Source: Streptomyces sp. NBC_00775 (lineage in GTDB: Bacteria > Actinomycetota > Actinomycetes > Streptomycetales > Streptomycetaceae). Taken from it: a DNA stretch of 64,000 nucleotides. Each line of letters begins with the position of its first letter. The stretch's first letter is position 1. Position numbers and translations under genes: made by a program. The DNA is taken from the NCBI RefSeq assembly GCF_036347135.1, contig NZ_CP108938.1:5208001-5272000 (forward strand), written 5' to 3'. The notes beneath the pieces are model-generated. The model searched no databases and was not told where the DNA came from. It saw nothing but the letters and a program-made list of their open reading frames with translations. Shown here piece by piece: positions 1 through 64,000 of the stretch.

Positions 1-282
1 GCTCTCACCCGGGTCTTCGGAACGGACCCGCCGCCCGTGACGGCCGCCAAGGGCGTGATCGGCCATGCTCTCGGAGCGGCGGGTGCGATCCAGGCGGCGT
101 ACACGGTCCTCGCCCTGCGCCGTCGGACAGTGCCGCCCGTGGCGAACTTCGAGGGCCAGGACGGCGATCACAAGCTGGACATCGTCGCCGGCCGACCGCG
201 GCCGGTGGCCGAGAACGCAGGCCTCAGCTGCTCGTTCGGCTTCGGCGGCCAGAACGCCGTCCTGTTGTTCACCACCGACTGA
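1..282 (+). CDS. beta-ketoacyl-ACP synthase, C-terminal end (partial)
   Basis: The reading frame is open from the first base and ends at a TGA. The 93 residues seen match the last third of a FabF/KAS-II-type condensing enzyme. A lysine in TAAKG is followed by the IGHALGAAG block, which holds the second active-site histidine (H of GHALGAAG), and the protein ends with the glycine-rich loop CSFGFGGQNAVLLF. These enzymes join malonyl-ACP to an acyl chain in fatty-acid or polyketide synthesis. The active-site cysteine lies upstream of the window, so a chain-length-factor partner cannot be excluded, although the retained histidine and lysine favour an active ketosynthase. Nothing downstream on this strand looks like a polyketide operon, so it is probably the last gene of its unit. 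Confidence 0.9.
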   Translation, partial: ALTRVFGTDPPPVTAAKGVIGHALGAAGAIQAAYTVLALRRRTVPPVANFEGQDGDHKLDIVAGRPRPVAENAGLSCSFGFGGQNAVLLFTTD

Positions 283-546
283 CGAGAACCGGGTGCGGGG
301 GAAACCCCATCGGCGAAGGGACGGCGGGGTCCTCGCAGCGGGCGCCCGGCAGCGCCGAGGCCGCCGAACGCGGGCTCTCCGGCAGGCGTACGACCCGAGC
401 GCGGCATAGCCGCGCAGCCGGCCGCTGGTCCCCCGCCGTGGCCATGCCGGAGACAAGGAGCCTCATCCTGAACATTGATCAGATGCCCGCCAAGCCCTGG
501 GAGGGGCCGGCGGCCTGCGCATCCGTGCCCAGGCCGCCCGACGCGG

Positions 547-1593
547 TCAGCTGAAGAACGGGTCGTCCACGACGTGAACCCAGCCGCCGTCCGGCTGGCG
601 TCGGAGGATCTCGGTGGTGGTGGAGATCACCGGCTCCGGTCCGGCTCCGGTGAGGGTGGCGTTGTTCGACACCAGGGCGACGTCGTCGACCTGTCGGATC
701 TCGCGCGGTTCGAGCTTGAGGCGGGCACCGCTGTCGACCATCTGCCGCATGGCCTGGCGGATGGCGTCCGCGCCCACCAGGTGGGTTCCGGGAGTGGGGA
801 CGAAGTGGGCGTTCGGCTCGTAGAGCGACACCAGACCCTCGACGTCACCGGCCTCCAGGTACTCCATGAACAAGGTCCCCACCTGCTGGGGCGTCTCGGC
901 ACGGCGCCGGGCGGTGACGCCGACCGGCTTGTCGCCCCAGCCGGCCGCGGCGATCAGGTCGTACCAGCTGGGCTGGGCGCCGTAGGGCAGGTGGCGGCGC
1001 AGCAGCTCGCCCGGGAAGGTGATCGGGGACGCCTTGTGGGGCTTGGCCAGGGCCTGGGTGATGATCGCGTCGCTGAGCCCGTAGGCCAGGTCCTGACGCG
1101 GCAGCAGGGCGTGCACTTCGTCGGCGAGGCCGGCCGGAAGGCTCTCACGCCGGGCTCCGAGGATGTCGGTGGCGATGCCTGCCTGGGCCAGCGCCACCTC
1201 CGTGCCCTTCCGCGAGGCGATGCCGTCCGAGGTGTGCAGAGCGATGGCGTCCCAGGCGACGGCGATACGCCGTTCCTCGACACCGCGCTCACGGAGGAAC
1301 GCCGCCGCGATGTCGGCGCCGTCGACTTCGAAACGCTGGTCGCCGTTGCCCTCCTCGCTCAGTCCGATGTCGTGCAGGACGCAGCTGACGAACAGCAGCT
1401 CGTCGTCGTAGTCGGTACCGGCGCGCAGACCCTGGTTCTGGGCATGGGCCCGAGCGAAGACGTAGCTGCGGACGCTGTGATGGTGAACGAAGGCAGGCGT
1501 GGCCTGTGCCGCATAGGCGTATGCGTCCCGGGCGAGGCTCGTGTCGGGGAGGTCGAGCTGGTCGAAGACGGACAGGTGTGCGTCGGTGGTCAT
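547..1593 (-). CDS. HD-domain phosphohydrolase-like protein fused to a SnoaL-like domain
   Basis: 348 residues. The first ~200 form an HD-type metal phosphohydrolase domain: HHHSVRSYVFA, then CVLHDIGL (the HD pair), then a later conserved histidine in AIALHTSDGI. The last ~120 residues (from about TPQQVGTLFMEYLEAGDVEG) look like a SnoaL/DUF4440 cone fold (YEPNAHFVPTPGTHLVGADAI). The ATG at 1593 is chosen because AAGGAG sits six bases before it; an ATG five codons earlier would overlap that site. It lies 163 bp downstream of an alpha/beta hydrolase on the same strand and could be co-transcribed. The substrate is not evident; each half is known as a small-molecule hydrolase or sensor fold, and the fusion is the notable point. 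Confidence 0.85.
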   Translation of the reverse strand: MTTDAHLSVFDQLDLPDTSLARDAYAYAAQATPAFVHHHSVRSYVFARAHAQNQGLRAGTDYDDELLFVSCVLHDIGLSEEGNGDQRFEVDGADIAAAFLRERGVEERRIAVAWDAIALHTSDGIASRKGTEVALAQAGIATDILGARRESLPAGLADEVHALLPRQDLAYGLSDAIITQALAKPHKASPITFPGELLRRHLPYGAQPSWYDLIAAAGWGDKPVGVTARRRAETPQQVGTLFMEYLEAGDVEGLVSLYEPNAHFVPTPGTHLVGADAIRQAMRQMVDSGARLKLEPREIRQVDDVALVSNNATLTGAGPEPVISTTTEILRRQPDGGWVHVVDDPFFS

Positions 1594-1756
1594 GATGGTC
1601 TCCTTCATTTGGGCCCGGTCCGGGACAGATCGCCACGGTGGCCGGGCGCCATGCGGCGCGGGCTCACCCCTGCCGGGTATGGGGCGTGCGGCTGCACGGC
1701 CCGTGGAGCGACAGCCGATCGCCCACGGGGAGGGATGTGCGGCTGGAGTGCTGTGC

Positions 1757-2554
1757 TTACAGCTGGGCGACGAACGCGCCGATGTGCGCGGCCACCTGGT
1801 CGGGCACTTCAAGGGGCGAGAGGTGGCCGGTGTCCTTCAGGACGGTCAGCGTGGCGGTCGGGATCAGCGGCAACAGGTGGTCGGCAAGCACGGTCGGCGG
1901 GTCGACCTTGTCGTGGCTGCCCGCGAGAACCAGCACCGGCACCTCGATGGCCGAGACGCCGGCCGACACGTCCTGGAGCAGGCCCTGGCGCGGCCACTCG
2001 AGACGGGCTTCGTCGCCGCCGCGCAGACTGTCCTCGACCACCTGACGGCGCAGCTCGGGAGTCAGCCCGCCGTCGGTCAGCATCAGGTCGATGCTCTGAA
2101 GAACCGCTTCCTCGTTGTCGTAGGCGTGGGAAACCGTCTCCTGCACCTGCGCGGTCACCCCGATCGGTGCGGGCGGCGCGGGTGCCACGAGGACGACTCC
2201 CCTCAGACCGGCGGGCTTGCGTGCGGCCAGCAGCTGAGCCACCTTGCCGCCCATGGAGTGCCCGACGAGCACGTAGCGGGAGTATCCGAGTGCCTCGACG
2301 ACGCGCTGCGCGTCGTCCGCGAGCTGCTCCAGGCCGTAAGGTCCCGGCACGCCCGCGGAGTCGCCCCATCCGCGGTGGTCGTAGGCCACGAAGCCCTGCC
2401 CGGGGTCCAGCCGCCGCAGCACCGGGAGCCAGGTGCGCCGTGAGCCTCCCCAGTAGTGCAGGAAGACCAGCGCCGGGCCGTCACCCTCGCGGACGTGGGC
2501 GTACACCTGGCCGCCCCGCACGTCGAAGAAGCGGCCCACATTCTGCGAAGTCAT
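1757..2554 (-). CDS. alpha/beta-fold hydrolase
   Basis: 265 residues with the full alpha/beta hydrolase plan: an oxyanion-hole HYWGG-type segment after the third strand, YDHRGWGDS, the nucleophile elbow GHSMGG, a C-terminal acid region (LAGSHDKVDPP) and the catalytic histidine in DTGHLSPLE. This is the general family of esterases, haloperoxidase-like enzymes and lactonases; the substrate cannot be read from sequence. Start ATG 2554 has GAGGAG six bases upstream. It faces the GlxA-like regulator starting at 2843 across a 288-bp gap, a layout typical of a regulator controlling its divergent target, with the HD/SnoaL gene next in line. Confidence 0.88.
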   Translation of the reverse strand: MTSQNVGRFFDVRGGQVYAHVREGDGPALVFLHYWGGSRRTWLPVLRRLDPGQGFVAYDHRGWGDSAGVPGPYGLEQLADDAQRVVEALGYSRYVLVGHSMGGKVAQLLAARKPAGLRGVVLVAPAPPAPIGVTAQVQETVSHAYDNEEAVLQSIDLMLTDGGLTPELRRQVVEDSLRGGDEARLEWPRQGLLQDVSAGVSAIEVPVLVLAGSHDKVDPPTVLADHLLPLIPTATLTVLKDTGHLSPLEVPDQVAAHIGAFVAQL

Positions 2555-2842
2555 CGCCGGCTCCTCGTCCACGGCCGGGGCTCTCGGACCGCTCCACCGG
2601 TGTGTGGAGTCGGCTGCCCCGCGCTCGCTCTTCGATCCTGCTCCGGAACCTCCCCTCCAGGCCACGGCTCATCTGCCGACATGCGCATCTTTTGGGCCAG
2701 ACCGGTGCGGATGGGCCCTTGCTTTCCGGTCACACGATCAGCGGCCTGATCAGGGGATTTATCCCGGGAACAGCCCTGGGTCAGGGCATGACGGTTCCCT
2801 GGCCTTCCCCACGAGATTGGTGTCGTACGTAATATTGCGGCC

Positions 2843-3790
2843 ATGAACAAGCACCGGGTCATGGTCCTGGCCGTCGACGGCGTGCTGCCCATGGATCTGG
2901 GGATCCCCACGCAGATCTTCAACGCCCGCCCGAACACCCCCTACGAGCTCACCGTGTGCGGCGACACCGAGGAGGCCGTGACCACGAGCGCCGGTTTCAC
3001 CCTCGGGCTGACCGCGGGTCTCGAGGCGCTCGCCGACGCGGACACGATCATCGTCCCGGGCTTCGAGGACTTCCGGCGCCCTCCGCACCCACGGGTGAGG
3101 GCCGCTCTCAAGCTCGCCGGCCGCGCCGGGATACGCATCGCTTCCATCTGCACCGGCGCCTTCGCCGTCGCCTCGGCCGGACTGCTCGACGGCCGCACCG
3201 TCACCACGCATTGGGCCAGCGCGGACGACCTCGAAGAGCTCTACCCCCGGCTGCGCGTCGACCGCAACGTCCTCTACATCGACAACGACACCATCCTGAC
3301 CTCCGCGGGCGTCACGGCCGGCATCGACCTGTGTCTGCACCTGGTCCGCAAAGACCTCGGCGCAGCCGTCGCGAACGACATCGCCAGGGACATCGTCGCC
3401 GCACCGCACCGCGACGGCGGACAGGCCCAATACATCAACAGGACCCTCCCCACCCCCCAGGCCACCACGCTCGCCGACACCCGTGAATGGGCCCTGCTCC
3501 ACCTCGAAGAAGACCTCACCATCCCCCACCTCGCCGACCGTGCCGGCGTCTCCGCGCGCACCCTGACCCGCCTGTGGCGCCAGGAAACCGGCGTCAGCCC
3601 CCACCAATGGCTCCTGACCGCCCGCGTCAACCGCGCGCGAGAACTCCTGGAGACCACCGACCTCCAGGTGGAACAGATCGCCGTCCGGTGCGGCCTCGGC
3701 AGCGGCGCCAACATGCGCGCCCGGTTCCGTGACGCCCTCGGCATCACGCCCACGTCCTATCGCCGCACCTTCCAGCACCAGGCCGCCTGA
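2843..3790 (+). CDS. GlxA-family AraC-type transcriptional regulator
   Basis: 315 residues in two parts. Residues ~1-175 form a DJ-1/PfpI class-I amidotransferase-like sensor domain (MVLAVDGVLPMDLGIP at the start, SICTGAFAVASAGLLDGR with the elbow cysteine). Residues ~205-305 form the double helix-turn-helix AraC/XylS DNA-binding domain (HLADRAGVSARTLTRLWRQ, then IAVRCGLGSGANMRARF). The usual closing motif of AraC proteins is replaced by TPTSYRRTF. The start is ATG 2843; TAATAT at 2830-2835 lies seven bases before it, so the mRNA may be leaderless. The divergent hydrolase and HD/SnoaL genes are the likely targets. Confidence 0.92.
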   Translation: MNKHRVMVLAVDGVLPMDLGIPTQIFNARPNTPYELTVCGDTEEAVTTSAGFTLGLTAGLEALADADTIIVPGFEDFRRPPHPRVRAALKLAGRAGIRIASICTGAFAVASAGLLDGRTVTTHWASADDLEELYPRLRVDRNVLYIDNDTILTSAGVTAGIDLCLHLVRKDLGAAVANDIARDIVAAPHRDGGQAQYINRTLPTPQATTLADTREWALLHLEEDLTIPHLADRAGVSARTLTRLWRQETGVSPHQWLLTARVNRARELLETTDLQVEQIAVRCGLGSGANMRARFRDALGITPTSYRRTFQHQAA

Positions 3791-4014
3791 CGGCGAAGAC
3801 CACACTGCGCGGTCACAGAGTCCGTCGACCCAGGCGCGCGTCCGCCCCCTCCAGCCTCCGGCCAGAGGTGGTTCCGCCTGATCCATCCGCGCCACAGAAC
3901 AGTGCGCACCGGTCTTGCCTCCCCGTCCCCGGGCCCGTTACGTTGCGGCGGAGTTCTGGCCAGGTGCGCGGTGCGTCCGGCGCGTCGAGGCTCGGGGTAC
4001 GGAACGGACATCGG

Positions 4015-5055
4015 GTGACAGGTCGAGGCAAGGACCGGCAGGAAGCGCAGCACGGCCTGCTCACGAACATCGCCGCCGAGGCGGGGGTCTCGCTCAGCAC
4101 CGTGTCCAAGGTGGTGCACCGACGCCGGGACGTGGGTACGGCGACCCGGGGCCGGGTCGAGGAACTGCTGGTGCGGTACGGATACGTCCGCCCGTGGGAG
4201 CGGGGTCCCGCGACGCCACGGCAGATCGTCGTCGTCTTCCGTGACCTGTCCGGCCCGTACACCCTGGAGGTCGCCCGGGGCATCGTGGACGCGGCCGGTG
4301 AGTTCGGCATCGACGTGGTCACCGGGACGACGAGCCGACGGTCGATCTCCGGGTGGCTGGAGGAGTGCGTGTCACTCGGCGCGGCGGGGATCGTGATCGT
4401 GATCTCCATGCTGGCCGAGGAGGACCAGCGGCGGATCGTCGAGCAGCGGCTGCCGGTGGTGCTGATCGACCCCCTGAGCGCGCCGTCGGAGGACATTCCC
4501 AGCATCGGGGTGACGAACTGGAGCGGGGCCCGGGACGCCGTCCAGCATCTGCTGGCGCTGGGGCACACCCGGATCGGCATGGTCGCGGGCCGCTCGCACT
4601 CCCTGGCAGGGGCGGCGCGCGTGCACGGTTACCGGGCCGCGCTGGAGGAGGCCGGGGTCGCCTACGACCCGGCGATCGTCCGCTCGACCGACTTCGACTA
4701 CGCCGAGGCGCTCGCCGCGAGCCTGCAGATCCTGCGGGCCGGCGACCCGCCCACGGCCGTCTTCGCCGCCAGCGACGCGCAGGCGCTCGGCGTGCTGGAG
4801 GCCGCCCGGCAGCAGGGGCTCTCCGTACCGGACGACCTGTCGGTCATGTCCTTCGACGACACGCTCGTGGCGGCCATGGCCTGCCCACCGTTGAGCGCGG
4901 TGCGCCAGCCGTTCGAGGAGCTGGGGCGCGAGGCGACCCGGGTGCTGATGGATCTCGCCGAGGGCCGCCCGCCCGCGGCGCCACGCATCGAACTGGCGAC
5001 GGAACTCGTCCTGCGGACCTCGACGTCCGCGCGCAGTCGCGTCAATACCCCGTAA
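4015..5055 (+). CDS. LacI-family transcriptional regulator
   Basis: 346 residues if read from GTG 4015. The LacI helix-turn-helix begins about residue 15 (LLTNIAAEAGVSLSTVSKVV) and is followed by a periplasmic-binding-protein-like sensor core: a first strand at IVVVFRDLSGPY, the GHTRIGMVAG block, and SVMSFDDT near the end. The frame is open upstream to ATG 3868, but the extra 49 residues have no family match, and GTG 4015 puts the HTH at the usual distance from the N-terminus. It sits 226 bp before a secreted glycosidase gene on the same strand, so a role as sugar-responsive repressor of that gene is a reasonable inference. Regulators of this family usually bind imperfect palindromes; I could not assign one with certainty. 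Confidence 0.88.
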   Translation: MTGRGKDRQEAQHGLLTNIAAEAGVSLSTVSKVVHRRRDVGTATRGRVEELLVRYGYVRPWERGPATPRQIVVVFRDLSGPYTLEVARGIVDAAGEFGIDVVTGTTSRRSISGWLEECVSLGAAGIVIVISMLAEEDQRRIVEQRLPVVLIDPLSAPSEDIPSIGVTNWSGARDAVQHLLALGHTRIGMVAGRSHSLAGAARVHGYRAALEEAGVAYDPAIVRSTDFDYAEALAASLQILRAGDPPTAVFAASDAQALGVLEAARQQGLSVPDDLSVMSFDDTLVAAMACPPLSAVRQPFEELGREATRVLMDLAEGRPPAAPRIELATELVLRTSTSARSRVNTP

Positions 5056-5281
5056 CCCGCAATTCCGCGAAATCCTTTCGCAACGTGCCGGTGACAGCGC
5101 GATGTCGCCTGCGAATACTGGCTTCCTGCCCCGCACCCTCTTTCCCCCTCCCCACGGAAAACCGTGGAACCCCATGGAAACCCCTGCATTGCGGGGAAAC
5201 CCGTGCACCGCATGGAAGCCCGTGCACTGCGTGGAACTCCATGGACCGGGGTGCGCTGTTCCCCTGGTGAAAGGAACGCCG
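5056..5281 (+). promoter_or_regulatory. Hairpin-rich leader of the secreted glycosidase gene
   Basis: The 226-bp gap before the glycosidase contains a perfect hairpin at 5152-5167 (CCACGG, loop AAAA, CCGTGG). It is followed to about 5255 by a run of related short blocks, GTGGAA-CCC-CATGGAA-CCC and GTGCAC, repeated imperfectly. Several blocks are self-complementary (CCATGG, GTGCAC), so many alternative stems are possible. This lies between the LacI regulator and its presumed target and may be operator DNA, a structured leader or both. No gene is seen here. Confidence 0.5.
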
Positions 5282-7473
5282 TTGAAAAGATCCTGGGCGC
5301 GAAAGGTTTTCGCTTCGGCGACGGCCTTCGGCATAGGCGTGGCAATCGCCATCGCCTCCGCGACAAATGCGTCGGCGTATCAGCCGAGCCCCGCGAACTT
5401 GTATACGGCGGACAACACCGCCGCGTGCAACAAGAGCCCGTGCGTGCTCTACCCGAAGTCGGCCCAGCTGCCGGACGGCCGGCTCGTGGCCACGTTCGAG
5501 AACAGCCAGAGCGCTCCGGTGGGCCAGACGCTGCCCGTCTACAAGAGCGACGACAGCGGCACGACGTGGGCGAAGCTGGCCGACGTCAAAGCCCCGGCGT
5601 ACCTGTCCAGCGACAGCGCGTACGCGAAGTACACGAGCAACTGGACCAACCCGTATCTCTACGTCCTCCCGCAGGACGTCGGAAACCTGAGCGCCGGCAC
5701 GCTGCTGCTCGCGAGCATCGTCTCCGGCGACGACTACTACTACGAGGAGCAGAAGGCCGCCAACTCCAGCTGGACGCCGACCAGTGACGGCGACCGCAAG
5801 GACGTGGCACTCGCCCTGTACGCCAGCACGGACGACGGCGCGACCTGGAGCTTCGAGAACATCATCGCCGCCGGCGGCTGGCAGGGCGGCAGCGCGGGCA
5901 GCGTCGGCCGTGTCTCGACGGCCAACACCCACGCCCAGGTCGACCCCGTCTGGGAGCCGCACCTGCTCGCCCACAACGGCACGCTCATCGCCTACTACTC
6001 CGACGAGGACGACTACACCGGCTACGACACCAGCACCGGCGCCCCGACCCTCGACCCGGACAACGACACGGCGACGGACTCCGGCGGCCAGGTCCTCCTC
6101 CACCGCACCTGGAACGGCAGCAGCAGCACGTCCTGGAGCAGCCCCGTCGTCGACGTCCCGGGCTCCACGGTGAGCATGGGCAGCGGCAAGACGGAGATCG
6201 GCGGCGGCCGCCCGGGCATGACGACCATCGCCCCGACGACCGACGGCAAGTGGCTCCTGACGTACGAGTACTGGGGCGGCGGGACGAACGTCCGCTACCG
6301 GATCTCCGACGACCCGACGAAGTTCTTCTCGGCCACGGACGCCGCGATCACCTCGCTGCCCGTGCCCTCGGGCGGGAGCACGCTGTCCATCGGCGGCAGC
6401 CCGGTTCTGCTCCCGATGCCGGACGGGCGGATCGTCTACAACGCCGCCGGCAGCGGCGACGTCTGGGTCAACGAGTCCGGGCTGAGCACCGGCACGTGGA
6501 AGGAGTACAAGACGCCGATCGCCGCCGGATACAGCCGCACTCTCCAGTACGTCGACGGCACAGGACGCGTCCTGATCCTCCAGGCGTCCTGGAGCGGCAC
6601 CAGCGTCGGCCCCGTGAAGTACGCCGAGGTCGACCTCGGCCGCTCCGACGGCGCCTACTACAGCCTCGTCAACCGGCTGACCGGGCAGGTCCTCGCCACC
6701 GCGTCCGGGAAGACCCAGGACGCGAACCTCACCGGGAACACCCCCGACCTCGTCCTGAGTGCCGCCGACTCCACGGCCGCCACCCAGCGTTGGCACCTGA
6801 CCGCCAAGGGCAGCAACGTGACGCTGCTCAACAAGGCCGGGGGCCGCTCGGTCGCCATCTGGACCGGCACCGCGACGGCCGGGCAGAAGCTGGCCCAGTG
6901 GGTCGACGACGGAGCCACCGACAAACAGTGGACCCAGGTCTCGTCGTCGACCAGCGGGTACTACAAGCTCCGCTCGGTCCTCAACACCAGCCTGTACATG
7001 ACCGGTTCGACGGCGGGCGGCTCCGTCACCGTGGCGGCGTCGACCACCGACGGCTCACAGGACTGGCAACTGGTCCAGGACCCCCTCCCCACGGACGCCA
7101 CCTTCACCCTCAAGGGCAGCTACTCCGGCCGCTGCCTCGACGTCCCCAGCGGCCAGACGGGCGTCCAGGTGCAGATCTACGACTGCTCGGGCAACGCCAA
7201 CCAGACCATCACCCAGACCACGGCCGGCGAACTGCGCGTCTCCGGCAAGTGCCTGGCCGCCGACGGCGACGGCACCACCGCGGGCACCAAGCTCATCCTC
7301 TGGGCCTGCAACGGGAAGTCCAGCAGAAGTGGGTGTTCCGGGTGGACGGCACCATCGCCAACCGCTCCAACGGTCTGGCCATCGACGTGACCGGCTGGGG
7401 CACGGCCAACGGCTCGAAGGTCGAGCTGTGGACCCCGCTGGGCAACGCCACCCAGCAGTGGAGCAGAAGCTAG
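5282..7473 (+). CDS. Secreted Asp-box (BNR) glycosidase with ricin-type lectin tail, frameshifted near the 3' end
   Basis: Start TTG 5282 follows AAAGGA by about seven bases. A Sec signal peptide (MKRSWARKVF, then a hydrophobic run to ATNASA) leads a beta-propeller of ~430 residues with two Asp-boxes, SDDSGTTW and STDDGATW, and the block DPVWEPHLLAHNG followed by AYYSDEDD. This resembles exo-sialidase-like propellers and GH93 exo-arabinanases. Two ricin-B-like regions follow (from about SDGAYYSLVNRLTG, and GSYSGRCLDVPSGQ). At about 7320 the frame slips: as written the protein stops at 7390 (702 residues), whereas adding one C restores QQKWVFR through NATQQWSRS to the stop at 7473. The catalytic propeller is intact. 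The upstream LacI gene suggests sugar induction. Confidence 0.85.
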
Positions 7474-7503
7474 CCGCACCGGTTCAGGAAAAGATTCAAA
7501 AGA

Positions 7504-7543
7504 GGGCGGCGCCACCGGATCCGATCGACCGGTGGCGCCGCCC
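7504..7543. terminator. Strong bidirectional terminator hairpin
   Basis: Perfect 15-bp arms GGGCGGCGCCACCGG (7504-7518) and CCGGTGGCGCCGCCC (7529-7543) around a 10-base loop. It lies between the convergent glycosidase (ends 7473) and sigma-factor gene (ends 7672) and can serve both. The rest of the gap holds short repeats of TCAGCGGCCT around 7640-7685. Confidence 0.85.
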
Positions 7544-7671
7544 TTCTCACCGCCTGCGGGCGGCCCCGCAAAGGGGGGCTTCGACCCGGACCTCTTCGAG
7601 GACGACGCGCCCATGGGGTCGCCGTCGATTGAGACCCCGGGTCAGCAGCCTCGGGTCAGCGGCCTCGGGGG

Positions 7672-8631
7672 TCAGCGGCCTGGGGTCTGCTTGTTGTCCA
7701 GGCCCTCGGGGAAGACCACCCGGAGTCTTTGCACCCTTCGGTTCTGGCGGAACATGAGCCAGGCGAGGGTCGGCGGGCAGGGGTCGGGGATACCGGCGGG
7801 GTTGGTGACGTCCATCTCCCAGATGGTGATGTCGCGGCTGGCCACTACATGGCGCAGGTGCTGGGTCACGCCCTTTTCCCGGGTCCGCCGCATGGCCGGG
7901 AAGGGATGGCTGCGCTCGCCCGGCGAGCTGAGGATGCCGACCAGTTCGGTCTCCGTCGGCCACAACTCCAGGATCTCGCTGGGCTGTCGGCCGCGCAGGG
8001 CGCCCTCCAGCGTGACCTCGGCCTCGTGCCGGCTGTCCTCGGTGAGACGGGAGGCATCGTCGTGGGCCTCCGTGGCGGTCGTCAGCAGCACCTGGGCCAG
8101 TTTTCCGCGGGCCTGGCTGAGCCTGCTGCGCACCGTGCCGACCGGTACCTCGCAGGCGTTGGCGATCTCCTGGTAGGAGGCGATGCCGCTGAAGTGCCGC
8201 AGCATGAGCACCAGCCGGAGCTGTTCCGGCAGCTCCTCCATCGCGTCCCAGATCCAGTCACGCATCGCGTGCTGTTCGACGACCCGCTCGGGGTGCGAGG
8301 ACTCGTGGTCGCGAAGGTGCAGATGGTCCAGGCCGTCGAGGCCCGGTGTCTCCCGGGTGGCACGCAGGCGCATGCGGGAGCTGTTGCGCACGATCGCCCG
8401 CAGCCACGCGCCCACGGCCGCGGGATCCCGTACGTCGCCGATGCGCCGCAGCGCGGTCAACGCGGCGTCCTGCACCGCGTCCTCCGCGTCGTGGCCGTAG
8501 CCGAGCAAGCTCATCGCCACGGCACGCATCGGCGCCTGGTGGCGGGCCAGCAGCAGACCGAGCGCCGCGGTCTCACCGGCCTGGGCCCTGCGGGTGAGTT
8601 CCTCGTCCGTGGGAGGGCTGAGGGCTGTCAT
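7672..8631 (-). CDS. ECF RNA polymerase sigma factor with SnoaL-like C-terminal extension
   Basis: 319 residues. Region 2 spans ~10-75 (LLARHQAPMRAVAMSLLGYG, then HDAEDAVQDAALTAL) and region 4 spans ~125-180 (LPEQLRLVLMLRH, then YQEIANACEVPVGTVRSRL). About 130 further residues follow (VTQHLRHVVASRDITIWEMD and onward), resembling the SnoaL_2 tail of certain ECF groups whose C-terminal domain tunes promoter selection. The chosen ATG 8631 has GGAGG 12 bases upstream, a little far, so an in-frame start upstream is possible. No anti-sigma gene is adjacent, as expected when the tail carries the regulation. The carotenoid oxygenase gene 133 bp upstream on the same strand may be in the same unit. Confidence 0.9.
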   Translation of the reverse strand: MTALSPPTDEELTRRAQAGETAALGLLLARHQAPMRAVAMSLLGYGHDAEDAVQDAALTALRRIGDVRDPAAVGAWLRAIVRNSSRMRLRATRETPGLDGLDHLHLRDHESSHPERVVEQHAMRDWIWDAMEELPEQLRLVLMLRHFSGIASYQEIANACEVPVGTVRSRLSQARGKLAQVLLTTATEAHDDASRLTEDSRHEAEVTLEGALRGRQPSEILELWPTETELVGILSSPGERSHPFPAMRRTREKGVTQHLRHVVASRDITIWEMDVTNPAGIPDPCPPTLAWLMFRQNRRVQRLRVVFPEGLDNKQTPGR

Positions 8632-8764
8632 GTCGTGCGAACACCTCCGTGGCGACGAGTGACGCGTCATGGACCCTGTGGTGCGGGGTTCGGCCCGGCG
8701 GGGCTTCGGCGCACACCGCCGGGCCGAAGCCCCTGGACGTGCCGATGCGTGCATCATGCCCCGG

Positions 8765-10126
8765 TCATGAGAGCTCCGGCAGCCAGCTGCCGTGGAAACC
8801 GGCCGGGACGGGGTACGGCAGTTCCACCACCGCCTGGACGGAGAGCTCCCTGGCGTCGAGGACGAGCAGTTCGCCCGCCGCACCGTGGTCGTCCGAGACG
8901 AGCGACAGCAGCCAGCCCTCGTCCTCGCCGGTGCCGTACGCCGCCGGAGCGAAGACCGCCTCTCCCGCGTAGCGGCTGCCGGGCGTCCTGTGGATGCGGC
9001 TGGTGCCGCCCGCGAGGTCGTGCTTGACGATGCCGTCGCCGGAGACGGTGTACAAGAAGCGGTGGGGGCGCCCGGTGAGGCTCTCGTTGTGGGTGGGGAA
9101 CTCGGCCTCGCGGTCGTCCAGCCGGGACTCGGTGACGCGGCCGGCCACCGGGTCCAGCGTCCAGCGGTACAGGACGGAGGGGCCCTGGGAGTGGCCCGGT
9201 TCCGTCACCCCCGCCAGGCCGTTCGGCCCGGTGGGGCCGCCGATGTCCGACCAGGCGCGCTGGAAGCCGGCGGGGTCGTAGCGCACCGCGTCCAGCACGA
9301 TCCGCCCCTGCGCGTCCTCGTGGGCGTTGCCCACGTGGAAGACGTAGCAGGGATCGATGTCGTACCACCTCACCTCGGTGCTGCCGGGTGTGCGGGACAT
9401 GATCCCGAGCCGGGCGCCGTAGCCCTCGTCCCATCGGTAGGGCATGCCGCCGCGTCCGGCCAGGGTGGGGTCGAAGACGACGGGGAGGTCCATCCAGACG
9501 ATGTGGTGCTCGGTGATGGCGAAGTCGTGCATCATCGTCGGGCCCGGCACGTCGACCGGCCGGCTGTCGAGCAGTTCTCCCTCCGCGGTGACCCGGTGGT
9601 AGGTGAGGTACGGCGGGGCGAACCCGGTCCCGAACAGGTGCAGTTCGCCCGTGACCGGGTCCTCCTTGGGGTGCGCGGTCATCGCGGTGGTCAACCGCCC
9701 GCTGAAGTCGTACGGCCCGACGGTCTCCAGCGTGTCGGTGACCCAGTAGGGAAGGCCCACCTCGCACAGGGCCAGCACGGTGTCCGCGTGCCGGATCACG
9801 TGAGTGTTGGCGGGCGTCGCGGCCAGGTCGACGGTGGAGTCCTCGCGGATGAAGGGGTGTCCCTCCAGTTCCCGGGTGCGGACCCACCGGTTGCGGTACC
9901 ACTCGGCGCGACCGCCGCGCAGCCGGATGCCGTGGAGCATGCCGGGGCCGGTGAACCAGTGGCCTGGGTCCTCGCCGGGCAGCGGGTTGGGGCCGTTGCG
10001 CAGATAGCGGCCGTCCAGGTCGGGCGGCAGCGAGCCCCGCACGGTGAGATCGGCCGCGCTGTACTCGTCGGGGACCGGGGCGAAGCGGCCCCGGACGTAG
10101 CGGGGGAGAGTCGTCTCGTCGGTCAT
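8765..10126 (-). CDS. Carotenoid cleavage oxygenase family enzyme
   Basis: 453 residues covering the whole family. The opening block DLDGRYLRNGPNPLP is diagnostic. The four iron-binding histidines fall in the expected places: NTHVIRH, MMHDFAITEHH, HVGNAHED and the terminal FHGSW. These non-heme Fe(II) enzymes cut a carbon-carbon double bond in carotenoids, stilbenes or lignostilbenes with O2. The closing PVPAGFHGSWLP is typical of lignostilbene/apocarotenoid types in actinobacteria. No carotenoid biosynthesis genes are nearby, so the substrate is open. Start ATG 10126 has only a weak GGCGG ribosome site. The sigma factor follows on the same strand. Confidence 0.93.
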   Translation of the reverse strand: MTDETTLPRYVRGRFAPVPDEYSAADLTVRGSLPPDLDGRYLRNGPNPLPGEDPGHWFTGPGMLHGIRLRGGRAEWYRNRWVRTRELEGHPFIREDSTVDLAATPANTHVIRHADTVLALCEVGLPYWVTDTLETVGPYDFSGRLTTAMTAHPKEDPVTGELHLFGTGFAPPYLTYHRVTAEGELLDSRPVDVPGPTMMHDFAITEHHIVWMDLPVVFDPTLAGRGGMPYRWDEGYGARLGIMSRTPGSTEVRWYDIDPCYVFHVGNAHEDAQGRIVLDAVRYDPAGFQRAWSDIGGPTGPNGLAGVTEPGHSQGPSVLYRWTLDPVAGRVTESRLDDREAEFPTHNESLTGRPHRFLYTVSGDGIVKHDLAGGTSRIHRTPGSRYAGEAVFAPAAYGTGEDEGWLLSLVSDDHGAAGELLVLDARELSVQAVVELPYPVPAGFHGSWLPELS

Positions 10127-10199
10127 GCCGCCGGCCCGGGTGACCGGACATCGCCGGGTGCAGCAACGGCGTAGGCACGCAGCCCCTCGCGGAGGCTCC

Positions 10200-10934
10200 T
10201 CATTCGGTGGCCCCCGAGGAGACGGCTGACGCGGCCTTCTTGACGATCGCGACGACCTCACCGGGCTTGGACACGTACACGGCGTGACTGCCGCCGGTCT
10301 CGGCCACCGTCGCGCCGGCCCGCTCGGCCATGGCGCGCTGGGCCGGCGGCGGGATCATGCGGTCGTCCGTCGCCACCAGATAGAAGCTCGGCTTGGCGCG
10401 CCAGGCCGGCTGGGTGACGGTGCCGCCCAACGCGTCCACGCCCCAGGGCACTTGGGAGTCGGCGAGGAACCGGGCCTCGTCGGAGGGCAGGTCCCCGGCG
10501 AAGGACGCGGCGAACTTCTCCCGGTCGAGGAAGAGGAACCCTCCGACGGGCGCCAGGATCGGCGGAACCGGCGCTCCGGGCGGCGGGTCGGCGATGAGGG
10601 TGCTCACCGACTCGTCCTTGTCGGGCACGAACGCCGCGACATACACGAGCGCGGTCACCTTCTCGTGGTTGCCCGCTTCGGAGATCACCGCGCCGCCGTA
10701 GGAGTGCCCGACCAGTACGGTCGGACCGTCCTGAGCGTCGAGGATCCGCCTGGTGGCGGCGACATCGCCTTCGAGGGAGAGGGTGGGGTTCTGGACGACG
10801 CCGACGTTGTAGCCGTCCGCCCGAAGCAGGTCGTAGACCCCCTTCCAGCCCGATCCGTCGACGAATCCGCCGTGGACGAGAACGACGTTCCTTGCTTCTG
10901 GGGCGGTACTCATGGCTTCTGGGACGGTACTCAT
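10200..10934 (-). CDS. alpha/beta hydrolase (AB_hydrolase_6 / esterase type)
   Basis: 244 residues. Motifs: NVVLVHGGFVDGSGW (oxyanion hole), GHSYGG (nucleophile elbow), an acid region in LVATDDRMIPP and the histidine of GGSHAVYVSKP. This is the short salicylate-esterase-like hydrolase group common in actinobacteria. AAGGAG precedes ATG 10934 by nine bases. The first 14 codons are a tandem duplication (MSTVPEA then MSTAPEA, 21 bp each, 10893-10934), so a second in-frame ATG lies seven codons in. It is followed after 73 bp by the carotenoid oxygenase gene on the same strand. Confidence 0.9.
   Translation of the reverse strand: MSTVPEAMSTAPEARNVVLVHGGFVDGSGWKGVYDLLRADGYNVGVVQNPTLSLEGDVAATRRILDAQDGPTVLVGHSYGGAVISEAGNHEKVTALVYVAAFVPDKDESVSTLIADPPPGAPVPPILAPVGGFLFLDREKFAASFAGDLPSDEARFLADSQVPWGVDALGGTVTQPAWRAKPSFYLVATDDRMIPPPAQRAMAERAGATVAETGGSHAVYVSKPGEVVAIVKKAASAVSSGATE
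10893..10934 (-). repeat. 21-bp tandem duplication at a start codon
   Basis: Two 21-bp units, 10893-10913 and 10914-10934, differ at two positions. Each contains an in-frame ATG and codes M-S-T-(V/A)-P-E-A. Only the outer copy has the AAGGAG ribosome site, so the duplication lengthens the protein N-terminus by seven residues. Confidence 0.85.
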
Positions 10935-11037
10935 GATGGGCCGGCTCCTTCGGTGTGGTGAGTTGTTGGTCGCGAGGTCGCGGAAGTCATGCGCTGCGAG
11001 AGGGCGACTGGGACGGCCTGTTGGGGCCTATGGAGGC

Positions 11038-11613
11038 CTATTGGGGAAGAGCCGTCACCGGTGCCTGGTTCTGCAGCCGCGCCTGGGCCCGGGCCGGCCA
11101 GACCTTCGTGAAGACGGCGGGGCCGGCGAGGCCGATGACATGGGCGGCGATACCCACCCAGGCCGGGGCGTCCACCGCCCCGCAGACGGCCAGGCTGACG
11201 CCGATGAAGGTGAAGCCGGCGCCCCACACGCTGGTGATGTGGTTGTTGACCCGGATGAACTCCGGCATGTCCCAGTACTCGCGCGGTGTCTGGCGCTTGG
11301 CGATGCCCAGCGTGAAGGGGCGGCGGATCGCCAGGGTCCCCCAGGCGGTGGCGGCCAGCCAGGCGAAGGAGACGACGTCGGTGTGGTCCGCCAGGGCCGA
11401 ACCCGGATCGGCGACGGAGACGGCGCCCACCACGACGAAGTACACGATGGTGCTGATCTCCAGGACCAGGGCGTCGGAACCGACCCCCCGACGCCGGTCC
11501 TGGAGGAGAAGCAGCAGCCCCGAGACGAGACCTCCGATCGCGCCCCAGCGCCAGTCGAACGACGAGACGACGCCGGCGATGATCCAGGGGATGAATCCGC
11601 GCAGATAACCCAT
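11038..11613 (-). CDS. Integral membrane protein of unknown function
   Basis: 191 residues with about five or six hydrophobic stretches: FIPWIIAGVVSS, AIGGLVSGLLLLL, ALVLEISTIVYFVVVGAV, VVSFAWLAATAWGTLAI, a run near TSVWGAGFTFIGVSLAV and VGIAAHVIGLAGPAVF. I do not recognise the family. The start ATG 11613 has AAGGAA upstream. A conserved-looking loop, PREYWDMPEFIRVNNH, sits before the last membrane pair. It precedes the hydrolase at 10934 by 103 bp on the same strand and could be co-transcribed with it. No catalytic motif is evident. Confidence 0.8.
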   Translation of the reverse strand: MGYLRGFIPWIIAGVVSSFDWRWGAIGGLVSGLLLLLQDRRRGVGSDALVLEISTIVYFVVVGAVSVADPGSALADHTDVVSFAWLAATAWGTLAIRRPFTLGIAKRQTPREYWDMPEFIRVNNHITSVWGAGFTFIGVSLAVCGAVDAPAWVGIAAHVIGLAGPAVFTKVWPARAQARLQNQAPVTALPQ

Positions 11614-11774
11614 TGAATGTTCCTTGGTGACAGGAAGTGGACGGCTGTGGAGGGGTGTTGATCCGAAGCCGTTCGGTGACCGACTCCGACTAGATGCAGG
11701 GCGAGCGTCGAAGTTCGAACCTTGGAATGTGACGCTCGTCACAGCCACTCTGCCGTCCTGACTCCCTCCAGGCG

Positions 11775-12503
11775 TCACCAGGTGACGGCGTCATCCATCG
11801 ACTGCTGCCAGTACGTGACTTCGAGCGAGTCGTCGACGTAGACGCCCTTCGCGGGCAGCGACGGGTGAGCGCCCGCGCCGACGCTCTCGTTGCCGGAGCG
11901 GCCGCGGAAGTAGACGGCCAGGGACTTCTCGGTGTGGCCGTTCGAGCCGCTGCCGTCGGTGGCGGACAGGCTCACGGAGGCGTAGCCGGACTCGCCCGGC
12001 TGGAGCGTGACGACTGCCTGCGGCTGCGACTCCTCGATGACCGGAGGAACGGCCTGGGCCTCGCCGAAGCGGATGGCCGGGTAGCCGTAGAGGTAGCAGG
12101 TCTTGCCACCGGTGTTGGTCACCGTGAGCAGCATGTGGTTCACGGGGCGGTTCAGCGGGGCCGCGACCGTCTTGGTGTTGGACCCCTCGCAGGTGACCGG
12201 CTTGCCGGAGGAGACGGGCGTCTTCGACGCCGAGGTGTCCGTGGCGGGCCCGGTAGTGGCGGTGGCGGGCTTGCCGCCCGAGGAGGCGGAAGAAGAGGAG
12301 GACGAGGGGGAGTTGGATCCGGAGCCGGATCCGGAAGTGGAAGTGGGAACGCCGGAAGGGGAGTTCGCGGTCGTGGTGGTGGCCGAGGCGCCCTCGTCAC
12401 GGGCCCCTGTTCCGTCGTTGCACGCGGTCAGGGAGAGCGCGGCGAGAACGGCGGTCGCGGCGGCGCTGACAAGACGAGTGCGGGAGGCGCGGAGGTTGGA
12501 CAT
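11775..12503 (-). CDS. DUF4232-type lipoprotein
   Basis: 242 residues. A signal sequence ends in a lipobox (LSLTAC), so the mature protein is expected to be lipid-anchored on the outer face of the membrane. Residues ~30-100 are a Ser/Thr/Gly-rich linker with long serine runs. The DUF4232 domain follows, with CEGSNTK, the HMLLTVTNTGGKTCYLYGYP block and GESGYASVSL. The two domain cysteines are spaced as for the usual disulfide. Function of the family is not established. The start ATG 12503 has AAGGGG nine bases upstream. It is divergent from the HTH membrane protein at 12689, whose outer part may be related in role. Confidence 0.9.
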   Translation of the reverse strand: MSNLRASRTRLVSAAATAVLAALSLTACNDGTGARDEGASATTTTANSPSGVPTSTSGSGSGSNSPSSSSSSASSGGKPATATTGPATDTSASKTPVSSGKPVTCEGSNTKTVAAPLNRPVNHMLLTVTNTGGKTCYLYGYPAIRFGEAQAVPPVIEESQPQAVVTLQPGESGYASVSLSATDGSGSNGHTEKSLAVYFRGRSGNESVGAGAHPSLPAKGVYVDDSLEVTYWQQSMDDAVTW

Positions 12504-12688
12504 GTGGCTGTGCCCCTTCGGTGTTCGGGTGGGGGTGGTGATTGGATGACCGAAGCTTGTGAGGTGATCCGTCCCAACCGCCACGCACGGCGGGCAGTTG
12601 GGGACGCTGGAACGCCGAAACGCGCTCTGACCAGGGAGAATGCAGTGGCCCTGGAACGCGCGACTGGAACACGGGGATAGGGGAACGG

Positions 12689-14071
12689 GTGTCAGCGGCA
12701 ACAGGGGCCGAGGAGACGGAGGCCTTCGCGCGGCTGCTGCGCGAGCTCAAGGACCGCTCGGGGCTGAGCTACGGGGCGCTTGCCAAGCGGCTGCACATGA
12801 GCACGTCGACACTCCACCGCTACTGCAACGGCACCGCCGTGCCGATCGATTACGCACCGGTGGAGCGCCTCGCAAGGGTCTGCCGGGCAACGCCGCAGGA
12901 CCTGGTGGAGCTGCACCGGCGCTGGATCCTGGCGGACGCGGCACGGAGGCGCAGGGCGGATCAGGTCGCGCCGACGGGTTCGGCTCAGGGGGCCGCCAGT
13001 TCGGCCGGCTCGGCTGATGCGACCGATTCGGCTGATGCGGCTCATGCGGCTGAAACGGTTGAGACGGTGGATCCAGGGTCAACGGCATCGCACGGACAGG
13101 GCGAGGGCGAGAACGGTGAGCCCGTTGTCGTAGACGCGCCGCGGGACCTCGCACCGCCCCGTCGTCCCCATAGTCGTCGCACCGTGCTGATCGCCTCCGT
13201 CGCGGTGGCCGCCGTGCTGGGGGCTGTCGTGCTCGCCGTGAACCTGCCGTCCGGCGGCGCGGGTGGCCGACGGGCGGCGGGCGACACCGCCGTGATCACC
13301 GGCACGGTGGACGCCGGGAAGCCGTCCGCCGCTCCGTCCCCCAGCGCGAAGGGACACAAGCCGTCCGCATCCGCCTCCGCGTCCCCCACCGAGTCCGAGG
13401 GGGCCGGATCCGGCACTTCGAAGGGTGGCGGCAAGCAGGGCGCGGCCCAGTCCACCGGCGACGGCGCCACCGACGCCGTACCGCTCACTGTCGGCACCCG
13501 TCCCTACGTCTACGACGACCCGTGCAGCCAGCACTTCCTGGTCGACAGCGAACCCGAACAGGTCGGCCCGCCGGCGAGCGAGCAGGACGCCCCGCGCTGG
13601 GCCGCCGCGTACGGGGCGGTGTCCTCGGGCGAACAGCGGATCGCCCTCACCGTCCAGGGCACCGGCGAGGAGACCGTCGTCCTGGAGGCGTTGCACGTAC
13701 GCGTCCTCACCAAGGGCGCGCCGCTCGCCTGGAACGACTACTCGATGGGCGTCGGCTGCGGCGGTGGCGTCGGCACCAAGTCGTTCGACATCGGCCTCGA
13801 CAACGGCAGTCCCACGGTCACCGTCAAGAACGGCCAGCGCGACTTCCCGTACAAGGTCAGCGAGTCCGACCCGGAGGTCTTCTACGTCAACGCCCACACC
13901 GAGGCGCACGACGTCCGCTGGGACCTCACCCTGGACTGGTCCAGCGGCAGCCGCCGTGGCACCGTCCACATCGACGACAACGGCACCCCGTTCCGCACCA
14001 GCGCCGACGCGGACCGCCCGGGCTACGACTACCCGCTGGGCGGCGGCGAGTGGATCAAGCGGGAGAGCTGA
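12689..14071 (+). CDS. Membrane-anchored XRE-type helix-turn-helix protein
   Basis: 460 residues from GTG 12689. Residues ~10-85 are a cytoplasmic HTH of the XRE type (LSYGALAKRLHMSTSTLHRYCNGTAVP). A variable linker leads to one transmembrane helix at about 168-190 (TVLIASVAVAAVLGAVVLAV). An outside part of ~270 residues follows, first Ser/Pro-rich and then a compact domain with YVYDDPCSQHFLVD and GVGCGGGVGTKSFD. Single-pass HTH proteins of this kind are common in Streptomyces and usually unassigned. The TAGGGG about nine bases before the start suggests a leaderless mRNA. It diverges from the DUF4232 lipoprotein gene and overlaps the convergent gene at 14055 by 17 bp. Confidence 0.88.
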   Translation: MSAATGAEETEAFARLLRELKDRSGLSYGALAKRLHMSTSTLHRYCNGTAVPIDYAPVERLARVCRATPQDLVELHRRWILADAARRRRADQVAPTGSAQGAASSAGSADATDSADAAHAAETVETVDPGSTASHGQGEGENGEPVVVDAPRDLAPPRRPHSRRTVLIASVAVAAVLGAVVLAVNLPSGGAGGRRAAGDTAVITGTVDAGKPSAAPSPSAKGHKPSASASASPTESEGAGSGTSKGGGKQGAAQSTGDGATDAVPLTVGTRPYVYDDPCSQHFLVDSEPEQVGPPASEQDAPRWAAAYGAVSSGEQRIALTVQGTGEETVVLEALHVRVLTKGAPLAWNDYSMGVGCGGGVGTKSFDIGLDNGSPTVTVKNGQRDFPYKVSESDPEVFYVNAHTEAHDVRWDLTLDWSSGSRRGTVHIDDNGTPFRTSADADRPGYDYPLGGGEWIKRES

Positions 14072-14651
14072 CCGCCTCGTTCCTCACCCGGGCTCGGTCG
14101 ACGGACCACGCGACCAGAGCCACCAGCACAGCCACTCCGGCCGCGTACACCGGCAGCCACAGGGTCGTGGTGGCGGACAGGCAGTCGGCAACGGCGGCGT
14201 GGCTCTGGACGTCCTGCGCGTGAGCCAAGGCGGCACTGTCACGGCCGGCCAGGTTCGCCAGCGCCGCCTCCGTCCGGATGCTCTCGTAGGCGCCCAGCGC
14301 GGGACACCTGTCACGGGTGCCCGGCATCGGAAACAGCCACGCCCAGCGCTGCAGTATGGGGGCCAGTGCGATCGATGCGCACAAGCCGACGACCAGCGAA
14401 TACGCCGTCAGATTCCGTGCGTACTCGGATCGGAGGCCGGGCGTCCACGTCGGCAGCCGGTAGAAGGAGAAGATCACCGCGAGAAGCGTCACCCCGATGT
14501 AGGTGGCGAACCACTGCCACGAACCTTCCGCGAGTGCGGCCGCCAGCACGGCGGCGAGGGCGATGCCGATGACCCCCGGCGCACCGGCAACGTCATGACC
14601 CGCGCTGGTGGATGCCGAACTCCGGGGTCCTCGCGGGCTGGAATCGTTCAC
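14055..14651 (-). CDS. Small integral membrane protein of unknown function
   Basis: 198 residues with four or so hydrophobic segments: GVIGIALAAVLAAALA, FATYIGVTLLAVIFSFY, AYSLVVGLCASIALAPIL and a C-terminal VYAAGVAVLVALVAW. Between the third and fourth lies a soluble stretch with two cysteines (TRDRCPALGAY and VADCLSATT) that could form a disulfide. No family is recognised. Its 3' end overlaps the convergent HTH gene. It lies downstream of the PAP2 gene on the same strand with a 120-bp gap. Confidence 0.72.
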   Translation of the reverse strand: MNDSSPRGPRSSASTSAGHDVAGAPGVIGIALAAVLAAALAEGSWQWFATYIGVTLLAVIFSFYRLPTWTPGLRSEYARNLTAYSLVVGLCASIALAPILQRWAWLFPMPGTRDRCPALGAYESIRTEAALANLAGRDSAALAHAQDVQSHAAVADCLSATTTLWLPVYAAGVAVLVALVAWSVDRARVRNEAVSSPA

Positions 14652-14771
14652 GCTCTCTCCTGCCTGGTTCGGCTCTCAGCATCCAGGCGGATCGCGCCGT
14701 CGACCCGCTGCCATGCCGGACGGGCCCGAAAGCCTGGCCCGGTTGGCGGGGCTTCCGCTTCCGGCAACGCT

Positions 14772-16169
14772 TCACGCCAGTTCGAGTTGCGATTCCGGTT
14801 GCCGCGCTGGTGCGGGCTTCGATTCCCACAGTTTGGTGGTCCGTACGTAGCCGTAGATCACCGAGGTCAGCGCCAGAATGAGAAGGGGTCCAGATGCCCA
14901 CTGGTGTCTGGCCATCTCCATCGGCAGATAGCGATAGGACACCAAGAGCGCGGCGAAGACCGCTGCACCGTAAGCGACCAGCTGGATTCCTGATCGGTCC
15001 CAGCCGTGGTCGTGCGCGCGCAGAGCCGCCTCGATCGTGAGCGCGAACACCGCGCCGGCGATGAGGTCGGCGCCGTAGTGGTAGCCGAATCCCAGCGTTG
15101 CGCAGAGCGTGGCGATCAGCCAGAACGTGCCCGCGTATCGCAGAATCCGTGGGCCCGTGCGGGAATGAACGAAGATCGCGGTGGCCCACGCCGTGTGCAG
15201 GCTGGGCATGCAGTTGCGTGGGGTGATCTCGTCGAACGGCATCGGGTGCGGGGTAGTGAGCGGCGGCGGCGTCTCCGGCCACAGGTCGGCCGCCGCCCAG
15301 TGCCCGTTGGGCGGCGTTTGTGCCCACAGGCTGACCGCCGCCCAGTGCTCGGCGCCGGTGCCGTAGGCGAAGACCGGTCCGACCACCGGGAAGATCATGT
15401 AGATGGCCGGCCCGAGGAGGCCGATCGCCAGAAAGGTGCGCACCAGATGATGGCGCGGGAAGCGGCGCTCGACCGCCACGTTGCGCAGTTGGTACAGCGC
15501 GACGACGACCGCGGCGACCGCGAGCTGACCGTAGACGATGTCGAGAAAATTGAAGCCGATCGGGCCGGTGGCCTCGACGATCCGGCCCGCCGGCCACGAC
15601 GGGTTGCCCAGCGCGTGATCGACGGTTGCCACGTACTGGTCGAGCACAGTTGGGCGGGTCTTCGAGGTGACGAGTAGCCAGGTGTCGCCGGTCTTGCGGC
15701 CGGTCACCAGCAGCAGGGCCAGCCCGACGCCCTTCAGCAGCAGGACGCGTTCCCGGCCGGTGCGGCGCGTGACGGCGATGACCCCACAGCCCAGAATCAC
15801 CCACAACGCGCCGTTTCCGAAGGGCTGGCCATCGGTCGTCCTGGCGTCAACCGCCCACCGCACCAGCGCGAAGACGACGTCGATACCGATCGCGGCACCA
15901 GCCGCGATGAACCGCTGCCGCCAGGTGAGCACCACCATCATCAACGCCATACTGGCGTACAACAGCGGCCCCGATTTGGGGGCGAATATCACCTCTTGCA
16001 CCTGGTTGGTCATCGGCCCGGGCAGGCCGTAGCGACGCGCGGCGATCTCCAGCATGATGAGGAATCCGAGGGCCGCCACGCCCACCACGGCCCAGAGTCT
16101 CGCCCGTGGTTGGCGCCATCCGGAGAAAGTAATTCCGTATCTTATTCGTGCACATATCTGCGATTTCAT
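14772..16169 (-). CDS. PAP2-superfamily membrane phosphatase
   Basis: About 465 residues with many membrane helices. The C-terminal half carries PAP2/inositolphosphotransferase-type motifs: RNCMPSLHTAWAT (with the catalytic His), then LCATLGFGYHYGADLIAG (second His and Asp). This arrangement is found in Aur1-like and actinobacterial PAP2_3 enzymes that act on lipid phosphates in the membrane. The N-terminal half (six or so helices) is less conserved. Start choice: ATG 16169, or GTG 16178 three codons earlier; neither has a strong ribosome site. The DNA around the start is strikingly A/T-rich for this genome. It diverges from the AfsR-like regulator at 16297. Confidence 0.87.
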   Translation of the reverse strand: MKSQICARIRYGITFSGWRQPRARLWAVVGVAALGFLIMLEIAARRYGLPGPMTNQVQEVIFAPKSGPLLYASMALMMVVLTWRQRFIAAGAAIGIDVVFALVRWAVDARTTDGQPFGNGALWVILGCGVIAVTRRTGRERVLLLKGVGLALLLVTGRKTGDTWLLVTSKTRPTVLDQYVATVDHALGNPSWPAGRIVEATGPIGFNFLDIVYGQLAVAAVVVALYQLRNVAVERRFPRHHLVRTFLAIGLLGPAIYMIFPVVGPVFAYGTGAEHWAAVSLWAQTPPNGHWAAADLWPETPPPLTTPHPMPFDEITPRNCMPSLHTAWATAIFVHSRTGPRILRYAGTFWLIATLCATLGFGYHYGADLIAGAVFALTIEAALRAHDHGWDRSGIQLVAYGAAVFAALLVSYRYLPMEMARHQWASGPLLILALTSVIYGYVRTTKLWESKPAPARQPESQLELA

Positions 16170-16245
16170 AAATCTCACTTTTCAGTAGATATGCTGATTT
16201 TTACTGAGCAGTTGATAATCGCGCAATCGCATTGTTTCCGGTGAG
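16130..16245. promoter_or_regulatory. A/T-rich divergent promoter region
   Basis: Between and into the starts of the PAP2 gene and the AfsR-like gene the sequence drops to roughly two-fifths GC. It contains an inverted repeat TCAGTA (16183-16188) / TACTGA (16203-16208). TAATCT lies just before GTG 16297, at -10 distance for a leaderless start. The composition contrasts with everything around it and suggests promoter or protein-binding DNA. Confidence 0.5.
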
Positions 16246-16296
16246 GGGCGGGCAGTGAAGCGTCGCGTCTGGCGCGGTACTGGCTAATCTGCAGGC

Positions 16297-19200
16297 GTGA
16301 CGACCGAGTTGACCCTGCTGTCCCAAGTCGCCTGTCGCGGGCGGGAGATCACCGCCCCCCGGCTGCGCGGGCTGTTGGCATTGCTTGCCGAGGATCTGCG
16401 CACCGGCTGCAGCACAGGGCGGCTGGTGGAGGGTCTGTGGCCGGACGAGCTGCCGGAGCGGCCGGGGAAGGCCGCGCAGGTCCTGGTGTCGCGGCTCAGG
16501 GCGCAGATAGGGGCCGACCTGGTCGTGAGCACGCCGACGGGGTACCGGCTGGCGCTGGACGAGGCGCAGGTCGACAGTTCCGCGCTGCTGCTGCACGAGG
16601 CGGCGAGCGCCGAGCGCGCGAGGGCCGGGGATCACGCGGGCTCCTTGGCGCAGGCCGAGGCGGGCCTGGCTCTGTGGGACGGGAGTACGGGCGCCGGGGC
16701 GGAAGAGGACCTGCGCGATCCGGTGGTGGCGCTGCGCGCCGATCGGGGCCGGACGCATCGTGCGCTGGTCCGCTTCCGGGCGCTCGCGCTCGCCCGGACG
16801 GGGTGGCGGGAGGAGGCGGCGGCGCCGCTGGCCGGGCTGGCCCGCGAACTGCCGCGCGACGAGGAGGTGTTGGCGGAGCTGCTGCGGTGTGAGGCCGCGA
16901 CCGCCGGGCGGGCCGCGGCGCTGACCCGCTACGACGCCTATCGCCGCGGGCTGCGGGACGAGCTGGGGACCGATCCGGGGCCCGGACTCCGGTCCGTGTA
17001 CCAGGAGTTGGTGCGGGCGGACGCGCCGACGGTCCGGCATGGTGTGCCGCACGAGCCGAATCCTCTGCTGGGGCGGGATGCCGATGTCACCGCCGTGGGC
17101 GAGTTGCTGCGCGCGGTGCGGGTGGTCACGGTCGTCGGTCCCGGTGGGCTCGGCAAGACCCGGTTGTCCCACGCGGTGAGCCGGGCGGCCGAGCAGCCCG
17201 TCGTTCACTTCGTCACCCTGGCCGGTGTCCTCGCCGACGACGACGTCGCCGGTGAGGTCGCCTCGGCCGTCGGTGCCGGGGAAGGCGGGCGGTTCAGCGG
17301 GGGCGGGGATGCGGTGAGCGGCATCGTCGCCGCGCTGGGCGCCGGGCCCGCCCTGCTGGTCCTCGACAACTGCGAGCAGGTGATCCCCGGCGCGGCGGAT
17401 CTCGTACAGGCGCTGGTGTCGCGGTCGAAGGAGCTGCGGGTCCTGGCCACCAGCCGGGCTCCGCTGGGGCTGACCTCGGAGTCGGTGTACGCCCTGCCGG
17501 AGCTTTCGCCGGCGACGTCGATCGAGCTCTTCGAACAGCGGGCGCGGGCCGCCCGGCCCGGCGTGGAACTGCCCGCCGACAAGGTGGCCGAGATCTGCCG
17601 CCACCTGGACGGGCTGCCGCTGGCCGTCGAACTCGCCGCGGCCCGGGTCCGGGTGCTCTCCGTGGCCGACATCTCGCACCGGCTGCGGGACCGTTTCGCG
17701 CTGCTGCGCGGCGGCGCCCGCGACGCGCCCGAGCGGCATCGCACACTGCAGGCCGTGGTCGAGTGGAGCTGGAATCTGCTGGAGCCCGACGGGCGGGCGG
17801 CGCTGCGGGCGTTGTCCGTGTTCCCCGGCGGGTTCACCGAGGACTCGGCCCAGTGGGTGCTCGGAGAGAGCGCGGACGCGCTGACCCTGCTGGAACAGCT
17901 GGCCGGTCAGTCGCTCATCAAAGTGGGTGACAGTCCTTCCGGGGTGCGCTTCCACATGCTGGAGACACTGCGGGAGTTCAGTGCCGCCCGGCGCGCCGAG
18001 GCCGGTGAGGAGGAGACGGTGACCGGCCGGTTCCTGCTCTGGGCCCGGGACTTCGGGCGGGCACACCACGACGTGCTGTTCAGCGGCGGCCCGCAGCGCC
18101 CGTGGATCCTCATCGGGGCCGAGCAGGACAACCTCGTCCTGGCCCTGCGCTACGCGATGGTCCGCGCCGACGGGCCCACCATCGCGGCTCTCACCGCCGC
18201 GCTGGGCTCGCTGTGGGCCACCGGCTCCAACTACGCCCGGCTCGCCGCCCTCGCCGACGACACCGCCGGGCCGCTGTCCCATTTCCGTCCCGGCCCCGAG
18301 AACCCCGACGACGTCGAGACGGCCCGCAGCGCGGCGACGGTGTGCACGGCCAGCCTCTTCATGGGCCGCGGCCCCTACGCCGTACGCCATCTCGTCACGC
18401 TGCGCCGACTGCCGCCCGCCTCGCCGGACACAGTGGCGCGGGCGCTGGCCATCGTGCTGTGCGCCTTCCCGGAGATACACCCGCCGCGGTACACGCGGCT
18501 GCGGGAACTCTGCGACGCCGACGCGCCCATGCTGGCGGGCATGGCTTCGGGCGTCGCCAGTTACGTATGGGAAGCCGAGCACGAGACGGAGCGCGCGCTG
18601 GAGTGCGCCCGTCGGATGCTCGGCGCGCTGGGGCACATGGGGAATCCGGCCATGCGGCTGCTCAGCCATGGGCGGATCAGCGAGCTCTGCCTGAAGCTCG
18701 GGTACGGCGCGGAGGCTTACGACCATCTCCGGGCCGCGCTGAGCGCGCTCGACGAGGTCGGCGACTGGTCGGACACGATCGGTGTCCGTTCGGGGCTGGT
18801 GCTCGCCTGTCTGCAGCGCGGGGACGTCGACGAGGCGGAGTACTGGATGAGTCTCGCGGCCCATGATCAACAGCCGGAGTCCGCCGAGGTCTTCAACACC
18901 GATCTGCCGGCCCGGGCGGAGATCGCGCTGGCCCGCGGGCTGACCGAGGTCGGGCTCGGGCTGTGGCGCCAGGCGGTGGAGCGGATACGGGAGGGCGTCC
19001 TGCAGTATGCCGACGATCCGTTCGTGGATCCGTGGTCGCTGACGATCCAGTCGGCCGCGTTGTCGGCGCACGCGCAGTGCGGCCGGCTCGAACCGGTGTC
19101 CCGGCTGGCCGAGCAGCTGCGGGAACGGCTGCTCGGGATGCTGTCCGGCTCCCCGGGCGACGGCCCTCCGGCTCAACTTCCGGTCTACGGCACGGTGTTG

Positions 19201-19443
19201 ACGGCGCTCGGCTTCGCCGGGCTGGCCGGGGGCGATCGTAGTGCCGTACGGCTGCTGGCGCTCGCGGAACGGATGCCCGCGGTACGGGAGTACCCCTCCC
19301 TGTCCTCGGCCCGTTCCCGGCAGGCCGCCGAGAACGCCGACAGGGCGGCCTACGACGACGCGAGGTCGACGTACGCCGCCCTGGGGCGGGACGAGCTGCG
19401 GGCCGCGGCCCTGCACCAACTCAACTCCGCGGCTCACGGTTGA
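16297..19443 (+). CDS. AfsR/SARP-like regulator with NB-ARC and C-terminal repeat region
   Basis: 1048 residues. Residues ~1-90 form a winged-helix OmpR-like DNA-binding domain (RLRGLLALLAEDLR, PGKAAQVLVSRLR). Residues ~95-240 form a BTAD domain (ALTRYDAYRRGLRDELGTDPGP). Residues ~265-550 form the NB-ARC ATPase, with Walker A GPGGLGKTRLS, Walker B LLVLDNCEQV, RNBS-type ATSRAPLGL and the GLPLAVELAAARV block. Helical, TPR-like material follows to the end. Such STAND-class regulators switch on secondary metabolism or stress genes after ligand-driven ATP-dependent assembly. GTG 16297 is preceded at seven bases by TAATCT, consistent with a leaderless transcript. It ends 23 bp into the convergent ABC permease gene; the exporter is a plausible target. 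Confidence 0.93.
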   Translation: MTTELTLLSQVACRGREITAPRLRGLLALLAEDLRTGCSTGRLVEGLWPDELPERPGKAAQVLVSRLRAQIGADLVVSTPTGYRLALDEAQVDSSALLLHEAASAERARAGDHAGSLAQAEAGLALWDGSTGAGAEEDLRDPVVALRADRGRTHRALVRFRALALARTGWREEAAAPLAGLARELPRDEEVLAELLRCEAATAGRAAALTRYDAYRRGLRDELGTDPGPGLRSVYQELVRADAPTVRHGVPHEPNPLLGRDADVTAVGELLRAVRVVTVVGPGGLGKTRLSHAVSRAAEQPVVHFVTLAGVLADDDVAGEVASAVGAGEGGRFSGGGDAVSGIVAALGAGPALLVLDNCEQVIPGAADLVQALVSRSKELRVLATSRAPLGLTSESVYALPELSPATSIELFEQRARAARPGVELPADKVAEICRHLDGLPLAVELAAARVRVLSVADISHRLRDRFALLRGGARDAPERHRTLQAVVEWSWNLLEPDGRAALRALSVFPGGFTEDSAQWVLGESADALTLLEQLAGQSLIKVGDSPSGVRFHMLETLREFSAARRAEAGEEETVTGRFLLWARDFGRAHHDVLFSGGPQRPWILIGAEQDNLVLALRYAMVRADGPTIAALTAALGSLWATGSNYARLAALADDTAGPLSHFRPGPENPDDVETARSAATVCTASLFMGRGPYAVRHLVTLRRLPPASPDTVARALAIVLCAFPEIHPPRYTRLRELCDADAPMLAGMASGVASYVWEAEHETERALECARRMLGALGHMGNPAMRLLSHGRISELCLKLGYGAEAYDHLRAALSALDEVGDWSDTIGVRSGLVLACLQRGDVDEAEYWMSLAAHDQQPESAEVFNTDLPARAEIALARGLTEVGLGLWRQAVERIREGVLQYADDPFVDPWSLTIQSAALSAHAQCGRLEPVSRLAEQLRERLLGMLSGSPGDGPPAQLPVYGTVLTALGFAGLAGGDRSAVRLLALAERMPAVREYPSLSSARSRQAAENADRAAYDDARSTYAALGRDELRAAALHQLNSAAHG

Positions 19444-20215
19444 ACTTCGCCTTGGACCACAGGTAGCCCAGCACGGTCAGCCCCAGGCACCAGCCGACGG
19501 CCAGCACCGCGTTCTTGGTGCCGATCTCGCTGCCCAGCAGCAGCCCGCGCAGGGTCTCGATGGCGGACGAGAACGGCTGGTACTCGGCGAACCAGCGGAA
19601 CCAGCCCGGCATGGCGTCCACCGGCACGAACGCGCTGGACAGGAACGGCAGCATGACCAGCGGCGTCCCGATGTTGCTGGCCCCCTCGGGGTTGGGGCTG
19701 ATCAGGCCGATGCCGACCGCGAGCCAGGTCAGCGCGAGACTGACCAGAGCCAGCAGTCCGGCCGCCGCGATCCACTCCACCGGCGTCGCGTCGGGCCGGA
19801 AGCCGATGGCCAGTCCGATGCCCAGGACCAGCACCAGAGCCATCAGCGTCTGGATCACGCTGCCGATCACGTGGCCGATCAGCACGGAGGCGCGGGAGAT
19901 CGCCATGGTGCGGAAGCGGGCCATGATGCCCTCGGTCATGTCGGTGCACACGGCCACCGCGGTGCCGAGCGAGGTCATGGCCACGGTCAGGAGAAGGATG
20001 CCGGGGACGAGGTAGGCGACGTAGTCGTCACGGTTGGCGTGGCCGCCGGTGATGCCGGCGCTCATCACGTTGCCGAAGACGTACACGAACAGCAGCAGCA
20101 GGATGACCGGGGTGAGCAGGAGGTTCAGGGTGAGGGAGGGGTAGCGGCGGGCGTGCAGGAGGTTGCGCCGCAGCATGGTGAGGTTGTCGCGGAACGCGTA
20201 GCCGGCGGTGCTCAT
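19421..20215 (-). CDS. ABC-2 type transporter permease (DrrB-like)
   Basis: 264 residues with six membrane segments in the ABC-2 pattern: YPSLTLNLLLTPVILLLLFV, YVAYLVPGILLLTVAM, LIGHVIGSVIQTLMALVLVL, AAAGLLALVSLALTWLAVG, the extracellular block LPFLSSAFVPVDAMP and a last segment near LAVGWCLGLTVLGYL. It forms the membrane part of a DrrAB-type exporter with the preceding ATPase. Start ATG 20215 overlaps the ATPase stop as ATGA, a sign of translational coupling. Exporters of this group carry out antibiotics or lipids; the substrate is unknown here. Confidence 0.93.
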   Translation of the reverse strand: MSTAGYAFRDNLTMLRRNLLHARRYPSLTLNLLLTPVILLLLFVYVFGNVMSAGITGGHANRDDYVAYLVPGILLLTVAMTSLGTAVAVCTDMTEGIMARFRTMAISRASVLIGHVIGSVIQTLMALVLVLGIGLAIGFRPDATPVEWIAAAGLLALVSLALTWLAVGIGLISPNPEGASNIGTPLVMLPFLSSAFVPVDAMPGWFRWFAEYQPFSSAIETLRGLLLGSEIGTKNAVLAVGWCLGLTVLGYLWSKAKFNREPRS

Positions 20216-21183
20216 CGGACGGTCTCCTTGCTGGTGGAGGGGGCGGGGACGGGGCTTGCGGTCAGGGCGAAGAACACGTCGTCCAGGTCCGGGGTGTGCA
20301 CGGACAGCTCGTCGGCCTCGATGCCGGCGGCGTCCAGCCAGTCGAGGATGGCGCGCAGTTCGCGCTGGCTTCCGCCGCTGGGGATCTGCAGGGTGAGCGA
20401 CTCGTCGTCGCGGGTGGTCTCGCGCAGGGCGGTGGCCGCCTGCTCGTATGCCACCGGGTCGGAGAAGCGCAGCCGTACGTGGCCACCGGGGACGAGCCGC
20501 TTGAGCTCCTCGGCACTGCCCTCGGCGACGATGCTGCCGCCGTTGAGCACCGCGATGCGGTCGGCGAGCTGGTCGGCCTCGTCCAGGTACTGGGTGGTGA
20601 GAAAGACGCTGACGCCGTCGGAGACCAGCTCGCGGATGATCTGCCACATGGTGTGCCGGGAGCGCGGGTCGAGGCCGGTGGTCGGCTCGTCGAGGAAGAT
20701 GATCCGCGGGCTGCCGACCAGGGTCATGGCGATGTCGAGGCGGCGCTTCATGCCGCCGGAGTAGGTGGAGGCGGGCTTCTTCGCGGCCTCGGTGAGATCG
20801 AACCGCTCCAGCAGATCGGCGGTGACCTGCCGCCCCTCGCGCTTGGAGAGATGGTGCAGGTCCGCCATGAGGAGCATGTTCTCCTCGCCGGTGATCAGTC
20901 CGTCCACGGCGGAGAACTGGCCGGTGACACCGATCGCGCCCCGCACCGCCTGGGCCTCGGCGGTGAGGTCGTGCCCGGCGATCCGCGCCTGTCCGCCGTC
21001 GGCGCAGATCAGCGTCGACAGGATGTTGACCACCGTGGTCTTGCCGGCGCCGTTCGGCCCGAGGAGGGAGAAGACCGTGCCGACGGGCACCTGGATGTCG
21101 ATGCCGTCGAGGACGGTCTTGTCCCCGTAGGACTTCCGCAGCCCGGTGGCTGCGATCGCGAGTTCGTGGGTCGTTGTTGTCAT
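20212..21183 (-). CDS. ABC transporter ATP-binding protein (DrrA-like)
   Basis: 323 residues with all nucleotide-binding motifs: Walker A GPNGAGKTT, signature STYSGGMKRRLD, Walker B RIIFLDEPTTGLDPRSR, and an H-loop-like LTTQYLDEADQLAD in which a glutamine stands in place of histidine, as is usual in DrrA proteins. The C-terminal ~80 residues match the extension of drug-export DrrA ATPases (ELSVHTPDLDDVFFALT). It is the first gene of a two-gene operon with the permease. The substrate is not determined by sequence. Confidence 0.94.
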   Translation of the reverse strand: MTTTTHELAIAATGLRKSYGDKTVLDGIDIQVPVGTVFSLLGPNGAGKTTVVNILSTLICADGGQARIAGHDLTAEAQAVRGAIGVTGQFSAVDGLITGEENMLLMADLHHLSKREGRQVTADLLERFDLTEAAKKPASTYSGGMKRRLDIAMTLVGSPRIIFLDEPTTGLDPRSRHTMWQIIRELVSDGVSVFLTTQYLDEADQLADRIAVLNGGSIVAEGSAEELKRLVPGGHVRLRFSDPVAYEQAATALRETTRDDESLTLQIPSGGSQRELRAILDWLDAAGIEADELSVHTPDLDDVFFALTASPVPAPSTSKETVR

Positions 21184-21550
21184 GCGGCAGAGCTTGCGGG
21201 CGGGGCGGTTCAGAATGGCTTCAACGGGGTTTCAGTGCTTCGGGGGGAGCTTCGGAGCACTGAAACGTGCAGGTCAGGACGTCGGTTGAGCTGGTCCAGA
21301 CTCCGTACGGGTGTGATCCGGCCGTACGACCGCTTCAGGCGGACTTGGCGATCCCGCCGATCCCGTCGATCTGGCGGTCGCGGCCCGTGGACTCGGGCGC
21401 CTCAGGCGCCTCAGGCGCCTCGGTCAGGAGGATCGTCGCGGCTGAGCTCTCCACGCAGATGGCGCGGAAGGCGCTCTTCCCTCTATTCGTCTACACGACT
21501 ATGCATATTCAGGTGTACGAGTCCGAAGAAGTGGGCTCGCGCACCGCCGA
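21184..21550. other. Gap without a gene
   Basis: This stretch between two same-strand genes has no credible coding frame. It contains three tandem copies of GGCGCCTCA around 21398-21424 and an A/T-richer patch (about 21478-21515). The promoter of the DrrAB operon should lie just after 21183. Confidence 0.5.
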
Positions 21551-22339
21551 TCAGGTCGCCGGGAGCTGGTAGGAAAGGACGTAGGCGTCCGCCGCCATGA
21601 CGGTGTCGCAGACCTCGACGGCCCGCCCATCGGTGTCGTACGCGGTACGGATCAGATGGATCACCGGCACACCGGAGGCCAGCCGGAGCGTCTTGACCTC
21701 GGTGGGCGAGGGCATCCGAGCACGGATCTCTTCCTCGAAGTGGTCGAGGTGGTGCCCCAGTTCCTCAAGGCGGGCGTAGATGCCACCGGGTCCGGGGTTG
21801 GGTTCGGCGATCTGCGTACCGCGCGCGATGTCGAGCGGGATATACGAGGTGGCGAACTCGACCGGCCGCCCGTCCAGCAGGTACCGGCGCCGGCGGGCGA
21901 GCACGCGCCGTACGGACCCGAGCCGGGTGGAGATGTCCTTGCTGGCCTTCTCCTCCTTGACCTCCAGGCCGTCCACCTGCGGGTGACTGCCGGCGGCATC
22001 CGCTTCGACGATGAACGCGGACTTCCCCTGTTCCCGGTGGCGCCGGGCGAACCGGTCGGAGGCCAGCCGTCGCACGGGCGGACGCAGTCGGACGAACACG
22101 CCCTTGCCGTGCTCGGCGGCGACCAGGCCCTCGCCCTGGAGGAGGGAGAACGAGTTGCGGACGGTCATCCGGGAAACGCCGTAGTGCTCGACGAGTTCGG
22201 CTTCCGAGGGGAGCTTTTCGCCCTCCTTGAACCGCCCACGGTCGATGGCCTCACGCAGCTGGTCGGCGATCTGCCGGAACACCGCACGATCACTCGTGGG
22301 GTCCAGATCGCCGAGCAGACTGGCCGGGAGCGAGGTCAC
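21551..22339 (-). CDS. GntR/HutC-family transcriptional regulator (KorSA-like)
   Basis: 262 residues. Residues ~15-85 form a GntR winged helix (IADQLREAIDRGRFKEGEKL, then ELVEHYGVSRMTVRNSFSLL), and ~95-255 form a UTRA effector domain (RRRYLLDGRPVEFATSYIPL). The GTG start at 22339 has AAGGAG five bases upstream. A perfect 10-bp palindrome, TAGATATCTA, lies at 22351-22360 immediately beyond the ribosome site, in the 83-bp gap shared with the divergent Nudix gene, and is the likely autoregulatory operator. GntR plus Nudix is the korSA/pif arrangement of Streptomyces integrative elements of the pSAM2 type. Confidence 0.93.
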   Translation of the reverse strand: MTSLPASLLGDLDPTSDRAVFRQIADQLREAIDRGRFKEGEKLPSEAELVEHYGVSRMTVRNSFSLLQGEGLVAAEHGKGVFVRLRPPVRRLASDRFARRHREQGKSAFIVEADAAGSHPQVDGLEVKEEKASKDISTRLGSVRRVLARRRRYLLDGRPVEFATSYIPLDIARGTQIAEPNPGPGGIYARLEELGHHLDHFEEEIRARMPSPTEVKTLRLASGVPVIHLIRTAYDTDGRAVEVCDTVMAADAYVLSYQLPAT

Positions 22340-22350
22340 GAGTACTCCTT

Positions 22351-22360
22351 TAGATATCTA
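22351..22360. promoter_or_regulatory. Palindromic operator between gntR and the Nudix gene
   Basis: TAGATATCTA is perfectly self-complementary and sits beside the gntR ribosome site in the short divergent intergenic region. Its A/T content stands out. GntR-family repressors usually bind such short palindromes next to their own gene, so autoregulation and control of the Nudix operon is the natural inference. Confidence 0.6.
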
Positions 22361-22422
22361 GACGAGTGAGCGAGTGTTGTTGCTACGGTGGAGAGCCTAG
22401 CCATCCGAGAGGGCCGAGGAAC

Positions 22423-22863
22423 GTGACCACTGACCGTCCGCACTCCGTGAGCGTTGCCGGAGTCATCGTCGACGACCAGGGCCGGGCCCTCTTGATCCAG
22501 CGACGCGACAACGGCCAGTGGGAACCTCCGGGTGGCGTTGTCGAGCGCGAGGAAACCCTCCCCGAGGCACTCCAGCGCGAAGTCCTCGAAGAAACCGGCA
22601 TCAAGATCGCGCTTCCCGCGACCCTCACCGGCGTCTACAAGAACATGACGGGCCTGATCGTGTCCCTGGTCTTCCGCTGCCAGGCCGCCGACGGCACGCC
22701 CACCATCGGGGACGAGACCCGCGCACTGCGTTGGGCCACCCGCGAAGAAGTGACCGACCTCGCCGACGAGGCGTACGCGATCCGCGTCCCGGACGCTCTC
22801 GACTCCCCCGACGGAGCCTCCCCGCCGGCCATCCGCGCCCACGACGGCGTGAAACTCGTCTAG
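22423..22863 (+). CDS. Nudix hydrolase (Pif-like)
   Basis: 146 residues from GTG 22423 (GAGAGGG about eight bases upstream). The Nudix box is complete: GGVVEREETLPEALQREV, continuing LEETGI. Nudix enzymes cleave nucleoside-diphosphate derivatives with Mg2+. In pSAM2-type elements a Nudix protein (Pif) beside the GntR repressor blocks redundant transfer between donors, but chromosomal housekeeping Nudix genes look similar. It is the first gene of a plus-strand run with the ATPase (46 bp gap) and an unknown gene. Confidence 0.92.
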   Translation: MTTDRPHSVSVAGVIVDDQGRALLIQRRDNGQWEPPGGVVEREETLPEALQREVLEETGIKIALPATLTGVYKNMTGLIVSLVFRCQAADGTPTIGDETRALRWATREEVTDLADEAYAIRVPDALDSPDGASPPAIRAHDGVKLV

Positions 22864-22909
22864 CCCGAACCCGCTGCACATGGCGGCCTACCAGCACGAA
22901 GGAACTTGT

Positions 22910-23338
22910 ATGCACGAGTATACGAGCACTGCGCGGGTCTGGGGGCTCACTTGCCCAGGTTTCCCGGAAGAGGTCAGCAGGGCCCGGCGCTGGACGCGGG
23001 ACATCCTGCGCGGATCGCCCTTGGCGGAGGACGCGGAACTGATCGTGAGCGAGCTGAGTGCGAACGCGATCCTGCACACGGCCAGCGGTCGGGAGTCCGG
23101 CACCTTCCATCTGGCGCTTGCGGTCTCCGCGCAGGTGGTCGCCCTGTCGGTGACGGATGACGGGGGCACCGGCGCGGCCCCGAAGGTCCAGCACCAGGCC
23201 GAGGACGCGGAGCACGGCCGAGGCTTGGGCATGGTCAGCGTGATCGCACACCGGGTCGTGGTCCACGACAGCCACAACGGCCACACGGTCACTGCGGAAC
23301 TCTTCACTGACACCCGCCCAGGAGACCACCCGTGCTGA
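22910..23338 (+). CDS. Small ATP-binding protein of the anti-sigma-factor (RsbW/HATPase_c) type
   Basis: 142 residues from ATG 22910, with AAGGAA six bases before it. It is a stand-alone GHKL ATPase fold: N-box-like LIVSELSANAILHTASGR, G1-like SVTDDGGTGA and G2-like HGRGLGMVSVIAHR. Streptomyces encodes many such RsbW-like kinases acting on anti-sigma antagonists. No sigma factor or antagonist is adjacent. It sits between the Nudix gene and an overlapping unknown gene, and the trio looks like one operon. Confidence 0.88.
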   Translation: MHEYTSTARVWGLTCPGFPEEVSRARRWTRDILRGSPLAEDAELIVSELSANAILHTASGRESGTFHLALAVSAQVVALSVTDDGGTGAAPKVQHQAEDAEHGRGLGMVSVIAHRVVVHDSHNGHTVTAELFTDTRPGDHPC

Positions 23339-23724
23339 AGAACGAACCCCGCCTCGGCTACTGGTGCGAATGCTGGACCGAGGACCTCACCCAGGAGAAC
23401 CCGCCCACGCTGCTGGCATCCTTCGACGCCTACTCGGCACCCCAGGCCGACCGATGGATCGCCGTCACACTCAGCACCATCACGCCCGGGCTCGACTCCG
23501 GCGCATCAGACGAAGCATGGGCGTGGCTGTACGAGGGACGCATCGAGACCCGACAAGCCCTCTTACAGGCCAAGCCCTGCACGGTCTCAGTCACGCACGC
23601 CAGCACCCGCATCACATGGACCATCCGACGAGCGCTCTTCATGCCGCTCGCCCATCGCCAGGGCATCGAACTCCCAACGTGTGCACATGACTTCACGCCC
23701 CAGCCGACCCAACCGACCGACTGA
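23332..23724 (+). CDS. Hypothetical protein translationally coupled to the small ATPase
   Basis: 130 residues from GTG 23332, which overlaps the last seven bases of the ATPase gene. Tryptophan-rich start (YWCECWTEDL), a middle block IAVTLSTITPGL and a C-terminal HRQGIELPTCAHD; no family is recognised. The overlap argues that it is made together with the ATPase and may be its partner. A strong hairpin 42 bp after the stop ends the run. Confidence 0.75.
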   Translation: MLKNEPRLGYWCECWTEDLTQENPPTLLASFDAYSAPQADRWIAVTLSTITPGLDSGASDEAWAWLYEGRIETRQALLQAKPCTVSVTHASTRITWTIRRALFMPLAHRQGIELPTCAHDFTPQPTQPTD

Positions 23725-23765
23725 GTTACAACTTTCTCTACTGGTTCAAGTGCCCGCGCAAGCGC

Positions 23766-23809
23766 GGACCGGCCCCTTGGGCCCGGCCCCTCTGCGCCGG
23801 GGCCGGTCC
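23766..23809 (+). terminator. Terminator hairpin after the Nudix operon
   Basis: GGACCGGCCCC (23766-23776) pairs perfectly with GGGGCCGGTCC (23799-23809) around a 22-base loop. It lies 42 bp after the stop of the last gene in the run. Confidence 0.75.
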
Positions 23810-24209
23810 CTGGGGCCGCAGCAAGCAACGGCCCTGAGCAGAGACCCGGACACGGAGTCTCCCCGTCAGAACAAGCCTCCGGCGGGGGCGCTCAGGCTCC
23901 GTGATGGAGGGGGCGCCGTATGCGAGTGCCGGCCGAGTGCGGCGTGCGCGGGGTGCTCCCATCCGGTCCGCCATCGACCCAGGCAGAGCCGAGCAGACAC
24001 GGCCCAGGGCGTCAAGGTCGTTCGTACAGTGGCGCGCTCCACTTTGACGCCCTGAACCACGCCCGCTCCACGGTGTGTGGGTCGACGGCAGACGGGATGG
24101 GAGTAAGGGTGGGTAGTCGGCGGAGGCCGGCAGGGTCGGTGACCTGTAGCAGCTCCAGTCAAAGCCCTCCACCGAACTCGATCTGCACATCGCGGGCTAC
24201 ATTCGCCGG
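23810..24209. other. Gap with a 10-bp inverted repeat
   Basis: No gene is credible here. AGGGCGTCAA (24006-24015) and TTGACGCCCT (24044-24053) form a perfect inverted repeat with a 28-base loop. I cannot assign it to a terminator of any called gene; it may be a recombination or protein-binding site left from the mobile element. Confidence 0.45.
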
Positions 24210-24401
24210 ATGAGCACCGAGGAGCGAGTGAGCTGCGCGTTCTGTATGGAAACCACCGACGTCGGCCTCTCCGGTGATGGCGTCACATTGACGATCACGC
24301 GGGCCGGGGAACAGAGCACACAGTTCGTCTGGGCCCACCTGAGCTGCCTGGACGAGCGACTTCACAAACAAATCACCCGAGGCCCATGGCTCGACGACTA
24401 G
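24210..24401 (+). CDS. Small cysteine-pair protein of unknown function
   Basis: 63 residues from ATG 24210. CAFC near residue 9 and a later HLSC (about residue 45) give a C-x2-C and H-x2-C arrangement compatible with one zinc site, as in small zinc-ribbon proteins. The middle block VTLTITRAGEQSTQFVWAHL has the look of a beta-rich domain. No ribosome site is obvious, so a leaderless start is possible. It stands alone just before the tRNA remnant. Confidence 0.65.
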   Translation: MSTEERVSCAFCMETTDVGLSGDGVTLTITRAGEQSTQFVWAHLSCLDERLHKQITRGPWLDD

Positions 24402-24479
24402 AAGCGTGCCCCTCCCGTGCCCGATCGAGCAGTGAACCTCGGGGAACACCGGGCGATCACGGTGAACGGACACGGAAGC

Positions 24480-24510
24480 GGCCCCCGACCAAGTTGCCTG
24501 GTCAGGGGCC
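24480..24510 (-). terminator. Terminator belonging to the tRNA-Ser locus
   Basis: GGCCCC-C-GACCA (24480-24491) pairs with TGGTC-A-GGGGCC (24499-24510) with one mismatch and a seven-base loop. On the minus strand it begins ten bases after the 3' end of the tRNA-Ser fragment, where a tRNA terminator belongs. It would also close the plus-strand 63-residue gene. Confidence 0.7.
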
Positions 24511-24519
24511 GTTCACCTG

Positions 24520-24573
24520 CGGTGGGTGTGGGATTTGAACCCACGGTGACTCGCGCCACCGCGGTTTTCAAGT
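24520..24573 (-). other. 3' fragment of tRNA-Ser(UGA): attachment-site remnant
   Basis: Read on the minus strand, this stretch gives a tRNA from the anticodon loop to the 3' end. The loop is CTTGAAA (anticodon UGA), then ACCGC (3' anticodon stem), a serine-type long variable arm (GGTG ... CACC), a T arm GTGGG-TTCAAAT-CCCAC, acceptor strand ACCCACC and discriminator G; CCA is not encoded. The sequence before the loop does not pair with the anticodon stem, and D arm and 5' acceptor strand are absent. Identity running from anticodon loop to 3' end is the typical attB/attP core used by tyrosine integrases of actinomycete integrative elements. The terminator next to its 3' end marks the left side as the original chromosome. 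Confidence 0.8.
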
Positions 24574-24582
24574 GTCGCGAAC

Positions 24583-25194
24583 TCAGGCGGGCACGCCCTC
24601 CCAGGCGCTGAGCAACTCGTCTGGCCAGAACCGGCTAGGCAGGATCATCGTTGCGTCGCACGTCGGATGGATGACCAACGGGAACAGTGCGTGGTCGAGC
24701 GTCCTGGCCGGCAAGTGCCGCCGAGCGACGATCACATTTGTGCAGTACACGGCTGCACTACCAGTCAGACTTTGAGGGACCGGCATCCGCATCTCCCGGG
24801 ACAACTCCCTGCACAGCATGTTGGCGAATGGCTGCAGCACAGGATCTGCCAGTAGCTTCCCCTTGACGGAGAATAGTTTCCGTGCCACAGCCCGCAGTCC
24901 CTCGGGCTGATCGTCGAACCCTGGGTTGGTGCAGTAGAGCACGACTGCTGGATGATCGTGACGGCCCGGCTTGAAGAGAAGTTCATTAGCCTGAACTAGC
25001 GATGCCCAGACCACGATGCCCTCCTCCAGGAGCAAGTCCTGCTGCTTGAGTATGTCGAGCAAGGGATCGCCAGACATCCACCTCCGACGAGGAATGCGGA
25101 GATACGTCCGCCTGTCCCGCCACGAGAACGACCGCGGCCCAGAGCCGAAGTTCTGTCGGCACTGCGCAATGAGCTCGGAGGGGGATCGGTGCAT
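24583..25194 (-). CDS. Hypothetical protein next to the tRNA remnant
   Basis: 203 residues from ATG 25194. Features: RSFSWRDRRTYLRIPRRRW near the start, LLDILKQQDLLLEEGIVVW, AVVLYCTNPGFDDQPEGL and a repeated-looking AAVYCTN. No family is recognised. Its stop is ten bases from the tRNA fragment, the place where an integrase gene usually ends, but it has no tyrosine-recombinase motif. Base composition is less GC-rich than the chromosome on either side, in keeping with cargo of an integrated element. Confidence 0.7.
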   Translation of the reverse strand: MHRSPSELIAQCRQNFGSGPRSFSWRDRRTYLRIPRRRWMSGDPLLDILKQQDLLLEEGIVVWASLVQANELLFKPGRHDHPAVVLYCTNPGFDDQPEGLRAVARKLFSVKGKLLADPVLQPFANMLCRELSREMRMPVPQSLTGSAAVYCTNVIVARRHLPARTLDHALFPLVIHPTCDATMILPSRFWPDELLSAWEGVPA

Positions 25195-25529
25195 CAGTGG
25201 ATCTTAGGTCCCCGTGTAGGCGCGGCACAGGCGGGATGGATCTCAACGCGGTCACATGACCAGCAGACCCCAGTGTCCATCCCGCTCGTGGCTCGCATCG
25301 AGGGGTGGCCGTGCCACAGCCGTGCCACATCGGGCGGTCAATCACGGTCAACGACGGCTCGCCGCAGTCGAGATGCGACGTTGGTCTGGGCTGCCGCTAC
25401 AGCCGGTGTGACCTGGGTACTTGCGCTACCGATCACAACCGCCCTTACAAGGCAGGCGTCCTCTGATAGTTATCCGCGCGGATACCCGAGGCAGATCCCG
25501 CTGTCAGAGCCCGGTGGGAGGGTGCTGCA
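25195..25529. other. Gap with integrase-border-like repeats
   Basis: No gene is convincing. At about 25306-25360 the motif CGTGCCAC occurs twice close together, followed by CGGTCAATCACGGTCAACGA. From general knowledge, such blocks often sit near integrase 3' ends and att sites of Streptomyces integrative elements, so this may be a decayed border. Confidence 0.4.
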
Positions 25530-25874
25530 ATGCAAACCGCACTCTTCGACCTGCCAGAGACACCTCCGGAGCACGCCGTGATCGCTCGCTTCCATCTGGG
25601 CTGCGACGACCTTGGCGATCCTGACCAGTGGTCACTGGTCTTTGCAGCCGAGCGGTCGATGGGGGCCGCAGTCAAAGCCGCTGGTGTCGGGGAGGTCGAC
25701 GGCAATGAGTTCGGCGGCGGTGAGGTCGTGTTCTTCGCCTATGGCCCTGATGCGGAAGCTCTGTACCGGGCGATGGAGCCTGGCTTGCGCGCACTGCCGT
25801 TTCGGCCGGCACACGCTGTGTTGCGCTACGGAGAGCCTGTTGACGGTGTCGTGACAGAGCGCATTGAGCTCTGA
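25530..25874 (+). CDS. Hypothetical protein
   Basis: 114 residues from ATG 25530 (GGGAGG ten bases upstream). The sequence is acidic with an even fold-like pattern: ARFHLGCDDLGDPDQWSLVF, GGEVVFFAYGPDAEALYRAM, LPFRPAHAVLRYGEP. It resembles small uncharacterised actinobacterial proteins of about this length, but I cannot name a family. It lies alone within the probable element scar. Confidence 0.72.
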   Translation: MQTALFDLPETPPEHAVIARFHLGCDDLGDPDQWSLVFAAERSMGAAVKAAGVGEVDGNEFGGGEVVFFAYGPDAEALYRAMEPGLRALPFRPAHAVLRYGEPVDGVVTERIEL

Positions 25875-26239
25875 GCGCGCCCGCGCGATCCGCCAGTCGG
25901 AGATGAGAAGAGTCTCCGACAAGGCAGGTTCATGGCTCTGTCGAATGCATGTCGAAGTTCGCCTGGCCGGGAGGCGATGGCCGACTGCGTAGCAGATCAT
26001 GGGCCTCGTGAGGATCAATGACCAAAGCGCCTTCCAAGCACTTGACCAACGACCGAGGGGCCGCAACCGACCGAGGGCTCACGTGCCAGGTGCGTGCCAG
26101 ATGGTGCGGGGAACCAAGGGGAACAGCGGGAAATCAGGCGACCACCCGCCAGGCGACGACACCGCTCCGCCGCAGGTCAGTTGAGCTCTCGCAATCAGAG
26201 AACCCAAGCTTCCCAAGCTGAGAGCTCGTGGCCTGATAT
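25875..26239. other. Gap with border-like sequence and an 8-bp inverted repeat
   Basis: No gene is seen. Around 26080-26130 is a second stretch resembling integrative-element borders (CGTGCCAGATG, GGGGAACCAAGGGGAAC). GAGCTCTC (26183-26190) and GAGAGCTC (26220-26227) form an inverted repeat just after the 3' end of the minus-strand gene at 26240 and may terminate it. Confidence 0.4.
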
Positions 26240-26761
26240 CTATGTCTCACGCTCGGCCTGACGTGCTACTTCAATGAACGAGTCAACTGAGGCCAGGTAA
26301 GCGTCGACGGCTCGGCGAAAGTGTTCGGCCTCGTGTATGTCTCTCTCGACGGCGATGAGGCGACCGTAGGCTTCGCCGGAGGCCGCTTGGACTGCCTTCG
26401 CCGCCGCTATCGGTTCGGGGTGGCATTCCAGAGAGACAACGGCCAGGGAACGCAGGAAGGGCCTGTACGAGTCCCGCAGTTGATCGTGAAGCTCTGTGAG
26501 CGACGCCACTCGCGCCTCTTGGTTCTCCACCTCGAAGTACTTGGGGATCCTGAGGTACAAGATCCCCATCTCATTGGCCTGCTCGATGAAATCCAGCTGT
26601 GTGGCTCTGCGAGCCTCGCGCTCCCGAGCGATGTGCGCGGCTTCGGCGGCGGCTTGGGCCTGGATGCGAGCAGCTCGGGCGTTGCCCCTGCTCGTCACCC
26701 AACTGGCGCCCACCGCTGTGGCGGCGGTCAGTACGGCCACCCACAAAGCGCTGTTGTCCAT
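26240..26761 (-). CDS. Membrane-anchored coiled-coil protein of unknown function
   Basis: 173 residues. An N-terminal hydrophobic segment (LWVAVLTAATAVGASWVTS) is followed by a long charged helix (ARAARIQAQAAAEAAHIARE, then REARRATQLDFIEQ), giving an N-in or N-out anchor plus coiled coil. The rest is mostly helical. Proteins of this design are frequent in Streptomyces integrative elements and near phage-defence genes, without a known role. It is the last gene of the A/T-richer stretch. Confidence 0.75.
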   Translation of the reverse strand: MDNSALWVAVLTAATAVGASWVTSRGNARAARIQAQAAAEAAHIAREREARRATQLDFIEQANEMGILYLRIPKYFEVENQEARVASLTELHDQLRDSYRPFLRSLAVVSLECHPEPIAAAKAVQAASGEAYGRLIAVERDIHEAEHFRRAVDAYLASVDSFIEVARQAERET

Positions 26762-27044
26762 GACGCACAGTGTCTTTCACACCGACTAACTTGCACAGAG
26801 TGCGCCAGCTCCAGGGCTCGCGCGAGTGGAGCACGAAGCGGGCGCGGTTGGCTGGCCAGAGCGAGCGGCTACCCGGGCCAAGGCATCGAAGCGAGGATCC
26901 ACTTCGCTACAACCGCATCGCAGGTGCCCACCCTCAGAGGGCCTCACTCTCTGTAGAGCTACGGATCAGAAGGTGATGTCCTCGGGGGAAGGGCCCAACC
27001 GCCCGCGAACGCAGCTGGTCGGCCGCGTACACGGCCCCGCGGCG

Positions 27045-27950
27045 TCAGGAGCCGAGCGCCGTACGCAAGGTGGAGGCCATCAGCTCGATGGCCTCCTTGC
27101 CCGCCAACACCGGGCCGGTGTGGGTGAAGTAGTGGTCGACGCCCTCGAAGACGCGGTGGGTGACCGGGACTCCCGCGGCGTCCAGGGCCTTGGCGTAGGC
27201 GTCGCCCTCGTCGCGCAGGCGGTCGTGTTCCGCGGTGATGACCAGGGCGGGCGGCAGGCCGGTGAGGTCGTCGGCCAGTCCGGGTGAGACGAGGGGGTGG
27301 GCGCGGTCGGCCGGGTCCGGGACGTAGGCGGTGGTGAAGACGCGTAGGAGGTAGGGGTTGAGCAGCGGTTTGGCGATGGGGGAAAGCTTGGTGGCGGGGT
27401 CGGCGAGCTGGTCGAGCGGTGCGGAGTCGATGATCTGGAGCCGGGGCGAGAAGGTGCCACGGTCTCGGGCCGTGCGGCAGACCGCGGCGGTGAGGTTGGC
27501 CCCGGCACTGTGCCCGCCCACGGCGAGTCGCGAGCCGTCCCAGTTGTTGGCGGGGCCGTTCTCGGCGACCCACGCGGTGACGTCGTACGCCTGGGTGACG
27601 GGGGCGGGGAACGGCCGCTGCGGGGCGACGGCGTAGTCCACGTTGATCACGACGCAACCGGCCGTGGCGGCGATGTAGCGGCAGATGTGGTCGTCCTGCT
27701 CGGGGCGGCCGACGATGAAGCCGCCGCCATGGAAGTTGACGTACACGGGGGCGGGGTCGGGGTCGGGGGTGTCCGTGGTGACCGGGGGGCGGTAGACGGT
27801 GCAGGTCACCTGTCCGGCACCGGTGTCCACCCGGAGGGACTCGGTGTGCTTCGGGATGTCGGTGAAGCGCAGGTCCTTGTGTACGCGGGTCATCATGCCG
27901 CTGAGCAGCAACTGGATGCCTCTGGCCTGGATTCCGGGGCTGAAGGGCAT
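27045..27950 (-). CDS. alpha/beta hydrolase-3 family esterase (HSL-like)
   Basis: 301 residues. Hormone-sensitive-lipase family signatures: FHGGGF (oxyanion hole), DYAVAPQRPFPAP, GHSAGAN (nucleophile Ser), TAEHDRLRDEG (catalytic Asp) and GVDHYF (catalytic His). These enzymes hydrolyse short-chain esters. Start ATG 27950. A perfect 17-bp palindrome at 27983-27999 lies 33 bases upstream and is a probable repressor operator, but no regulator gene is next to it. The decayed MarR and esterase fragments at 40.3-40.6 kb are remains of a similar pair. Confidence 0.93.
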   Translation of the reverse strand: MPFSPGIQARGIQLLLSGMMTRVHKDLRFTDIPKHTESLRVDTGAGQVTCTVYRPPVTTDTPDPDPAPVYVNFHGGGFIVGRPEQDDHICRYIAATAGCVVINVDYAVAPQRPFPAPVTQAYDVTAWVAENGPANNWDGSRLAVGGHSAGANLTAAVCRTARDRGTFSPRLQIIDSAPLDQLADPATKLSPIAKPLLNPYLLRVFTTAYVPDPADRAHPLVSPGLADDLTGLPPALVITAEHDRLRDEGDAYAKALDAAGVPVTHRVFEGVDHYFTHTGPVLAGKEAIELMASTLRTALGS

Positions 27951-27982
27951 GGTCCGACCCGCCTATCGCTACAACTTTGAAG

Positions 27983-27999
27983 TATCAGGTTTCCTGATA
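27983..27999. promoter_or_regulatory. Perfect 17-bp palindromic operator upstream of the esterase gene
   Basis: TATCAGG-TTT-CCTGATA: two 7-bp arms with a 3-base centre. A/T-rich palindromes with short centres like this are typical MarR-family operators. It lies 33 bp upstream of the esterase start. No regulator is adjacent, so a distant MarR-type repressor is implied. Confidence 0.7.
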
Positions 28000-28371
28000 A
28001 TGAACGCTCGACCCGCGTAGCGCAACGGGGAGCGCATCACCGGCTCACTCCCGCCCGGGTCGAGGGCAGCGCTGACGACACCCCGACCGCGACGACGGAG
28101 GCGAGCGCGGTTGGGGTGTCGGTGCGCCGGTCTGGCGCGGGGTGTTCGTGGCGTGGGTCGCGAGGCGCGCGCCGGCGGCTCCGCAGGGCTCGCCCAGAGC
28201 GATCGAGCCGCCGTGGGTGTGGAAACGGCACGGCCGTGTCGGCGTGACCGCGGACGTGGGCCTACACCACCACCATCCGCGCGAGCGTCGTCACTTCCCG
28301 AGCAGAGAGGGCGAGTTCGATGCTCGTCACCCGCTCCAGTGGAAACTCCCGGGCCTGGCCTGTGACCCGGA
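28000..28371. other. Gap without a confident gene
   Basis: From the esterase operator to the next gene there is no well-supported frame. A minus-strand stretch ending near 28037 reads TALASVVAVGVSSALP, which could be the last few residues of a lost membrane transporter, but this is too short to call. Confidence 0.35.
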
Positions 28372-28704
28372 TCAGTGGTTGACCATGGCGCAGGTGACCA
28401 CCGTCATTCCGTCGCCCGTCTTGACGACGAACTTGGCCCCGCTCAGACCGTCGACGTCAAACCTTCCCGAGCCGTCCGTTGAGACAGTGCCCGTACTGGA
28501 CCCCGCGTAGGTCACCTTCTGGCCGTTGGGGAACCCCACACCCCAGAGGTGGTACTTGCCGTTCGACTCTCTTTCGACATTGCACGTCGCACTGGGAGCG
28601 GCGCCGGGCGCCGTGGTGGTCGACGCGTGTGCGGCGACCGCGGGGCCCAGCGCGAGCACGGGGACGGCCAGGAACGTGAGTGCTGCGAGACGTGTCCGGT
28701 TCAT
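28372..28704 (-). CDS. Small secreted protein of unknown function
   Basis: 110 residues. A Sec signal peptide (MNRTRLAALTFLAVPVLALG, cleavage near AHA-STTT) is followed by a short beta-rich domain with two cysteines (ATCNVERESNGKYHLWG and the C-terminal VVTCAMVNH) likely to form a disulfide. GGGAGG lies seven bases before ATG 28704. The glycine-turn pattern PNGQKVTYAGSSTGTV suggests an Ig-like or lectin-like sandwich. No family name can be given. Confidence 0.8.
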   Translation of the reverse strand: MNRTRLAALTFLAVPVLALGPAVAAHASTTTAPGAAPSATCNVERESNGKYHLWGVGFPNGQKVTYAGSSTGTVSTDGSGRFDVDGLSGAKFVVKTGDGMTVVTCAMVNH

Positions 28705-29281
28705 CGTTCTACCTCCCTTGGGCGCTGCCAGTGCGGCCTTGTGGGACGTGACGGCTCGGTCACCCGCGGCATCGGTCGCACAGGGCGCCTATGAGGAAAG
28801 CCTCGCTCCGTCACGCCGTGCGTACACCGACCCACATGGGCAATGCATCCCTTTTATTCACCGGAGCGTTTTCCGTGAGGCGTGATGACGTTTTCATCGT
28901 ATCGTCCGGTTTGTCGCGTGACATCTCGTGGAACGGCCGGGGAGCCGGGGATCGCGCTCTCCAGCGTTGCCCCGTCGGCAAGTTCGAAGATCGGGCCCTG
29001 ATCCTCGCCCTGACTGCCGCCGCGCCCGCCATCACCTCCAGCGTCCAGCTCGCGTCGTCGACGGCACTCGGCTTCCACACCCGCGAAGCGCCACCGTCGC
29101 ACGTCTGCCGGCACACCGCCTCGCCGGCCGCTGCCGAGCCGTCCTCCACTCCGGCGCACAGCCCGTTGCGGGCTGACTCGACCGTGAACCCATCGCCGGA
29201 TACGGCCAGTTGCCTGGTTTCGCCGGCCGCGTGGTCGCAGCGCCCCCGCCCATCTCCCGCGCCCCCTCGGGTCAGTTAATT
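28705..29281. other. Long gap, possible decayed gene
   Basis: Between the secreted protein and the GH18 promoter there is no gene I can support. Around 28980-29110 on the plus strand the codon pattern looks coding (FEDRALILALTAAAPAITSS), but it has no start with a ribosome site and no family match, so it may be a remnant. Confidence 0.4.
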
Positions 29282-29291
29282 GTAAAGAACC

Positions 29292-29320
29292 TTGACAGAT
29301 AATTGGTCTAGTCCAACTAT
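29292..29320 (+). promoter_or_regulatory. Promoter with DasR-type (dre) site for the GH18 gene
   Basis: TTGACA at 29292-29297 and AACTAT at 29315-29320 give a 17-base spacer. Inside the spacer and -10 is TTGGTCTAGTCCAA (29303-29316), an imperfect palindrome matching the known DasR-responsive-element pattern (TGGTCTAGACCA core with one change). DasR represses chitin and N-acetylglucosamine genes in Streptomyces and is released by amino-sugar phosphates. Its position over the promoter predicts repression of the GH18 gene at 29432. Confidence 0.8.
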
Positions 29321-29431
29321 GGACGCTGTTCGCCCCTGGTCGAGGGGGTTCTCCCGCGCGTACCGGCCGGGCGGACGTCCCGCATCTGTGCCCGCTGTCC
29401 CCGCCTGCACTTCTTCCTCATGGGAGCGTCA

Positions 29432-30511
29432 ATGAGACGACCTGGTCCTCTTCGTACGTTGCTGTCCTGCATGACCGTGACCGCCCTGTCGGCCGGGCTG
29501 GTCGCCCTCGGGGGAGGTGGCGCGTTCGCCGCGCAGCCGGCGCCCTCGTATCGCGCGAAGCCCATGCCCGCACATGTGGCGGCGCCCTACTTCGAGGCGT
29601 GGACCGGTGAGAGCCCGGCCGCGCTCGCCGCCGAGTCGGGCAACAAGTACCTCACCATGGCCTTTCTCCAGACGGACGCGGCGGGCTCCTGCACCGCGTA
29701 CTGGAACGGCCAGACCACCCAGCCGATCGGCAAGGCCACCTTCGGCGACGACATCGCCAAGATCCAGGCGCGTGGCGGCAACGTCATCCCGTCCTTCGGC
29801 GGCTACAGCGCCGACACCACCGGCACCGAACTGGCCGACAGCTGCACCAGCGTCGACTCCATCGCCAAGGTGTACGAGAGTCTCGTCACGACGTACGGCG
29901 TCTCCCGCATCGACCTCGACATCGAGGCCGACTCGATCAACAACTCCGCCGGGATCGACCGCCGCAACAAGGCCATCGCCACGGTCCAGCGCTGGGCCGA
30001 ACGCACCGGCCGCAGCGTGCAGTTCTCCTACACCCTGCCGACCACGAACACCGGCCTCGCACCCAACGGCGTGGCCCTGCTGCAAAACGCCGTCGACAAC
30101 GGCGCGCGCGTGGACGTCGTCAACATCATGACGTTCGACTACTGGGACGGCGCCACCCACGACATGGCGGCCGACACCAAGACCGCCGCCGCCGGTCTGC
30201 ACGACCAACTGGCGGCCCTCTACCCGAAGAAGAGCCCGGCGAAGCTCTGGCACATGATCGGCGTCACCGAGATGCCCGGCATCGACGACTACGGCCCCGA
30301 GGAGACCTTCACCACGCAGGACGCCGTCACGGTGGAGAAGTGGGCCGTCGCCAAGGGCATCAACACGCTCTCCTTCTGGGCCCTCCAGCGCGACAACGGC
30401 GGCTGCGTGGGCACCGCCGGCGCCAACTCCTGCTCCGGCATCGCCCAGGACACCTGGCACTTCAGCCACACCTTCGAGCCGTTCACGCGCGGGGTCCACT
30501 TCAGCGGTTGA
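29432..30511 (+). CDS. Secreted GH18-family chitinase-like protein
   Basis: 359 residues. Signal peptide to about GGGAFAAQPA, then a TIM-barrel GH18 domain: VAAPYFEAWTGESP at the first strand, GGNVIPSFGGYS (second conserved block), YGVSRIDLDIEADS with the catalytic Glu, VNIMTFDYWDG and the closing INTLSFWALQRD. The canonical D-x-x-D-x-D-x-E motif lacks its first aspartate here, as in a known Streptomyces subgroup; the D-x-D-x-E part is intact. ATG 29432 is preferred over ATG 29420 because GGGAG lies five to six bases before it. The dre-bearing promoter at 29292 supports a role in chitin or amino-sugar use. No carbohydrate-binding module is present. Confidence 0.9.
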   Translation: MRRPGPLRTLLSCMTVTALSAGLVALGGGGAFAAQPAPSYRAKPMPAHVAAPYFEAWTGESPAALAAESGNKYLTMAFLQTDAAGSCTAYWNGQTTQPIGKATFGDDIAKIQARGGNVIPSFGGYSADTTGTELADSCTSVDSIAKVYESLVTTYGVSRIDLDIEADSINNSAGIDRRNKAIATVQRWAERTGRSVQFSYTLPTTNTGLAPNGVALLQNAVDNGARVDVVNIMTFDYWDGATHDMAADTKTAAAGLHDQLAALYPKKSPAKLWHMIGVTEMPGIDDYGPEETFTTQDAVTVEKWAVAKGINTLSFWALQRDNGGCVGTAGANSCSGIAQDTWHFSHTFEPFTRGVHFSG

Positions 30512-30755
30512 GGTCGCCGCCCGCGCCCCCACGCCACCCACGCCGGGGCGCCGCGCGCTCCTTTCCTCTCCCTTTTACTCCTCCTTTCCTCCTCCTTTTC
30601 CACCCCAACAAGCAACCCCTGCACAGCTTTCACTCGTCTCACAGGATGCTCACAGATTCGGCCTCAGGGCGCGTGGGGTGTGCCCGTACCGTCGGCCGGT
30701 CCTGGGCTGTCCAGTCAGCTGCCGCTTGACCACGGCACTCGCAGACGAGGAACCG

Positions 30756-32429
30756 ATGACCAGTCAGCAACACCGCAGCCGCTTACAGCGTTCGGCGTTC
30801 GCCGCAGGGGCCGCGCTCACCGTCTTCTTCGCCGGAACCGGGGCCGCTCCAGGAGCTGGGGCGGCCCCGGCCGGCACGGCCGGGAAGCCGAAGCTCAAGC
30901 TCATCGCCGCGTCGAACTCCGTCACGCTCGACCGCTGGGAGGGGGAGCCCGGGGTCTACCTCGACCTGGGTACGTATGTCACGGTCGACGGTGCGCCCTT
31001 CGAGATGAAGGTGACCCGGAAGTCGTACAAGGACCCTGTCGTCGCCAAGCAGATCCTGCGCAACGGAAGCGGTACGCGGACCAGGACACTGCCCGCCGGG
31101 CTGCTGAAGGACTTCTCCGGCCTGCCCGGCTTCCTCCGGGTGTCGATCAAGAACGCGGCCGGTACGGAGGTGGCGAAGAGCAAGGGGACCTTCTGCCCGA
31201 ACAACGCCTCCGGCCGGATCCGTCCGGACGCACCGGCGACGTCGAAGTACCCGGAGAGCTGCTCCACCAACCCGTTCACACTGGGCTCGGTGTGGGGGGT
31301 CGAGAAGGGCTGGGCGTCCAACTCCAGCACGGTCGACTACGACAAGCCGGTGGACCTGCCGGCGGGCGAGTACACCGCCAAGGTCTCGGTCGCGAAGAAG
31401 TACCGTGACCTGTTCGGCATCCCCAATGACCAGCCGACCATCAAGGTGACGGTTCGGCAGGTCAGCAACGGGGGCGGGGAGGGAATGGCCTCCTCCTCGC
31501 CGCACTCCTCCGCACATCACAGCGGTGGGCATGGCGCGCACTCCGCCGCCCACCACTACGGTCCCCGTGGCGCCGACGCGCCCACCCCGCCCGCCCTGTC
31601 GCACGCCCTCGAAGACCGGGGCATGGCGCACCACCTGGGTGACGGCCCCGGGCACACCGACGGCTCGCGCATCGCGCCCGCGCTGAAGCCCCACACCCAG
31701 CGGCCCACCGGCCGGGCCGGCGTCCCGGCGAACGTGCCCAAGCCGGACCTGCGTTCGCTGCCCGCCTGGGGCATCGCCATCACCGACGGCGAGGACGGTG
31801 ACGTACCGGGCAAGGACTATCTCGCCTTCAGCGCCAACGTCTGGAACGCCGGTCCCGCCCCCCTCGTCGTGGACGGTTTCCGCAGCCCCGGCAAGGAACT
31901 GATGGACTCCTACCAGTACTTCTACGACGCCAACGGCAAGCAGGTCGGGTACACGCCCAGCGGCACCATGGAGTGGGACCCGCGGGAGGGCCACGAGCAC
32001 TGGCACTTCACCGACTTCGCGAGCTACCGGCTGCTGAGCGCGGACCAGAGCACGCAGGTGCGCAGCGGCAAGGAGGCGTTCTGCCTGGCCAACACCGACG
32101 CGATCGACTACACGGTGAAGAACGCCAACTGGCACCCGTACAACACCGATCTGTCGACCGCCTGCGGTGAGCAGAACTCGATCTCCGTGCGTGAGGTCCT
32201 CGACGTCGGCTCCGGCGACACGTACACCCAGTACCGTCCGGGCCAGTCCTTCGACATCACCGGCCTGCCGAACGGCACGTACTACATCCAGGTGATCGCC
32301 AACCCCGAGAAGCGGCTCCAGGAGACCAGCCTCAGCAACAACGTCTCGCTGCGCAAGGTCGTCCTGGGCGGTACGCCGGACGCCCGCACGGTGACCGTGC
32401 CACCGTACGACCTGATCAACACCCCGTAG
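30756..32429 (+). CDS. Secreted lysyl-oxidase-like copper protein
   Basis: 557 residues from ATG 30756 (GAGGA six bases upstream). A signal peptide is followed by an N-terminal beta-rich region to ~245 (KLKLIAASNSVTLDRWEGEP). A His/Ser-rich linker spans ~250-310 (SAHHSGGHGAHSAAHHYGP). The lysyl-oxidase domain spans ~345-540: AFSANVWNAGPAPLVVDGFR, the copper-binding EGHEHWHFTDF, FCLANTDAIDY and YIQVIANPEKRLQETSLSNN. Lysyl oxidases turn peptidyl-lysine into aldehydes using copper and a tyrosine-derived cofactor; bacterial members are little studied. The His-rich linker may help load copper. The stop is followed by a strong terminator. Confidence 0.88.
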   Translation: MTSQQHRSRLQRSAFAAGAALTVFFAGTGAAPGAGAAPAGTAGKPKLKLIAASNSVTLDRWEGEPGVYLDLGTYVTVDGAPFEMKVTRKSYKDPVVAKQILRNGSGTRTRTLPAGLLKDFSGLPGFLRVSIKNAAGTEVAKSKGTFCPNNASGRIRPDAPATSKYPESCSTNPFTLGSVWGVEKGWASNSSTVDYDKPVDLPAGEYTAKVSVAKKYRDLFGIPNDQPTIKVTVRQVSNGGGEGMASSSPHSSAHHSGGHGAHSAAHHYGPRGADAPTPPALSHALEDRGMAHHLGDGPGHTDGSRIAPALKPHTQRPTGRAGVPANVPKPDLRSLPAWGIAITDGEDGDVPGKDYLAFSANVWNAGPAPLVVDGFRSPGKELMDSYQYFYDANGKQVGYTPSGTMEWDPREGHEHWHFTDFASYRLLSADQSTQVRSGKEAFCLANTDAIDYTVKNANWHPYNTDLSTACGEQNSISVREVLDVGSGDTYTQYRPGQSFDITGLPNGTYYIQVIANPEKRLQETSLSNNVSLRKVVLGGTPDARTVTVPPYDLINTP

Positions 32430-32451
32430 GAAACCGCCGGTTCACGCCGAC

Positions 32452-32489
32452 GCGCACGCCCCGGCCGGGGTTCCGGCCGGGGCGTGCGC
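32452..32489. terminator. Strong bidirectional terminator
   Basis: Perfect 17-bp arms, 32452-32468 and 32473-32489 (GCGCACGCCCCGGCC with two further G/C pairs) around a GGTT loop, placed between the convergent lysyl-oxidase-like and NlpC/P60-like genes. Confidence 0.88.
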
Positions 32490-32530
32490 GCTCAGGTGAT
32501 GGGCTGTCGGAGGCGGTGTGAGAGGAGGTG

Positions 32531-34003
32531 TCAGAGGCTGCCGGTCACCGAGGTGCCGAGGATGGTGCCGGAGACGCCGGTCAGGGCCTTGGAGTTGGCG
32601 TCGTCCCACGAGCCGCTGCTGTGGCGGATGGTGTGGAGGAGCTTGCCGTCGTCGGTGACGAAGGTGGCCTGGAGTTCGCCGTCGACCCTCGCGGCACCCA
32701 CCGAGTTGATGGTCAGGCCCGAACCGAGGACGCCGGAGAGGCTGTTGAAGGTGTCCCAGGTGCCGTCGGAGTGGCGGATGGTGTGCACCTGCTTGGCGCC
32801 GGAGTTGCTGATCACGATCATCTGGAGCTCACCGTCGACACCGGCGACGCTGACGTCCGTCGGGGTGCCGGAGTCGCCGGCCTTGCCCTCGACGTTGCCC
32901 CAGGAGCTCCACGTGCCGTCGCTGCTGCGGATGGCGTGGCGCACGGTGCCGGGGACGACGACCGCGACCTGGAGTGCGCCGCCGACGGAGGCGATGGACA
33001 CCTGGCTCGCCACTCCCGCGTCGCCGGTCTGGGAGTAGACGCTGCCCCAGTCCTGCCAGCTGCCGTCCTCGTGCCGGATGGTGTGGTAGAGCTTGCCGTT
33101 CGATACGGCCACGACGTGCAGTTCCGTGCCGATGGACACGGCGGAGATGTCGGTGATGTTGGTCAGCTGCCCGGCGACGTGCTCGACGCTGCGGAACGGC
33201 GACCAGTCGCCGTTGTCGTAGCGGATGGCGTGGTAGAGGGTGTCGTCGGTGCCGACCGCCAGCACGTGGGTGTCGTCGCTGACCGCGGCGTCCGCGACGG
33301 CCCGGATGTTGCCGATGCTGCCGGTCTGGCCTTCGACGTTGCCGAAGGTGGTCCAGCTTCCGTCGTCCTTGCGGATGGCGTGGTAGACGTTGCTGCTGGT
33401 GTTGACCAGGGTCTGCAGCTTCCAGGACGCGGCCGGGGTGGCGGGGGCGTCAGCGGTGATGTTGTTGTAGCGGAGGGCCTTGTAGTTGTAGTACGGGAGG
33501 CCCGCGATGTTGCCGCTGTCGATGTCCGCCGTGCCGTACGCCATGTCTATGTCGGGGTTCGCCTCCTGGTAGAACTTGAAGGTTCCCGCCGTCTTGTCGA
33601 TCCACTTCACGAAGAGAACGACGTGCCCGTCCGACACATCGTCGAGCGCGTCTCCTGGCAGCAGGTCTCTCTTGTCCGAGAGCGTGGTGGACACGGCCGA
33701 GTCGTCGAGCGTCGACGTGGTGCGGCTGCTGGTGAGGTGCCACGCCATCGAGACGAAGCCGGAGCAGTCCTGTCGGTAGGTGTGATCGCCGTCCACGTCA
33801 CTGGTGTACGAGGTCTGGCTGTACTGCACGTTGCGGTCGTACCAGTTCTTGGCACGGGAGATGACCTCCGTGCGGGAGATGTCCCCGCCCTGGGTCGAGG
33901 CGGCCGAAGCCTGCGTCGGCAGCACCAGGCCGGTGAGGGCGACAGCGGAGAGCACGGGGAAGAGAACGAGGGCGCGACGGGTGCTCTTGGCGAGTGCGGA
34001 CAT
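32531..34003 (-). CDS. Secreted NlpC/P60-like amidase with seven-repeat lectin-like propeller
   Basis: 490 residues. Signal peptide to about TQASAAST. Residues ~40-190 resemble an amidase or NlpC/P60 cysteine-hydrolase domain: AKNWYDRNVQYSQTSY, YRQDCSGFVSMAWHL with the catalytic Cys, and SDGHVVLFVKW with the His. The remaining ~290 residues are about seven repeats of ~43 residues, each with a core like LYHTIRHEDGSWQDWGSV, as in PLL/tachylectin-like propellers that bind sugars. It probably cuts or modifies a surface polymer or peptide while held by the lectin. AGGAGT lies before ATG 34003. A 15-bp palindrome (CAGGGCT-C-AGCCCTG) lies at 34025-34039. A 24-aa peptide gene lies upstream on the same strand. 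Confidence 0.88.
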   Translation of the reverse strand: MSALAKSTRRALVLFPVLSAVALTGLVLPTQASAASTQGGDISRTEVISRAKNWYDRNVQYSQTSYTSDVDGDHTYRQDCSGFVSMAWHLTSSRTTSTLDDSAVSTTLSDKRDLLPGDALDDVSDGHVVLFVKWIDKTAGTFKFYQEANPDIDMAYGTADIDSGNIAGLPYYNYKALRYNNITADAPATPAASWKLQTLVNTSSNVYHAIRKDDGSWTTFGNVEGQTGSIGNIRAVADAAVSDDTHVLAVGTDDTLYHAIRYDNGDWSPFRSVEHVAGQLTNITDISAVSIGTELHVVAVSNGKLYHTIRHEDGSWQDWGSVYSQTGDAGVASQVSIASVGGALQVAVVVPGTVRHAIRSSDGTWSSWGNVEGKAGDSGTPTDVSVAGVDGELQMIVISNSGAKQVHTIRHSDGTWDTFNSLSGVLGSGLTINSVGAARVDGELQATFVTDDGKLLHTIRHSSGSWDDANSKALTGVSGTILGTSVTGSL

Positions 34004-34024
34004 GGTCGTACTCCTGAATGTGGG

Positions 34025-34165
34025 CAGGGCTCAGCCCTGGAAGTGAGTGCGGGGAGGAGAGAGAGGGGGAGGAGGGAGGCGAGAGAGGAGAGAGAGGAGC
34101 CAGCGAGAAGAGGTGGAGCCAAGCGAAGGGGCCGGCACAGACGGCTGCCCTGCAGGTGCAGCCGT
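34025..34165 (-). promoter_or_regulatory. Palindrome, purine tract and hairpin between the peptide and amidase genes
   Basis: In order upstream of the amidase: a palindrome at 34025-34039 (CAGGGCT, C, AGCCCTG); a nearly pure purine tract on the plus strand at about 34048-34120, which becomes a pyrimidine tract in the amidase leader RNA; and a hairpin ACGGCTGC / GCAGCCGT at 34141-34165 with a nine-base loop. The hairpin may terminate or process the peptide transcript, while the palindrome is a candidate operator. Confidence 0.55.
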
Positions 34166-34175
34166 GGCGCTCGCC

Positions 34176-34215
34176 TTCGGACTACTGCCACATCATTCGG
34201 ACTACTGCCAGATCA
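34176..34215 (-). repeat. 20-bp tandem duplication over the stop of the small peptide gene
   Basis: TTCGGACTACTGCCACATCA (34176-34195) and TTCGGACTACTGCCAGATCA (34196-34215) are adjacent and differ at one base. On the minus strand each unit codes M-(I/M)-W-Q-stop, so the end of the 24-aa peptide plus its stop codon has been copied directly downstream. Confidence 0.85.
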
Positions 34216-34276
34216 TGTCGTCCAGGATGAAGATGAAGGGGACCGCGGCGGTCTGGGCGAACTGGATGCTGGTCAT
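34202..34276 (-). CDS. Small hydrophobic peptide (24 aa), candidate signal or precursor peptide
   Basis: ATG 34276 to TAG, 24 residues. The sequence begins MTSIQFAQTAAVP and ends FIFILDDMIWQ: a polar start, a short hydrophobic run, two aspartates and a tryptophan one residue before the end. AGGAAGG sits about nine bases upstream, so the frame is not merely open but equipped for translation. Too short for most gene finders. It lies between a 96-aa gene and the secreted amidase-lectin gene, on the same strand as both, with a TrmB/LuxR-type regulator diverging upstream. A C-terminal Trp in a mini-peptide recalls prenylated or secreted pheromones, but no modifying enzyme is adjacent. Function is inference only. 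Confidence 0.55.
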   Translation of the reverse strand: MTSIQFAQTAAVPFIFILDDMIWQ

Positions 34277-34532
34277 GGCGAGAGCCCTTCCTGAGGCGTG
34301 AAGACGAAGCGTGGAGACGAGGGACTGAACCGGCCCGTGTCCCGCGGTGACGCGGTGCCGGTGGTGCCCGCCGGGGGTGTTCCCTGCTGGCGATGCCTAG
34401 CTTCGTCGCAGCTCAACTGGGGTGGAAGGGCTTTCGGTTGGCCCCAAAGGGCCTTGGCCCATTCGGTCCAGCGAGGGCCTCAGGGGCCCACAAGTCCCGC
34501 TGGGTTCGGCGTGGTTGCGATGGCCGCAGAGA

Positions 34533-34568
34533 TCACAGCGGTCACAGTGGTCACAGCGGTCACAGGAA
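34533..34568. repeat. 9-bp tandem repeat TCACAG(C/T)GG
   Basis: Units at 34533-34541, 34542-34550, 34551-34559 and a partial fourth at 34560. The repeat runs into the stop codon of the 96-aa gene and extends into the gap before the peptide gene. Evenly spaced short direct repeats could be a binding array or replication slippage. Confidence 0.6.
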
Positions 34569-34850
34569 CGGGGCGATCAGGGGAACCTGAGCCGAGACCA
34601 GCCGCCACTGGCGCAGCGACGGACATCGCGCGAGCGCGCGTCGGCACGCCAGATCGGCGTGCCGTTCCGCCTCGTCCAGGTCGGCGGCGAGGAGGAAGAG
34701 ACCGAGTACGGGGTGCGGGCTCGCGCCGGGGTGCGCGCTGACGTGCTCCAGGCGGTCCTGCGGCTCGGCGTGTGTCAGCACGAGCTGTGCCGTGTGCTCG
34801 GGTAGCGCCTGGCCAGGGGGGCCCTTCAATTGGACGTGGACGAGATACAT
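34560..34850 (-). CDS. Hypothetical 96-aa protein divergent from the TrmB/LuxR-like regulator
   Basis: 96 residues from ATG 34850. It begins MYLVHVQLKGPPGQALPEHT, has AQLVLTHAEPQDRLEHVSAH and then PHPVLGLFLLAADLDEAERH, ending in RQWRLVSAQVPL. The pattern (strand, strand, helix, strand, helix, strand) suggests a ferredoxin-like or small sensor fold. I recall similar proteins encoded beside this kind of regulator but no named family. It is divergent from the regulator at 35004 across 153 bp and upstream of the 24-aa peptide on the same strand. No convincing ribosome site is seen, so it may be leaderless. Confidence 0.72.
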   Translation of the reverse strand: MYLVHVQLKGPPGQALPEHTAQLVLTHAEPQDRLEHVSAHPGASPHPVLGLFLLAADLDEAERHADLACRRALARCPSLRQWRLVSAQVPLIAPFL

Positions 34851-34942
34851 ATGACCACCGTCCCAAGCCCTAACACCTGTGAGCACCCTGTGGCCCTGGT
34901 CATTGTGGTCCTTGGCCGGAAGCGTCCTCGCTGCCGAAAGCC

Positions 34943-34976
34943 ATTGCCTGGGCAATTACTTGTGAGTGATGATCAC
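34943..34976. promoter_or_regulatory. Two palindromes in the divergent promoter of the regulator / 96-aa gene pair
   Basis: ATTGCC-TG-GGCAAT (34943-34956) and GTGAT-G-ATCAC (34966-34976) are both perfect inverted repeats lying within 60 bp of the regulator start. They are candidate operators for autoregulation and for control of the divergent 96-aa gene. Confidence 0.6.
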
Positions 34977-35003
34977 GGCGTATGTCCACGAGGGGGGCCT
35001 CAT

Positions 35004-36053
35004 ATGCTGACTTTGCTCGGCCTGGACGCGGATGCCGAAGCCGTTTACCGGGCGATGCTGGCGCATCCCGATGACGGGCTGACGGCTCTTTGCGGACGGC
35101 TGGGTATCGCCGAAGTGACCGGCCGCCGTGCTCTGGACCAGCTCAGCGAACTCGCCCTGCTGCGGCCTTCGCACGAGCTGGGCCGCGGACTCCAGGCGGT
35201 CAGCCCGGACGTCGGCATGGAACTCCTGCTCGCCCGTCAGCAGGCGGAACTCGCCGCCCATCAGCAGCGCATCGAGGAATCCCGCGCCGCCGCCGCGCAG
35301 CTCATCGCCGAATACGCCGACTCACGGTCCGCCCCCAGCCCCGGAGTCGAGCAGCTCACCGGCCTCGACCAGATCAGGGACCGGCTGACCACCCTCACCC
35401 GCGAGGTGCGCACCGAGGTGATGACCTTCGCCCCGGACGGCGAGCACACCCGGGGGAGCATCGAGGCCGCGCGGCCTCTGAATGAGCAACTGCTGGGCCG
35501 CGGCGTGCGGTTGCGCACCATCTACCTCGACAGTGTCCGCAACAGTCCGCACACCGCGGAGTACGTCGACTGGCTCGCCGCGCAGGGCGGACAGGTGCGT
35601 ACGGTGCCGACCCTGCCCATCCGGATGATCATCGTCGACCGGGCCACAGCCGTCATCCCCACCCGCAGCGACGACACGGCGGCCGGCGCGGTCCTGCTCA
35701 CCGGCGACGGCACCCTCACCGCGCTCTGCGCGCTCTTCGAGACCACCTGGGCCACCGCCGAGCCCTTCGGGAACGCGGTTCCACGCGACCCTCAGGGGCT
35801 CACCGGCTCCGAGGCCACCACCCTGCGGCTGCTCGCCGAGGGGCACACCGACGAAGCGATCGCCAAGCGCCTGGGCGTCTCCCACCGCACCGCCCGGCGC
35901 ATAGCCACCGGGCTCATGGAGCGGCTCAACGCGCGTAGCCGTTTCGAGGCCGGCGTTCGCGCCGTGCAGCAGGGCTGGTTGCCGGCTGTCGCCCCCGTCA
36001 CCCCCGTCGCCCCCGTCGCCCCCTCGACAGGATCAGACACGCCAGGGGTATGA
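35004..36053 (+). CDS. TrmB/LuxR-type transcriptional regulator
   Basis: 349 residues from ATG 35004 (GAGGGGGG eight bases upstream). Residues ~1-75 resemble a TrmB/MarR winged helix (LTLLGLDADAEAVYRAMLAH, then LCGRLGIAEVTGRRALDQL). A coiled stretch (LLLARQQAELAAHQQRIEES) follows, then a TrmB-type effector or PLD-like domain ~115-260 (VRTEVMTFAPDGEHTRG, MIIVDRATAVIP). The C-terminus is a LuxR/GerE helix-turn-helix (LTGSEATTLRLLAEGHTDEA, then KRLGVSHRTARRIATGLMER). Having two DNA-binding ends is characteristic of a Streptomyces group often next to small peptide or secondary-metabolite genes. The tail has 9-bp-encoded V-A-P repeats. Its likely targets are the divergent 96-aa gene and the peptide/amidase genes. 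Confidence 0.85.
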   Translation: MLTLLGLDADAEAVYRAMLAHPDDGLTALCGRLGIAEVTGRRALDQLSELALLRPSHELGRGLQAVSPDVGMELLLARQQAELAAHQQRIEESRAAAAQLIAEYADSRSAPSPGVEQLTGLDQIRDRLTTLTREVRTEVMTFAPDGEHTRGSIEAARPLNEQLLGRGVRLRTIYLDSVRNSPHTAEYVDWLAAQGGQVRTVPTLPIRMIIVDRATAVIPTRSDDTAAGAVLLTGDGTLTALCALFETTWATAEPFGNAVPRDPQGLTGSEATTLRLLAEGHTDEAIAKRLGVSHRTARRIATGLMERLNARSRFEAGVRAVQQGWLPAVAPVTPVAPVAPSTGSDTPGV

Positions 36054-36115
36054 CCCCATGGCAATGTCCTGGACGCTTTGGGACTTTGGCTCGGAACCGC
36101 CGGGACAGCAAGGAC

Positions 36116-36385
36116 TCAGCCCGCTCCCTTCCGGGTCCGGCGCCGGGGCCTGAACCGCCCGCGGCCGCCGTCGCGGTGATCACGACGGTCATCGGTGCCG
36201 CTCGGTCCGGCCGGGCCGCCCGCCTTCCACGGAACCGACGGCGCCGGTCCCTGCGCGGGTGTCCGGGAGCGGTCGTAGTGGAAGGCGGCGATGCGTTCAC
36301 TGTGCTGCGCGTTGAGCAGGTGGATGAGGAGCACGCCGAGAGCGATCATCACCAGGGGCAGGACCACGGCCAGGACGGTCTCCAT
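36116..36385 (-). CDS. Small single-pass membrane protein, copy A
   Basis: 89 residues from ATG 36385, with GGGAGG eight bases upstream. An N-terminal transmembrane helix (METVLAVVLPLVMIALGVLL) is followed by IHLLNAQHSERIAAFHYDRS and a basic, disordered tail. It begins six bases after the DUF5994 stop; a GTG at 36394 would even overlap that stop. The gene at 37810 is a clear relative (IHRLDARHAERI), also directly after a DUF5994 gene, so the pair DUF5994 plus this protein is a repeated unit. Confidence 0.8.
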   Translation of the reverse strand: METVLAVVLPLVMIALGVLLIHLLNAQHSERIAAFHYDRSRTPAQGPAPSVPWKAGGPAGPSGTDDRRDHRDGGRGRFRPRRRTRKGAG

Positions 36386-36390
36386 GGTCC

Positions 36391-37014
36391 TCACCTCCCC
36401 CGCGTCCGCCGCGGAGCCGCGGCGGCCGGCTCGCGGGCCTCATGTCCTCCTTCGGAGGCCCAGACCTCCTCCACGGCCAGGTCGGTCTCCGCCACCGTCC
36501 GCAGACGCGCGGCCTCCGCCATCAACCGGCTCGCGGTCGACGTGCCCAGTGGGTCGCTCGCGGCGGCCATCAGCCAGGCGGCCGAGGCCGGAGGCGTCTG
36601 CGGCGGGACCACCAGCAGGTTCCAGCGGCCCACGTGGTACGAGAGCAGCATCAGCTCGTGCGGGTCCTGCTCGGCCCGGAACCAGCCCACCTTCACCACA
36701 TGCCCGGCGACGGGCACCTTGCGCGGGACGACCGGCCAGTGGACGGGATTCACGGTGACCCTGGTGATCCGCCCCCACAACGGATCGAGCACCGCCGTCA
36801 GTGCGGGGAGTTCCGCCCCGAGATCGCGGGACCGCGGCCACCAGGCGCCGTCCAGGAGAGCCGGTGCGGAACCGGCGGGAGCCAGCGACAGGCGGAGAGC
36901 GGAGGAAGCGGGAGACGAAGGGGAGGAGGAAGGGGAAGAGGAAGGGGAAGAGGAGGGGGAAGAGGAGGGCGGCCGGTCTTCGAGGGGCGGCGGGAGGGAG
37001 ATGGTCGCAGTCAT
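36391..37014 (-). CDS. DUF5994 family protein, copy A
   Basis: 207 residues from ATG 37014. After a low-complexity SSSP-repeat stretch (coded by 12-bp repeats at about 36919-36966) comes the DUF5994 core: ALLDGAWWPRSRDLGAEL, DPLWGRITRVTVNPVHWP, VVKVGWFRAEQDPHELMLLS and RWNLLVVPPQTPPASAAWLM. The family is widespread in Streptomyces and uncharacterised; the tryptophan-rich core recalls small ligand or nucleic-acid sensors, but that is a guess. Copy B at 37333 is divergent and shares an inverted leader. The small membrane protein gene follows six bases downstream. Confidence 0.88.
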   Translation of the reverse strand: MTATISLPPPLEDRPPSSSPSSSPSSSPSSSPSSPASSALRLSLAPAGSAPALLDGAWWPRSRDLGAELPALTAVLDPLWGRITRVTVNPVHWPVVPRKVPVAGHVVKVGWFRAEQDPHELMLLSYHVGRWNLLVVPPQTPPASAAWLMAAASDPLGTSTASRLMAEAARLRTVAETDLAVEEVWASEGGHEAREPAAAAPRRTRGR

Positions 37015-37109
37015 GACGCGGACCCTGCCCCGGGCCGACGGCAACCGGCCCGGCGTATTGAATCGCCGAAAACGACACGAGCGTGGCAGCCGGTGCGCGA
37101 AATATCCTC
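37015..37109 (-). promoter_or_regulatory. Conserved leader element, copy A
   Basis: Read on the minus strand from 37109 down to the ATG at 37014. It begins GAGGATATTTCGCGCACCGG, continues through TGTCGTTTTCGGCGA and is 95 bases long. It aligns along much of its length with the leaders at 37233-37332 and 39878-39968. The frame shift relative to copy B suggests it acts as DNA or RNA, not as coding sequence. Confidence 0.65.
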
Positions 37110-37232
37110 GGTACTTGGAGCGTACTCCTCGGACGACCGAACGAACCGTGGCGCCGGCGACCGCCCCCATCCTTCGAATCGGCGCCTCGCCAGGGTCCGT
37201 TCGGCAGGGCGGGAGAGTAGCGTGGAGCCATC

Positions 37233-37332
37233 GAGGGTATTTCGCACACCGGCAGCCATGCCTGTGTCGTTCTCGGCGAGTGACGACACCGGGCCGCAGC
37301 CGGCGGGCGTGGCCGGGAGACAGGTTCGCGCG
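37233..37332 (+). promoter_or_regulatory. Conserved leader element, copy B
   Basis: It begins GAGGGTATTTCGCACACCGG and passes through TGTCGTTCTCGGCGA and ACGACACCGGG to the ATG at 37333, 100 bases in all. GGGTAT resembles a SigB-type -10 (GGGTAT/C). With copy A it makes a large diverged inverted repeat between the two DUF5994 operons. Confidence 0.65.
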
Positions 37333-37806
37333 ATGTCCGCGACCACCGACCATCCCCCACTGCGGATCGTGCCCTTCAGGGCTCCGACCGCTCGCCTCGC
37401 GCTGAAGCCCGCGAGTACGCCCCGCGGACTCCTGGACGGCGCCTGGTGGCCCCGCTCCCGGGACCTGGCACACGAACTCTCCGCTCTGGCCGATGTACTG
37501 GATCCCCTGTGGGGACGGATCACCCGGATCGCCGTCAACCCTCAGCACTGGCCGGCCATACCGCCCAGGCTGGCGGTCAACGGACATGTGGTGAAGGTCG
37601 GTTGGTTCGCGCGGGAGCTTGACCCGAACGAGATCCTGCTGCTGTCCTACACCGCCGGGCGCTGGGACCTGCTGGTGATCCCGCCGGAGACCGGCGCCCC
37701 GGCGGCCGCCCGGCTGATGGCCGTCGCGAGCGAGAGTTCCGGCCCCCGGGCGACCGCGAGCGCGCTCCTGGAGGCGGAACAAGCCCTCGTGCTCGCGGGG
37801 GTGTGA
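37333..37806 (+). CDS. DUF5994 family protein, copy B
   Basis: 157 residues from ATG 37333. Core: GLLDGAWWPRSRDLAHEL, DPLWGRITRIAVNPQHWP, VVKVGWFARELDPNEILL, RWDLLVIPPETGAPAAARLM. It is about two-thirds identical to copy A over the core but lacks the SSSP stretch. An in-frame ATG at 37258 would add 25 residues, but that stretch is the conserved leader, which is out of frame in copy A, so the downstream ATG is preferred. The small membrane protein gene follows after three bases. Confidence 0.85.
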   Translation: MSATTDHPPLRIVPFRAPTARLALKPASTPRGLLDGAWWPRSRDLAHELSALADVLDPLWGRITRIAVNPQHWPAIPPRLAVNGHVVKVGWFARELDPNEILLLSYTAGRWDLLVIPPETGAPAAARLMAVASESSGPRATASALLEAEQALVLAGV

Positions 37807-37809
37807 GCC

Positions 37810-37992
37810 ATGGTCACCGGCATGGCCTTCAGTGCTCTGCTGATCCTGGCCGTCGCGGCAGCCCGAGTGATCCACCGGCTCGACGCGCGGCACGCGGAGC
37901 GCATCACTCTCTCCTCGTACGCAAGCCCGTCGAACGAGTCGCACCGCAGCCTGTCGAGCGAGCGGAAGCACCCCGGGCCGGCCCGAATGTGA
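37810..37992 (+). CDS. Small single-pass membrane protein, copy B
   Basis: 60 residues from ATG 37810, three bases after the DUF5994 copy B stop. An N-terminal membrane helix (MAFSALLILAVAAARVI) is followed by IHRLDARHAERITLSSYASP and a short polar tail. The block I-H-x-L-(N/D)-A-x-H-x-E-R-I is shared with copy A at 36116, which shows they are paralogues. A role with DUF5994 at the membrane is inferred from the repeated pairing. Confidence 0.75.
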   Translation: MVTGMAFSALLILAVAAARVIHRLDARHAERITLSSYASPSNESHRSLSSERKHPGPARM

Positions 37993-38032
37993 CGGGAGAC
38001 AGGGCCCAGGGCCTCCGTACATCGGCACCCGG

Positions 38033-38431
38033 TCAGGTGTCGCCTCCCGCCGCGGCGGCCATGAGCGGCTCGGCGGTGCTCCGCGGGGTGCCGGGCGGTA
38101 CGACCAGCAGGTCCCACCTGCCCCGGCTGGGGGCGAGCAGGCAGACCGTGTGCGGGGCGGACGCGGCGGTGGACCTGCTCAGGCGCACGACCTGGTTGAA
38201 GACGAGCATCCGGCCGGGTGTCGCGGCCCACGTCGCCCCGTTGACCGTGACGCTGCTGATGTGACCCCAGGCCCTCGGCAGTCCGGCGAGCAGCCGCGGG
38301 AGTTCCGCGAGCAGGTCGTACGAGTGGGGCCACCACGCACCGTCGATAGGGTGCGGCAGGCCGCCACGGGGTGCGAGACGCAGGCGGAGGAGGGGATGCG
38401 AGGGGAGCGAGGGCTGCAGTGCGGTGGTCAT
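38033..38431 (-). CDS. DUF5994 family protein, copy C
   Basis: 132 residues from ATG 38431 (AGGAG about six bases upstream). Core: PHPIDGAWWPHSYDLLAELP, RAWGHISSVTVNGATWAA, MLVFNQVVRLSR and RWDLLVVPPGTPRSTAEPLM. It is closer to copy D at 55865 than to copies A and B. It is the last gene of a minus-strand run (88-aa gene, desaturase, DUF5994) and has no small membrane protein partner. Confidence 0.87.
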   Translation of the reverse strand: MTTALQPSLPSHPLLRLRLAPRGGLPHPIDGAWWPHSYDLLAELPRLLAGLPRAWGHISSVTVNGATWAATPGRMLVFNQVVRLSRSTAASAPHTVCLLAPSRGRWDLLVVPPGTPRSTAEPLMAAAAGGDT

Positions 38432-38492
38432 GCGGTCTCCTGTGGACTGCCGTACGGAGAGTGCGAGGGAAAGCGAAGGGGCCGGCCCGGGC

Positions 38493-39518
38493 TCAGACGC
38501 GGCGGGCGGCGACCCGGTCCGGCGTCGGCCAGCGCACGTCGGACACCCAGCCGAGGCGTTCGAGGAGACGGATGACGGCGGCGGAGGGGTCGAGCTGACC
38601 GCGGTCGACGCCGTGCCGGGCGCTGGTGGGGTCGGCGTGGTGGAGGTTGTGCCAGCTCTCGCCGAAGGAGAGCAGAGCCAGCGGCCACAGGTTGGTGGCA
38701 CGGTCGTACCGCCGGGTGTGGAAGGGGCGCTCACCGATCATGTGGCACAGCGAGTTCACGCTCCACGTCACATGGTGGAGCAGCGCGATGCGCACAACTC
38801 CCGCCCACAGCAGGGCGGTCAGGGCGCGCTGCCACGTACCGCCGATGGCCCAGCCCGCCGCGAACGGCAGCACGAGCGTGAGGGCGCACAGTGCCGGGAA
38901 GGCGCGGGAGACGGCACGGATGTCGCGGTCGGCGAGCAGGTCGGGGGCGTAACGCTGGGCGGGCGTCGGGTCGTTGCGGAAGAGCCAGCCGACGTGCGCG
39001 TGCAGCAGCCCGCGCAACTGGCCGCGCAGGTGCGTGCCGTAGCGGTACGGGGAGTGCGGGTCGCCGGGCCGGTCGGTGAAGGCATGGTGGCGGCGGTGGG
39101 TGGCGACCCAGCCGATGACGTCGCCCTGGAAGCTCATCGACCCGGCCACCGCCAGTGCGACGCGTACGGGACGGATCGCGCGGTAGCCGCCGTGGGTGAG
39201 CCCGCGGTGGAAGCCGACGGTGACGCCGAGGCCGGTGACCGTGTAGAGGACGAGGGCGAGCAGGATGTCGGCGGGGTGGATGAGACTCCCCCACAGCAGC
39301 CAGCCGGCCAGGCCGAGCGCCAGGAAGGGGGCGACGACGATCACCGCCGTCACGGTCACGTAGAGCCGCCCGCCGCTGCCGCGCGGGGCCGCCGGTTCAT
39401 CGACGGGGAACGGCCCCACTCCGTCGTATCCGAGGGACGGCTGGGCAGCGCTCGACGGTACGACCACTGAAGGGCGTTCGGCCTCGGACGTGGTGGAACT
39501 GGGCGTCATGGACGACAT
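38493..39518 (-). CDS. Acyl-CoA/acyl-lipid fatty acid desaturase
   Basis: 341 residues. Stearoyl-CoA desaturase-type histidine boxes: HRGLTH, WVATHRRHHAFTD and ESWHNLHHADP, with paired membrane helices (VTVTAVIVVAPFLALGLAGW, ADILLALVLYTVTGLG, and a later pair). These di-iron membrane enzymes place a cis double bond in acyl chains, usually at carbon 9, adjusting membrane fluidity. AAGGAG precedes ATG 39518. It sits between the 88-aa gene (92 bp upstream) and DUF5994 copy C (61 bp downstream) on one strand, so a cold- or stress-response operon driven by the conserved leader at 39878-39968 is plausible. Confidence 0.93.
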   Translation of the reverse strand: MSSMTPSSTTSEAERPSVVVPSSAAQPSLGYDGVGPFPVDEPAAPRGSGGRLYVTVTAVIVVAPFLALGLAGWLLWGSLIHPADILLALVLYTVTGLGVTVGFHRGLTHGGYRAIRPVRVALAVAGSMSFQGDVIGWVATHRRHHAFTDRPGDPHSPYRYGTHLRGQLRGLLHAHVGWLFRNDPTPAQRYAPDLLADRDIRAVSRAFPALCALTLVLPFAAGWAIGGTWQRALTALLWAGVVRIALLHHVTWSVNSLCHMIGERPFHTRRYDRATNLWPLALLSFGESWHNLHHADPTSARHGVDRGQLDPSAAVIRLLERLGWVSDVRWPTPDRVAARRV

Positions 39519-39610
39519 GAGGGGGACTCCTTGACCTCGGTGCGGATGGCGCGGCCGGGGTCACGGGCTGCCCCTGTACGGATGACGGGTGGCGTACTGC
39601 GGAGGGACGG

Positions 39611-39877
39611 TCAGACGGCCTCACGCGGATGCGTACGGTCGGTGGGCCGTCTGCTGGTCTCGATCCAGGTCCTGTGGAGGGGGCGCGCGGAGTACGAGGG
39701 ATCCAGGGTCAGGTGCAGGCGCGTGCCCATGCCCTCGGGGCCCGCCGGATAGCTGCGGCCCTCGTCACAGGCGAAGAACCGGCGGAGCACATCGGCGACC
39801 TGTCGTGCCACTTCCGGGGACGCGGAGACGATGCGGACCTCGGCACGCCCGGACAGCGGAGTGGCTTCGGCGGTCAT
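39611..39877 (-). CDS. Hypothetical 88-aa protein heading the desaturase operon
   Basis: 88 residues from ATG 39877. AEVRIVSASPEVARQVADVL suggests a strand-helix start like small ferredoxin-like folds; FFACDEGRSYPAG, then GTRLHLTLDPSYS follow. No named family comes to mind, though proteins of this design recur in Streptomyces. Its 91-base leader resembles those of the two divergent DUF5994 operons, so the three operons are probably regulated together. Confidence 0.75.
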   Translation of the reverse strand: MTAEATPLSGRAEVRIVSASPEVARQVADVLRRFFACDEGRSYPAGPEGMGTRLHLTLDPSYSARPLHRTWIETSRRPTDRTHPREAV

Positions 39878-39968
39878 AAGGCGGAACCTGCCTCCGAGCG
39901 TGCAGCACCCGGTGTCGTGGAGCCGCAAGGCCGAGACCGGTCTGAACGCCGGCATACGAAAGGTCCTC
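39878..39968 (-). promoter_or_regulatory. Conserved leader element, copy C
   Basis: Minus strand: begins GAGGACCTTTCGTATGCCGG, includes TCTCGGCC, ACGACACCGGG and GGCAGGTTCCGC, and ends at the ATG of the 88-aa gene. It matches copies A and B at both ends with a similar length (91 bases). Confidence 0.6.
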
Positions 39969-40020
39969 GCTCCCTTCACCGTACTCCTATGGCTCCAAGA
40001 GGGGCCGGTCCCCGCCGCGC

Positions 40021-40258
40021 GGCGCCACCGAGATCGGCGCACTGCCACTCGGTCCCGCCAACCGGCGCAACCTCCTCGCCGCTCTGCTGCTCAGGCCCAA
40101 CCACCCAGTGCCGGTGGACCAGTTGACGGCCACGCTGCGGGACCATGAGCCGCCGGTGCGGAGGCCGAGATGTTCGCGTCGAACTGCCCGCTCAGGGCAC
40201 GGCGTACGTCCTGCGGATGCCCGAAACCCTGCTGGACGCCCACCGCTTCGAAGAACTG
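40021..40258 (+). pseudogene. SARP-type regulator fragment
   Basis: Frame 1 codes EIGALPLGPANRRNLLAALL then LRPNHPVPVDQLTATLRDHE, which matches the DNA-binding start of AfsR/SARP regulators. After about 40155 the match shifts frame and resumes as QGTAYVLRMPETLLDAHRFE, the junction into a BTAD domain. No start, a lost middle and no downstream BTAD: a broken remnant. Confidence 0.65.
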
Positions 40259-40260
40259 GG

Positions 40261-40359
40261 GGTGGCGTCACCGATGGCGAGGGGGACGGTGCGTGCCTTC
40301 TCCCGGAGCTGGGCGCCGGCTTCGGTGAGGCGCAGGGCGACGGAACGCTCGTCCTCCGC
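40261..40359 (-). pseudogene. MarR-family C-terminal fragment
   Basis: On the minus strand: AEDERSVALRLTEAGAQLRE then KARTVPLAIGDAT. This is the wing and last helix of a MarR/OhrR-type repressor (D-E-R-S/x-V-x-L-T-E-x-G pattern). The HTH itself is missing. It abuts the SARP fragment on one side and the esterase fragment on the other. Confidence 0.65.
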
Positions 40360-40560
40360 ACCGAGGCCGACGTCCTGCGCGACGAGGGCGAGGCGTACGC
40401 CAACAAGCTCCGCGCGGCCGGCGTGCCGGTCACCGCGGTCCGCTACCAGGGCATCATCCACGACTTCGTGATGCTCAACGCCCTGCGCGAGACCCAGGCC
40501 GCCGAGGCCGCGATCAGTCAGGCCGTCACTGCCCTGCGGACGGCCTTCGGCGCCGAGTAA
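40360..40560 (+). pseudogene. Esterase C-terminal fragment
   Basis: TEADVLRDEGEAYANKLRAA, GIIHDFVMLNALRETQAAEA and a close at TALRTAFGAE match the last ~65 residues of alpha/beta hydrolase-3 esterases, with acid Asp and catalytic His regions present. The HGGG and GHSAG parts are absent. It resembles the intact esterase at 27045-27950. MarR plus esterase is a common regulator-target pair, so these are probably leftovers of one locus. Confidence 0.75.
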
Positions 40561-40582
40561 CGCTCGCCCGCACTCCTCGGCG

Positions 40583-41194
40583 TCAGGCGGTCGGGGTGGT
40601 GGACACGACGGTGTTGCCGGTCACCGCGCCGGTCGCACCGTCGAGGGTCACCAGGTGCCGGACGCCGTCGGTGCCCAGCACCTCGACCTCCCAGGCGCTT
40701 CCACCGCCCTGCTGCGCCACCACACGCAGGGCGTCCGGCTTGCCACCGGGGACCGCCTTGCCGGCCGCCTCGATCGCCTTGGCCGCCGACACCGCCGGCA
40801 GGGGCGCGGGCGCGAGACTGCCCTGACCGCTCTGGCTGCTCTCGTCGTTGTTGTCGTTGCTCTGGCTGTTCTTGTCGTTCCGGTTCGCCTTGGACTCGTC
40901 GTTCCTGCCCGCGTCCTCGCCTCGGCCCTCGCCGCGGCCGCGGTGCTCGCCGTTGCCGCCGCCCTTCTGGTCGCGGTCCGCCGCGATGTGGCCGCGGTCG
41001 TTCTTGTCGCCGTGGTCGTGGTCGGCGATCGCGACGGCGCCGGCCGCGGCTCCGCCCAGCAGGACGACCGCGACGCCGAGCGCCACCTTGCGGCTTCGCC
41101 TCAGTTGCGGCAGGCGCGGGAGGCGCTCGCGGAACGGCTTGGCCGACTTGGCCGACTTGGACTCGGGCTGCTCCGGCGGGACGGGCTGGGACAT
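40583..41194 (-). CDS. Membrane-anchored PepSY-domain protein
   Basis: 203 residues from ATG 41194 (AGGAG seven bases upstream). A cytoplasmic start, one membrane helix (KVALGVAVVLLGGAAAGAVA), a long Asp/Asn/Lys/Gly-rich linker, then a PepSY domain at the end (AAKAIEAAGKAVPGGKPDAL, AWEVEVLGTDGVRHLVTLDG). PepSY proteins often act outside the membrane as inhibitors or partners of enzymes or sensor kinases. It is divergent from an OmpR-type two-component pair across a promoter with CTGAAG repeats, so it is probably a target and perhaps a partner of that system. Confidence 0.9.
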   Translation of the reverse strand: MSQPVPPEQPESKSAKSAKPFRERLPRLPQLRRSRKVALGVAVVLLGGAAAGAVAIADHDHGDKNDRGHIAADRDQKGGGNGEHRGRGEGRGEDAGRNDESKANRNDKNSQSNDNNDESSQSGQGSLAPAPLPAVSAAKAIEAAGKAVPGGKPDALRVVAQQGGGSAWEVEVLGTDGVRHLVTLDGATGAVTGNTVVSTTPTA

Positions 41195-41259
41195 GCTCGG
41201 GCTCCTGATCGCGAGGCCGGCCCGGTGCCGGCGGCTGCGGTCAGCTTGGAGTGCCGTTG

Positions 41260-41296
41260 CTGAAGCCAGGCTGAAGGCAGCTGAAGCTGTCTTCAG
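41260..41296. promoter_or_regulatory. CTGAAG direct-repeat operator
   Basis: CTGAAG occurs at 41260, 41271 and 41281, spaced 11 and 10 bp, about one helical turn, with an inverted CTTCAG at 41291. OmpR-type regulators bind such phased direct repeats. The array lies between the PepSY gene and the response regulator and should serve both promoters. Confidence 0.75.
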
Positions 41297-41329
41297 GGAG
41301 CCGCCGGGCGGCGTGCGACGCTGTACGGC

Positions 41330-42007
41330 GTGCGCGTACTGGTGGTCGAGGACGAGAAGCGGCTGGCCGCCGCCCTGCAGCGGGGGCTGACGGCCGAGGG
41401 CTTCTCCGTCGATGTCGCCCACGACGGGAACCAGGGGCTGTGGCTCGCCCTGGAGCACGACTACGACGTGATCGTGCTCGACATCATGCTGCCCGGACTC
41501 AACGGCTACCGGGTCTGCGCCAGGCTGCGCGCGGCGGGCAGCGAGACGCCGATCCTGATGCTCACCGCCAAGGACGGCGAGTACGACGAGGCCGAGGCGC
41601 TGGACACCGGTGCCGACGACTTCCTGTCCAAGCCGTTCTCGTACGTCGTCCTGGTCGCCCGGCTCCGGGCACTCCACCGCCGTACCGGCCACCGGCTTCC
41701 TCCGACACTCGAACTGGGCGATCTCGTGATCGACCCGGCCCGCCGTACGTGCACCCGCGGTGGCAGCGAAGTACGCCTCACCACACGGGAGTTCGCCATC
41801 CTGGAGTATCTCGCCCGGCGCGCCGGCGAGGTGGTGGCGAAGCGCGAGATCCTCCAGCACGTCTGGGACTCCGCCTTCGAGGCGGACCTCAATCTCGTCG
41901 AGGTCCACGTCAGCGCCGTACGCCGCAAGATCGACACCCTGTTCGGCCGCTCGGCCCTGGAGACCGTCCGAGGCGCCGGATACCGGCTGGCGGCCGACGG
42001 TGGCTAG
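41330..42007 (+). CDS. OmpR-family response regulator
   Basis: 225 residues from GTG 41330. Receiver domain ~1-115 with the acid pocket (VVEDE), phosphoacceptor Asp51 (VIVLDIMLPGLNGY), LMLTAKD and the lysine of FLSKPFSY. C-terminal winged helix ~125-220 (GGSEVRLTTREFAILEYLAR, then VSAVRRKIDTLFG). It overlaps the kinase start by eight bases. With the PepSY gene divergent and CTGAAG repeats between, it likely controls itself and PepSY. Confidence 0.95.
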   Translation: MRVLVVEDEKRLAAALQRGLTAEGFSVDVAHDGNQGLWLALEHDYDVIVLDIMLPGLNGYRVCARLRAAGSETPILMLTAKDGEYDEAEALDTGADDFLSKPFSYVVLVARLRALHRRTGHRLPPTLELGDLVIDPARRTCTRGGSEVRLTTREFAILEYLARRAGEVVAKREILQHVWDSAFEADLNLVEVHVSAVRRKIDTLFGRSALETVRGAGYRLAADGG

Positions 42008-43562
42008 GCGATACCGAGGCCTGGGCCCAGACGGAGACCGAGACCGGGGCCTGGACGGAGACCGAGACCGGGGCCTGGACGGAGACCGAGGCCGAGACCG
42101 ATACCGATTCCTTCCGCGGCCCGGCTTCCTTCCGCGCCCCGGCGAGATCCTGGCCGCGATCCGGAGCCCCCGCACCACTTCCGTGCGACTCGCGCGACGC
42201 CTGTGGCCGGGGTCGGTCCGGGCCCGGGCGACGCTCGGCGCGACCGCGGTCGTCGCCATCGCGCTGGCCGCGGCCTCCTTCGCGCTGCTCGGCATTCTGC
42301 ACTCCAACCTCCAGCGCAGCGCCAACGACGCCGCCACCCAGCAGGCGGACACCGTGGGCCGGCTGGCCACTCAGGGCAAGCTCCCGGACCTGCTGCCCCT
42401 CGCCCACGGCGCCGACTTCATCCAGGTCGTCGACGCCGAGGGGCGTGTGGTGGCCGCCAGCCAGAACCTCACCGGGCGCCCGGCCATCGGCCACCTCCGC
42501 CCGCACGACGGCGAGCTGCGCGCCACCTGGTCCGGCAAACCGTTCCACGACGAGCACCGCCAGCGGATCGTCGCCGTCACCGCGCAGACCCCCACCGGCA
42601 AGGTCACCGTGTACGCGGGCACCTCGCTGCGGGACGCGGACCAGGCGGACGGGATCACCGAGGTCGCGCTGGGCATCGGCACGCCGCTGCTGCTGGCCAC
42701 CGTCGCGCTGGTCACCTGGTGGGTGACGGGCCGGGCGCTGCGTCCGGTGGAGGCCATCCGGTCCGAGGTCGCCGAGATCACCGGGCACGCACTGCACCGC
42801 CGGGTCCCGGTCCCGGACGCCCAGGACGAGGTCGCCCGCCTCGCCCGCACCATGAACGCCACCCTCGACCGCCTGGAGGACGCGGTCGTCCGCCAGCGCC
42901 GGTTCATCGCCGACGCCTCGCACGAACTGCGCAGCCCGATCACCGTCCTGCGTACGCAGCTGGAGGTCGCCCTCGCCCATCCGGACCCGGCACTGTGGCC
43001 GGACCTGGTCAGCGAGGTGCTGGAGGACACCGTGCGGCTCCAGGACCTTGCCGCCGATCTGCTGCTCCTGGCCCGTCTGGACGCGGCCGAGCCCGTCGAA
43101 AGCGGGCCGCTGGACCTGGCCGACCTCTGCCGTACGGCCCTCGCCGCACGCCACGGCGACCGGATCCCGGTCGGCATGAGGCTGGAGCCCGGCATCACGG
43201 TCGAGGGCAACCACGGCCGGCTCACCCGGCTCCTCACCAACCTGCTGGACAACGCCCAACGGCACGCGGACGAGCACATCGAGCTGGCGCTGCACACCGA
43301 CGCGGCCACCGGCACAGCCGTACTGGAGGTGACCGACGACGGCCCCGGCATCCCCGACGCCGACCGCGACCGCGTCTTCGAACGCTTCACCCGCCTCGAC
43401 GACGCCCGCAGCCGCGACCTCGGCGGAGCCGGCCTCGGCCTGGCCATCGCCCGCGACATCGCGACCCACCACCACGGCACCCTCACCGTCGAGCCCCATC
43501 CGCGGGGCGCCCGCATCGTCGCCCGCTTTCCGCTGTCGCCTCCGGGAGCTGAAATGCCGTAA
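42000..43562 (+). CDS. Sensor histidine kinase
   Basis: 520 residues from GTG 42000, overlapping the regulator stop. The first ~35 residues are a tandem G-L-D-G-D-R-D-R repeat coded by 24-bp units. Next come a membrane helix (ATAVVAIALAAASFALLGIL), an outside domain, a second helix (VALGIGTPLLLATVALVTWW), HAMP, the H-box FIADASHELRSPITVLRTQL, N-box NLLDNAQRHADEH, and G boxes DDGPGIPD and GGAGLGLAIA. It pairs with the response regulator at 41330. The signal is unknown; PepSY may be part of sensing. Confidence 0.94.
   Translation: MARRYRGLGPDGDRDRGLDGDRDRGLDGDRGRDRYRFLPRPGFLPRPGEILAAIRSPRTTSVRLARRLWPGSVRARATLGATAVVAIALAAASFALLGILHSNLQRSANDAATQQADTVGRLATQGKLPDLLPLAHGADFIQVVDAEGRVVAASQNLTGRPAIGHLRPHDGELRATWSGKPFHDEHRQRIVAVTAQTPTGKVTVYAGTSLRDADQADGITEVALGIGTPLLLATVALVTWWVTGRALRPVEAIRSEVAEITGHALHRRVPVPDAQDEVARLARTMNATLDRLEDAVVRQRRFIADASHELRSPITVLRTQLEVALAHPDPALWPDLVSEVLEDTVRLQDLAADLLLLARLDAAEPVESGPLDLADLCRTALAARHGDRIPVGMRLEPGITVEGNHGRLTRLLTNLLDNAQRHADEHIELALHTDAATGTAVLEVTDDGPGIPDADRDRVFERFTRLDDARSRDLGGAGLGLAIARDIATHHHGTLTVEPHPRGARIVARFPLSPPGAEMP
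42030..42100 (+). repeat. 24-bp minisatellite in the kinase N-terminus
   Basis: Units 42030-42053, 42054-42077 and a variant 42078-42100, beginning GACGGAGACCGAGACC. The unit length is a multiple of three, so copy changes keep the frame. It adds a charged D-G-D-R-D-R stretch before the first membrane helix. Confidence 0.85.
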
Positions 43563-43637
43563 CGCTGGGCGAAGCTCCAGGTCAGCAGGATGCACTAGCT
43601 CTGCGTGATCTCCGTGGACAGGCCGCTTCCGCAATAT

Positions 43638-43658
43638 GCTTGCCTAAGTTAAGCAAGC
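43638..43658. promoter_or_regulatory. 21-bp near-perfect palindrome upstream of the GtrA gene
   Basis: GCTTGC-CTAAGTTAA-GCAAGC, with a single mismatched pair. A further TTAAGCAA lies at 43676-43683. A/T-rich palindromes with TTAAGCAAG-like halves are typical MarR-family operators. The GtrA start is 92 bp downstream; no regulator is adjacent. Confidence 0.65.
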
Positions 43659-43750
43659 TGTTATAGTTGAGTGAGTTAAGCAAATGCATCTCACCGTTGC
43701 ACCCGACCGATCCCGTTCGCCACCCCCGCCCCCGCCCGAGAGGAACCCCC

Positions 43751-44290
43751 ATGAAGCCGCTCGCCTCCTTCGCCCGGTTCGTGCTGTGCGGTGGCGGCGT
43801 GGGTGTCCTCTCCAGCGGTGCCGTGGCGCTGCTCGGCGGGGTGATGCCCTGGGTGCTGGCGAACGCCCTGATCACCGCCGCGTCCACCATCCTGTGCACG
43901 GAGCTGCACGCCCGCTTCACCTTCGGGACCGGGCGGCGCGCGGGATGGCGCCGGCACTGGCAGTCCGCGGGATCGGCCGTGGCCGCGTACGCCGTGACGT
44001 CCGTCGCGGTGCTCATCCTGCACATGGTGCAGTCGTCGCCCGGGATGCTCACGGAGCAGATCGTCTACCTCAGCGCCTCCGGGCTCGCCGGAATCGGACG
44101 GTTCCTTCTGCTGCGCCTGTTCGTCTTCGCCGGCGGCCGGAGCCGGACCTCGGTGCCGGCGCCGAGCCCGACGCTGAGCCCCGCGCTGAGCCCGGCGCTG
44201 AGCCCGGCGCGGGTTCAGGAGACGTGGGCCGCTGCCGAGAGGGCGTCGGCGGCCTGGGGACGGGCGTACGCGGAACCGGCTGCGGCGTGA
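43751..44290 (+). CDS. GtrA-family membrane protein
   Basis: 179 residues from ATG 43751 (GAGAGGA upstream). Four membrane helices in GtrA order: FARFVLCGGGVGVLSSGAVA, VLANALITAASTILCTEL, the basic loop HARFTFGTGRRAGWRRHW, SAVAAYAVTSVAVLILHM and SGLAGIGRFLLLRLFVF. GtrA proteins take part in moving polyprenyl-linked sugars across the membrane. The tail is an L-S-P-A repeat. With the epimerase and glycosyltransferases that follow it fits an envelope sugar pathway. Confidence 0.88.
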   Translation: MKPLASFARFVLCGGGVGVLSSGAVALLGGVMPWVLANALITAASTILCTELHARFTFGTGRRAGWRRHWQSAGSAVAAYAVTSVAVLILHMVQSSPGMLTEQIVYLSASGLAGIGRFLLLRLFVFAGGRSRTSVPAPSPTLSPALSPALSPARVQETWAAAERASAAWGRAYAEPAAA

Positions 44291-44373
44291 CACGGGCTCC
44301 AGGTCTTACGGACCCGTGACGTGAAGGGCGCGGTGCTGCCGGGCGGTGGGGTCGCGGTCCTAGCGTTCGGCGT

Positions 44374-45369
44374 ATGCGAGTACTGGTCACCGGCGGTGCC
44401 GGGTTCATCGGGTCCCAGATCGCCCGTGCGCTGACCGCGCGGGGGCACGAGGCGGTCGTGTTCGACCTGCGCGACGGTCTGGACGTACGGGATGCCGAGG
44501 CGGTCGCGGGCGCCCTCCCGGGCGTGGACGCCGTGTGTCATCAGGCGGCGATGGTGGGGCTGGGGACAGGGTTCGGCGACGCGGTCGAGTATGTCTCGCG
44601 CAACGACCTCGGTACGGCGGTGCTGCTCTCCGCGATGGCGGACGCGGGGGTGCGGCGGCTGGTGCTCGCCGGGTCGATGGTCGTGTACGGCGAGGGCGCC
44701 TACGCGTGCGAGCGGCACGGTGCGGTACGGCCCGGGCCCCGGACCGTCGCCGATCTGGACGCGGGGCGGTTCGAGCCCCGGTGTCCGCGGTGCGGTGCGG
44801 AGCTGACCCCTGGCCTGGTGGGCGAGGGCGCTCCGGTCGATCCCCGGAACGTGTACGCGACGACCAAACTGGCCCAGGAGCATCTGGCGGCGGCGTGGGC
44901 CCGGTCGACGGGCGGCTCGGCGGTGTCGCTGCGCTACCACAACGTGTACGGACCGGGGATGCCGCGCGACACCCCGTACGCGGGGGTCGCCTCCTTCTTC
45001 CGGTCCGCGCTCGCCCGGGGCGAGGCTCCGCGTGTCTTCGAGGACGGCGGGCAGCGACGGGACTTCGTGCACGTACGGGATGTGGCGGCGGCCAATGTCA
45101 CCGCCCTGGAGGCGGGTTCGCGTGCCGGGGCCCTCACCGCCTACAACACCGGGAGCGGGGAGCCGCACACCGTCGGTGAGATGGCGCGGGCGCTGGCCGC
45201 CGCGTATGGCGGACCCGGGCCCGTCGTGACCGGGGAGTACCGGCTGGGGGACGTACGCCACATCACCGCCGACTCGTCTCGGTTGCGGGTCGAGTTGGGG
45301 TGGAAGGCCGAGGTCGGGTTCGTGGAGGGGATGCGGGAGTTCGCGGCGGCGCGGCTTCGTGACGGGTGA
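44374..45369 (+). CDS. NAD-dependent nucleotide-sugar epimerase/dehydratase with zinc-type insertion
   Basis: 331 residues. Extended short-chain dehydrogenase: VTGGAGFIGS (NAD binding), a Ser before VVYGE, and Y-x3-K as YATTKLAQEH. Such enzymes change sugar nucleotides for glycan synthesis. Between ~108 and 145 lies an insert with CERHG and CPRCGAELTPG, a C-x3-H plus C-x2-C set that could hold zinc, not seen in standard GalE. TAGCGT lies seven bases before ATG 44374 and no ribosome site is present, so the transcript is probably leaderless. Similar spacing is seen at 52060. Confidence 0.9.
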   Translation: MRVLVTGGAGFIGSQIARALTARGHEAVVFDLRDGLDVRDAEAVAGALPGVDAVCHQAAMVGLGTGFGDAVEYVSRNDLGTAVLLSAMADAGVRRLVLAGSMVVYGEGAYACERHGAVRPGPRTVADLDAGRFEPRCPRCGAELTPGLVGEGAPVDPRNVYATTKLAQEHLAAAWARSTGGSAVSLRYHNVYGPGMPRDTPYAGVASFFRSALARGEAPRVFEDGGQRRDFVHVRDVAAANVTALEAGSRAGALTAYNTGSGEPHTVGEMARALAAAYGGPGPVVTGEYRLGDVRHITADSSRLRVELGWKAEVGFVEGMREFAAARLRDG

Positions 45370-45377
45370 GTTTTTCG

Positions 45378-45697
45378 CCCCCGCCGCCCCTACCCGTCCC
45401 ATCCCGTACCTGGGGGCTGCGCCCCCAGACCCCCGCTAAAAGATTGCGCAGTTCCCCGCGCCCCTTAAAGGGGTGGTTCGTCGGGTGCGGGGCGGTGGGG
45501 GTTGCTCGCGCAGTTCCCCGCGCCCCTGAAGGCGCGGGGCTTCGCCCCGCGATCCCCCGCCCGCCCCGGGGTCTTTTAGGGGCGCGGGGAACTGCGCAAT
45601 CTTTTGGGCCGGCCCCCACCCACCCGCAGCCAAAGAACCGGCCCACGGGGTCTGGGGCGGAGCCCCAGAAGGATGGGACGGGTAGGGGCGGCGGGGG
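45378..45697. repeat. Nested long inverted repeats between convergent genes
   Basis: Outer arms of 27 bp (45378-45404 and 45671-45697, starting CCCCCGCCGCCCCTACCCGT) are perfectly inverted. Inner 27-bp arms are 45438-45464 and 45579-45605 (AAAAGATTGCGCAGTTCCCC on the left). A third copy of CGCAGTTCCCCGCGCCCC lies at 45509. Another copy of the outer arm is at 49400-49426. This is a dispersed Streptomyces intergenic repeat, acting at least as a bidirectional terminator here. No gene is present in 45370-45725. Confidence 0.9.
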
Positions 45698-45725
45698 CGG
45701 AAGACACCCCAGGTCGCCAGGGGCG

Positions 45726-46838
45726 CTACGCCTCCGCCATGGGCAGCGTGACCTCGAAGCGGCAGCCGCCAGGGACGTTGTGGACGGCGGCGTGGCCCTG
45801 GTGGGCCTCGACGATGCCGCGGACGATGGCGAGGCCGAGGCCCGCTCCGGCGGGTGGGGTGCGGGCATGGGTGCCGCGCCAGCCGGTGTCGAAGACGCGC
45901 GGGAGGTCTTCCTCCGGGATGCCGCCGCAGCCGTCGGTCACGGACAGGACGACGCCCGCGTCCGACCGCTCGGCGGCGACCGCGACCGTACCGTCGGCCG
46001 GTGTCCGGCGGATGGCGTTGACGAGGAGGTTGCCCAGGACGCGGCTCATCTCCTTGCCGTCCACCTCGACCGGCACCTGTTCGACGCGGTCGCCGACCAG
46101 CCGTACGCCGTGTTCGCGGGCGAGCGGGTCCGCGCCCGCGAGGGCGTCGCCGACGAGGTCGTAGACGGAGATGCGGGAGGGGGACAGGGCGAGTGATCCG
46201 GCGTGAATGCGGGAGAGTTCGAAGAGGTCGCCGACCATGTCGTTGAGCCGTTCGACCTCGGTGCGGATCTGCCGGAGGTAGCGGTCCGGGTCGGCGGCCA
46301 CACCGTCCTCCAGCGCTTCCGACATCGCGCGCAGCCCGGCGAGCGGGGTCCGCAGGTCGTGCGAGATCCAGGCGACGAGTTCGCGGCGCGAGGTCTCCAG
46401 GGCGCGTTCGCGGTCGCGGGACTCGGCGAGCTTCGCGCTGGTGGCCTGCAACTCCCGGCTCAGCGCGGCGAGTTCGGCGGTGGCCGGACCGTCGGGGGCC
46501 GCGAAGTCGCCGCCGTCGCCGAAGGAGCGGGCGGCAAGGGTGAGCGCCCTGCTGCGGGCCACCACCCAACGGCCGAGGAGCAGCGCCGTGGCCAGGGAGA
46601 CGACGGCCGCCATGGCGACGACGGTCGTGACGACGGTCAGGTCGTGCGAGGACAGGAACATCGCCCACGCCACGGCCAGCGTCCCCGCGAGCATCGCGGT
46701 GACGGCCACGGCGGCGACCACGGCGAGCGAGGCGGTCAGCGAGCGCCGCCGGATCAGCCGCAGCACGCCCGCGCCGAGCAGCCCCGCCGCGGCGGCGCCG
46801 AGGAAGGCGAACAGGGCCATGAGGAGTACGTCGTTCAT
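45726..46838 (-). CDS. Sensor histidine kinase
   Basis: 370 residues from ATG 46838. Two or three N-terminal helices (LLMALFAFLGAAAAGLLGAG, SLAVVAAVAVTAMLAGTLAV, VVAMAAVVSLATALLLGRWV), a HAMP-like linker, H-box AWISHDLRTPLAGLRAMSEA, N-box VLGNLLVNAIRRTP, and G boxes TDGCGGIPEEDL and AGAGLGLAIVRG. It has almost no extracellular part, so it probably senses in the membrane. The start overlaps the regulator stop (ATGA). It is the second pair in this region. Confidence 0.94.
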   Translation of the reverse strand: MNDVLLMALFAFLGAAAAGLLGAGVLRLIRRRSLTASLAVVAAVAVTAMLAGTLAVAWAMFLSSHDLTVVTTVVAMAAVVSLATALLLGRWVVARSRALTLAARSFGDGGDFAAPDGPATAELAALSRELQATSAKLAESRDRERALETSRRELVAWISHDLRTPLAGLRAMSEALEDGVAADPDRYLRQIRTEVERLNDMVGDLFELSRIHAGSLALSPSRISVYDLVGDALAGADPLAREHGVRLVGDRVEQVPVEVDGKEMSRVLGNLLVNAIRRTPADGTVAVAAERSDAGVVLSVTDGCGGIPEEDLPRVFDTGWRGTHARTPPAGAGLGLAIVRGIVEAHQGHAAVHNVPGGCRFEVTLPMAEA

Positions 46839-47839
46839 GGCCGTGACCGGGTCTCTCCGTCGGGGGCGGCGTCCGGGGGGCCTTCGGAGGCTGCGTCCGG
46901 GGATCCGTCCAGCGATCCCTCCAGCGATCCCTCCAGCGATCCCTCCGGCGATCCCTCCGGCGATTCGTCCGGCGATCCCTCCGGCGATTCGTCCGGGGAT
47001 TCGTTCAACGATTCGTTCAGCGATTCGTCCCGGGATCCCGCCGTGGCGTCGAAGCGGTAGCCCACCCCCCACACCGTCTGGATCAGGCGGGGGCGCGCCG
47101 GGTCGTCCTCGACCTTGCCCCGCAGTCGGCGTACATGGACCGTGACCGTCGACAGGTCGCCGAAGTCCCAGCCCCACACCTCGCGCATCAGGTCCTCGCG
47201 GCCGTACGCCCGGCCTGGATGGCGGAGGAAGAAGGCGAGGAGGTCGAACTCGCGGACGGTGAGGGCGAGTTCCGTACCGTTCTTGGTCGCGCGGCGGGCC
47301 GCCGGGTCGATGGTGAGGCCGGCCGTGTGCAGGGGGTGCGCGACGGTGACGGGGCGGGTCCGGCGCAGTACGGACTCCACGCGCAGCACCAGTTCGCGGG
47401 GGCTGAACGGCTTCGTGACGTAGTCGTCGGCGCCCACCTCCAGGCCCAGGATCCGGTCGTCCTCGTCGCCGCGCGCGGTGAGCATGATGACCGGCACGGG
47501 CCCCCGGCCGCGCAGCCTGCGGCACACCTCAAGGCCGTCCATCCCGGGCAGCATCAGGTCCAGCACCACCAGGTCCGGCCAGTGCGCGGTGGCCCGGGCG
47601 AGCGCGGCGGGGCCGTCCGCGGCGCGGTCCACGACGTACCCGGCGCGGTCGAGGTAGCCGGAGACGACCTCGGCGACGGTGGGGTCGTCGTCCACGACGA
47701 GGACGCGCGCCGTCTCCCCGTGCCCGCGCGTCGCCCGCCCGTTCCCGCTCGGGGTCGGGGTCGGGGTCGGGGTCGGGGCGGGCCCGGCACCTGGGGATGC
47801 GTGAGGTCCGGCACCTGCGGATTCGTACGGCTGCTGCAT
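46835..47839 (-). CDS. OmpR-family response regulator with repetitive acidic tail
   Basis: 334 residues from ATG 47839 (GGGAGG eight bases upstream). An N-terminal Pro/Thr-rich stretch of ~45 residues precedes the receiver domain (VLVVDDDPTVAEVVSGYL, DLVVLDLMLPGMDGLE, YVTKPFSP). The winged helix follows (LALTVREFDLLAFFLRHPGR, VHVRRLRGKVEDDP). After the domain ends near VGYRFDATAG, some 65 extra residues are mostly E-S-P-(D/E)-(E/G)-S repeats coded by 12-bp units. This tail is unusual for the family. Confidence 0.94.
   Translation of the reverse strand: MQQPYESAGAGPHASPGAGPAPTPTPTPTPSGNGRATRGHGETARVLVVDDDPTVAEVVSGYLDRAGYVVDRAADGPAALARATAHWPDLVVLDLMLPGMDGLEVCRRLRGRGPVPVIMLTARGDEDDRILGLEVGADDYVTKPFSPRELVLRVESVLRRTRPVTVAHPLHTAGLTIDPAARRATKNGTELALTVREFDLLAFFLRHPGRAYGREDLMREVWGWDFGDLSTVTVHVRRLRGKVEDDPARPRLIQTVWGVGYRFDATAGSRDESLNESLNESPDESPEGSPDESPEGSPEGSLEGSLEGSLDGSPDAASEGPPDAAPDGETRSRP
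46901..47036 (-). repeat. 12-bp tandem repeat coding the acidic tail of the response regulator
   Basis: About eleven degenerate 12-bp units of the type GATCCCTCC(A/G)GC or GATTCGTCCGGC on the plus strand. Units keep the frame, giving E-G-S-(L/P) and E-S-P-D repeats. Copy number is likely variable between strains. Confidence 0.85.
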
Positions 47840-47951
47840 GAATCCAGCCTCCCACCGGCCTCGGCCGCGTGCCGTGCTCCCGGCGCGACGTCCGTGTTTC
47901 GTAAGGACCTGAAGTCCGATATCTCCCTTTCGTGTTCGTAGGGTGAAAGCC

Positions 47952-48713
47952 GTGACGACCTTCCCCGCACCACCCCCGGAAGTCCCGGAAGTCGACGTGG
48001 TCCTCCCCTGTCTGAACGAGGCCGAGGCCCTGCCCTGGGTGCTCGCCCGTATCCCGCCCGGCTGGCGCGCGCTGGTCGTGGACAACGGCTCCACGGACGG
48101 CTCGGCGGACGTGGCCCGCGGGCTCGGCGCGACCGTCGTCAGTGAGCCGCGGCGCGGGTTCGGCGCCGCCTGCCACGCCGGGCTGCTGGCCGCCACCGCG
48201 GACATCGTGTGCTTCTGCGACTGCGACGCCTCGCTGGACCCGTCCCGGCTCGTGCCCTTCGTCCGCGAGGTGCGGGGCGGCCGGGCCGACCTCGTCCTCG
48301 GGCGGCGGCGCCCGCAGGGACGGGGCGCCTGGCCCGCGCACGCCCGGGCCGGCAACCTCGCGCTGGCCCGGATGCTGCGGCGCCGGACCGGCCTGCGCCT
48401 GCACGACCTCGGCCCGCTGCGGGCCGCCCGCCGCGAGCCGCTGCTCGGCCTCGGGCTCACCGACCGCCGCAGCGGCTACCCGCTCCAGATGGTCGTCCGC
48501 GCCGCCGACGCCGGCTGGCGCGTCACCGAGCACGACGTGCCGTATCTGCCGCGCACCGGCGCCTCCAAGGTCACCGGCACCTGGCACGGCACCTGGCAGG
48601 CGGTACGGGACATGCGCCGCGTGCTCGCCGAACCGCCCGCTCCCGGCCCCGGCACCCTCGCCCCTCCCCATCCGCCGTCTCACACCCCTTCCCAGGGAGG
48701 AACCGCACAGTGA
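47952..48713 (+). CDS. Family 2 glycosyltransferase (dolichyl-phosphate-sugar synthase type)
   Basis: 253 residues from GTG 47952. GT-A fold: VDVVLPCLNEAEALPWVL, VVDNGSTDGSADVA, RGFGAACHAGLLAA and the metal-binding FCDCDASLDP, then RSGYPLQMVVRAADAGWRV. Such enzymes usually load a sugar on polyprenyl phosphate. TAGGGT at 47939-47944 lies seven bases before the start, suggesting leaderless transcription; a GTG at 47943 is inside that box. The stop overlaps the next gene (GTGA). Confidence 0.9.
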   Translation: MTTFPAPPPEVPEVDVVLPCLNEAEALPWVLARIPPGWRALVVDNGSTDGSADVARGLGATVVSEPRRGFGAACHAGLLAATADIVCFCDCDASLDPSRLVPFVREVRGGRADLVLGRRRPQGRGAWPAHARAGNLALARMLRRRTGLRLHDLGPLRAARREPLLGLGLTDRRSGYPLQMVVRAADAGWRVTEHDVPYLPRTGASKVTGTWHGTWQAVRDMRRVLAEPPAPGPGTLAPPHPPSHTPSQGGTAQ

Positions 48714-49330
48714 CGACTCTCCTCGTCATCGCCAAGGAACCGCTGCCGGGGCGGGTGAAGACCCGGCTCACCCCGCCGTTCACGCCCCGGGAAGCCGCGC
48801 TGCTCGCCGAGGCGGCCCTCGTGGACACCCTGCGCACGGTGGCGGCGACGCCCGCGCGGCGCCGCGTCCTCGTGCTCGACGGAGCGGTGGGCCCCTGGCT
48901 GCCGCCCGGCTTCGACGTCGTACCGCAGTGTGCGGGAGGGCTCGACGAGCGGCTGGCCGACGCCTTCGCGGGCTGCGACGGGCCCGCGTTGCTGATCGGC
49001 ATGGACACACCGCAGGTGACGCCTCGGCTCCTCACCGTGGACTTCGCGGACTGCGAGGCGTACTTCGGTCCGGCCGAGGACGGCGGCTTCTGGGCGCTGG
49101 GGCTCGCCGATCCCGATCCCGCGCTGTTGCGGGGCGTGCCGATGTCGACGCCGGCGACGGGGGCCGTTCAGCGGGAGCGGCTGGTCGCCGCCGGGTTGCG
49201 CGTGCGCGATCTTCCCTGCCTCCGGGACGTCGACACTGCCGTCGACGCGGAGGCCGTCGCCGCGATCGCGCCGCGCGGCGGCCGGTTCGCCGCCGAGCTC
49301 GCCCGTGTGCGGGCGGTGAGCCACCGGTGA
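48710..49330 (+). CDS. DUF2064 / TIGR04282-type glycosyltransferase-like protein
   Basis: 206 residues from GTG 48710, with GGGAGG about eight bases upstream and a 4-bp overlap with the GT2 gene. Motifs: LLVIAKEPLPGRVKTRLTPP (nucleotidyl/sugar transferase start), LIGMDTPQVTP, YFGPAEDGGFWALGL and LRDVDTAVDA. The family has a GT-A-like fold and is commonly linked to GT2 genes in this way. The reaction is not established. Confidence 0.88.
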   Translation: MTTLLVIAKEPLPGRVKTRLTPPFTPREAALLAEAALVDTLRTVAATPARRRVLVLDGAVGPWLPPGFDVVPQCAGGLDERLADAFAGCDGPALLIGMDTPQVTPRLLTVDFADCEAYFGPAEDGGFWALGLADPDPALLRGVPMSTPATGAVQRERLVAAGLRVRDLPCLRDVDTAVDAEAVAAIAPRGGRFAAELARVRAVSHR

Positions 49331-49512
49331 GTACGGCACCCGGTGTGCCCCGTGCCGCTGACGAGCGGGCCCGCGGCGGAGCCGCTGATGGATGCAGCGC
49401 CCCCGCCGCCCCTACCCGTCCCATCCCCAGGGGCTCCGCCCCTTCGACCCCGCCAAGGGGCTCCGCCCCCTGGACCCCCGATCGGCCTGAACGGCCTCGT
49501 CCTCAAACGCCG
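49331..49512. repeat. Dispersed intergenic repeat, second location
   Basis: Holds a copy of the 27-bp block also at 45378 and 45671 (here 49400-49426), then GGGGCTCCGCCCC-type hairpins (around 49430-49470) and CTCAAACGCCGGACGGGCTG, another familiar Streptomyces intergenic sequence that merges into the DGLVGAP repeats of the next gene. No gene is seen. Confidence 0.75.
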
Positions 49513-49596
49513 GACGGGCTGGTGGGCGCTCCGGACGGGCTCGTAGGCGCGCCCGACAGACTGGTGGGCGCTCCCGACGGGCTGGTGGGCGCCCCT
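49513..49596 (+). repeat. Four 21-bp tandem units at the methyltransferase start
   Basis: Units at 49513, 49534, 49555 and 49576, each 21 bp and beginning GAC(G/A)G(G/A)CT(G/C)GT. All are in frame with the methyltransferase and would code D-(G/R)-L-V-G-A-P. Three carry GTG codons that could act as starts. Confidence 0.85.
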
Positions 49597-50355
49597 TGGT
49601 CCGCGGATCCCTACTCCGACGCCCTGGTCGCCGGCCGGGGACCGCTCTTCCTCCGGCGGGCCGACGGCTGGCTGCTGCCCCTGGAGGTGGAGCGCTGGTG
49701 CGCGCGGGCCGATGCGGTGGATCTGGCGGTGCTGGGGCGTTGTGAGGGGGCCGTGCTCGATGTGGGGTGCGGGCCGGGGCGGCTTGTCGCCGAGCTGGCG
49801 GTCCGGGGGCGGACCGCGCTCGGGATCGATGTCAGTGAAGCCGCCGTCGCGCATACCGTGCGGTTCGGCGGGCAGGCGCTGCGGCGCTCCGTGTTCGAGC
49901 CGCTCCCCGGGGAAGGCCGCTGGGGCACCGCCCTCCTCCTCGACGGCAACGTCGGTATCGGCGGTGACCCGGCCGCCCTCCTGCGGCGGATGTCCCAACT
50001 CCTCGCCACCGGCGGGCTGTTGATCGCCGAGACTCTCCCGGACATGGACGTCGACGTCGACGAACGCGTCAGCGTGCGAATCGTCCGGGCCGCCGATCCC
50101 CGGAGCGCCGTCGGGCCGGCCTTCCCGTGGGCCCGCCTCGGCAGCCCGGCCCTGCTGCGGTACGCGGAGCGCGCGGGCTGGCGCCCGGACGGTCAGTGGG
50201 CGGCCGGCGGCCGCTCCTTCGTCGCCCTGCGCAACCGGAGCGACCGGCGCGACCGCAGCAGGAGAAGCGCCGCCGAACCCCCGAACAGGACCGCCGTGAT
50301 CAGCAGCCAGCGGGCCAGGAACCCGTCCCCGGAGAGGCCGGTGACGGACCGGTAG
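49585..50355 (+). CDS. Class I SAM-dependent methyltransferase
   Basis: 256 residues if read from GTG 49585; GTG 49522 and 49564 are also in frame. Core: FLRRADGWLLPLEVERWCAR, motif I AVLDVGCGPGRLVAEL, ALGIDVSEAAVAHT, a GNVGIGGDPAALLRR block, LLIAETLPD and a late PFPWARLGSPALL-like segment. The substrate is unknown. Homologues end near SFVALRNRS (about 50240); the extra residues to the stop at 50355 overlap the convergent membrane-protein gene by 163 bp and are probably non-essential. It completes a GT2-DUF2064-methyltransferase run. Confidence 0.85.
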   Translation: MGAPWSADPYSDALVAGRGPLFLRRADGWLLPLEVERWCARADAVDLAVLGRCEGAVLDVGCGPGRLVAELAVRGRTALGIDVSEAAVAHTVRFGGQALRRSVFEPLPGEGRWGTALLLDGNVGIGGDPAALLRRMSQLLATGGLLIAETLPDMDVDVDERVSVRIVRAADPRSAVGPAFPWARLGSPALLRYAERAGWRPDGQWAAGGRSFVALRNRSDRRDRSRRSAAEPPNRTAVISSQRARNPSPERPVTDR

Positions 50356-50696
50356 TGGTCCGCCATCTGCCCGCTGATCAGCGGGAACCAGATCAGCAGC
50401 AGGAGAGCGGAGAGCGCCGCCGGGACCCGGACGTAGACCGTCCACTCCCGGCGGCCGACCGCGTCCAGCCCCCGCGTGACGGCCCGGTCCGCTCCCGCGT
50501 ACAACGGCACCAGCACCAGGTCGTGCAGCACCGCCAGGCCCACGAACCACAGCGCCACCCCGAACCAGTCGTCCGCGAGCAGCCGCACCCCCGCGTACCC
50601 GGCGAGCGCGAACGAGCAGACGAGCAGCAGGATCTGGAACGGACTGCCCAGAGCGGGCTTCCCAAATGGTCGTCGCATCAGTGGCATCAGTCGCAT
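50193..50696 (-). CDS. Integral membrane protein after the Mo-oxidoreductase
   Basis: 167 residues from ATG 50696, which overlaps the oxidoreductase stop by one base (TGATG). Four helices: PFQILLLVCSFALAGYAGV, FGVALWFVGLAVLHDLVLVP, VPAALSALLLLIWFPLI and LITAVLFGGSAALLLL. No family is recognised. The tight coupling suggests it serves the oxidoreductase, for example in membrane assembly. Confidence 0.82.
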   Translation of the reverse strand: MRLMPLMRRPFGKPALGSPFQILLLVCSFALAGYAGVRLLADDWFGVALWFVGLAVLHDLVLVPLYAGADRAVTRGLDAVGRREWTVYVRVPAALSALLLLIWFPLISGQMADHYRSVTGLSGDGFLARWLLITAVLFGGSAALLLLRSRRSLRLRRATKERPPAAH

Positions 50697-51946
50697 CACA
50701 GGTCTCCGAACGTCATCCGGGCCACCCATTTGGTGTTGAGCACGCCGGGAGCCGCGGGAACGATGATCCGCGCCGGGTAGCCGTGGTCGGGGGTCAGATC
50801 CTCGCCGTTGACGAACAGGGCGAGGAGGGAGCGCGGGTCGCGCACCTGGTTGTAGCGCAGGGCGGCCCGGCGGAACGCTCCGTGCCGCTGGAGCGACTCC
50901 ACCAGTACGTCGGGCGCTGTGTCCTCTTCGTCCCCCTCGTACCCGACGAGTGCCGCCAGGTCCCGCAGCCGCACCCCCCGCCACCACTGGTCGGAGGTCG
51001 ACCAGCCCTCCACGCAGGCGATGGGCAACGCGGCGCTGTACAGGGGGAGTTGCAGCAGATCTGCGCGGCTCAGCCGGACCGTCCGACCGCCTCCCTCCAC
51101 CACCAGCCGCCATGCCTCCGCGCTCGTCTCCGTCGCGCTGATCCCACGCGAGGCGGCCGTCTTGTTGATCTGGAATCCGGCGGGGCCGGAGCCCGGTTCG
51201 GGGCCTCCGTGCGGGGCCAGCACGGCCGTCTCCCTGATCGGCGCGTCGAAGCTGTGGCCCGCCGTCGTGGCGAACAGGAGCAGCGAGCCGCCGCCGACGA
51301 AGCCGAGGGCACCGCGCCGCGAGACGGTGGGCGGGGCGGGGTCCGGTGACACCAACTCCCGTTCCCCGTCCGTCAGATCCTCGTCCCTCAGATGGCGCAG
51401 ATTGCGTACGGCCATCGGCACGCGCAGCACCGCGTGCGCCACGAACGCGGCGATGAACACCCAGGCGCCGTAGAAGTGCAGCGGATAGAAGGAGCCGGGG
51501 AAGATGTAGTCGAGCTGGACGTTCAGCACGCCCGTGACGAACTCGAACAGCGCGCCGCCGACCAGCAGGAGCAGCGAGATCCGCTCCAGCGCGTGGGCGA
51601 GCGACCGGGCGGGCGGCAGCGTGAACAGCTTCGGCACGACCGACCACAGCTTGGCCAGCAGTACGGGGATCAGGGTGATGCCGAGGGTGACGTGGATGCC
51701 CTGCGTGAGGCGGTACAGCCAGGGCGGATCGGTCGGCCAGGAGAAGAGGTAGAAGCCGAGCAGGCCCTTGTCCGGGGTCATGTCGTTCACCGGCGACAGG
51801 TTCGGGTTGTAGGCGGCGTACGACACGAGACCCGTCAGGAACAGCACCGTGATCCCGCCGAGCAGCACGATGCCGAGCACGGAGGTGAACCAGGGGCCGC
51901 GCAACGGGCTGCGCCAGAACGCGGGGGAGGAAGGAGACCGTGGCAT
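50696..51946 (-). CDS. Molybdopterin-dependent oxidoreductase with cytochrome-b-like membrane half
   Basis: 416 residues from ATG 51946 (a start at 51994 is possible). The first ~200 residues have four helices with histidines spaced for heme (LTQGIHVTLGITLIPVLLAK, FYPLHFYGAWVFIAAFVAHA). A helix at VSRRGALGFVGGGSLLLFAT leads to an oxidoreductase domain ~250-416 of the sulfite-oxidase/YedY type, with the Mo-ligand cysteine in ALPIACVEGWS and TPDHGYPARIIVPAAPG, then LNTKWVARM. It resembles MsrP-like periplasmic reductases joined to their membrane electron partner. The substrate is unknown. Confidence 0.9.
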   Translation of the reverse strand: MPRSPSSPAFWRSPLRGPWFTSVLGIVLLGGITVLFLTGLVSYAAYNPNLSPVNDMTPDKGLLGFYLFSWPTDPPWLYRLTQGIHVTLGITLIPVLLAKLWSVVPKLFTLPPARSLAHALERISLLLLVGGALFEFVTGVLNVQLDYIFPGSFYPLHFYGAWVFIAAFVAHAVLRVPMAVRNLRHLRDEDLTDGERELVSPDPAPPTVSRRGALGFVGGGSLLLFATTAGHSFDAPIRETAVLAPHGGPEPGSGPAGFQINKTAASRGISATETSAEAWRLVVEGGGRTVRLSRADLLQLPLYSAALPIACVEGWSTSDQWWRGVRLRDLAALVGYEGDEEDTAPDVLVESLQRHGAFRRAALRYNQVRDPRSLLALFVNGEDLTPDHGYPARIIVPAAPGVLNTKWVARMTFGDL

Positions 51947-52059
51947 GACCCGACCGTAGGACGGGGACACCCCCCGAACGGGTCCGTGAACCATGACGAA
52001 ACCCTGACGTCCACACCGTCGGCCGCTGCGACGGGCGTTGCGCGGCCTAGCGTGCCGGT

Positions 52060-53415
52060 GTGAACCGCGACCTTCTGCGCGATCTGGCCGCCGTGCTGGC
52101 CGCCGCCCTGCTCGTCACGGCCGCCGTCCTGGCCGGCACCGCGATCGAGCACCGTGACGGCACGCTGCACGTCGGCTGGCCACCGCTGTACGCCCACTGG
52201 GAGCCGCATGCCGGTCCCGGCACCCCGGCCGCGCTCGTGGTGGCCGTCGCCGTCGTCGCGTACGGGCCGCTCCTCGCCGCCAGGCTGCCGTGGCGCGCGC
52301 TGCTGTCCGCCGTCTGGGGCACCGCCATGGCGTGGACGTTCTCGCTCGCGCTGGTGGACGGCTGGCAGCGCGGGATCGCCCGGCGGCTGACGACCGAGTA
52401 CGAGTATCTCCAGGTCATCCACCCCGTGAACCGCTTCCACGACATCCCCGCCGCCCTGCGGGACTTCACCCACCACATCCTGATCCACTCCCCCGACCAC
52501 TGGCCCGCGCACGTCGCCGGACATCCGCCCGCCGCCACCCTCACCTTCGTCCTCCTCGACCGGATCGGGCTGGGCGGCGGAGCATGGGCGGGCGTCTGGT
52601 GCATCACCGTCGGGGCGACGGCGGCGGTCGCGGTCCTCGTCACCGTACGGACGCTGTCCGGTGAGGCTCTCGCCCGCCGCGCCGCCCCCTTCCTCGTCCT
52701 CGCCCCGGCCGCCGTGTGGATGGGCACCTCCGCGGACGGCTACTTCGCCGCGGTCGCCGCCTGGGCCGTCGCGTTCCTCGCCCTCGCGGTCACGGGACAC
52801 CGGCCCCGGCCGGCCGGCCTCGCCTCAGGGCTGCTCTTCGGCCTCACCGCGTATCTCTCGTACGGGCTGACACTGTTCGCGGTGGTCGCCGCGGCCGCTG
52901 TGCTGCTCGGCTCCCGGCGGCTGCGCCCACTTCCGTACGTCCTCGCCGGACTCGCCGTCGTACCGCTGGTGTTCACACTCCTCGGCTTCGACTGGTGGGA
53001 GGCGTACCGGCTGCTGGTCACCCGCTACTACGAAGGGGCGGGCGGTGTCCGGCCGTACGGCTACTGGGTGTGGGCCAACCTCGCCTGTACGGTCCTGATC
53101 GTGGGCCCGGCGACGGTGGCGGGCCTGCGCCGGGCGGGCTCGGCCCCCGTACGCACAGGCGTCCGCGGTGGCTTCCGTACCCCCGGTGTCCTCGCGGCCG
53201 AACCCCGCCTGGCGCTGCTGGTGTTCGCCGCCCTGCTCGCCCTCCTCGCCGCCGACCTCTCGGGCATGAGCAAGGCGGAGACGGAACGGATCTGGCTGCC
53301 GTTCGCCATGTGGCTGCTTTCGGCGTGCGCGTTCCTGCCCCGGCCGCGCGCGTGGCTCGCGGCGCAGGCCATCCTCGCGTTGACCCTCAATCACCTGCTG
53401 TTCACCGGCTGGTGA
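52060..53415 (+). CDS. Polytopic membrane protein, probable GT-C-type glycosyltransferase
   Basis: 451 residues from GTG 52060 with about eleven helices. A large first outside loop carries EYEYLQVIHPVNRFHDIPAA, HHILIHSPDHWPAHVAGHPP, with acidic and histidine residues as in GT-C enzymes that use polyprenyl-phosphate sugars. Later WMGTSADGYFAAVAAWAVAF and the C-terminal GMSKAETERIWLPF. TAGCGT six bases before the start suggests a leaderless mRNA, as for the epimerase at 44374. It diverges from the oxidoreductase gene and belongs with the GT2/GtrA/epimerase set. Confidence 0.85.
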   Translation: MNRDLLRDLAAVLAAALLVTAAVLAGTAIEHRDGTLHVGWPPLYAHWEPHAGPGTPAALVVAVAVVAYGPLLAARLPWRALLSAVWGTAMAWTFSLALVDGWQRGIARRLTTEYEYLQVIHPVNRFHDIPAALRDFTHHILIHSPDHWPAHVAGHPPAATLTFVLLDRIGLGGGAWAGVWCITVGATAAVAVLVTVRTLSGEALARRAAPFLVLAPAAVWMGTSADGYFAAVAAWAVAFLALAVTGHRPRPAGLASGLLFGLTAYLSYGLTLFAVVAAAAVLLGSRRLRPLPYVLAGLAVVPLVFTLLGFDWWEAYRLLVTRYYEGAGGVRPYGYWVWANLACTVLIVGPATVAGLRRAGSAPVRTGVRGGFRTPGVLAAEPRLALLVFAALLALLAADLSGMSKAETERIWLPFAMWLLSACAFLPRPRAWLAAQAILALTLNHLLFTGW

Positions 53416-53528
53416 CCCCGCTCGCTCCCCTTGGGAAGCCCATGGGAGACCCATGGGAAACACCTTTCACACCTGTCACAGGCATGTCATAGGCTTTCTC
53501 CCATAGCAGCCGCGCCCCGCGCGTCACC

Positions 53529-53554
53529 GCATCTCCATCTCCATCTCCATCTCC
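53529..53554. repeat. Hexamer microsatellite CATCTC
   Basis: Four CATCTC units in a row in the leader of the propeller protein gene. Nearby CCCATGGG blocks (about 53440-53460) echo the leader of the glycosidase at 5150-5250. The 214-bp gap holds no gene. Confidence 0.7.
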
Positions 53555-53629
53555 GCGGTCACGTCCGGGCGCTGCGCGGCGCTCTCAACTCCCGGTATTC
53601 ACCGGTCTCCTTGTGGGGGTAGCAACACT

Positions 53630-55570
53630 GTGCGTACGCGCAGCATCTCGACCGCGACGGCGCTCGCGGTCCTCTTCAGCTCGGCGGTACTGAGCGTCGT
53701 CGCGGCCGGATCCGCCTCCGCCGACTCCGCCACCGTCCTCGCACCCGGCGGCATCGTCGCGGACGGCGCCCTCAAGCGGGTGTTCGTGGGCGACGCCGAG
53801 GCCGGGAAGATCCTGGCCACCGACTACGACGGCACCCTGGTCGACTCGGTGAGCGGCATCACCGACGTCACCGATCTGGCGCTGTCCGACGACGGCGCCA
53901 CCCTGTACGCGGCCGCGTCGGGCAGCCACGAGATCGTGGCCCTCGACGCCGCCACCCTCGACGTCCTGGCCCGCTACACCGTCGCCACCACCTACGGCCC
54001 GCGCCATGTCGCCTTCGCCGGCGGCAAGGTGTGGTTCAGCTACGGCGACCAGTGGGACGGCAACCTGGGGTCGGTCGATCCGACGGTGCAACCGGCGGGC
54101 TCGGACAGCGCGGTGCAGCTCGGCCAGTTCTCCAACCGGGTCTGGGGCCAGGCGCTCCTGGACACCGACCCGTCCTCGCCCGGCCTGCTGGCCGTCGGCG
54201 AGACCGGTCTGTCCACGGACTCGATGGCCGTCCTCGACGTCTCCGGCGGCACACCTCAGCTGGACGCCTGGTACAACGGCGACTACTCGCTGAACAGCGG
54301 CATCAGCGACATCGACCTCGTGCCGGGCGCCTCGCAGGTGCTGGTCAACGGCAAGGAGCGGGCCGCCTACGCGGACGGGAAGTTCACCGCCCACGGCGCC
54401 TACCCCGACGGGCAGCGCGCCGACATCGCCGCGAACGGGCTGGTCGCCCAGTCCAACGGCGACACGGTGGCGGTCTACCAGCCGAACGCGACGCTGCCGG
54501 TCCGCACCTACGACACCGGCGCGACCACCGCTCCGACCACCCTGCGGTGGGCCCCGGACAACTCCCGGCTCTTCGCGCTCGTGGCGACGACCGGCGGCTA
54601 CACCCTCAAGGCGCTCAGCGACCCGACGCTGAACAACCCGACCCTGACGGTGAACGCGCCGTCCACCGCCACACGCGCCCAGCAGCTCACCGTCACCGGG
54701 AACCTGTCGGCGACGGTCGCGCTGCCCAGCGGCACCTCGCTGAACGTCACCCGCACCGACCTGGAGAGCCCGAGCGGCAAGGCGCTCGCGCCCGTCACGG
54801 TCAAGGCGGACGGCTCCTACAGCTTCACCGACACCCCGCCGGCCGGCGGCACGGTCACCTACAGGGTCTCCTACGCGGGCGACGCCGAGCACACCTCGGT
54901 CAGCGCCTCCGACAAGGTCGCGGTCTCCCGTACGGCGCCGACGCTGACCCTGAACAACAACGGCAAGGTCTACGACTACAGCGCCGACGTCTCCTTCACC
55001 GCGCACCTCGGCTCGACGTACAAGAACCGCACGGTCGAGCTCTGGGCGAACCCGTACGGCGCCGACAAGCCCAACACGCTCCTGAAGTCCGGCACGGTCG
55101 ACTCCAGCGGCAACATCTCCGTGACGGTGGACATGACGCGGGACACCGACGTCACCGCCGTCTTCAAGGGAGACGCCCGCTACGCGCCCAAGACGGTGAA
55201 GTCCACGGGGTACGCCAGGGTCAAGATCTCCACCGCCGTCTCCAAGCACTACAAGACGGCGATGATCGGCTCGACGAACTACTACTGGTTCCACAAGAGC
55301 ACCGACCCGCTGCTCACCACCACGATGACCTACTACAAGGGCCGCAAGCAGCGCTTCGACCTCCAGGTCTACTCGGGCGGCAGCTGGCACTCCGACGACC
55401 CGCAGTACTTCGCGCTCGGCACCGACGGGAAGTCGGCCGTGTCCCTGGACGCGCCGGGGCAGTCCGGCATCAAGGCGCGCATTCGGTCGACCTACGTCAA
55501 CAGCTCGTCCGGCGACACCGTGAACACGACGACGTACGGGCCCTGGAAGTACCTGTACTTCTCCAGCTGA
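53630..55570 (+). CDS. Secreted beta-propeller and Ig-like repeat protein
   Basis: 646 residues from GTG 53630. Signal peptide (TALAVLFSSAVLSVVAAGSA). Residues ~35-330 are a YVTN/YncE-like propeller: VFVGDAEAGKILATDYDG, LALSDDGATLYAAASGSH, WNGDY-type repeats. Residues ~335-540 are two Ig-like (Big_3-type) domains with PTLTVNAPSTATRAQQLTV and GTVTYRVSYAGDAEHTSVSA. The end is a tyrosine-rich module (YKTAMIGSTNYYWFHKSTDP). No cell-wall anchor is seen, so it is probably released or loosely attached. A surface or adhesion role is inferred only. Confidence 0.88.
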   Translation: MRTRSISTATALAVLFSSAVLSVVAAGSASADSATVLAPGGIVADGALKRVFVGDAEAGKILATDYDGTLVDSVSGITDVTDLALSDDGATLYAAASGSHEIVALDAATLDVLARYTVATTYGPRHVAFAGGKVWFSYGDQWDGNLGSVDPTVQPAGSDSAVQLGQFSNRVWGQALLDTDPSSPGLLAVGETGLSTDSMAVLDVSGGTPQLDAWYNGDYSLNSGISDIDLVPGASQVLVNGKERAAYADGKFTAHGAYPDGQRADIAANGLVAQSNGDTVAVYQPNATLPVRTYDTGATTAPTTLRWAPDNSRLFALVATTGGYTLKALSDPTLNNPTLTVNAPSTATRAQQLTVTGNLSATVALPSGTSLNVTRTDLESPSGKALAPVTVKADGSYSFTDTPPAGGTVTYRVSYAGDAEHTSVSASDKVAVSRTAPTLTLNNNGKVYDYSADVSFTAHLGSTYKNRTVELWANPYGADKPNTLLKSGTVDSSGNISVTVDMTRDTDVTAVFKGDARYAPKTVKSTGYARVKISTAVSKHYKTAMIGSTNYYWFHKSTDPLLTTTMTYYKGRKQRFDLQVYSGGSWHSDDPQYFALGTDGKSAVSLDAPGQSGIKARIRSTYVNSSSGDTVNTTTYGPWKYLYFSS

Positions 55571-55864
55571 CCCGTCGCCTTCCCTGACAGCCGCATGCCA
55601 CCACGGCAGGGACAGCCACGACTGTCGGACGAAAGGTGCTGGTCAGCGACGGTATAGCGAGGTGTGGGTGGAGGCAGTGGGCCGTAGATCGAGCCGGTGA
55701 TCGGTTGCGGCGAGCTCGGCCCGCTGCTGGACGTGCTGTCCGCCCTCTCCGCCGCGGGAAGCCCGGCCACCGCGGCGGGATCGCCGACCACCGTGGTGCT
55801 GCCGGCAGGATGACCCGCCCGCCCTGACAGTGGCCGCGGCACGGGCCGTGCGGGCGGTCGGCGC
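55571..55864. other. Gap without a gene
   Basis: This stretch between the convergent propeller gene and DUF5994 copy D has no supported frame. A CCGGCC/CGGCGG-rich segment around 55740-55800 may terminate either gene, but no perfect long hairpin is visible. Confidence 0.4.
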
Positions 55865-56272
55865 CTACGGGTGTGGCCAGCGGCTGCCGGCCGCCGCGGC
55901 CGCCATCAAGGGCACGGCGTCGGCCGCGGCCACCTCGGGGGGCACGACCAGCAGGTCCCATCTCCCGTGGTCCGGGCTGAGCAGACAGATGGTGTGGCGG
56001 TCCCGGGATCCGGATTCCCTGCGCAGTCGTACGACGTGGTTGGCCACCAGCATCCGCCCCGGCGACGCCGACCACATCGCCGTGTGCACGGTGACGCCGG
56101 TGATCTGCCCCCAGCCGCTGGGCAACGCGCCTATGAGCAAGGGGATTTCGGAGAGCAGATCGCGGGTTCGGGGCCACCATGCCCCGTCGATGCGCCGCGG
56201 CACGAGGCTGTGCGGCGCCAGCCGCAGTCGGGCCACGAGCGGGGAGGGCGGGGGCTGACGGACGGCGGCCAT
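55865..56272 (-). CDS. DUF5994 family protein, copy D
   Basis: 135 residues from ATG 56272 (AGGAG seven bases upstream). Core: RRIDGAWWPRTRDLLSEI, SGWGQITGVTVHTAMWSA, GRMLVANHVVRLRR and HTICLLSPDHGRWDLLVV. It is closest to copy C at 38033. It stands alone 18 kb from the others and lacks the conserved leader and the small membrane partner. Confidence 0.88.
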   Translation of the reverse strand: MAAVRQPPPSPLVARLRLAPHSLVPRRIDGAWWPRTRDLLSEIPLLIGALPSGWGQITGVTVHTAMWSASPGRMLVANHVVRLRRESGSRDRHTICLLSPDHGRWDLLVVPPEVAAADAVPLMAAAAAGSRWPHP

Positions 56273-56606
56273 GAAGGCGCTCCTGTCTGGGACCACGGCC
56301 CCGGTTGCTCCCCACCGTACTCCGCACGACAGGGCAAGCGGACTTCCGCGAACTCGCTGCCCATAAAGGCCACTTGACGCTCACCGAGCCCGCCTGGCTC
56401 ACCCGACTTGCCCGGCTCACCTGGCTCACCTGACCGGCGGGCTCCACCGCACCTCGCGTACGAGTTCCGTTCGTTGGTCAACGGATGGTCAAGCGCCGGG
56501 GGTTCCCCGCAAGCGCCACCCAGTGCCCGAGAAGTCGTGTTCGGGGGTGTGACAGGGCCCCCCACGTTGCTGTCCCGCAGGTCACAGGGCTGCCACACTG
56601 GATCGC
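56273..56606. other. Gap with GGCTCACC repeats
   Basis: Between DUF5994 copy D and the divergent XRE gene. Around 56385-56430 CCGGCTCACC and CTGGCTCACC recur several times. No gene is supported. CACACT about eight bases before ATG 56607 is a candidate -10 for a leaderless XRE transcript. Confidence 0.45.
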
Positions 56607-57533
56607 ATGGCACGTGAGCAGCGCGGCGGTGGCGGGGGCGGGGGCACCGAGCTGGGGCGGTTTCTGCGCGCCCGCCGGGCCCGGGTGACGCCCGCCGAGG
56701 TCGGTCTTCCGGAGGGCGTCGGGCTGCGCCGCACGCCGGGGCTGCGCCGGGAGGAGCTGGCCACGCTCGCCGGGGTCAGCATCGACTACTACACACGCCT
56801 GGAACGCGGCAAGGAGACCCACCCCAGCCCCTCCGTCGTCGACGCCCTCGCCGTCGCCCTGCTGTTGGAGGACGGCGAGCGCGATCATCTGCGGGACCTC
56901 GCCGCGTGCGCCGCGCGCGGCACGTCGGAGGCGCCGTCCGCCCCGAGCCGCTCCGTGCATTCCGGCGTCGGGCTGCTGCTGGAGGGCATGCGGCCCTACC
57001 CCGCACACGTGGTCAGCCGCACCCTGGAGCTGGTCGCCACCAACCCCGGCGGGCTGCATCTGATGGCCGGCCTGGCGGACTGGCCGGTGCGGCAGCGCAA
57101 CATCGTGCGGTACGTCTTCCTGCACCCCGCGGCCCGCGAGCTGTTCGACGACTGGGAGAACCAGATCCGCGGCTGCGTCGCCCGGCTGCGCACGCTGGCC
57201 GGCACCGATCCGGACGCCCCCGACCTCGCCCACCTCGTCGACGAGCTCCTGCTCAAGAGCCCGGACTTCGCCCGCCTGTGGGAGCGCTACGACGTCCAGG
57301 GGCACTCCCACGGCCACAAGACCTTCCACCACCCCGCGGTGGGTGACCTCACCCTCGGCTACCAGAGCATGCAGCTGGACGGCACGTCCGGCCACCGCCT
57401 CGTCGCGTACTACGCCGAACCCGGCACCCCCGAGTACGCCGCGCTGGTCCTCCTCGACAAGGCCGAGGACCCGCACACCGCGCCGAGCGGTGCCGGACAG
57501 CCGCCCGTCAGTCCTGGGCGGCGGCCTTCTTGA
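56607..57533 (+). CDS. XRE-family regulator with MmyB-type ligand domain
   Basis: 308 residues. Residues ~12-80 form the HTH (LGRFLRARRARVTPAEVGLP, then LRREELATLAGVSIDYYTRL). Residues ~115-290 form the MmyB-like PAS-type ligand domain (PYPAHVVSRTLELVATNPGG, NIVRYVFLHPAARELFDDW, LWERYDVQGHSHGHKTFHHP). In this widespread actinobacterial family the regulator usually controls a nearby redox or short-chain dehydrogenase gene; here the convergent molybdenum enzyme genes are neighbours. Its end overlaps the 2Fe-2S gene by 26 bp. Confidence 0.92.
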   Translation: MAREQRGGGGGGGTELGRFLRARRARVTPAEVGLPEGVGLRRTPGLRREELATLAGVSIDYYTRLERGKETHPSPSVVDALAVALLLEDGERDHLRDLAACAARGTSEAPSAPSRSVHSGVGLLLEGMRPYPAHVVSRTLELVATNPGGLHLMAGLADWPVRQRNIVRYVFLHPAARELFDDWENQIRGCVARLRTLAGTDPDAPDLAHLVDELLLKSPDFARLWERYDVQGHSHGHKTFHHPAVGDLTLGYQSMQLDGTSGHRLVAYYAEPGTPEYAALVLLDKAEDPHTAPSGAGQPPVSPGRRPS

Positions 57534-57963
57534 TCGCCTCGCGGATCCGGGAGTAGGTGCCGCAGCGGCAGACGTTCTCGATGCGGTCGATGTCGGCATC
57601 CGTCGGGCTGGACGTCTTCTTGAGCAGCGCCGCCGCGGCCATGATCTGCCCGGGCTGGCAGAAGCCGCACTGGGAGACGTCGCAGTCCAGCCAGGCCTGC
57701 TGGACCGGGTGGAGTGTGTCGCCGTCGGCCAGGCCTTCGATGGTGGTGACCTTGCGGCCCGCGCAGTCCGCGACCGGCACGACGCAGGGCTGGACCTCCG
57801 CGCCGTCGAGATGGCTGGTGCAGGCACGGCAGACGCCGACACCGCAGCCGTACTTGGGTCCCGTGACGTCGAGCAGGTCGCGCAGGACCCACAGCAGCGG
57901 CATGTCGGCCGGTGCTTCGACGGTGACCGGCTTCCCGTTGACGACGAAGGAGTAGGAGGGCAT
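57508..57963 (-). CDS. 2Fe-2S subunit of a molybdenum hydroxylase (IorA-like)
   Basis: 151 residues. The plant-type 2Fe-2S cluster set is YGCGVGVCRACTSHLDG with a later PCVVPV cysteine, and the second cluster set is SQCGFCQPGQIM and NVCRCGTYSRI. This is the electron-transfer subunit of xanthine-dehydrogenase-family enzymes with two subunits, as in isoquinoline oxidoreductase. It follows the large subunit gene after 93 bp. Confidence 0.93.
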   Translation of the reverse strand: MPSYSFVVNGKPVTVEAPADMPLLWVLRDLLDVTGPKYGCGVGVCRACTSHLDGAEVQPCVVPVADCAGRKVTTIEGLADGDTLHPVQQAWLDCDVSQCGFCQPGQIMAAAALLKKTSSPTDADIDRIENVCRCGTYSRIREAIKKAAAQD

Positions 57964-58056
57964 CGGCAGTCCAGGTCCGTCTCAGAAGGGGGTCGGAAGG
58001 GGGTCAGGAGGGGGGAGAAGAGGATCAGGAGGGGGTCGGCAGGTCTCAGGGATGGG

Positions 58057-60165
58057 TCAGAAGTTGAGGGGGAAGCGGCGGGGGCGGGTGCCCGTCGCGC
58101 GGGCGTAGGCGTTGGCCACGGCGCCCGCCGCGGCCGGGACGCCGAGTTCGCCCGCCCCGCCGGGGTCCCGCCGCGACGGCAGGATGTGCGCCTCGAAGTG
58201 CAGCGGGGCGTGCCGCTGGCGGGCCCAGTGGAAGTCGGCGAAGCTGCCCTCGCGGACGGCGCCCCGGTCGATGTGGAGGCCGGCCTGGAGCACGGTGGAG
58301 ATGCCGTCGACGGCGGTGCCCATCAGCTGGGCCTCCAGGCCGCGCGGGTTGACGGCCGTTCCGACGTCGGCCGCCATCACCACCCGGGTCACCCGGGGGT
58401 TCTTCGGGTCGGAGGCGTCGATCTCGGCCAGAGCGGCCACACAGGAGCCGTACTCCTCGTGGACGGCCACGCCCTGGGCCTGGCCGGCCGGCATGGTCCG
58501 GCCCCAGTTCCCGGCGGTCGCGACCTTGTCGAGTACGGCCTTGACGGTCTTGCTCATCAGGGTCGTACGGCGGAACGCGACCGGGTCCTTGCCCAGGCTC
58601 CGCGCGATCTCGTCGACGACGATCTCCTCCGCGGTCCGCGTCGTCCCGGAGTCCACCGAACGCCAGGCGCCCAGCGGCATCGCCAGCTCCACCCCGCCCG
58701 AGTCCCCGGTAACGCGCCCGAAGTTGTACAGGCCGCTGTCGCTGGGGAGCGGTCCGCCCGCCACCGCGCCCTGAACGGTGGCGCCGGAGTCGTCGTAGGC
58801 CTCGTTCACCGAAGCCGTCATGTGGGTGAAGGCCACCACCCTGCCGCCGGCGTGGCTGGCCCGGATCCGGTGGTGGCTGGCCGGGCGCATCCTGCCGTGC
58901 CGGATGTCGTCGTTGCGGCTCCACATCAGCTTGACCGGCCGGTGGGCGGCCTTGGAGATCCGGGCCGCCTCGATCGCGGCCTCGTAGTTGAGTCGCCGTC
59001 CGAACGAGCCGCCGCCGCGCATGACATGGACCCGGACCTTCGACGCGTCGAGGCCGACCGCCGAGGCGATGCTGTCGCGCGCGTCCATCGGCGTCTGGGA
59101 GGAGAACCAGATCTCGGCGCGGTCGGCGCGTACGTCGGCCACCGCGGTCAGCACCTCCATCGGGGCGTGGCTGACGAAGGCGAACTCGAACTCGCCCGTC
59201 ACCTGTGTCGTACCGAGCAGCGGGGTCCCGAGGGGCGGGACGGCGGCCCGCAGCCGGGACCGGATGGCGGAGTCCGACAGGGCGGCGAGCGGGCCCGGGG
59301 CCCAGGTGATGTGCAGGGCGTCCCTGGCCTTGAAGGCGTGGTGGAAGGTCTCCGCCACCACGGCGACACCACCGGCGATCCTGACGACCGCGTGGACGCC
59401 CGGCAGGGCACGGGCCGCCCGGTCGTCGACCGAGACGACCTTCCCGCCGAGCGTCGGTGGCCGCGCCACCACGGTCGGCTTCGCCCCGGCCGCCGACACG
59501 TCCCCGGCGTACTTCGCCCGGCCCGTGACGATGTCCCGCGCGTCGATACGGGTCGTCGGCTGCCCGATCACCCGGTGCTTGGAGGCCGGCTTGGGCTTGG
59601 CGGCAATGGCCGGGTGGCGGATCCGGGCGGCGGCCTCGGTCAGCGACCCGAAGGTGGCCGTACGCCCGTCGGGCGCCACCACCATCGTGTCCCGGGTGCG
59701 CAGCAGGCGGGGCGGGAGGTGCCACCGTCTGGAGGCCGCCGTCACCAGCTTGGCGCGCGCGGTGGCGGCCAGCTCGCGGGCGGGCCCGTACAGCGAACTG
59801 ACCGAGTTCGAGCCGCCGGTGTACTGGTTGCCCTTGGTCCGGGCCTCGGCGAGCGGGATGTCGACGTCGGCGAGCCGGGCGTCCAGTTCCTCGGCGATCA
59901 TCATGGCGACGGCGGTCGTGATGCCCTGGCCGACCTCGACGCGGGGCAGCCGTACGACCACCTTGTTTGCCGCGGTGACCTCCAGGACCAGCATCTCCTC
60001 GTCGGCGCCGGTCACCAGGACGTCGGACGGTGTGGGGACGCCCGCCGCGGTGGGCTCGACGCCCTCCGCCGACGATCCGTCGCAGCCGAGCGGCGCCGCG
60101 ACGGTCAGGGTGGACGCCGCCAGCGTGTAGACCATGAACCTGCGGCGGGACAGCGGACGGGCCAA
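58057..60165 (-). CDS. Tat-exported molybdopterin-binding subunit (IorB-like)
   Basis: 702 residues from TTG 60165 (GAGAGGA eight bases upstream). A twin-arginine signal (RPLSRRRFMVYTLAASTLTV) directs it outside. Molybdenum hydroxylase large-subunit motifs include RVEVGQGITTAVAMMIAEEL, YTGGSNSVSSLYGPARELAA, FVSHAPMEVLTAVADV, GGGSFGRRLNYEAAIEA and the C-terminal VHEEYGSCVAALAEID. With the 2Fe-2S subunit it oxidises aldehydes or N-heterocycles at the cell surface. No cytochrome subunit is adjacent. Confidence 0.93.
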   Translation of the reverse strand: MARPLSRRRFMVYTLAASTLTVAAPLGCDGSSAEGVEPTAAGVPTPSDVLVTGADEEMLVLEVTAANKVVVRLPRVEVGQGITTAVAMMIAEELDARLADVDIPLAEARTKGNQYTGGSNSVSSLYGPARELAATARAKLVTAASRRWHLPPRLLRTRDTMVVAPDGRTATFGSLTEAAARIRHPAIAAKPKPASKHRVIGQPTTRIDARDIVTGRAKYAGDVSAAGAKPTVVARPPTLGGKVVSVDDRAARALPGVHAVVRIAGGVAVVAETFHHAFKARDALHITWAPGPLAALSDSAIRSRLRAAVPPLGTPLLGTTQVTGEFEFAFVSHAPMEVLTAVADVRADRAEIWFSSQTPMDARDSIASAVGLDASKVRVHVMRGGGSFGRRLNYEAAIEAARISKAAHRPVKLMWSRNDDIRHGRMRPASHHRIRASHAGGRVVAFTHMTASVNEAYDDSGATVQGAVAGGPLPSDSGLYNFGRVTGDSGGVELAMPLGAWRSVDSGTTRTAEEIVVDEIARSLGKDPVAFRRTTLMSKTVKAVLDKVATAGNWGRTMPAGQAQGVAVHEEYGSCVAALAEIDASDPKNPRVTRVVMAADVGTAVNPRGLEAQLMGTAVDGISTVLQAGLHIDRGAVREGSFADFHWARQRHAPLHFEAHILPSRRDPGGAGELGVPAAAGAVANAYARATGTRPRRFPLNF

Positions 60166-60355
60166 CAGACAGTCCTCTCGGTGCGTCGTGCGTCGTACCC
60201 GGGTTCGTTCGACTGGTGTGTAACCGGTGTGCGTTCGGCTGGTGGGTAAGAGGGGCGCGGCCTCTTCGGGGTTGCCTACCCGCCGGCATGAACGCATGTG
60301 CCCCTATCCGCGTCCCAGTACCGATGTACCGATCGGCCCAACGGGGAGGGACACC

Positions 60356-60997
60356 ATGCGCGGACGAAGCAAGGCAGCCACGGTCGCCACCATCGCGGGC
60401 GCCGTCGCGCTCGTCGCACTTCAGGGGTGCGGCACCGAGACCGGCGGCCAGAACGTCGCGGACGTCCACACGCGATCCAGTAAGCCCGCGCACCCGGCCA
60501 AGCCCAAGGCCCCGACCGTGTGCGTCGGAAAGCAGCCGGTGGGCAGCCTGCCCGGGCCGAAGCACGGGGACCCGGACGGCACCCCGCTGTACCGGGTGAT
60601 GGCGTACGTGGAGAAGCGGGCCGAGAAGCACTACCGGACCGTCTACACCGGCCTGTCGGTCGACCAGGCCCACCAGGCCACGGACGTGTACCGCATCCCC
60701 TCCGAGGCGTTCGACGCGGACGTCTGCGGCGCCGCCGAGAAGGGGGTGACCGTGCGGCTGCACGACACCGACATCAACGAGAAGGACCTCACCGCCCTGT
60801 CCGACCGGATCAGCGCGGACATGAACCGCTGGGACGGCACGTTCGAGCTGCGCGAAGTCGGCCCGGACGTCCGGGGCTTCGTGTTCGTGGGCGTCGACGA
60901 CCCCGCGAAGGCCAGGCCCGTCATCGCCAAGGCCTTCGGCAAGAAGCACATCAGGGTGCGGCACGTGGGGCCGGCGTCGGCGGCGTCGGGCGGCTGA
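60356..60997 (+). CDS. Putative lipoprotein of unknown function
   Basis: 213 residues from ATG 60356 (GGGGAGGG six bases upstream). The signal ends in a lipobox-like LVALQGC, so the mature protein is probably lipid-anchored. The body has AYVEKRAEKHYRTVYTGLSV, VYRIPSEAFDADVCGAAEKG and TVRLHDTDINEKDLTALSDR. No family is recognised. It is divergent from the Mo-enzyme operon. Its stop lies in a 17-bp tandem repeat (60996-61029). Confidence 0.82.
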   Translation: MRGRSKAATVATIAGAVALVALQGCGTETGGQNVADVHTRSSKPAHPAKPKAPTVCVGKQPVGSLPGPKHGDPDGTPLYRVMAYVEKRAEKHYRTVYTGLSVDQAHQATDVYRIPSEAFDADVCGAAEKGVTVRLHDTDINEKDLTALSDRISADMNRWDGTFELREVGPDVRGFVFVGVDDPAKARPVIAKAFGKKHIRVRHVGPASAASGG

Positions 60998-61029
60998 CGG
61001 CCTCGGCGGGAAGACGGCCTCGGCGGGAA
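60996..61029 (+). repeat. 17-bp tandem duplication after a stop codon
   Basis: GACGGCCTCGGCGGGAA twice, 60996-61012 and 61013-61029, starting inside the TGA of the lipoprotein gene and running into the gap with the convergent kinase gene. No perfect terminator hairpin is seen there. Confidence 0.8.
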
Positions 61030-61062
61030 GACGTACGTCCACACGATGTACGTACGCGGACG

Positions 61063-62628
61063 TCAGTCGACGGTGAAGCCCGCCTTGGCCTTGTCGAAGA
61101 CGGGGCGGTACGTGTCCCATTGGGCTTCCGGTGCCGACAGGTAGATGTCGTACTCCCGGGCGCCCTCCTGCCCGAAGCCGAAGTCGATGGCGCGGAACAC
61201 GCGGACCCTCCCCTTGAAGGTGAACTCCCACACCGCCGCGGCCTTGTCCTGGAACGTGGTCCGCTCCATACGGATCTTTCGGTACCGCCCGTCGGGGTAG
61301 TTGAGCTTGGTGTTCGCCTCGATGTTCTTGAAGTGCGACTCGGGGTTCGGGCCCGCGGGGTCCACCGTGCCGATCGTGAGTTCCGCCAGGCCGGTCTCGT
61401 CGATGTACTTGACCTGTTCGGAGGTCGCCTTGGTGCGCTTCCAGCCGTCCGGGACGGGATAGGAGACGCCGAGCGTCTTGTCCGTGACCAGGTGGAAGCC
61501 CTCGGGGACGGGCGCGGACGTGGACGTGGACGTGGGTGTCGACGACGCCGAGGCGGCGTGCGTGCCCGTGTCGCTGTCCCGGTGCGACACCACGTACAGA
61601 CCGCCCGCCACGGCCGCGCCCGCCACCGTCACGGCGATCAGGCCCGGCACGAGGACGCGCCGCTTGCGGCGGCCGCCGCCAACGTTGTCGGAGGGGGCCG
61701 GAGCGGACGGCTGCGCGGGCAGGGACCGCGTCGGCGCGGGCCGAGGCTTCGGCTGCCGCTTCGACTGTCGGTCCGGCTGCGACGGGGACTGGGCGTGGGA
61801 CTGCGTCGGAGCCTCCGACGCCACGACCCGCAGCGCCCGCTCCGCCTCCTCCATCGACGGCCGCTCCGCCGGGTCCTTGGCCAGCAGCATCTCGATGAGG
61901 GGTTCGAGGGAACCGGCCCGCTTCATGGGGGCGAGCGGGTCGACGACGATGGCGTACGCCGTCTCCACCGCCGTGTCCTTGCGGAACGGGGGCCGTCCCT
62001 CGACCGACTGGTACAGGGTCGCGCCGAGCGCCCAGAGGTCCGCGGCGGGGCCGGAGTTGCGGCCCTTCATCCGCTCGGGCGAGATGTAGTCGATCGACCC
62101 GACGATCTCGCCGGTCTTCGTCAGCGTGGAGGTGCCGCTCGTCATCGCGATGCCGAAGTCGGTGAGCACGACACGGCCGTCGGCGCCCAGCAGTACGTTG
62201 CCGGGCTTGACGTCGCGGTGCAGCACCCCGGCGGCGTGCGCGGCGCGCAGCGCGGCGATCATGCCGAGGCCGACGCGCGCGGCCTCGGCGGGCGCCAGCA
62301 CCTCACCGCCCTTGAGCAGCGCGCCGAGGGTGGTCGAGGGGACGTACTCCATGACGATGCAGGGCAGCCCCCCGTCGTCCACGACGTCGTGCACGACGAC
62401 CACGTTGGGGTGGGCGATACGGGCGGCGCTGCGCGCCTCGCGGCAGGTGCGTTCGTAGAGGGTGGCGAGCTCGTCGTCGGTGAGGTGCGGCTGGACGTGC
62501 AGCCGCTTCAGGGCGATCTGACGGCTCAGGACCTCGTCCTCGGCGCGCCACACGGTGCCCATGCCACCGCGGCCGATCCGGTCGATCAACCGGTAGCGGC
62601 CGGCGATCAGCCGCCCCTCGTCCGACAC
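61063..62628 (-). CDS. Membrane Ser/Thr protein kinase (PASTA-less, PknD-type layout)
   Basis: 521 residues from GTG 62628 (AAGGGG eight bases upstream). Kinase domain ~10-275: IGRGGMGTVWRAEDE (P-loop), IALKRL (Lys), VLHRDVKPGNVLLG (catalytic loop), LTDFGIA (DFG), and ISPERMKG in place of APE-type PEYMAPE. A Ser/Pro/Gln linker leads to one helix (VLVPGLIAVTVAGAAVAGGL) and an outside domain of ~130 residues (GFHLVTDKTLGVSYPVPDGW) found with many Streptomyces kinases. It may sense envelope conditions. Convergent with the lipoprotein gene. Confidence 0.94.
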   Translation of the reverse strand: MSDEGRLIAGRYRLIDRIGRGGMGTVWRAEDEVLSRQIALKRLHVQPHLTDDELATLYERTCREARSAARIAHPNVVVVHDVVDDGGLPCIVMEYVPSTTLGALLKGGEVLAPAEAARVGLGMIAALRAAHAAGVLHRDVKPGNVLLGADGRVVLTDFGIAMTSGTSTLTKTGEIVGSIDYISPERMKGRNSGPAADLWALGATLYQSVEGRPPFRKDTAVETAYAIVVDPLAPMKRAGSLEPLIEMLLAKDPAERPSMEEAERALRVVASEAPTQSHAQSPSQPDRQSKRQPKPRPAPTRSLPAQPSAPAPSDNVGGGRRKRRVLVPGLIAVTVAGAAVAGGLYVVSHRDSDTGTHAASASSTPTSTSTSAPVPEGFHLVTDKTLGVSYPVPDGWKRTKATSEQVKYIDETGLAELTIGTVDPAGPNPESHFKNIEANTKLNYPDGRYRKIRMERTTFQDKAAAVWEFTFKGRVRVFRAIDFGFGQEGAREYDIYLSAPEAQWDTYRPVFDKAKAGFTVD

Positions 62629-62805
62629 TGCGCGCCCCTTGCCGACGTTCTTGGTGCCCCTGCTCGGTGCTCCCCCGCGCGTTCGATTCGCATCGTGCGC
62701 ATCGACACCATAGTCGGCGCGGGTTGCGGACACTGTGGCGCGGGCCATGCGCGGGCCATGCGTGGACCCTGTGCGGACTGTGCCCCTGGTCAAAGGGCTC
62801 GTTCG

Positions 62806-63837
62806 TCAGCCGGGGGCGACACACGCGTACAGCGGCAGCGGTCTCATACCGTGGCGTTCCTTCATCGGGCGGTTGCTCCGGCCGCCCTCCACCCACTGCT
62901 TGCCCGCCTCGATGGCGGCGCGGATCTCCGTGGCCCACATGAGGTAGTTGGGGCTGAAGCCCTGGACGGTGGCGTCAGTGGTGCCGCCCACCCACATGTG
63001 CAGGCGCTGGTCGTCCAGCAGGACCACCGCGGCCGCCGGCGTCCGCTCGCCCAGGTCGACGCGCACGACACGGGCGCGGTCGCCGAGGGCCATGACGAAG
63101 TCGATGAAGGCGCTCTCGGGATACATGTCCGCGCTGCCGTACTTGGCGGCCGTGCGGCGGGTGAGGTCGCAGACCGTGCGCAGGAACTCCGGCCGGGGGG
63201 CCTCGACGGACGTCGTGACACCGGCGTCGGCCGCGCGGCGCAGGTACTGGCGGATGTTGCGACGGGTCCTCGCGCCCAGCCTCGCGAGATAGTCGTCGTA
63301 CGTCGTCACGCCCTGGAGCGGGAGTTGGAAGCGGGTGACGATCGGGGCCACCCGCCACCCCTTGCCGCGGGCCACGGCGAGCAGCGGATCGCCCTCCGCG
63401 ACGCTGACGAGACCCGTGGCCCGCGCGCCGTCGCGGGCCCCCAGCTCCACCAGGGCGTCCAGCATCGCCGCGAGCACCCGGTCGCGGTGCTCCGCGTCCG
63501 TGGCGAGCACGGGGATCCGGGTGTCGTAGCAGTACCAGTTGTGCCCGAGCAGCGCCGGGCCGTCCGCCTCCGGGATGCCGACGGCGCGCAGGAAGCCGTA
63601 CGGGTCGCCCTGCTTGTCGAGATAGCACGGCAGCACGGCGACGGTCCGCCCGGCGTCGACGGCCGTCAGATAGCGGACGGCGGCGTACGGGCTGAGCGGG
63701 TTGTCCTGGTAGGCCCGCAGATACTCCGGGGTGTAGTGGACGGGGGCGGCGGCCGAGGCGGCCACCCGCTGCCACTGGGCGGTGTCGAGGTCGTCGATGG
63801 ATTCGGCGACGGTGACCCGCGGCCCGCTCGTGCTCAT
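62806..63837 (-). CDS. GNAT/FemAB-like acyltransferase
   Basis: 343 residues. A double-GNAT layout of the BioF2-like or peptidoglycan-bridge (FemAB) type: WQRVAASAAAPVHYTPEYLR at the start, GARTRRNIRQYLRRAADAGV in the middle (typical of this group), AAVVLLDDQRLHMWVGGTTD and SPNYLMWATEIRAAIEAGKQ. Members transfer amino acids or acyl groups from activated donors. ATG 63837 overlaps the preceding gene's stop (ATGA). Confidence 0.88.
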   Translation of the reverse strand: MSTSGPRVTVAESIDDLDTAQWQRVAASAAAPVHYTPEYLRAYQDNPLSPYAAVRYLTAVDAGRTVAVLPCYLDKQGDPYGFLRAVGIPEADGPALLGHNWYCYDTRIPVLATDAEHRDRVLAAMLDALVELGARDGARATGLVSVAEGDPLLAVARGKGWRVAPIVTRFQLPLQGVTTYDDYLARLGARTRRNIRQYLRRAADAGVTTSVEAPRPEFLRTVCDLTRRTAAKYGSADMYPESAFIDFVMALGDRARVVRVDLGERTPAAAVVLLDDQRLHMWVGGTTDATVQGFSPNYLMWATEIRAAIEAGKQWVEGGRSNRPMKERHGMRPLPLYACVAPG

Positions 63838-64000
63838 GCCGTGACCCCTCTTTCTTCGCTTTCTTCGTGCGTCCCGGTTACCGGCGGCTGCCCGTCCGGC
63901 TCGGCCACGTCCGCCGCGACCTCGTCGGCCCAGCCCGCCCCGGTCATCGCCGCCAGGAAACGCTCCCCGAAGTCCGGTGTGGCCGGCCGGATCCCGGAGT
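63834..64000 (-). CDS. Unknown gene, C-terminal end (partial)
   Basis: The last 55 codons of a gene that begins beyond the window: RPATPDFGERFLAAMTGAGW, then an acidic tail ending EERGVTA. The TGA overlaps the ATG of the acyltransferase gene, so both are in one operon. No family can be named from this part. Confidence 0.75.
   Translation of the reverse strand, partial: SGIRPATPDFGERFLAAMTGAGWADEVAADVAEPDGQPPVTGTHEESEERGVTA

Follow-up and report, generated by a model that had tools for sequence, protein, structure and literature searches.

Does a 24-codon reading frame of Streptomyces sp. NBC_00775 encode a signal that is read by the divergently transcribed regulator nearby? The locus was analysed within a stretch of 64,000 nucleotides from contig NZ_CP108938.1 (the window; positions count from its first letter), for which an earlier note, made from the sequence alone, had proposed peptide signalling. 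The features considered were as follows.

32531..34003, minus strand: secreted protein of 490 aa; N-terminus NlpC/P60-like by motif only, second half of CV39L lectin type
34176..34215, minus strand: 20-nt tandem repeat (95 percent) over the last peptide codons and the stop
34202..34276, minus strand: peptide precursor, 24 aa, MTSIQFAQTAAVPFIFILDDMIWQ, start ATG, stop TAG
34205..34219, minus strand: predicted signal core D-M-I-W-Q, the last five codons; C-terminal motif kept in the family and covarying with the regulator
34337..34353, minus strand: inverted repeat GCGTC-ACCGCGG-GACAC between promoter and start
34397..34412, minus strand: conserved promoter-like segment GCTGCGACGAAGCTAG
34439..34459, minus strand: operator-like block GGCCAAGGCCCTTTGGGGCCA, consensus GTCCAAGGCCCTTTCCGTCCA
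34560..34850, minus strand: p96, a 96-aa ferredoxin-like protein (beta-alpha-beta-beta-alpha-beta), frequent partner
34896..34927 (approximate, by eye), no strand: weaker second stretch of operator-like sequence, in the divergent promoter of regulator and p96
34943..34956, no strand: inverted repeat ATTGCC-TG-GGCAAT, its arms matching perfectly, by eye, across a two-base centre
34966..34976, no strand: perfect palindrome GTGATGATCAC
35004..36053, plus strand: regulator/receptor, 349 aa, from Pfam and a structure model
35424..35528, plus strand: residues 141-175 of the PLD-like domain, with covarying residues 142, 145, 148, 149, 152, 160, 163, 172 and 175

The peptide gene and its family

The 24-codon frame with its own AGGAAGG ribosome site, on which the earlier note was built, was confirmed, with the site nine bases 5' of the ATG. 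Among the 64 frames of 18-100 codons in the window that are preceded by a ribosome site, it is the sole one with a D/N-x-x-W-Q/G ending, and the 11.1-Mb genome contains a single stretch coding for DMIWQ when every synonymous codon is counted. The frame is a genuine gene. Its product carries no ordinary Sec leader, and so short a hydrophobic form is unusual: lengths of 38-107 aa were found for 74 of 82 curated precursors. The second copy of the tandem repeat, which the earlier note did not mention, follows the peptide stop.

Small precursors with the C-terminus x-x-x-W-[QGDETS] occupy the equivalent position beside relatives of the regulator; examples of their endings are DMIWQ, DAGWQ, NMIWG, TTVWE, SINWD and VIGWD. 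A blind scan of the divergent strand upstream, which required a leader-like start (K/R plus a hydrophobic stretch) and left out duplicates, regulator fragments and loci with fewer than 1300 bases upstream, found a leader-bearing small ORF whose final three residues include W at 70/114 non-redundant regulators, compared with 3/114 on the opposite strand and 8/500 distant regions. By regulator identity, the finds numbered 38/45 at 60 percent or above, 9/17 at 50-60, 23/51 at 40-50 and 0/1 below. Tryptophan occupied position -2 in 65 percent of 97 leader-bearing ORFs versus 8 percent of 107 controls. When 150 genomes of the genus were searched with a peptide HMM, the nine best matches (E 6.6e-6 or better) all lay beside a regulator and the tenth had no adjoining regulator; the family HMM has no match in G000 and so misses the window's own peptide. 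The earlier note had asked whether relatives with the same regulator keep a peptide frame, and the pairing is indeed conserved.

A curated precursor (10 of them entered by hand) is present at 82 of 117 non-redundant loci, the remaining 35 having no recognised precursor. A 4-residue core is repeated 2-5 times in 29 of the 82, only one W lies outside the cores after residue 20, and an AXA-like site, by a loose pattern, falls at residues 16-40 in 79. The motif tolerates C-terminal extensions (WGH, WTR, WTK, WGG, WGS), and the codons of the core hardly vary (GC-rich codon bias). The family peptides are probably secreted. Export is not obvious for the short forms, given the leader missing from the window's precursor and the absence of even a hydrophobic stretch in those of L023 and L042 (20-21 aa); L025 is another short form. 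One genome, G431, holds seven paralogues, six of them with a readable core (TTVWE, DMGWQ, DSGWQ, SINWD twice, and NLNWD); these five core types are what we call private channels below.

Set against this family, the window's copy might be a decayed, unsecreted precursor, its working regulator hearing a neighbour's DMIWQ. The missing leader and spacer, the 20-nt duplication at the stop and the single occurrence of DMIWQ coding sequence would fit such decay, whereas the frame with its ribosome site and core is unbroken, as is the conserved promoter DNA, and other short forms exist (L023, L042, L025). We regard this as unlikely, and it is compatible with the family-wide reading preferred here, a cut peptide sensed by the regulator.

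A regulator modelled with an HTH at each end

The structure model divides the regulator into a TrmB-like winged helix-turn-helix (residues 1-66), a helix (68-107), a PLD-like domain (112-255) and a LuxR HTH (262-326). The dual-HTH architecture described in the earlier note thus held up at both ends: the N-terminal winged helix is visible in the model, and the LuxR HTH was found by Pfam (GerE, 4.6e-07, above the GerE cut-off), with NarL-, QscR- and RhlR-type matches. An alpha/beta structure that matches PLD folds spans residues 112-255. The Pfam search found neither TPR nor an autoinducer-binding domain, the latter's region aligning to PLD folds. Regulators of the window's clade are 331-349 aa long.

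Over residues 1-256 the architecture is like that of archaeal TrmB/TrmBL2 (5bpd, 5box, 3qph, 2f5t), which share the winged helix, connecting helix and PLD-like domain; unlike them, the present protein has a LuxR HTH after the PLD-like domain and covarying positions in the PLD-like core. In TrmB the ligand site lies in the C-terminal part; that the ligand is a sugar is stated in the title of structure 2f5t. The C-terminal HTH is shared with LuxR-type AHL receptors and LuxR solos, but the ligand domain differs from that of the AHL receptors in matching PLD folds.

The RRNPP systems (Rap-Phr, PlcR-PapR, PrgX, Rgg-SHP) resemble the present one in pairing a small propeptide gene with a neighbouring intracellular regulator, in the proposed cutting, export and re-import, in pairs that change together and in the several pairs of some genomes, although the pair here is not always directly adjacent, being divergent and often having p96 between. 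ComS-type signals are C-terminal and contain tryptophan. RRNPP receptors bear tetratricopeptide repeats, and it is in Firmicutes that these systems have been described (PMC10075063, in excerpt); here a PLD-like ligand domain is joined to a LuxR HTH, the hosts are Streptomyces and relatives, and precursors are often multi-copy. ComRS/XIP and Rgg-SHP of streptococci and LCP-RopB (PMC10518010, in excerpt) likewise have short precursors, similar in size to the 24-aa form of the window, but the receptor fold and the phylum differ, and most precursors here are longer, leader-bearing and often repeated.

Covariation of peptide and regulator

Peptide cores were compared with regulator residues in 108 pairs, a set that includes 26 added loci whose five-letter cores were read by eye and that leaves out loci without a readable core. 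Where the peptide has D at W-3, regulator residue 160 is N in 59/66 pairs; where it does not, residue 160 is D in 42/42, so that the rule is broken in 7/108 (L021, L028, L156, L159, L166, L168, L169). Residue 160 changes in 8/9 phylogenetically independent D/non-D contrasts (seven N/D, one T/D) and in 2/32 same-state pairs (p 4e-6, a value inflated, as for every column, because the average distance is larger for differing than for same-state pairs), and it ranks first of the columns tested, the next having p 0.005. With all residue types at W-3 in the contrast test, 160 falls outside the top eight and V318, in the LuxR HTH, comes first (p 9e-4).

W-1 and the residue after W gave associations too: W-1 with S152 (17/19 versus 7/30, p 5.7e-6) and with H148 (13/19 versus 4/30, p 1.2e-4), and the residue after W with position 149, Q going with T in 50/57 and D with S in 16/16. 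In the contrast test on the after-W residue, R94 of the helix (p 2.8e-4) outranked S152 and T149 (p 1.2e-3); S48 and I300, outside the PLD-like domain, are as strongly associated with D after W as any position, the D class being largely one clade. Overall, motif and regulator diverge together (Mantel r 0.62, 0/2000 permutations). As judged from sequence, the covariation points to a peptide ligand rather than a sugar.

Because covariation shows recognition and not route, it would also suit an intracellular micro-peptide that acts as co-inducer or anti-activator of the adjacent regulator without export, or one that exits leaderless in the manner of LCP/RopB, and the forms without the usual leader (24 aa in the window, 20-21 aa in L023 and L042) lean the same way. 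We consider this improbable: a leader-like start was required in the blind scan, yet ORFs were found at 70/114 loci, the AXA-like site recurs in 79/82 precursors (loose pattern), and repeated cores with spacers (29/82) suit extracellular cutting.

Upstream DNA

The operator-like block 5' of the peptide gene lies within the DNA best conserved between genomes; this conserved DNA is absent from the earlier note. The inverted repeat at 34337..34353 has the orthologue consensus GCGTC ACCGCGG GACGC, with one pair broken in the window. A matrix learnt from the peptide promoters scored above the control 95th percentile in 49/55 regulator/p96 intergenic regions; in the window, whose peptide-promoter site may belong to the training set, three other 170-base tiles outscore the regulator/p96 region.

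Of the two perfect palindromes reported earlier between the divergent genes, GTGATGATCAC stood and its TGATGATC part is conserved upstream of the regulator in relatives, whereas ATTGCC-TG-GGCAAT has perfect arms about a two-base centre (our palindrome script admitted a centre of 0-1 base) and is not conserved. Such palindromes are weak evidence, since mononucleotide shuffles lead one to expect 0.35 with arms of 5 or more.

Neighbouring genes and possible outputs

The 490-aa protein had been described as secreted, NlpC/P60-like and sugar-binding. Its lectin half was recovered (CV39L at E 1.9e-12, though scoring 46.9 bits where the cut-off is 350); the NlpC/P60 label corresponds to a Cys/His motif, with no Pfam match at E 0.1 and a PDB match to a C40 peptidase at E 0.45. 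The ten larger neighbourhoods of other subfamilies differ from each other, and a secreted protein again lies just downstream, by eye and sequence, in only three (L256, L260, L265), which speaks against the earlier suggestion that this protein processes the peptide. It looks more like an output than a processing enzyme, and may be an output gene. At L262, again by eye, biosynthetic genes are found close to the pair. Neither a transport nor a protease gene was seen linked to the locus; the genome has 21 SBP_bac_5 matches, two of these in one frame.

Apart from the regulator, p96, the precursor and secreted lectin/wall-type proteins, no protein cluster appears in more than 7/44 loci (about 5 kb). 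This includes any modification enzyme or exporter, and the RiPP precursor option of the earlier note accordingly found no support in these neighbourhoods, though modification enzymes encoded elsewhere in the genome are conceivable. More broadly, it is very improbable that the product is a secreted bioactive peptide (RiPP-like, antimicrobial, or a wall or enzyme effector) merely regulated by a neighbour that senses something else: covariation with the regulator's ligand-domain residues is not expected of a mere target, even though some RiPP precursors also have repeated cores and the window's relatives often adjoin secreted wall-active or lectin-type proteins. A nascent-chain arrest leader (SecM/MifM/TnaC-like), in which W-Q-stop stalls the ribosome and controls the downstream secreted protein, would explain the conserved residues at the stop codon, the Sec-like leader of many precursors and the often secreted next gene in the window's relatives, but is very unlikely when identical internal copies in 29/82 precursors would stall early, the motif accepts C-terminal extensions, downstream genes differ between subfamilies and the covariation is with the regulator.

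Proposed mechanism

The reading that we consider quite probable from these sequence comparisons is a peptide-pheromone system with an intracellular receptor, in which a cut peptide would be sensed by the PLD-like domain of the regulator. Computation found that regulator and precursor form a conserved pair, that precursors can be multi-copy, that peptide and regulator covary and that an operator-like DNA block is shared, and the first three findings support the earlier idea that the adjacent dual-HTH regulator reads a mini-peptide signal; maturation, export, import, binding, the sign of regulation, the outputs and the role of p96 we infer.

The precursor at 34202-34276 would be translated, and a Sec-type leader would export most members of the family. 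Proteases may then free a short C-terminal peptide, about 5-6 residues long (DMIWQ or DDMIWQ in the window), with several copies per precursor in many relatives, a cutting that we liken to that of yeast alpha-factor. The peptide would re-enter the cell, probably via an oligopeptide permease. In S. coelicolor the ABC oligopeptide transporter BldK takes up an extracellular signalling oligopeptide (PMC11303876, in excerpt), so such import has a known likeness in Streptomyces; the surveyed parts of open-licence PMC papers yielded no link between the BldK-imported signal and the present family. Inside, the TrmB/LuxR-type regulator (35004-36053) may bind the peptide in a pocket of its PLD-like domain, with residue 160 reading W-3, 148/152 reading W-1 and 149 reading the residue after W; this is the code to which we return below. 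The regulator is predicted to bind the GTCCA...GTCCA-type block 5' of the peptide gene and the related regulator/p96 block; from these sites it would make the circuit autoregulate and, depending on density or confinement, switch wall-active or lectin-type proteins that are secreted, among them perhaps the window's 490-aa protein.

Novelty and significance

Signals of Actinomycetota have been portrayed as typically small molecules made by enzymes (PMC10075063, in excerpt), and a 2016 review lists gamma-butyrolactones and cyclic or modified peptides (PMC4748050, in excerpt). The titles, abstract starts and term counts of open-licence PMC papers gave no description of such a peptide-regulator system. 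The peptides, short, with a tryptophan near the end and each encoded beside a regulator, make up a large and apparently undescribed family. As the peptide varies, so does the ligand-binding domain of its regulator, which makes it probable that these soil bacteria exchange the peptides as private chemical messages. We lean towards the broader view that Streptomyces and relatives have a large undescribed pheromone class, with often multi-copy precursors, dedicated TrmB/PLD/LuxR-type receptors, several private channels in some strains and a readable specificity code. As receptor and signal are predictable together from sequence, each prediction is open to a test with a synthetic peptide of five residues. 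If this is true, the PLD-like domain becomes a peptide receptor, and a plain gene-encoded peptide code would offer a new and readily programmed means of steering wall remodelling in Streptomyces and, if biosynthetic genes adjoin the pair as at L262, specialised metabolism.

The peptide gene and its family

An earlier note on this DNA had claimed a 24-codon frame with its own ribosome site, lying between a 96-aa gene and a secreted protein, with a regulator diverging upstream. Both the frame and its neighbours were borne out:

32531–34003, − strand: secreted protein, 490 aa, with a lectin-type half
34202–34276, − strand: peptide precursor, 24 aa, ATG start, TAG stop, AGGAAGG nine bases 5′
34560–34850, − strand: p96, 96 aa
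35004–36053, divergent (+): regulator, 349 aa, with TrmB-like wHTH, helix, PLD-like domain (112–255) and LuxR HTH

Among 64 frames of 18–100 codons preceded by a ribosome site in the window, only the peptide frame had a D/N-x-x-W-Q/G ending, and we consider it near certain that the gene is real. An inverted repeat of 13 nt (92 percent) links its ribosome-site region (34279–34291) to a CTTCC-containing promoter stretch (34424–34436); this could mask the ribosome site in RNA, or could have arisen by chance.

A contig scan with the regulator as query matched 46 loci, mainly from Streptomyces, with Kitasatospora, Streptacidiphilus, Actinacidiphila and a few others. Across the window and 43 of the scan's loci, p96 was present in 41 of 44 and divergent from the regulator in 40. 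The same strand usually carried, 3′ of p96, a small frame whose product starts with a basic, hydrophobic leader and ends in a motif such as DMIWQ, DAGWQ, DMGWQ, DMSWQ or NMIWG. In one rearranged locus (L049, 3978–6100; regulator 58 percent), p96 is not divergent but lies downstream on the same strand, and the small frame after it ends in PGWQR. The regulator was found in 57 of 150 genomes of the genus (E 1e-70 or better) and, with a second family included, in 104 of 197 genomes of the order (E 1e-50). Ends in that second family (L249, L252, L253) include CGACWE, CAGCWS and TMGWQVTCQ, whose cysteines could form a disulfide.

Regulators of 40–62 percent identity adjoined precursors with other cores (the W-containing C-terminal motif). 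Copies per precursor at these more distant loci were TTVWE ×4, SINWD ×2–4, VIGWD ×3–5, DLPWT ×3, DSGWQ ×2 and ×4, DPGWQ and DPGWS ×2, and GFSWG ×1. Seven regulator paralogues occurred in one genome (G431); cores could be read for six of them and fell into five types. In the window's own genome, four distant paralogues stand in a row about 110 kb ahead of the window (L118, 5,095–5,099 kb; 28–33 percent, partial matches), and no W-ending precursor was seen in that stretch.

In the curated precursor set (82 of 117 non-redundant loci), median length was 57.5 aa (range 20–107). A loose AXA-like site occurred at residues 16–40 in 79 and the core was repeated in 29; past residue 20, a single tryptophan lay outside the cores. 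Eight were shorter than 38 aa, including those of the window, L023, L042 and L025, and the window precursor keeps the hydrophobic run without an ordinary leader.

Comparison with chance expectation

A fixed rule asked for a ribosome site, K or R close to the start, a hydrophobic stretch, 18–120 aa and W among the last three residues. It found a frame on the divergent strand upstream of 70 of 114 non-redundant regulators, versus 3 of 114 on the opposite strand of the same DNA and 8 of 500 distant 1.2-kb regions. Among 97 candidate frames, 65 percent had tryptophan at position −2, versus 8 percent of 107 controls. When 150 genus genomes were searched with a precursor profile, which missed the window's own short peptide, the top nine matches (E 6.6e-6 or better) all adjoined the regulator and the tenth did not; weaker matches were mostly leaders of longer frames, and the regulator was present at 10 of the first 30 match loci.

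Covariation of regulator and peptide

In an alignment of 108 non-redundant regulators with readable cores, using pairwise differences corrected for overall distance, association with the peptide was strongest for T149 and the residue after W (r 0.54), N160 and W-3 (0.49) and H148 and W-1 (0.46). The PLD-like domain supplied 9–17 of the top 20 columns per peptide position, though it makes up 140 of 313 columns. N160 was found in 59 of 66 regulators paired with peptide D at W-3, and D160 in all 42 paired with N, S, T, V, G or A; seven pairs broke the rule.

On a tree made without residues 136–180, residue 160 changed in 8 of 9 independent D/non-D contrasts (seven N/D, one T/D; L154/L169 the exception) and in 2 of 32 same-state pairs (p 4e-6, with the next-best column reaching 0.005), differing pairs being on average more distant than same-state pairs. 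Close contrasting pairs included DMIWQ/N160 against NMIWQ/D160 (L013, L051) and DMIWG/N160 against NMIWG/D160 (L015, L014). For W-1 the best two columns were S152 (p 5.7e-6) and H148 (p 1.2e-4). When all residue types were contrasted, V318 in the LuxR HTH ranked first for W-3; for the residue after W, R94 in the helix came first, then T149 and S152 (p 1.2e-3). The D class after W is largely one clade and is equally strongly associated with S48 or I300. Like the seven exceptions and the greater distance of differing pairs, the results on V318, R94 and the after-W clade count against the covariation.

From these alignments, we read the W-3 and W-1 pattern as probable direct peptide recognition by the PLD-like domain, and the W+1 and W-2 pattern as suggestive of it. 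The D/N swap between W-3 and residue 160 would fit a removed like-charge repulsion.

Promoters and neighbouring genes

When 1 kb of the locus was compared with 392 genomes, the best DNA matches fell immediately 5′ of the peptide gene (34316–34480, up to 83 percent). Across 42 aligned promoters a GTCCAAGGCCCTTTCCGTCCA block and a GCGACGAAGCTAG segment were conserved, and an inverted repeat, GCGTC-ACCGCGG-GACGC, showed paired changes in several loci by eye. Scanned with an operator matrix built from peptide promoters (sites from 29 of the 42), 49 of 55 intergenic regions between regulator and p96 scored above the 95th percentile of the controls. The window's own peptide promoter, which may belong to the training set, scored 23.5; the regulator/p96 region scored 6.0 against a tile 95th percentile of 4.0, with three unrelated tiles higher; the 490-aa gene had no site. 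Because of the scores at peptide promoters and regulator/p96 regions, autoregulation of the circuit is plausible.

Relatives of p96, predicted to be ferredoxin-like (pLDDT 94), occurred in 114 of 157 loci; all share the precursor's strand and lie between −1.5 and +0.2 kb. Among eight neighbour proteins scanned from the window's relatives were transglycosylase-like/FG-GAP, CHAP/FG-GAP, tachylectin, Rv2525c-like and DUF6528 proteins. By eye, a secreted protein lay just downstream in 3 of 10 larger neighbourhoods (L256, L260, L265). Among the others, L258 showed an ABC-type protein and L262 synthetase-like genes. At L262 (7380–13982; same place as L137), a DSGWQ-type pair adjoins genes that by eye suggest a specialised-metabolite cluster, their products being of adenylation, carrier and asparagine-synthase-like type.

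Within the window, a lysyl-oxidase domain protein (30678–32429; PF01186, E 2.2e-11) is convergent with the 490-aa lectin protein. By eye, 36116–38734 is a local gene-family expansion, with three diverged copies of a small gene (VKVGWF...LLSY..GRW.LLVVPP type) that point in both directions, two of them accompanied by short hydrophobic partners. A frame at 38493–39518 (−) resembles, again by eye, a fatty-acid desaturase.

Classification and proposed function

The 44 listed peptide homologues were "hypothetical protein" or nameless, apart from one UniRef label, 5′-nucleotidase; the best 120 of 1030 regulator homologues were named helix-turn-helix, LuxR C-terminal or TrmB, with a few odd labels. 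Two of the database labels are probably wrong, "5′-nucleotidase" on a precursor and "erythropoiesis-stimulating protein" on a regulator (P0009 and P0100). No description of the pair was found in open-licence literature; as the search covered such papers only, novelty is provisional.

We propose that the system works in the same way as RRNPP and ComRS; however, the TPR receptor feature of RRNPP is absent from the regulator, and the system is therefore not an RRNPP member. Recognition of the peptide by the neighbouring regulator is likely. Secretion is likely across the family and uncertain for the window's short copy, and import is possible because the genome has 21 SBP_bac_5 matches. Overall, the peptide is probably a pheromone that would be secreted and reimported.
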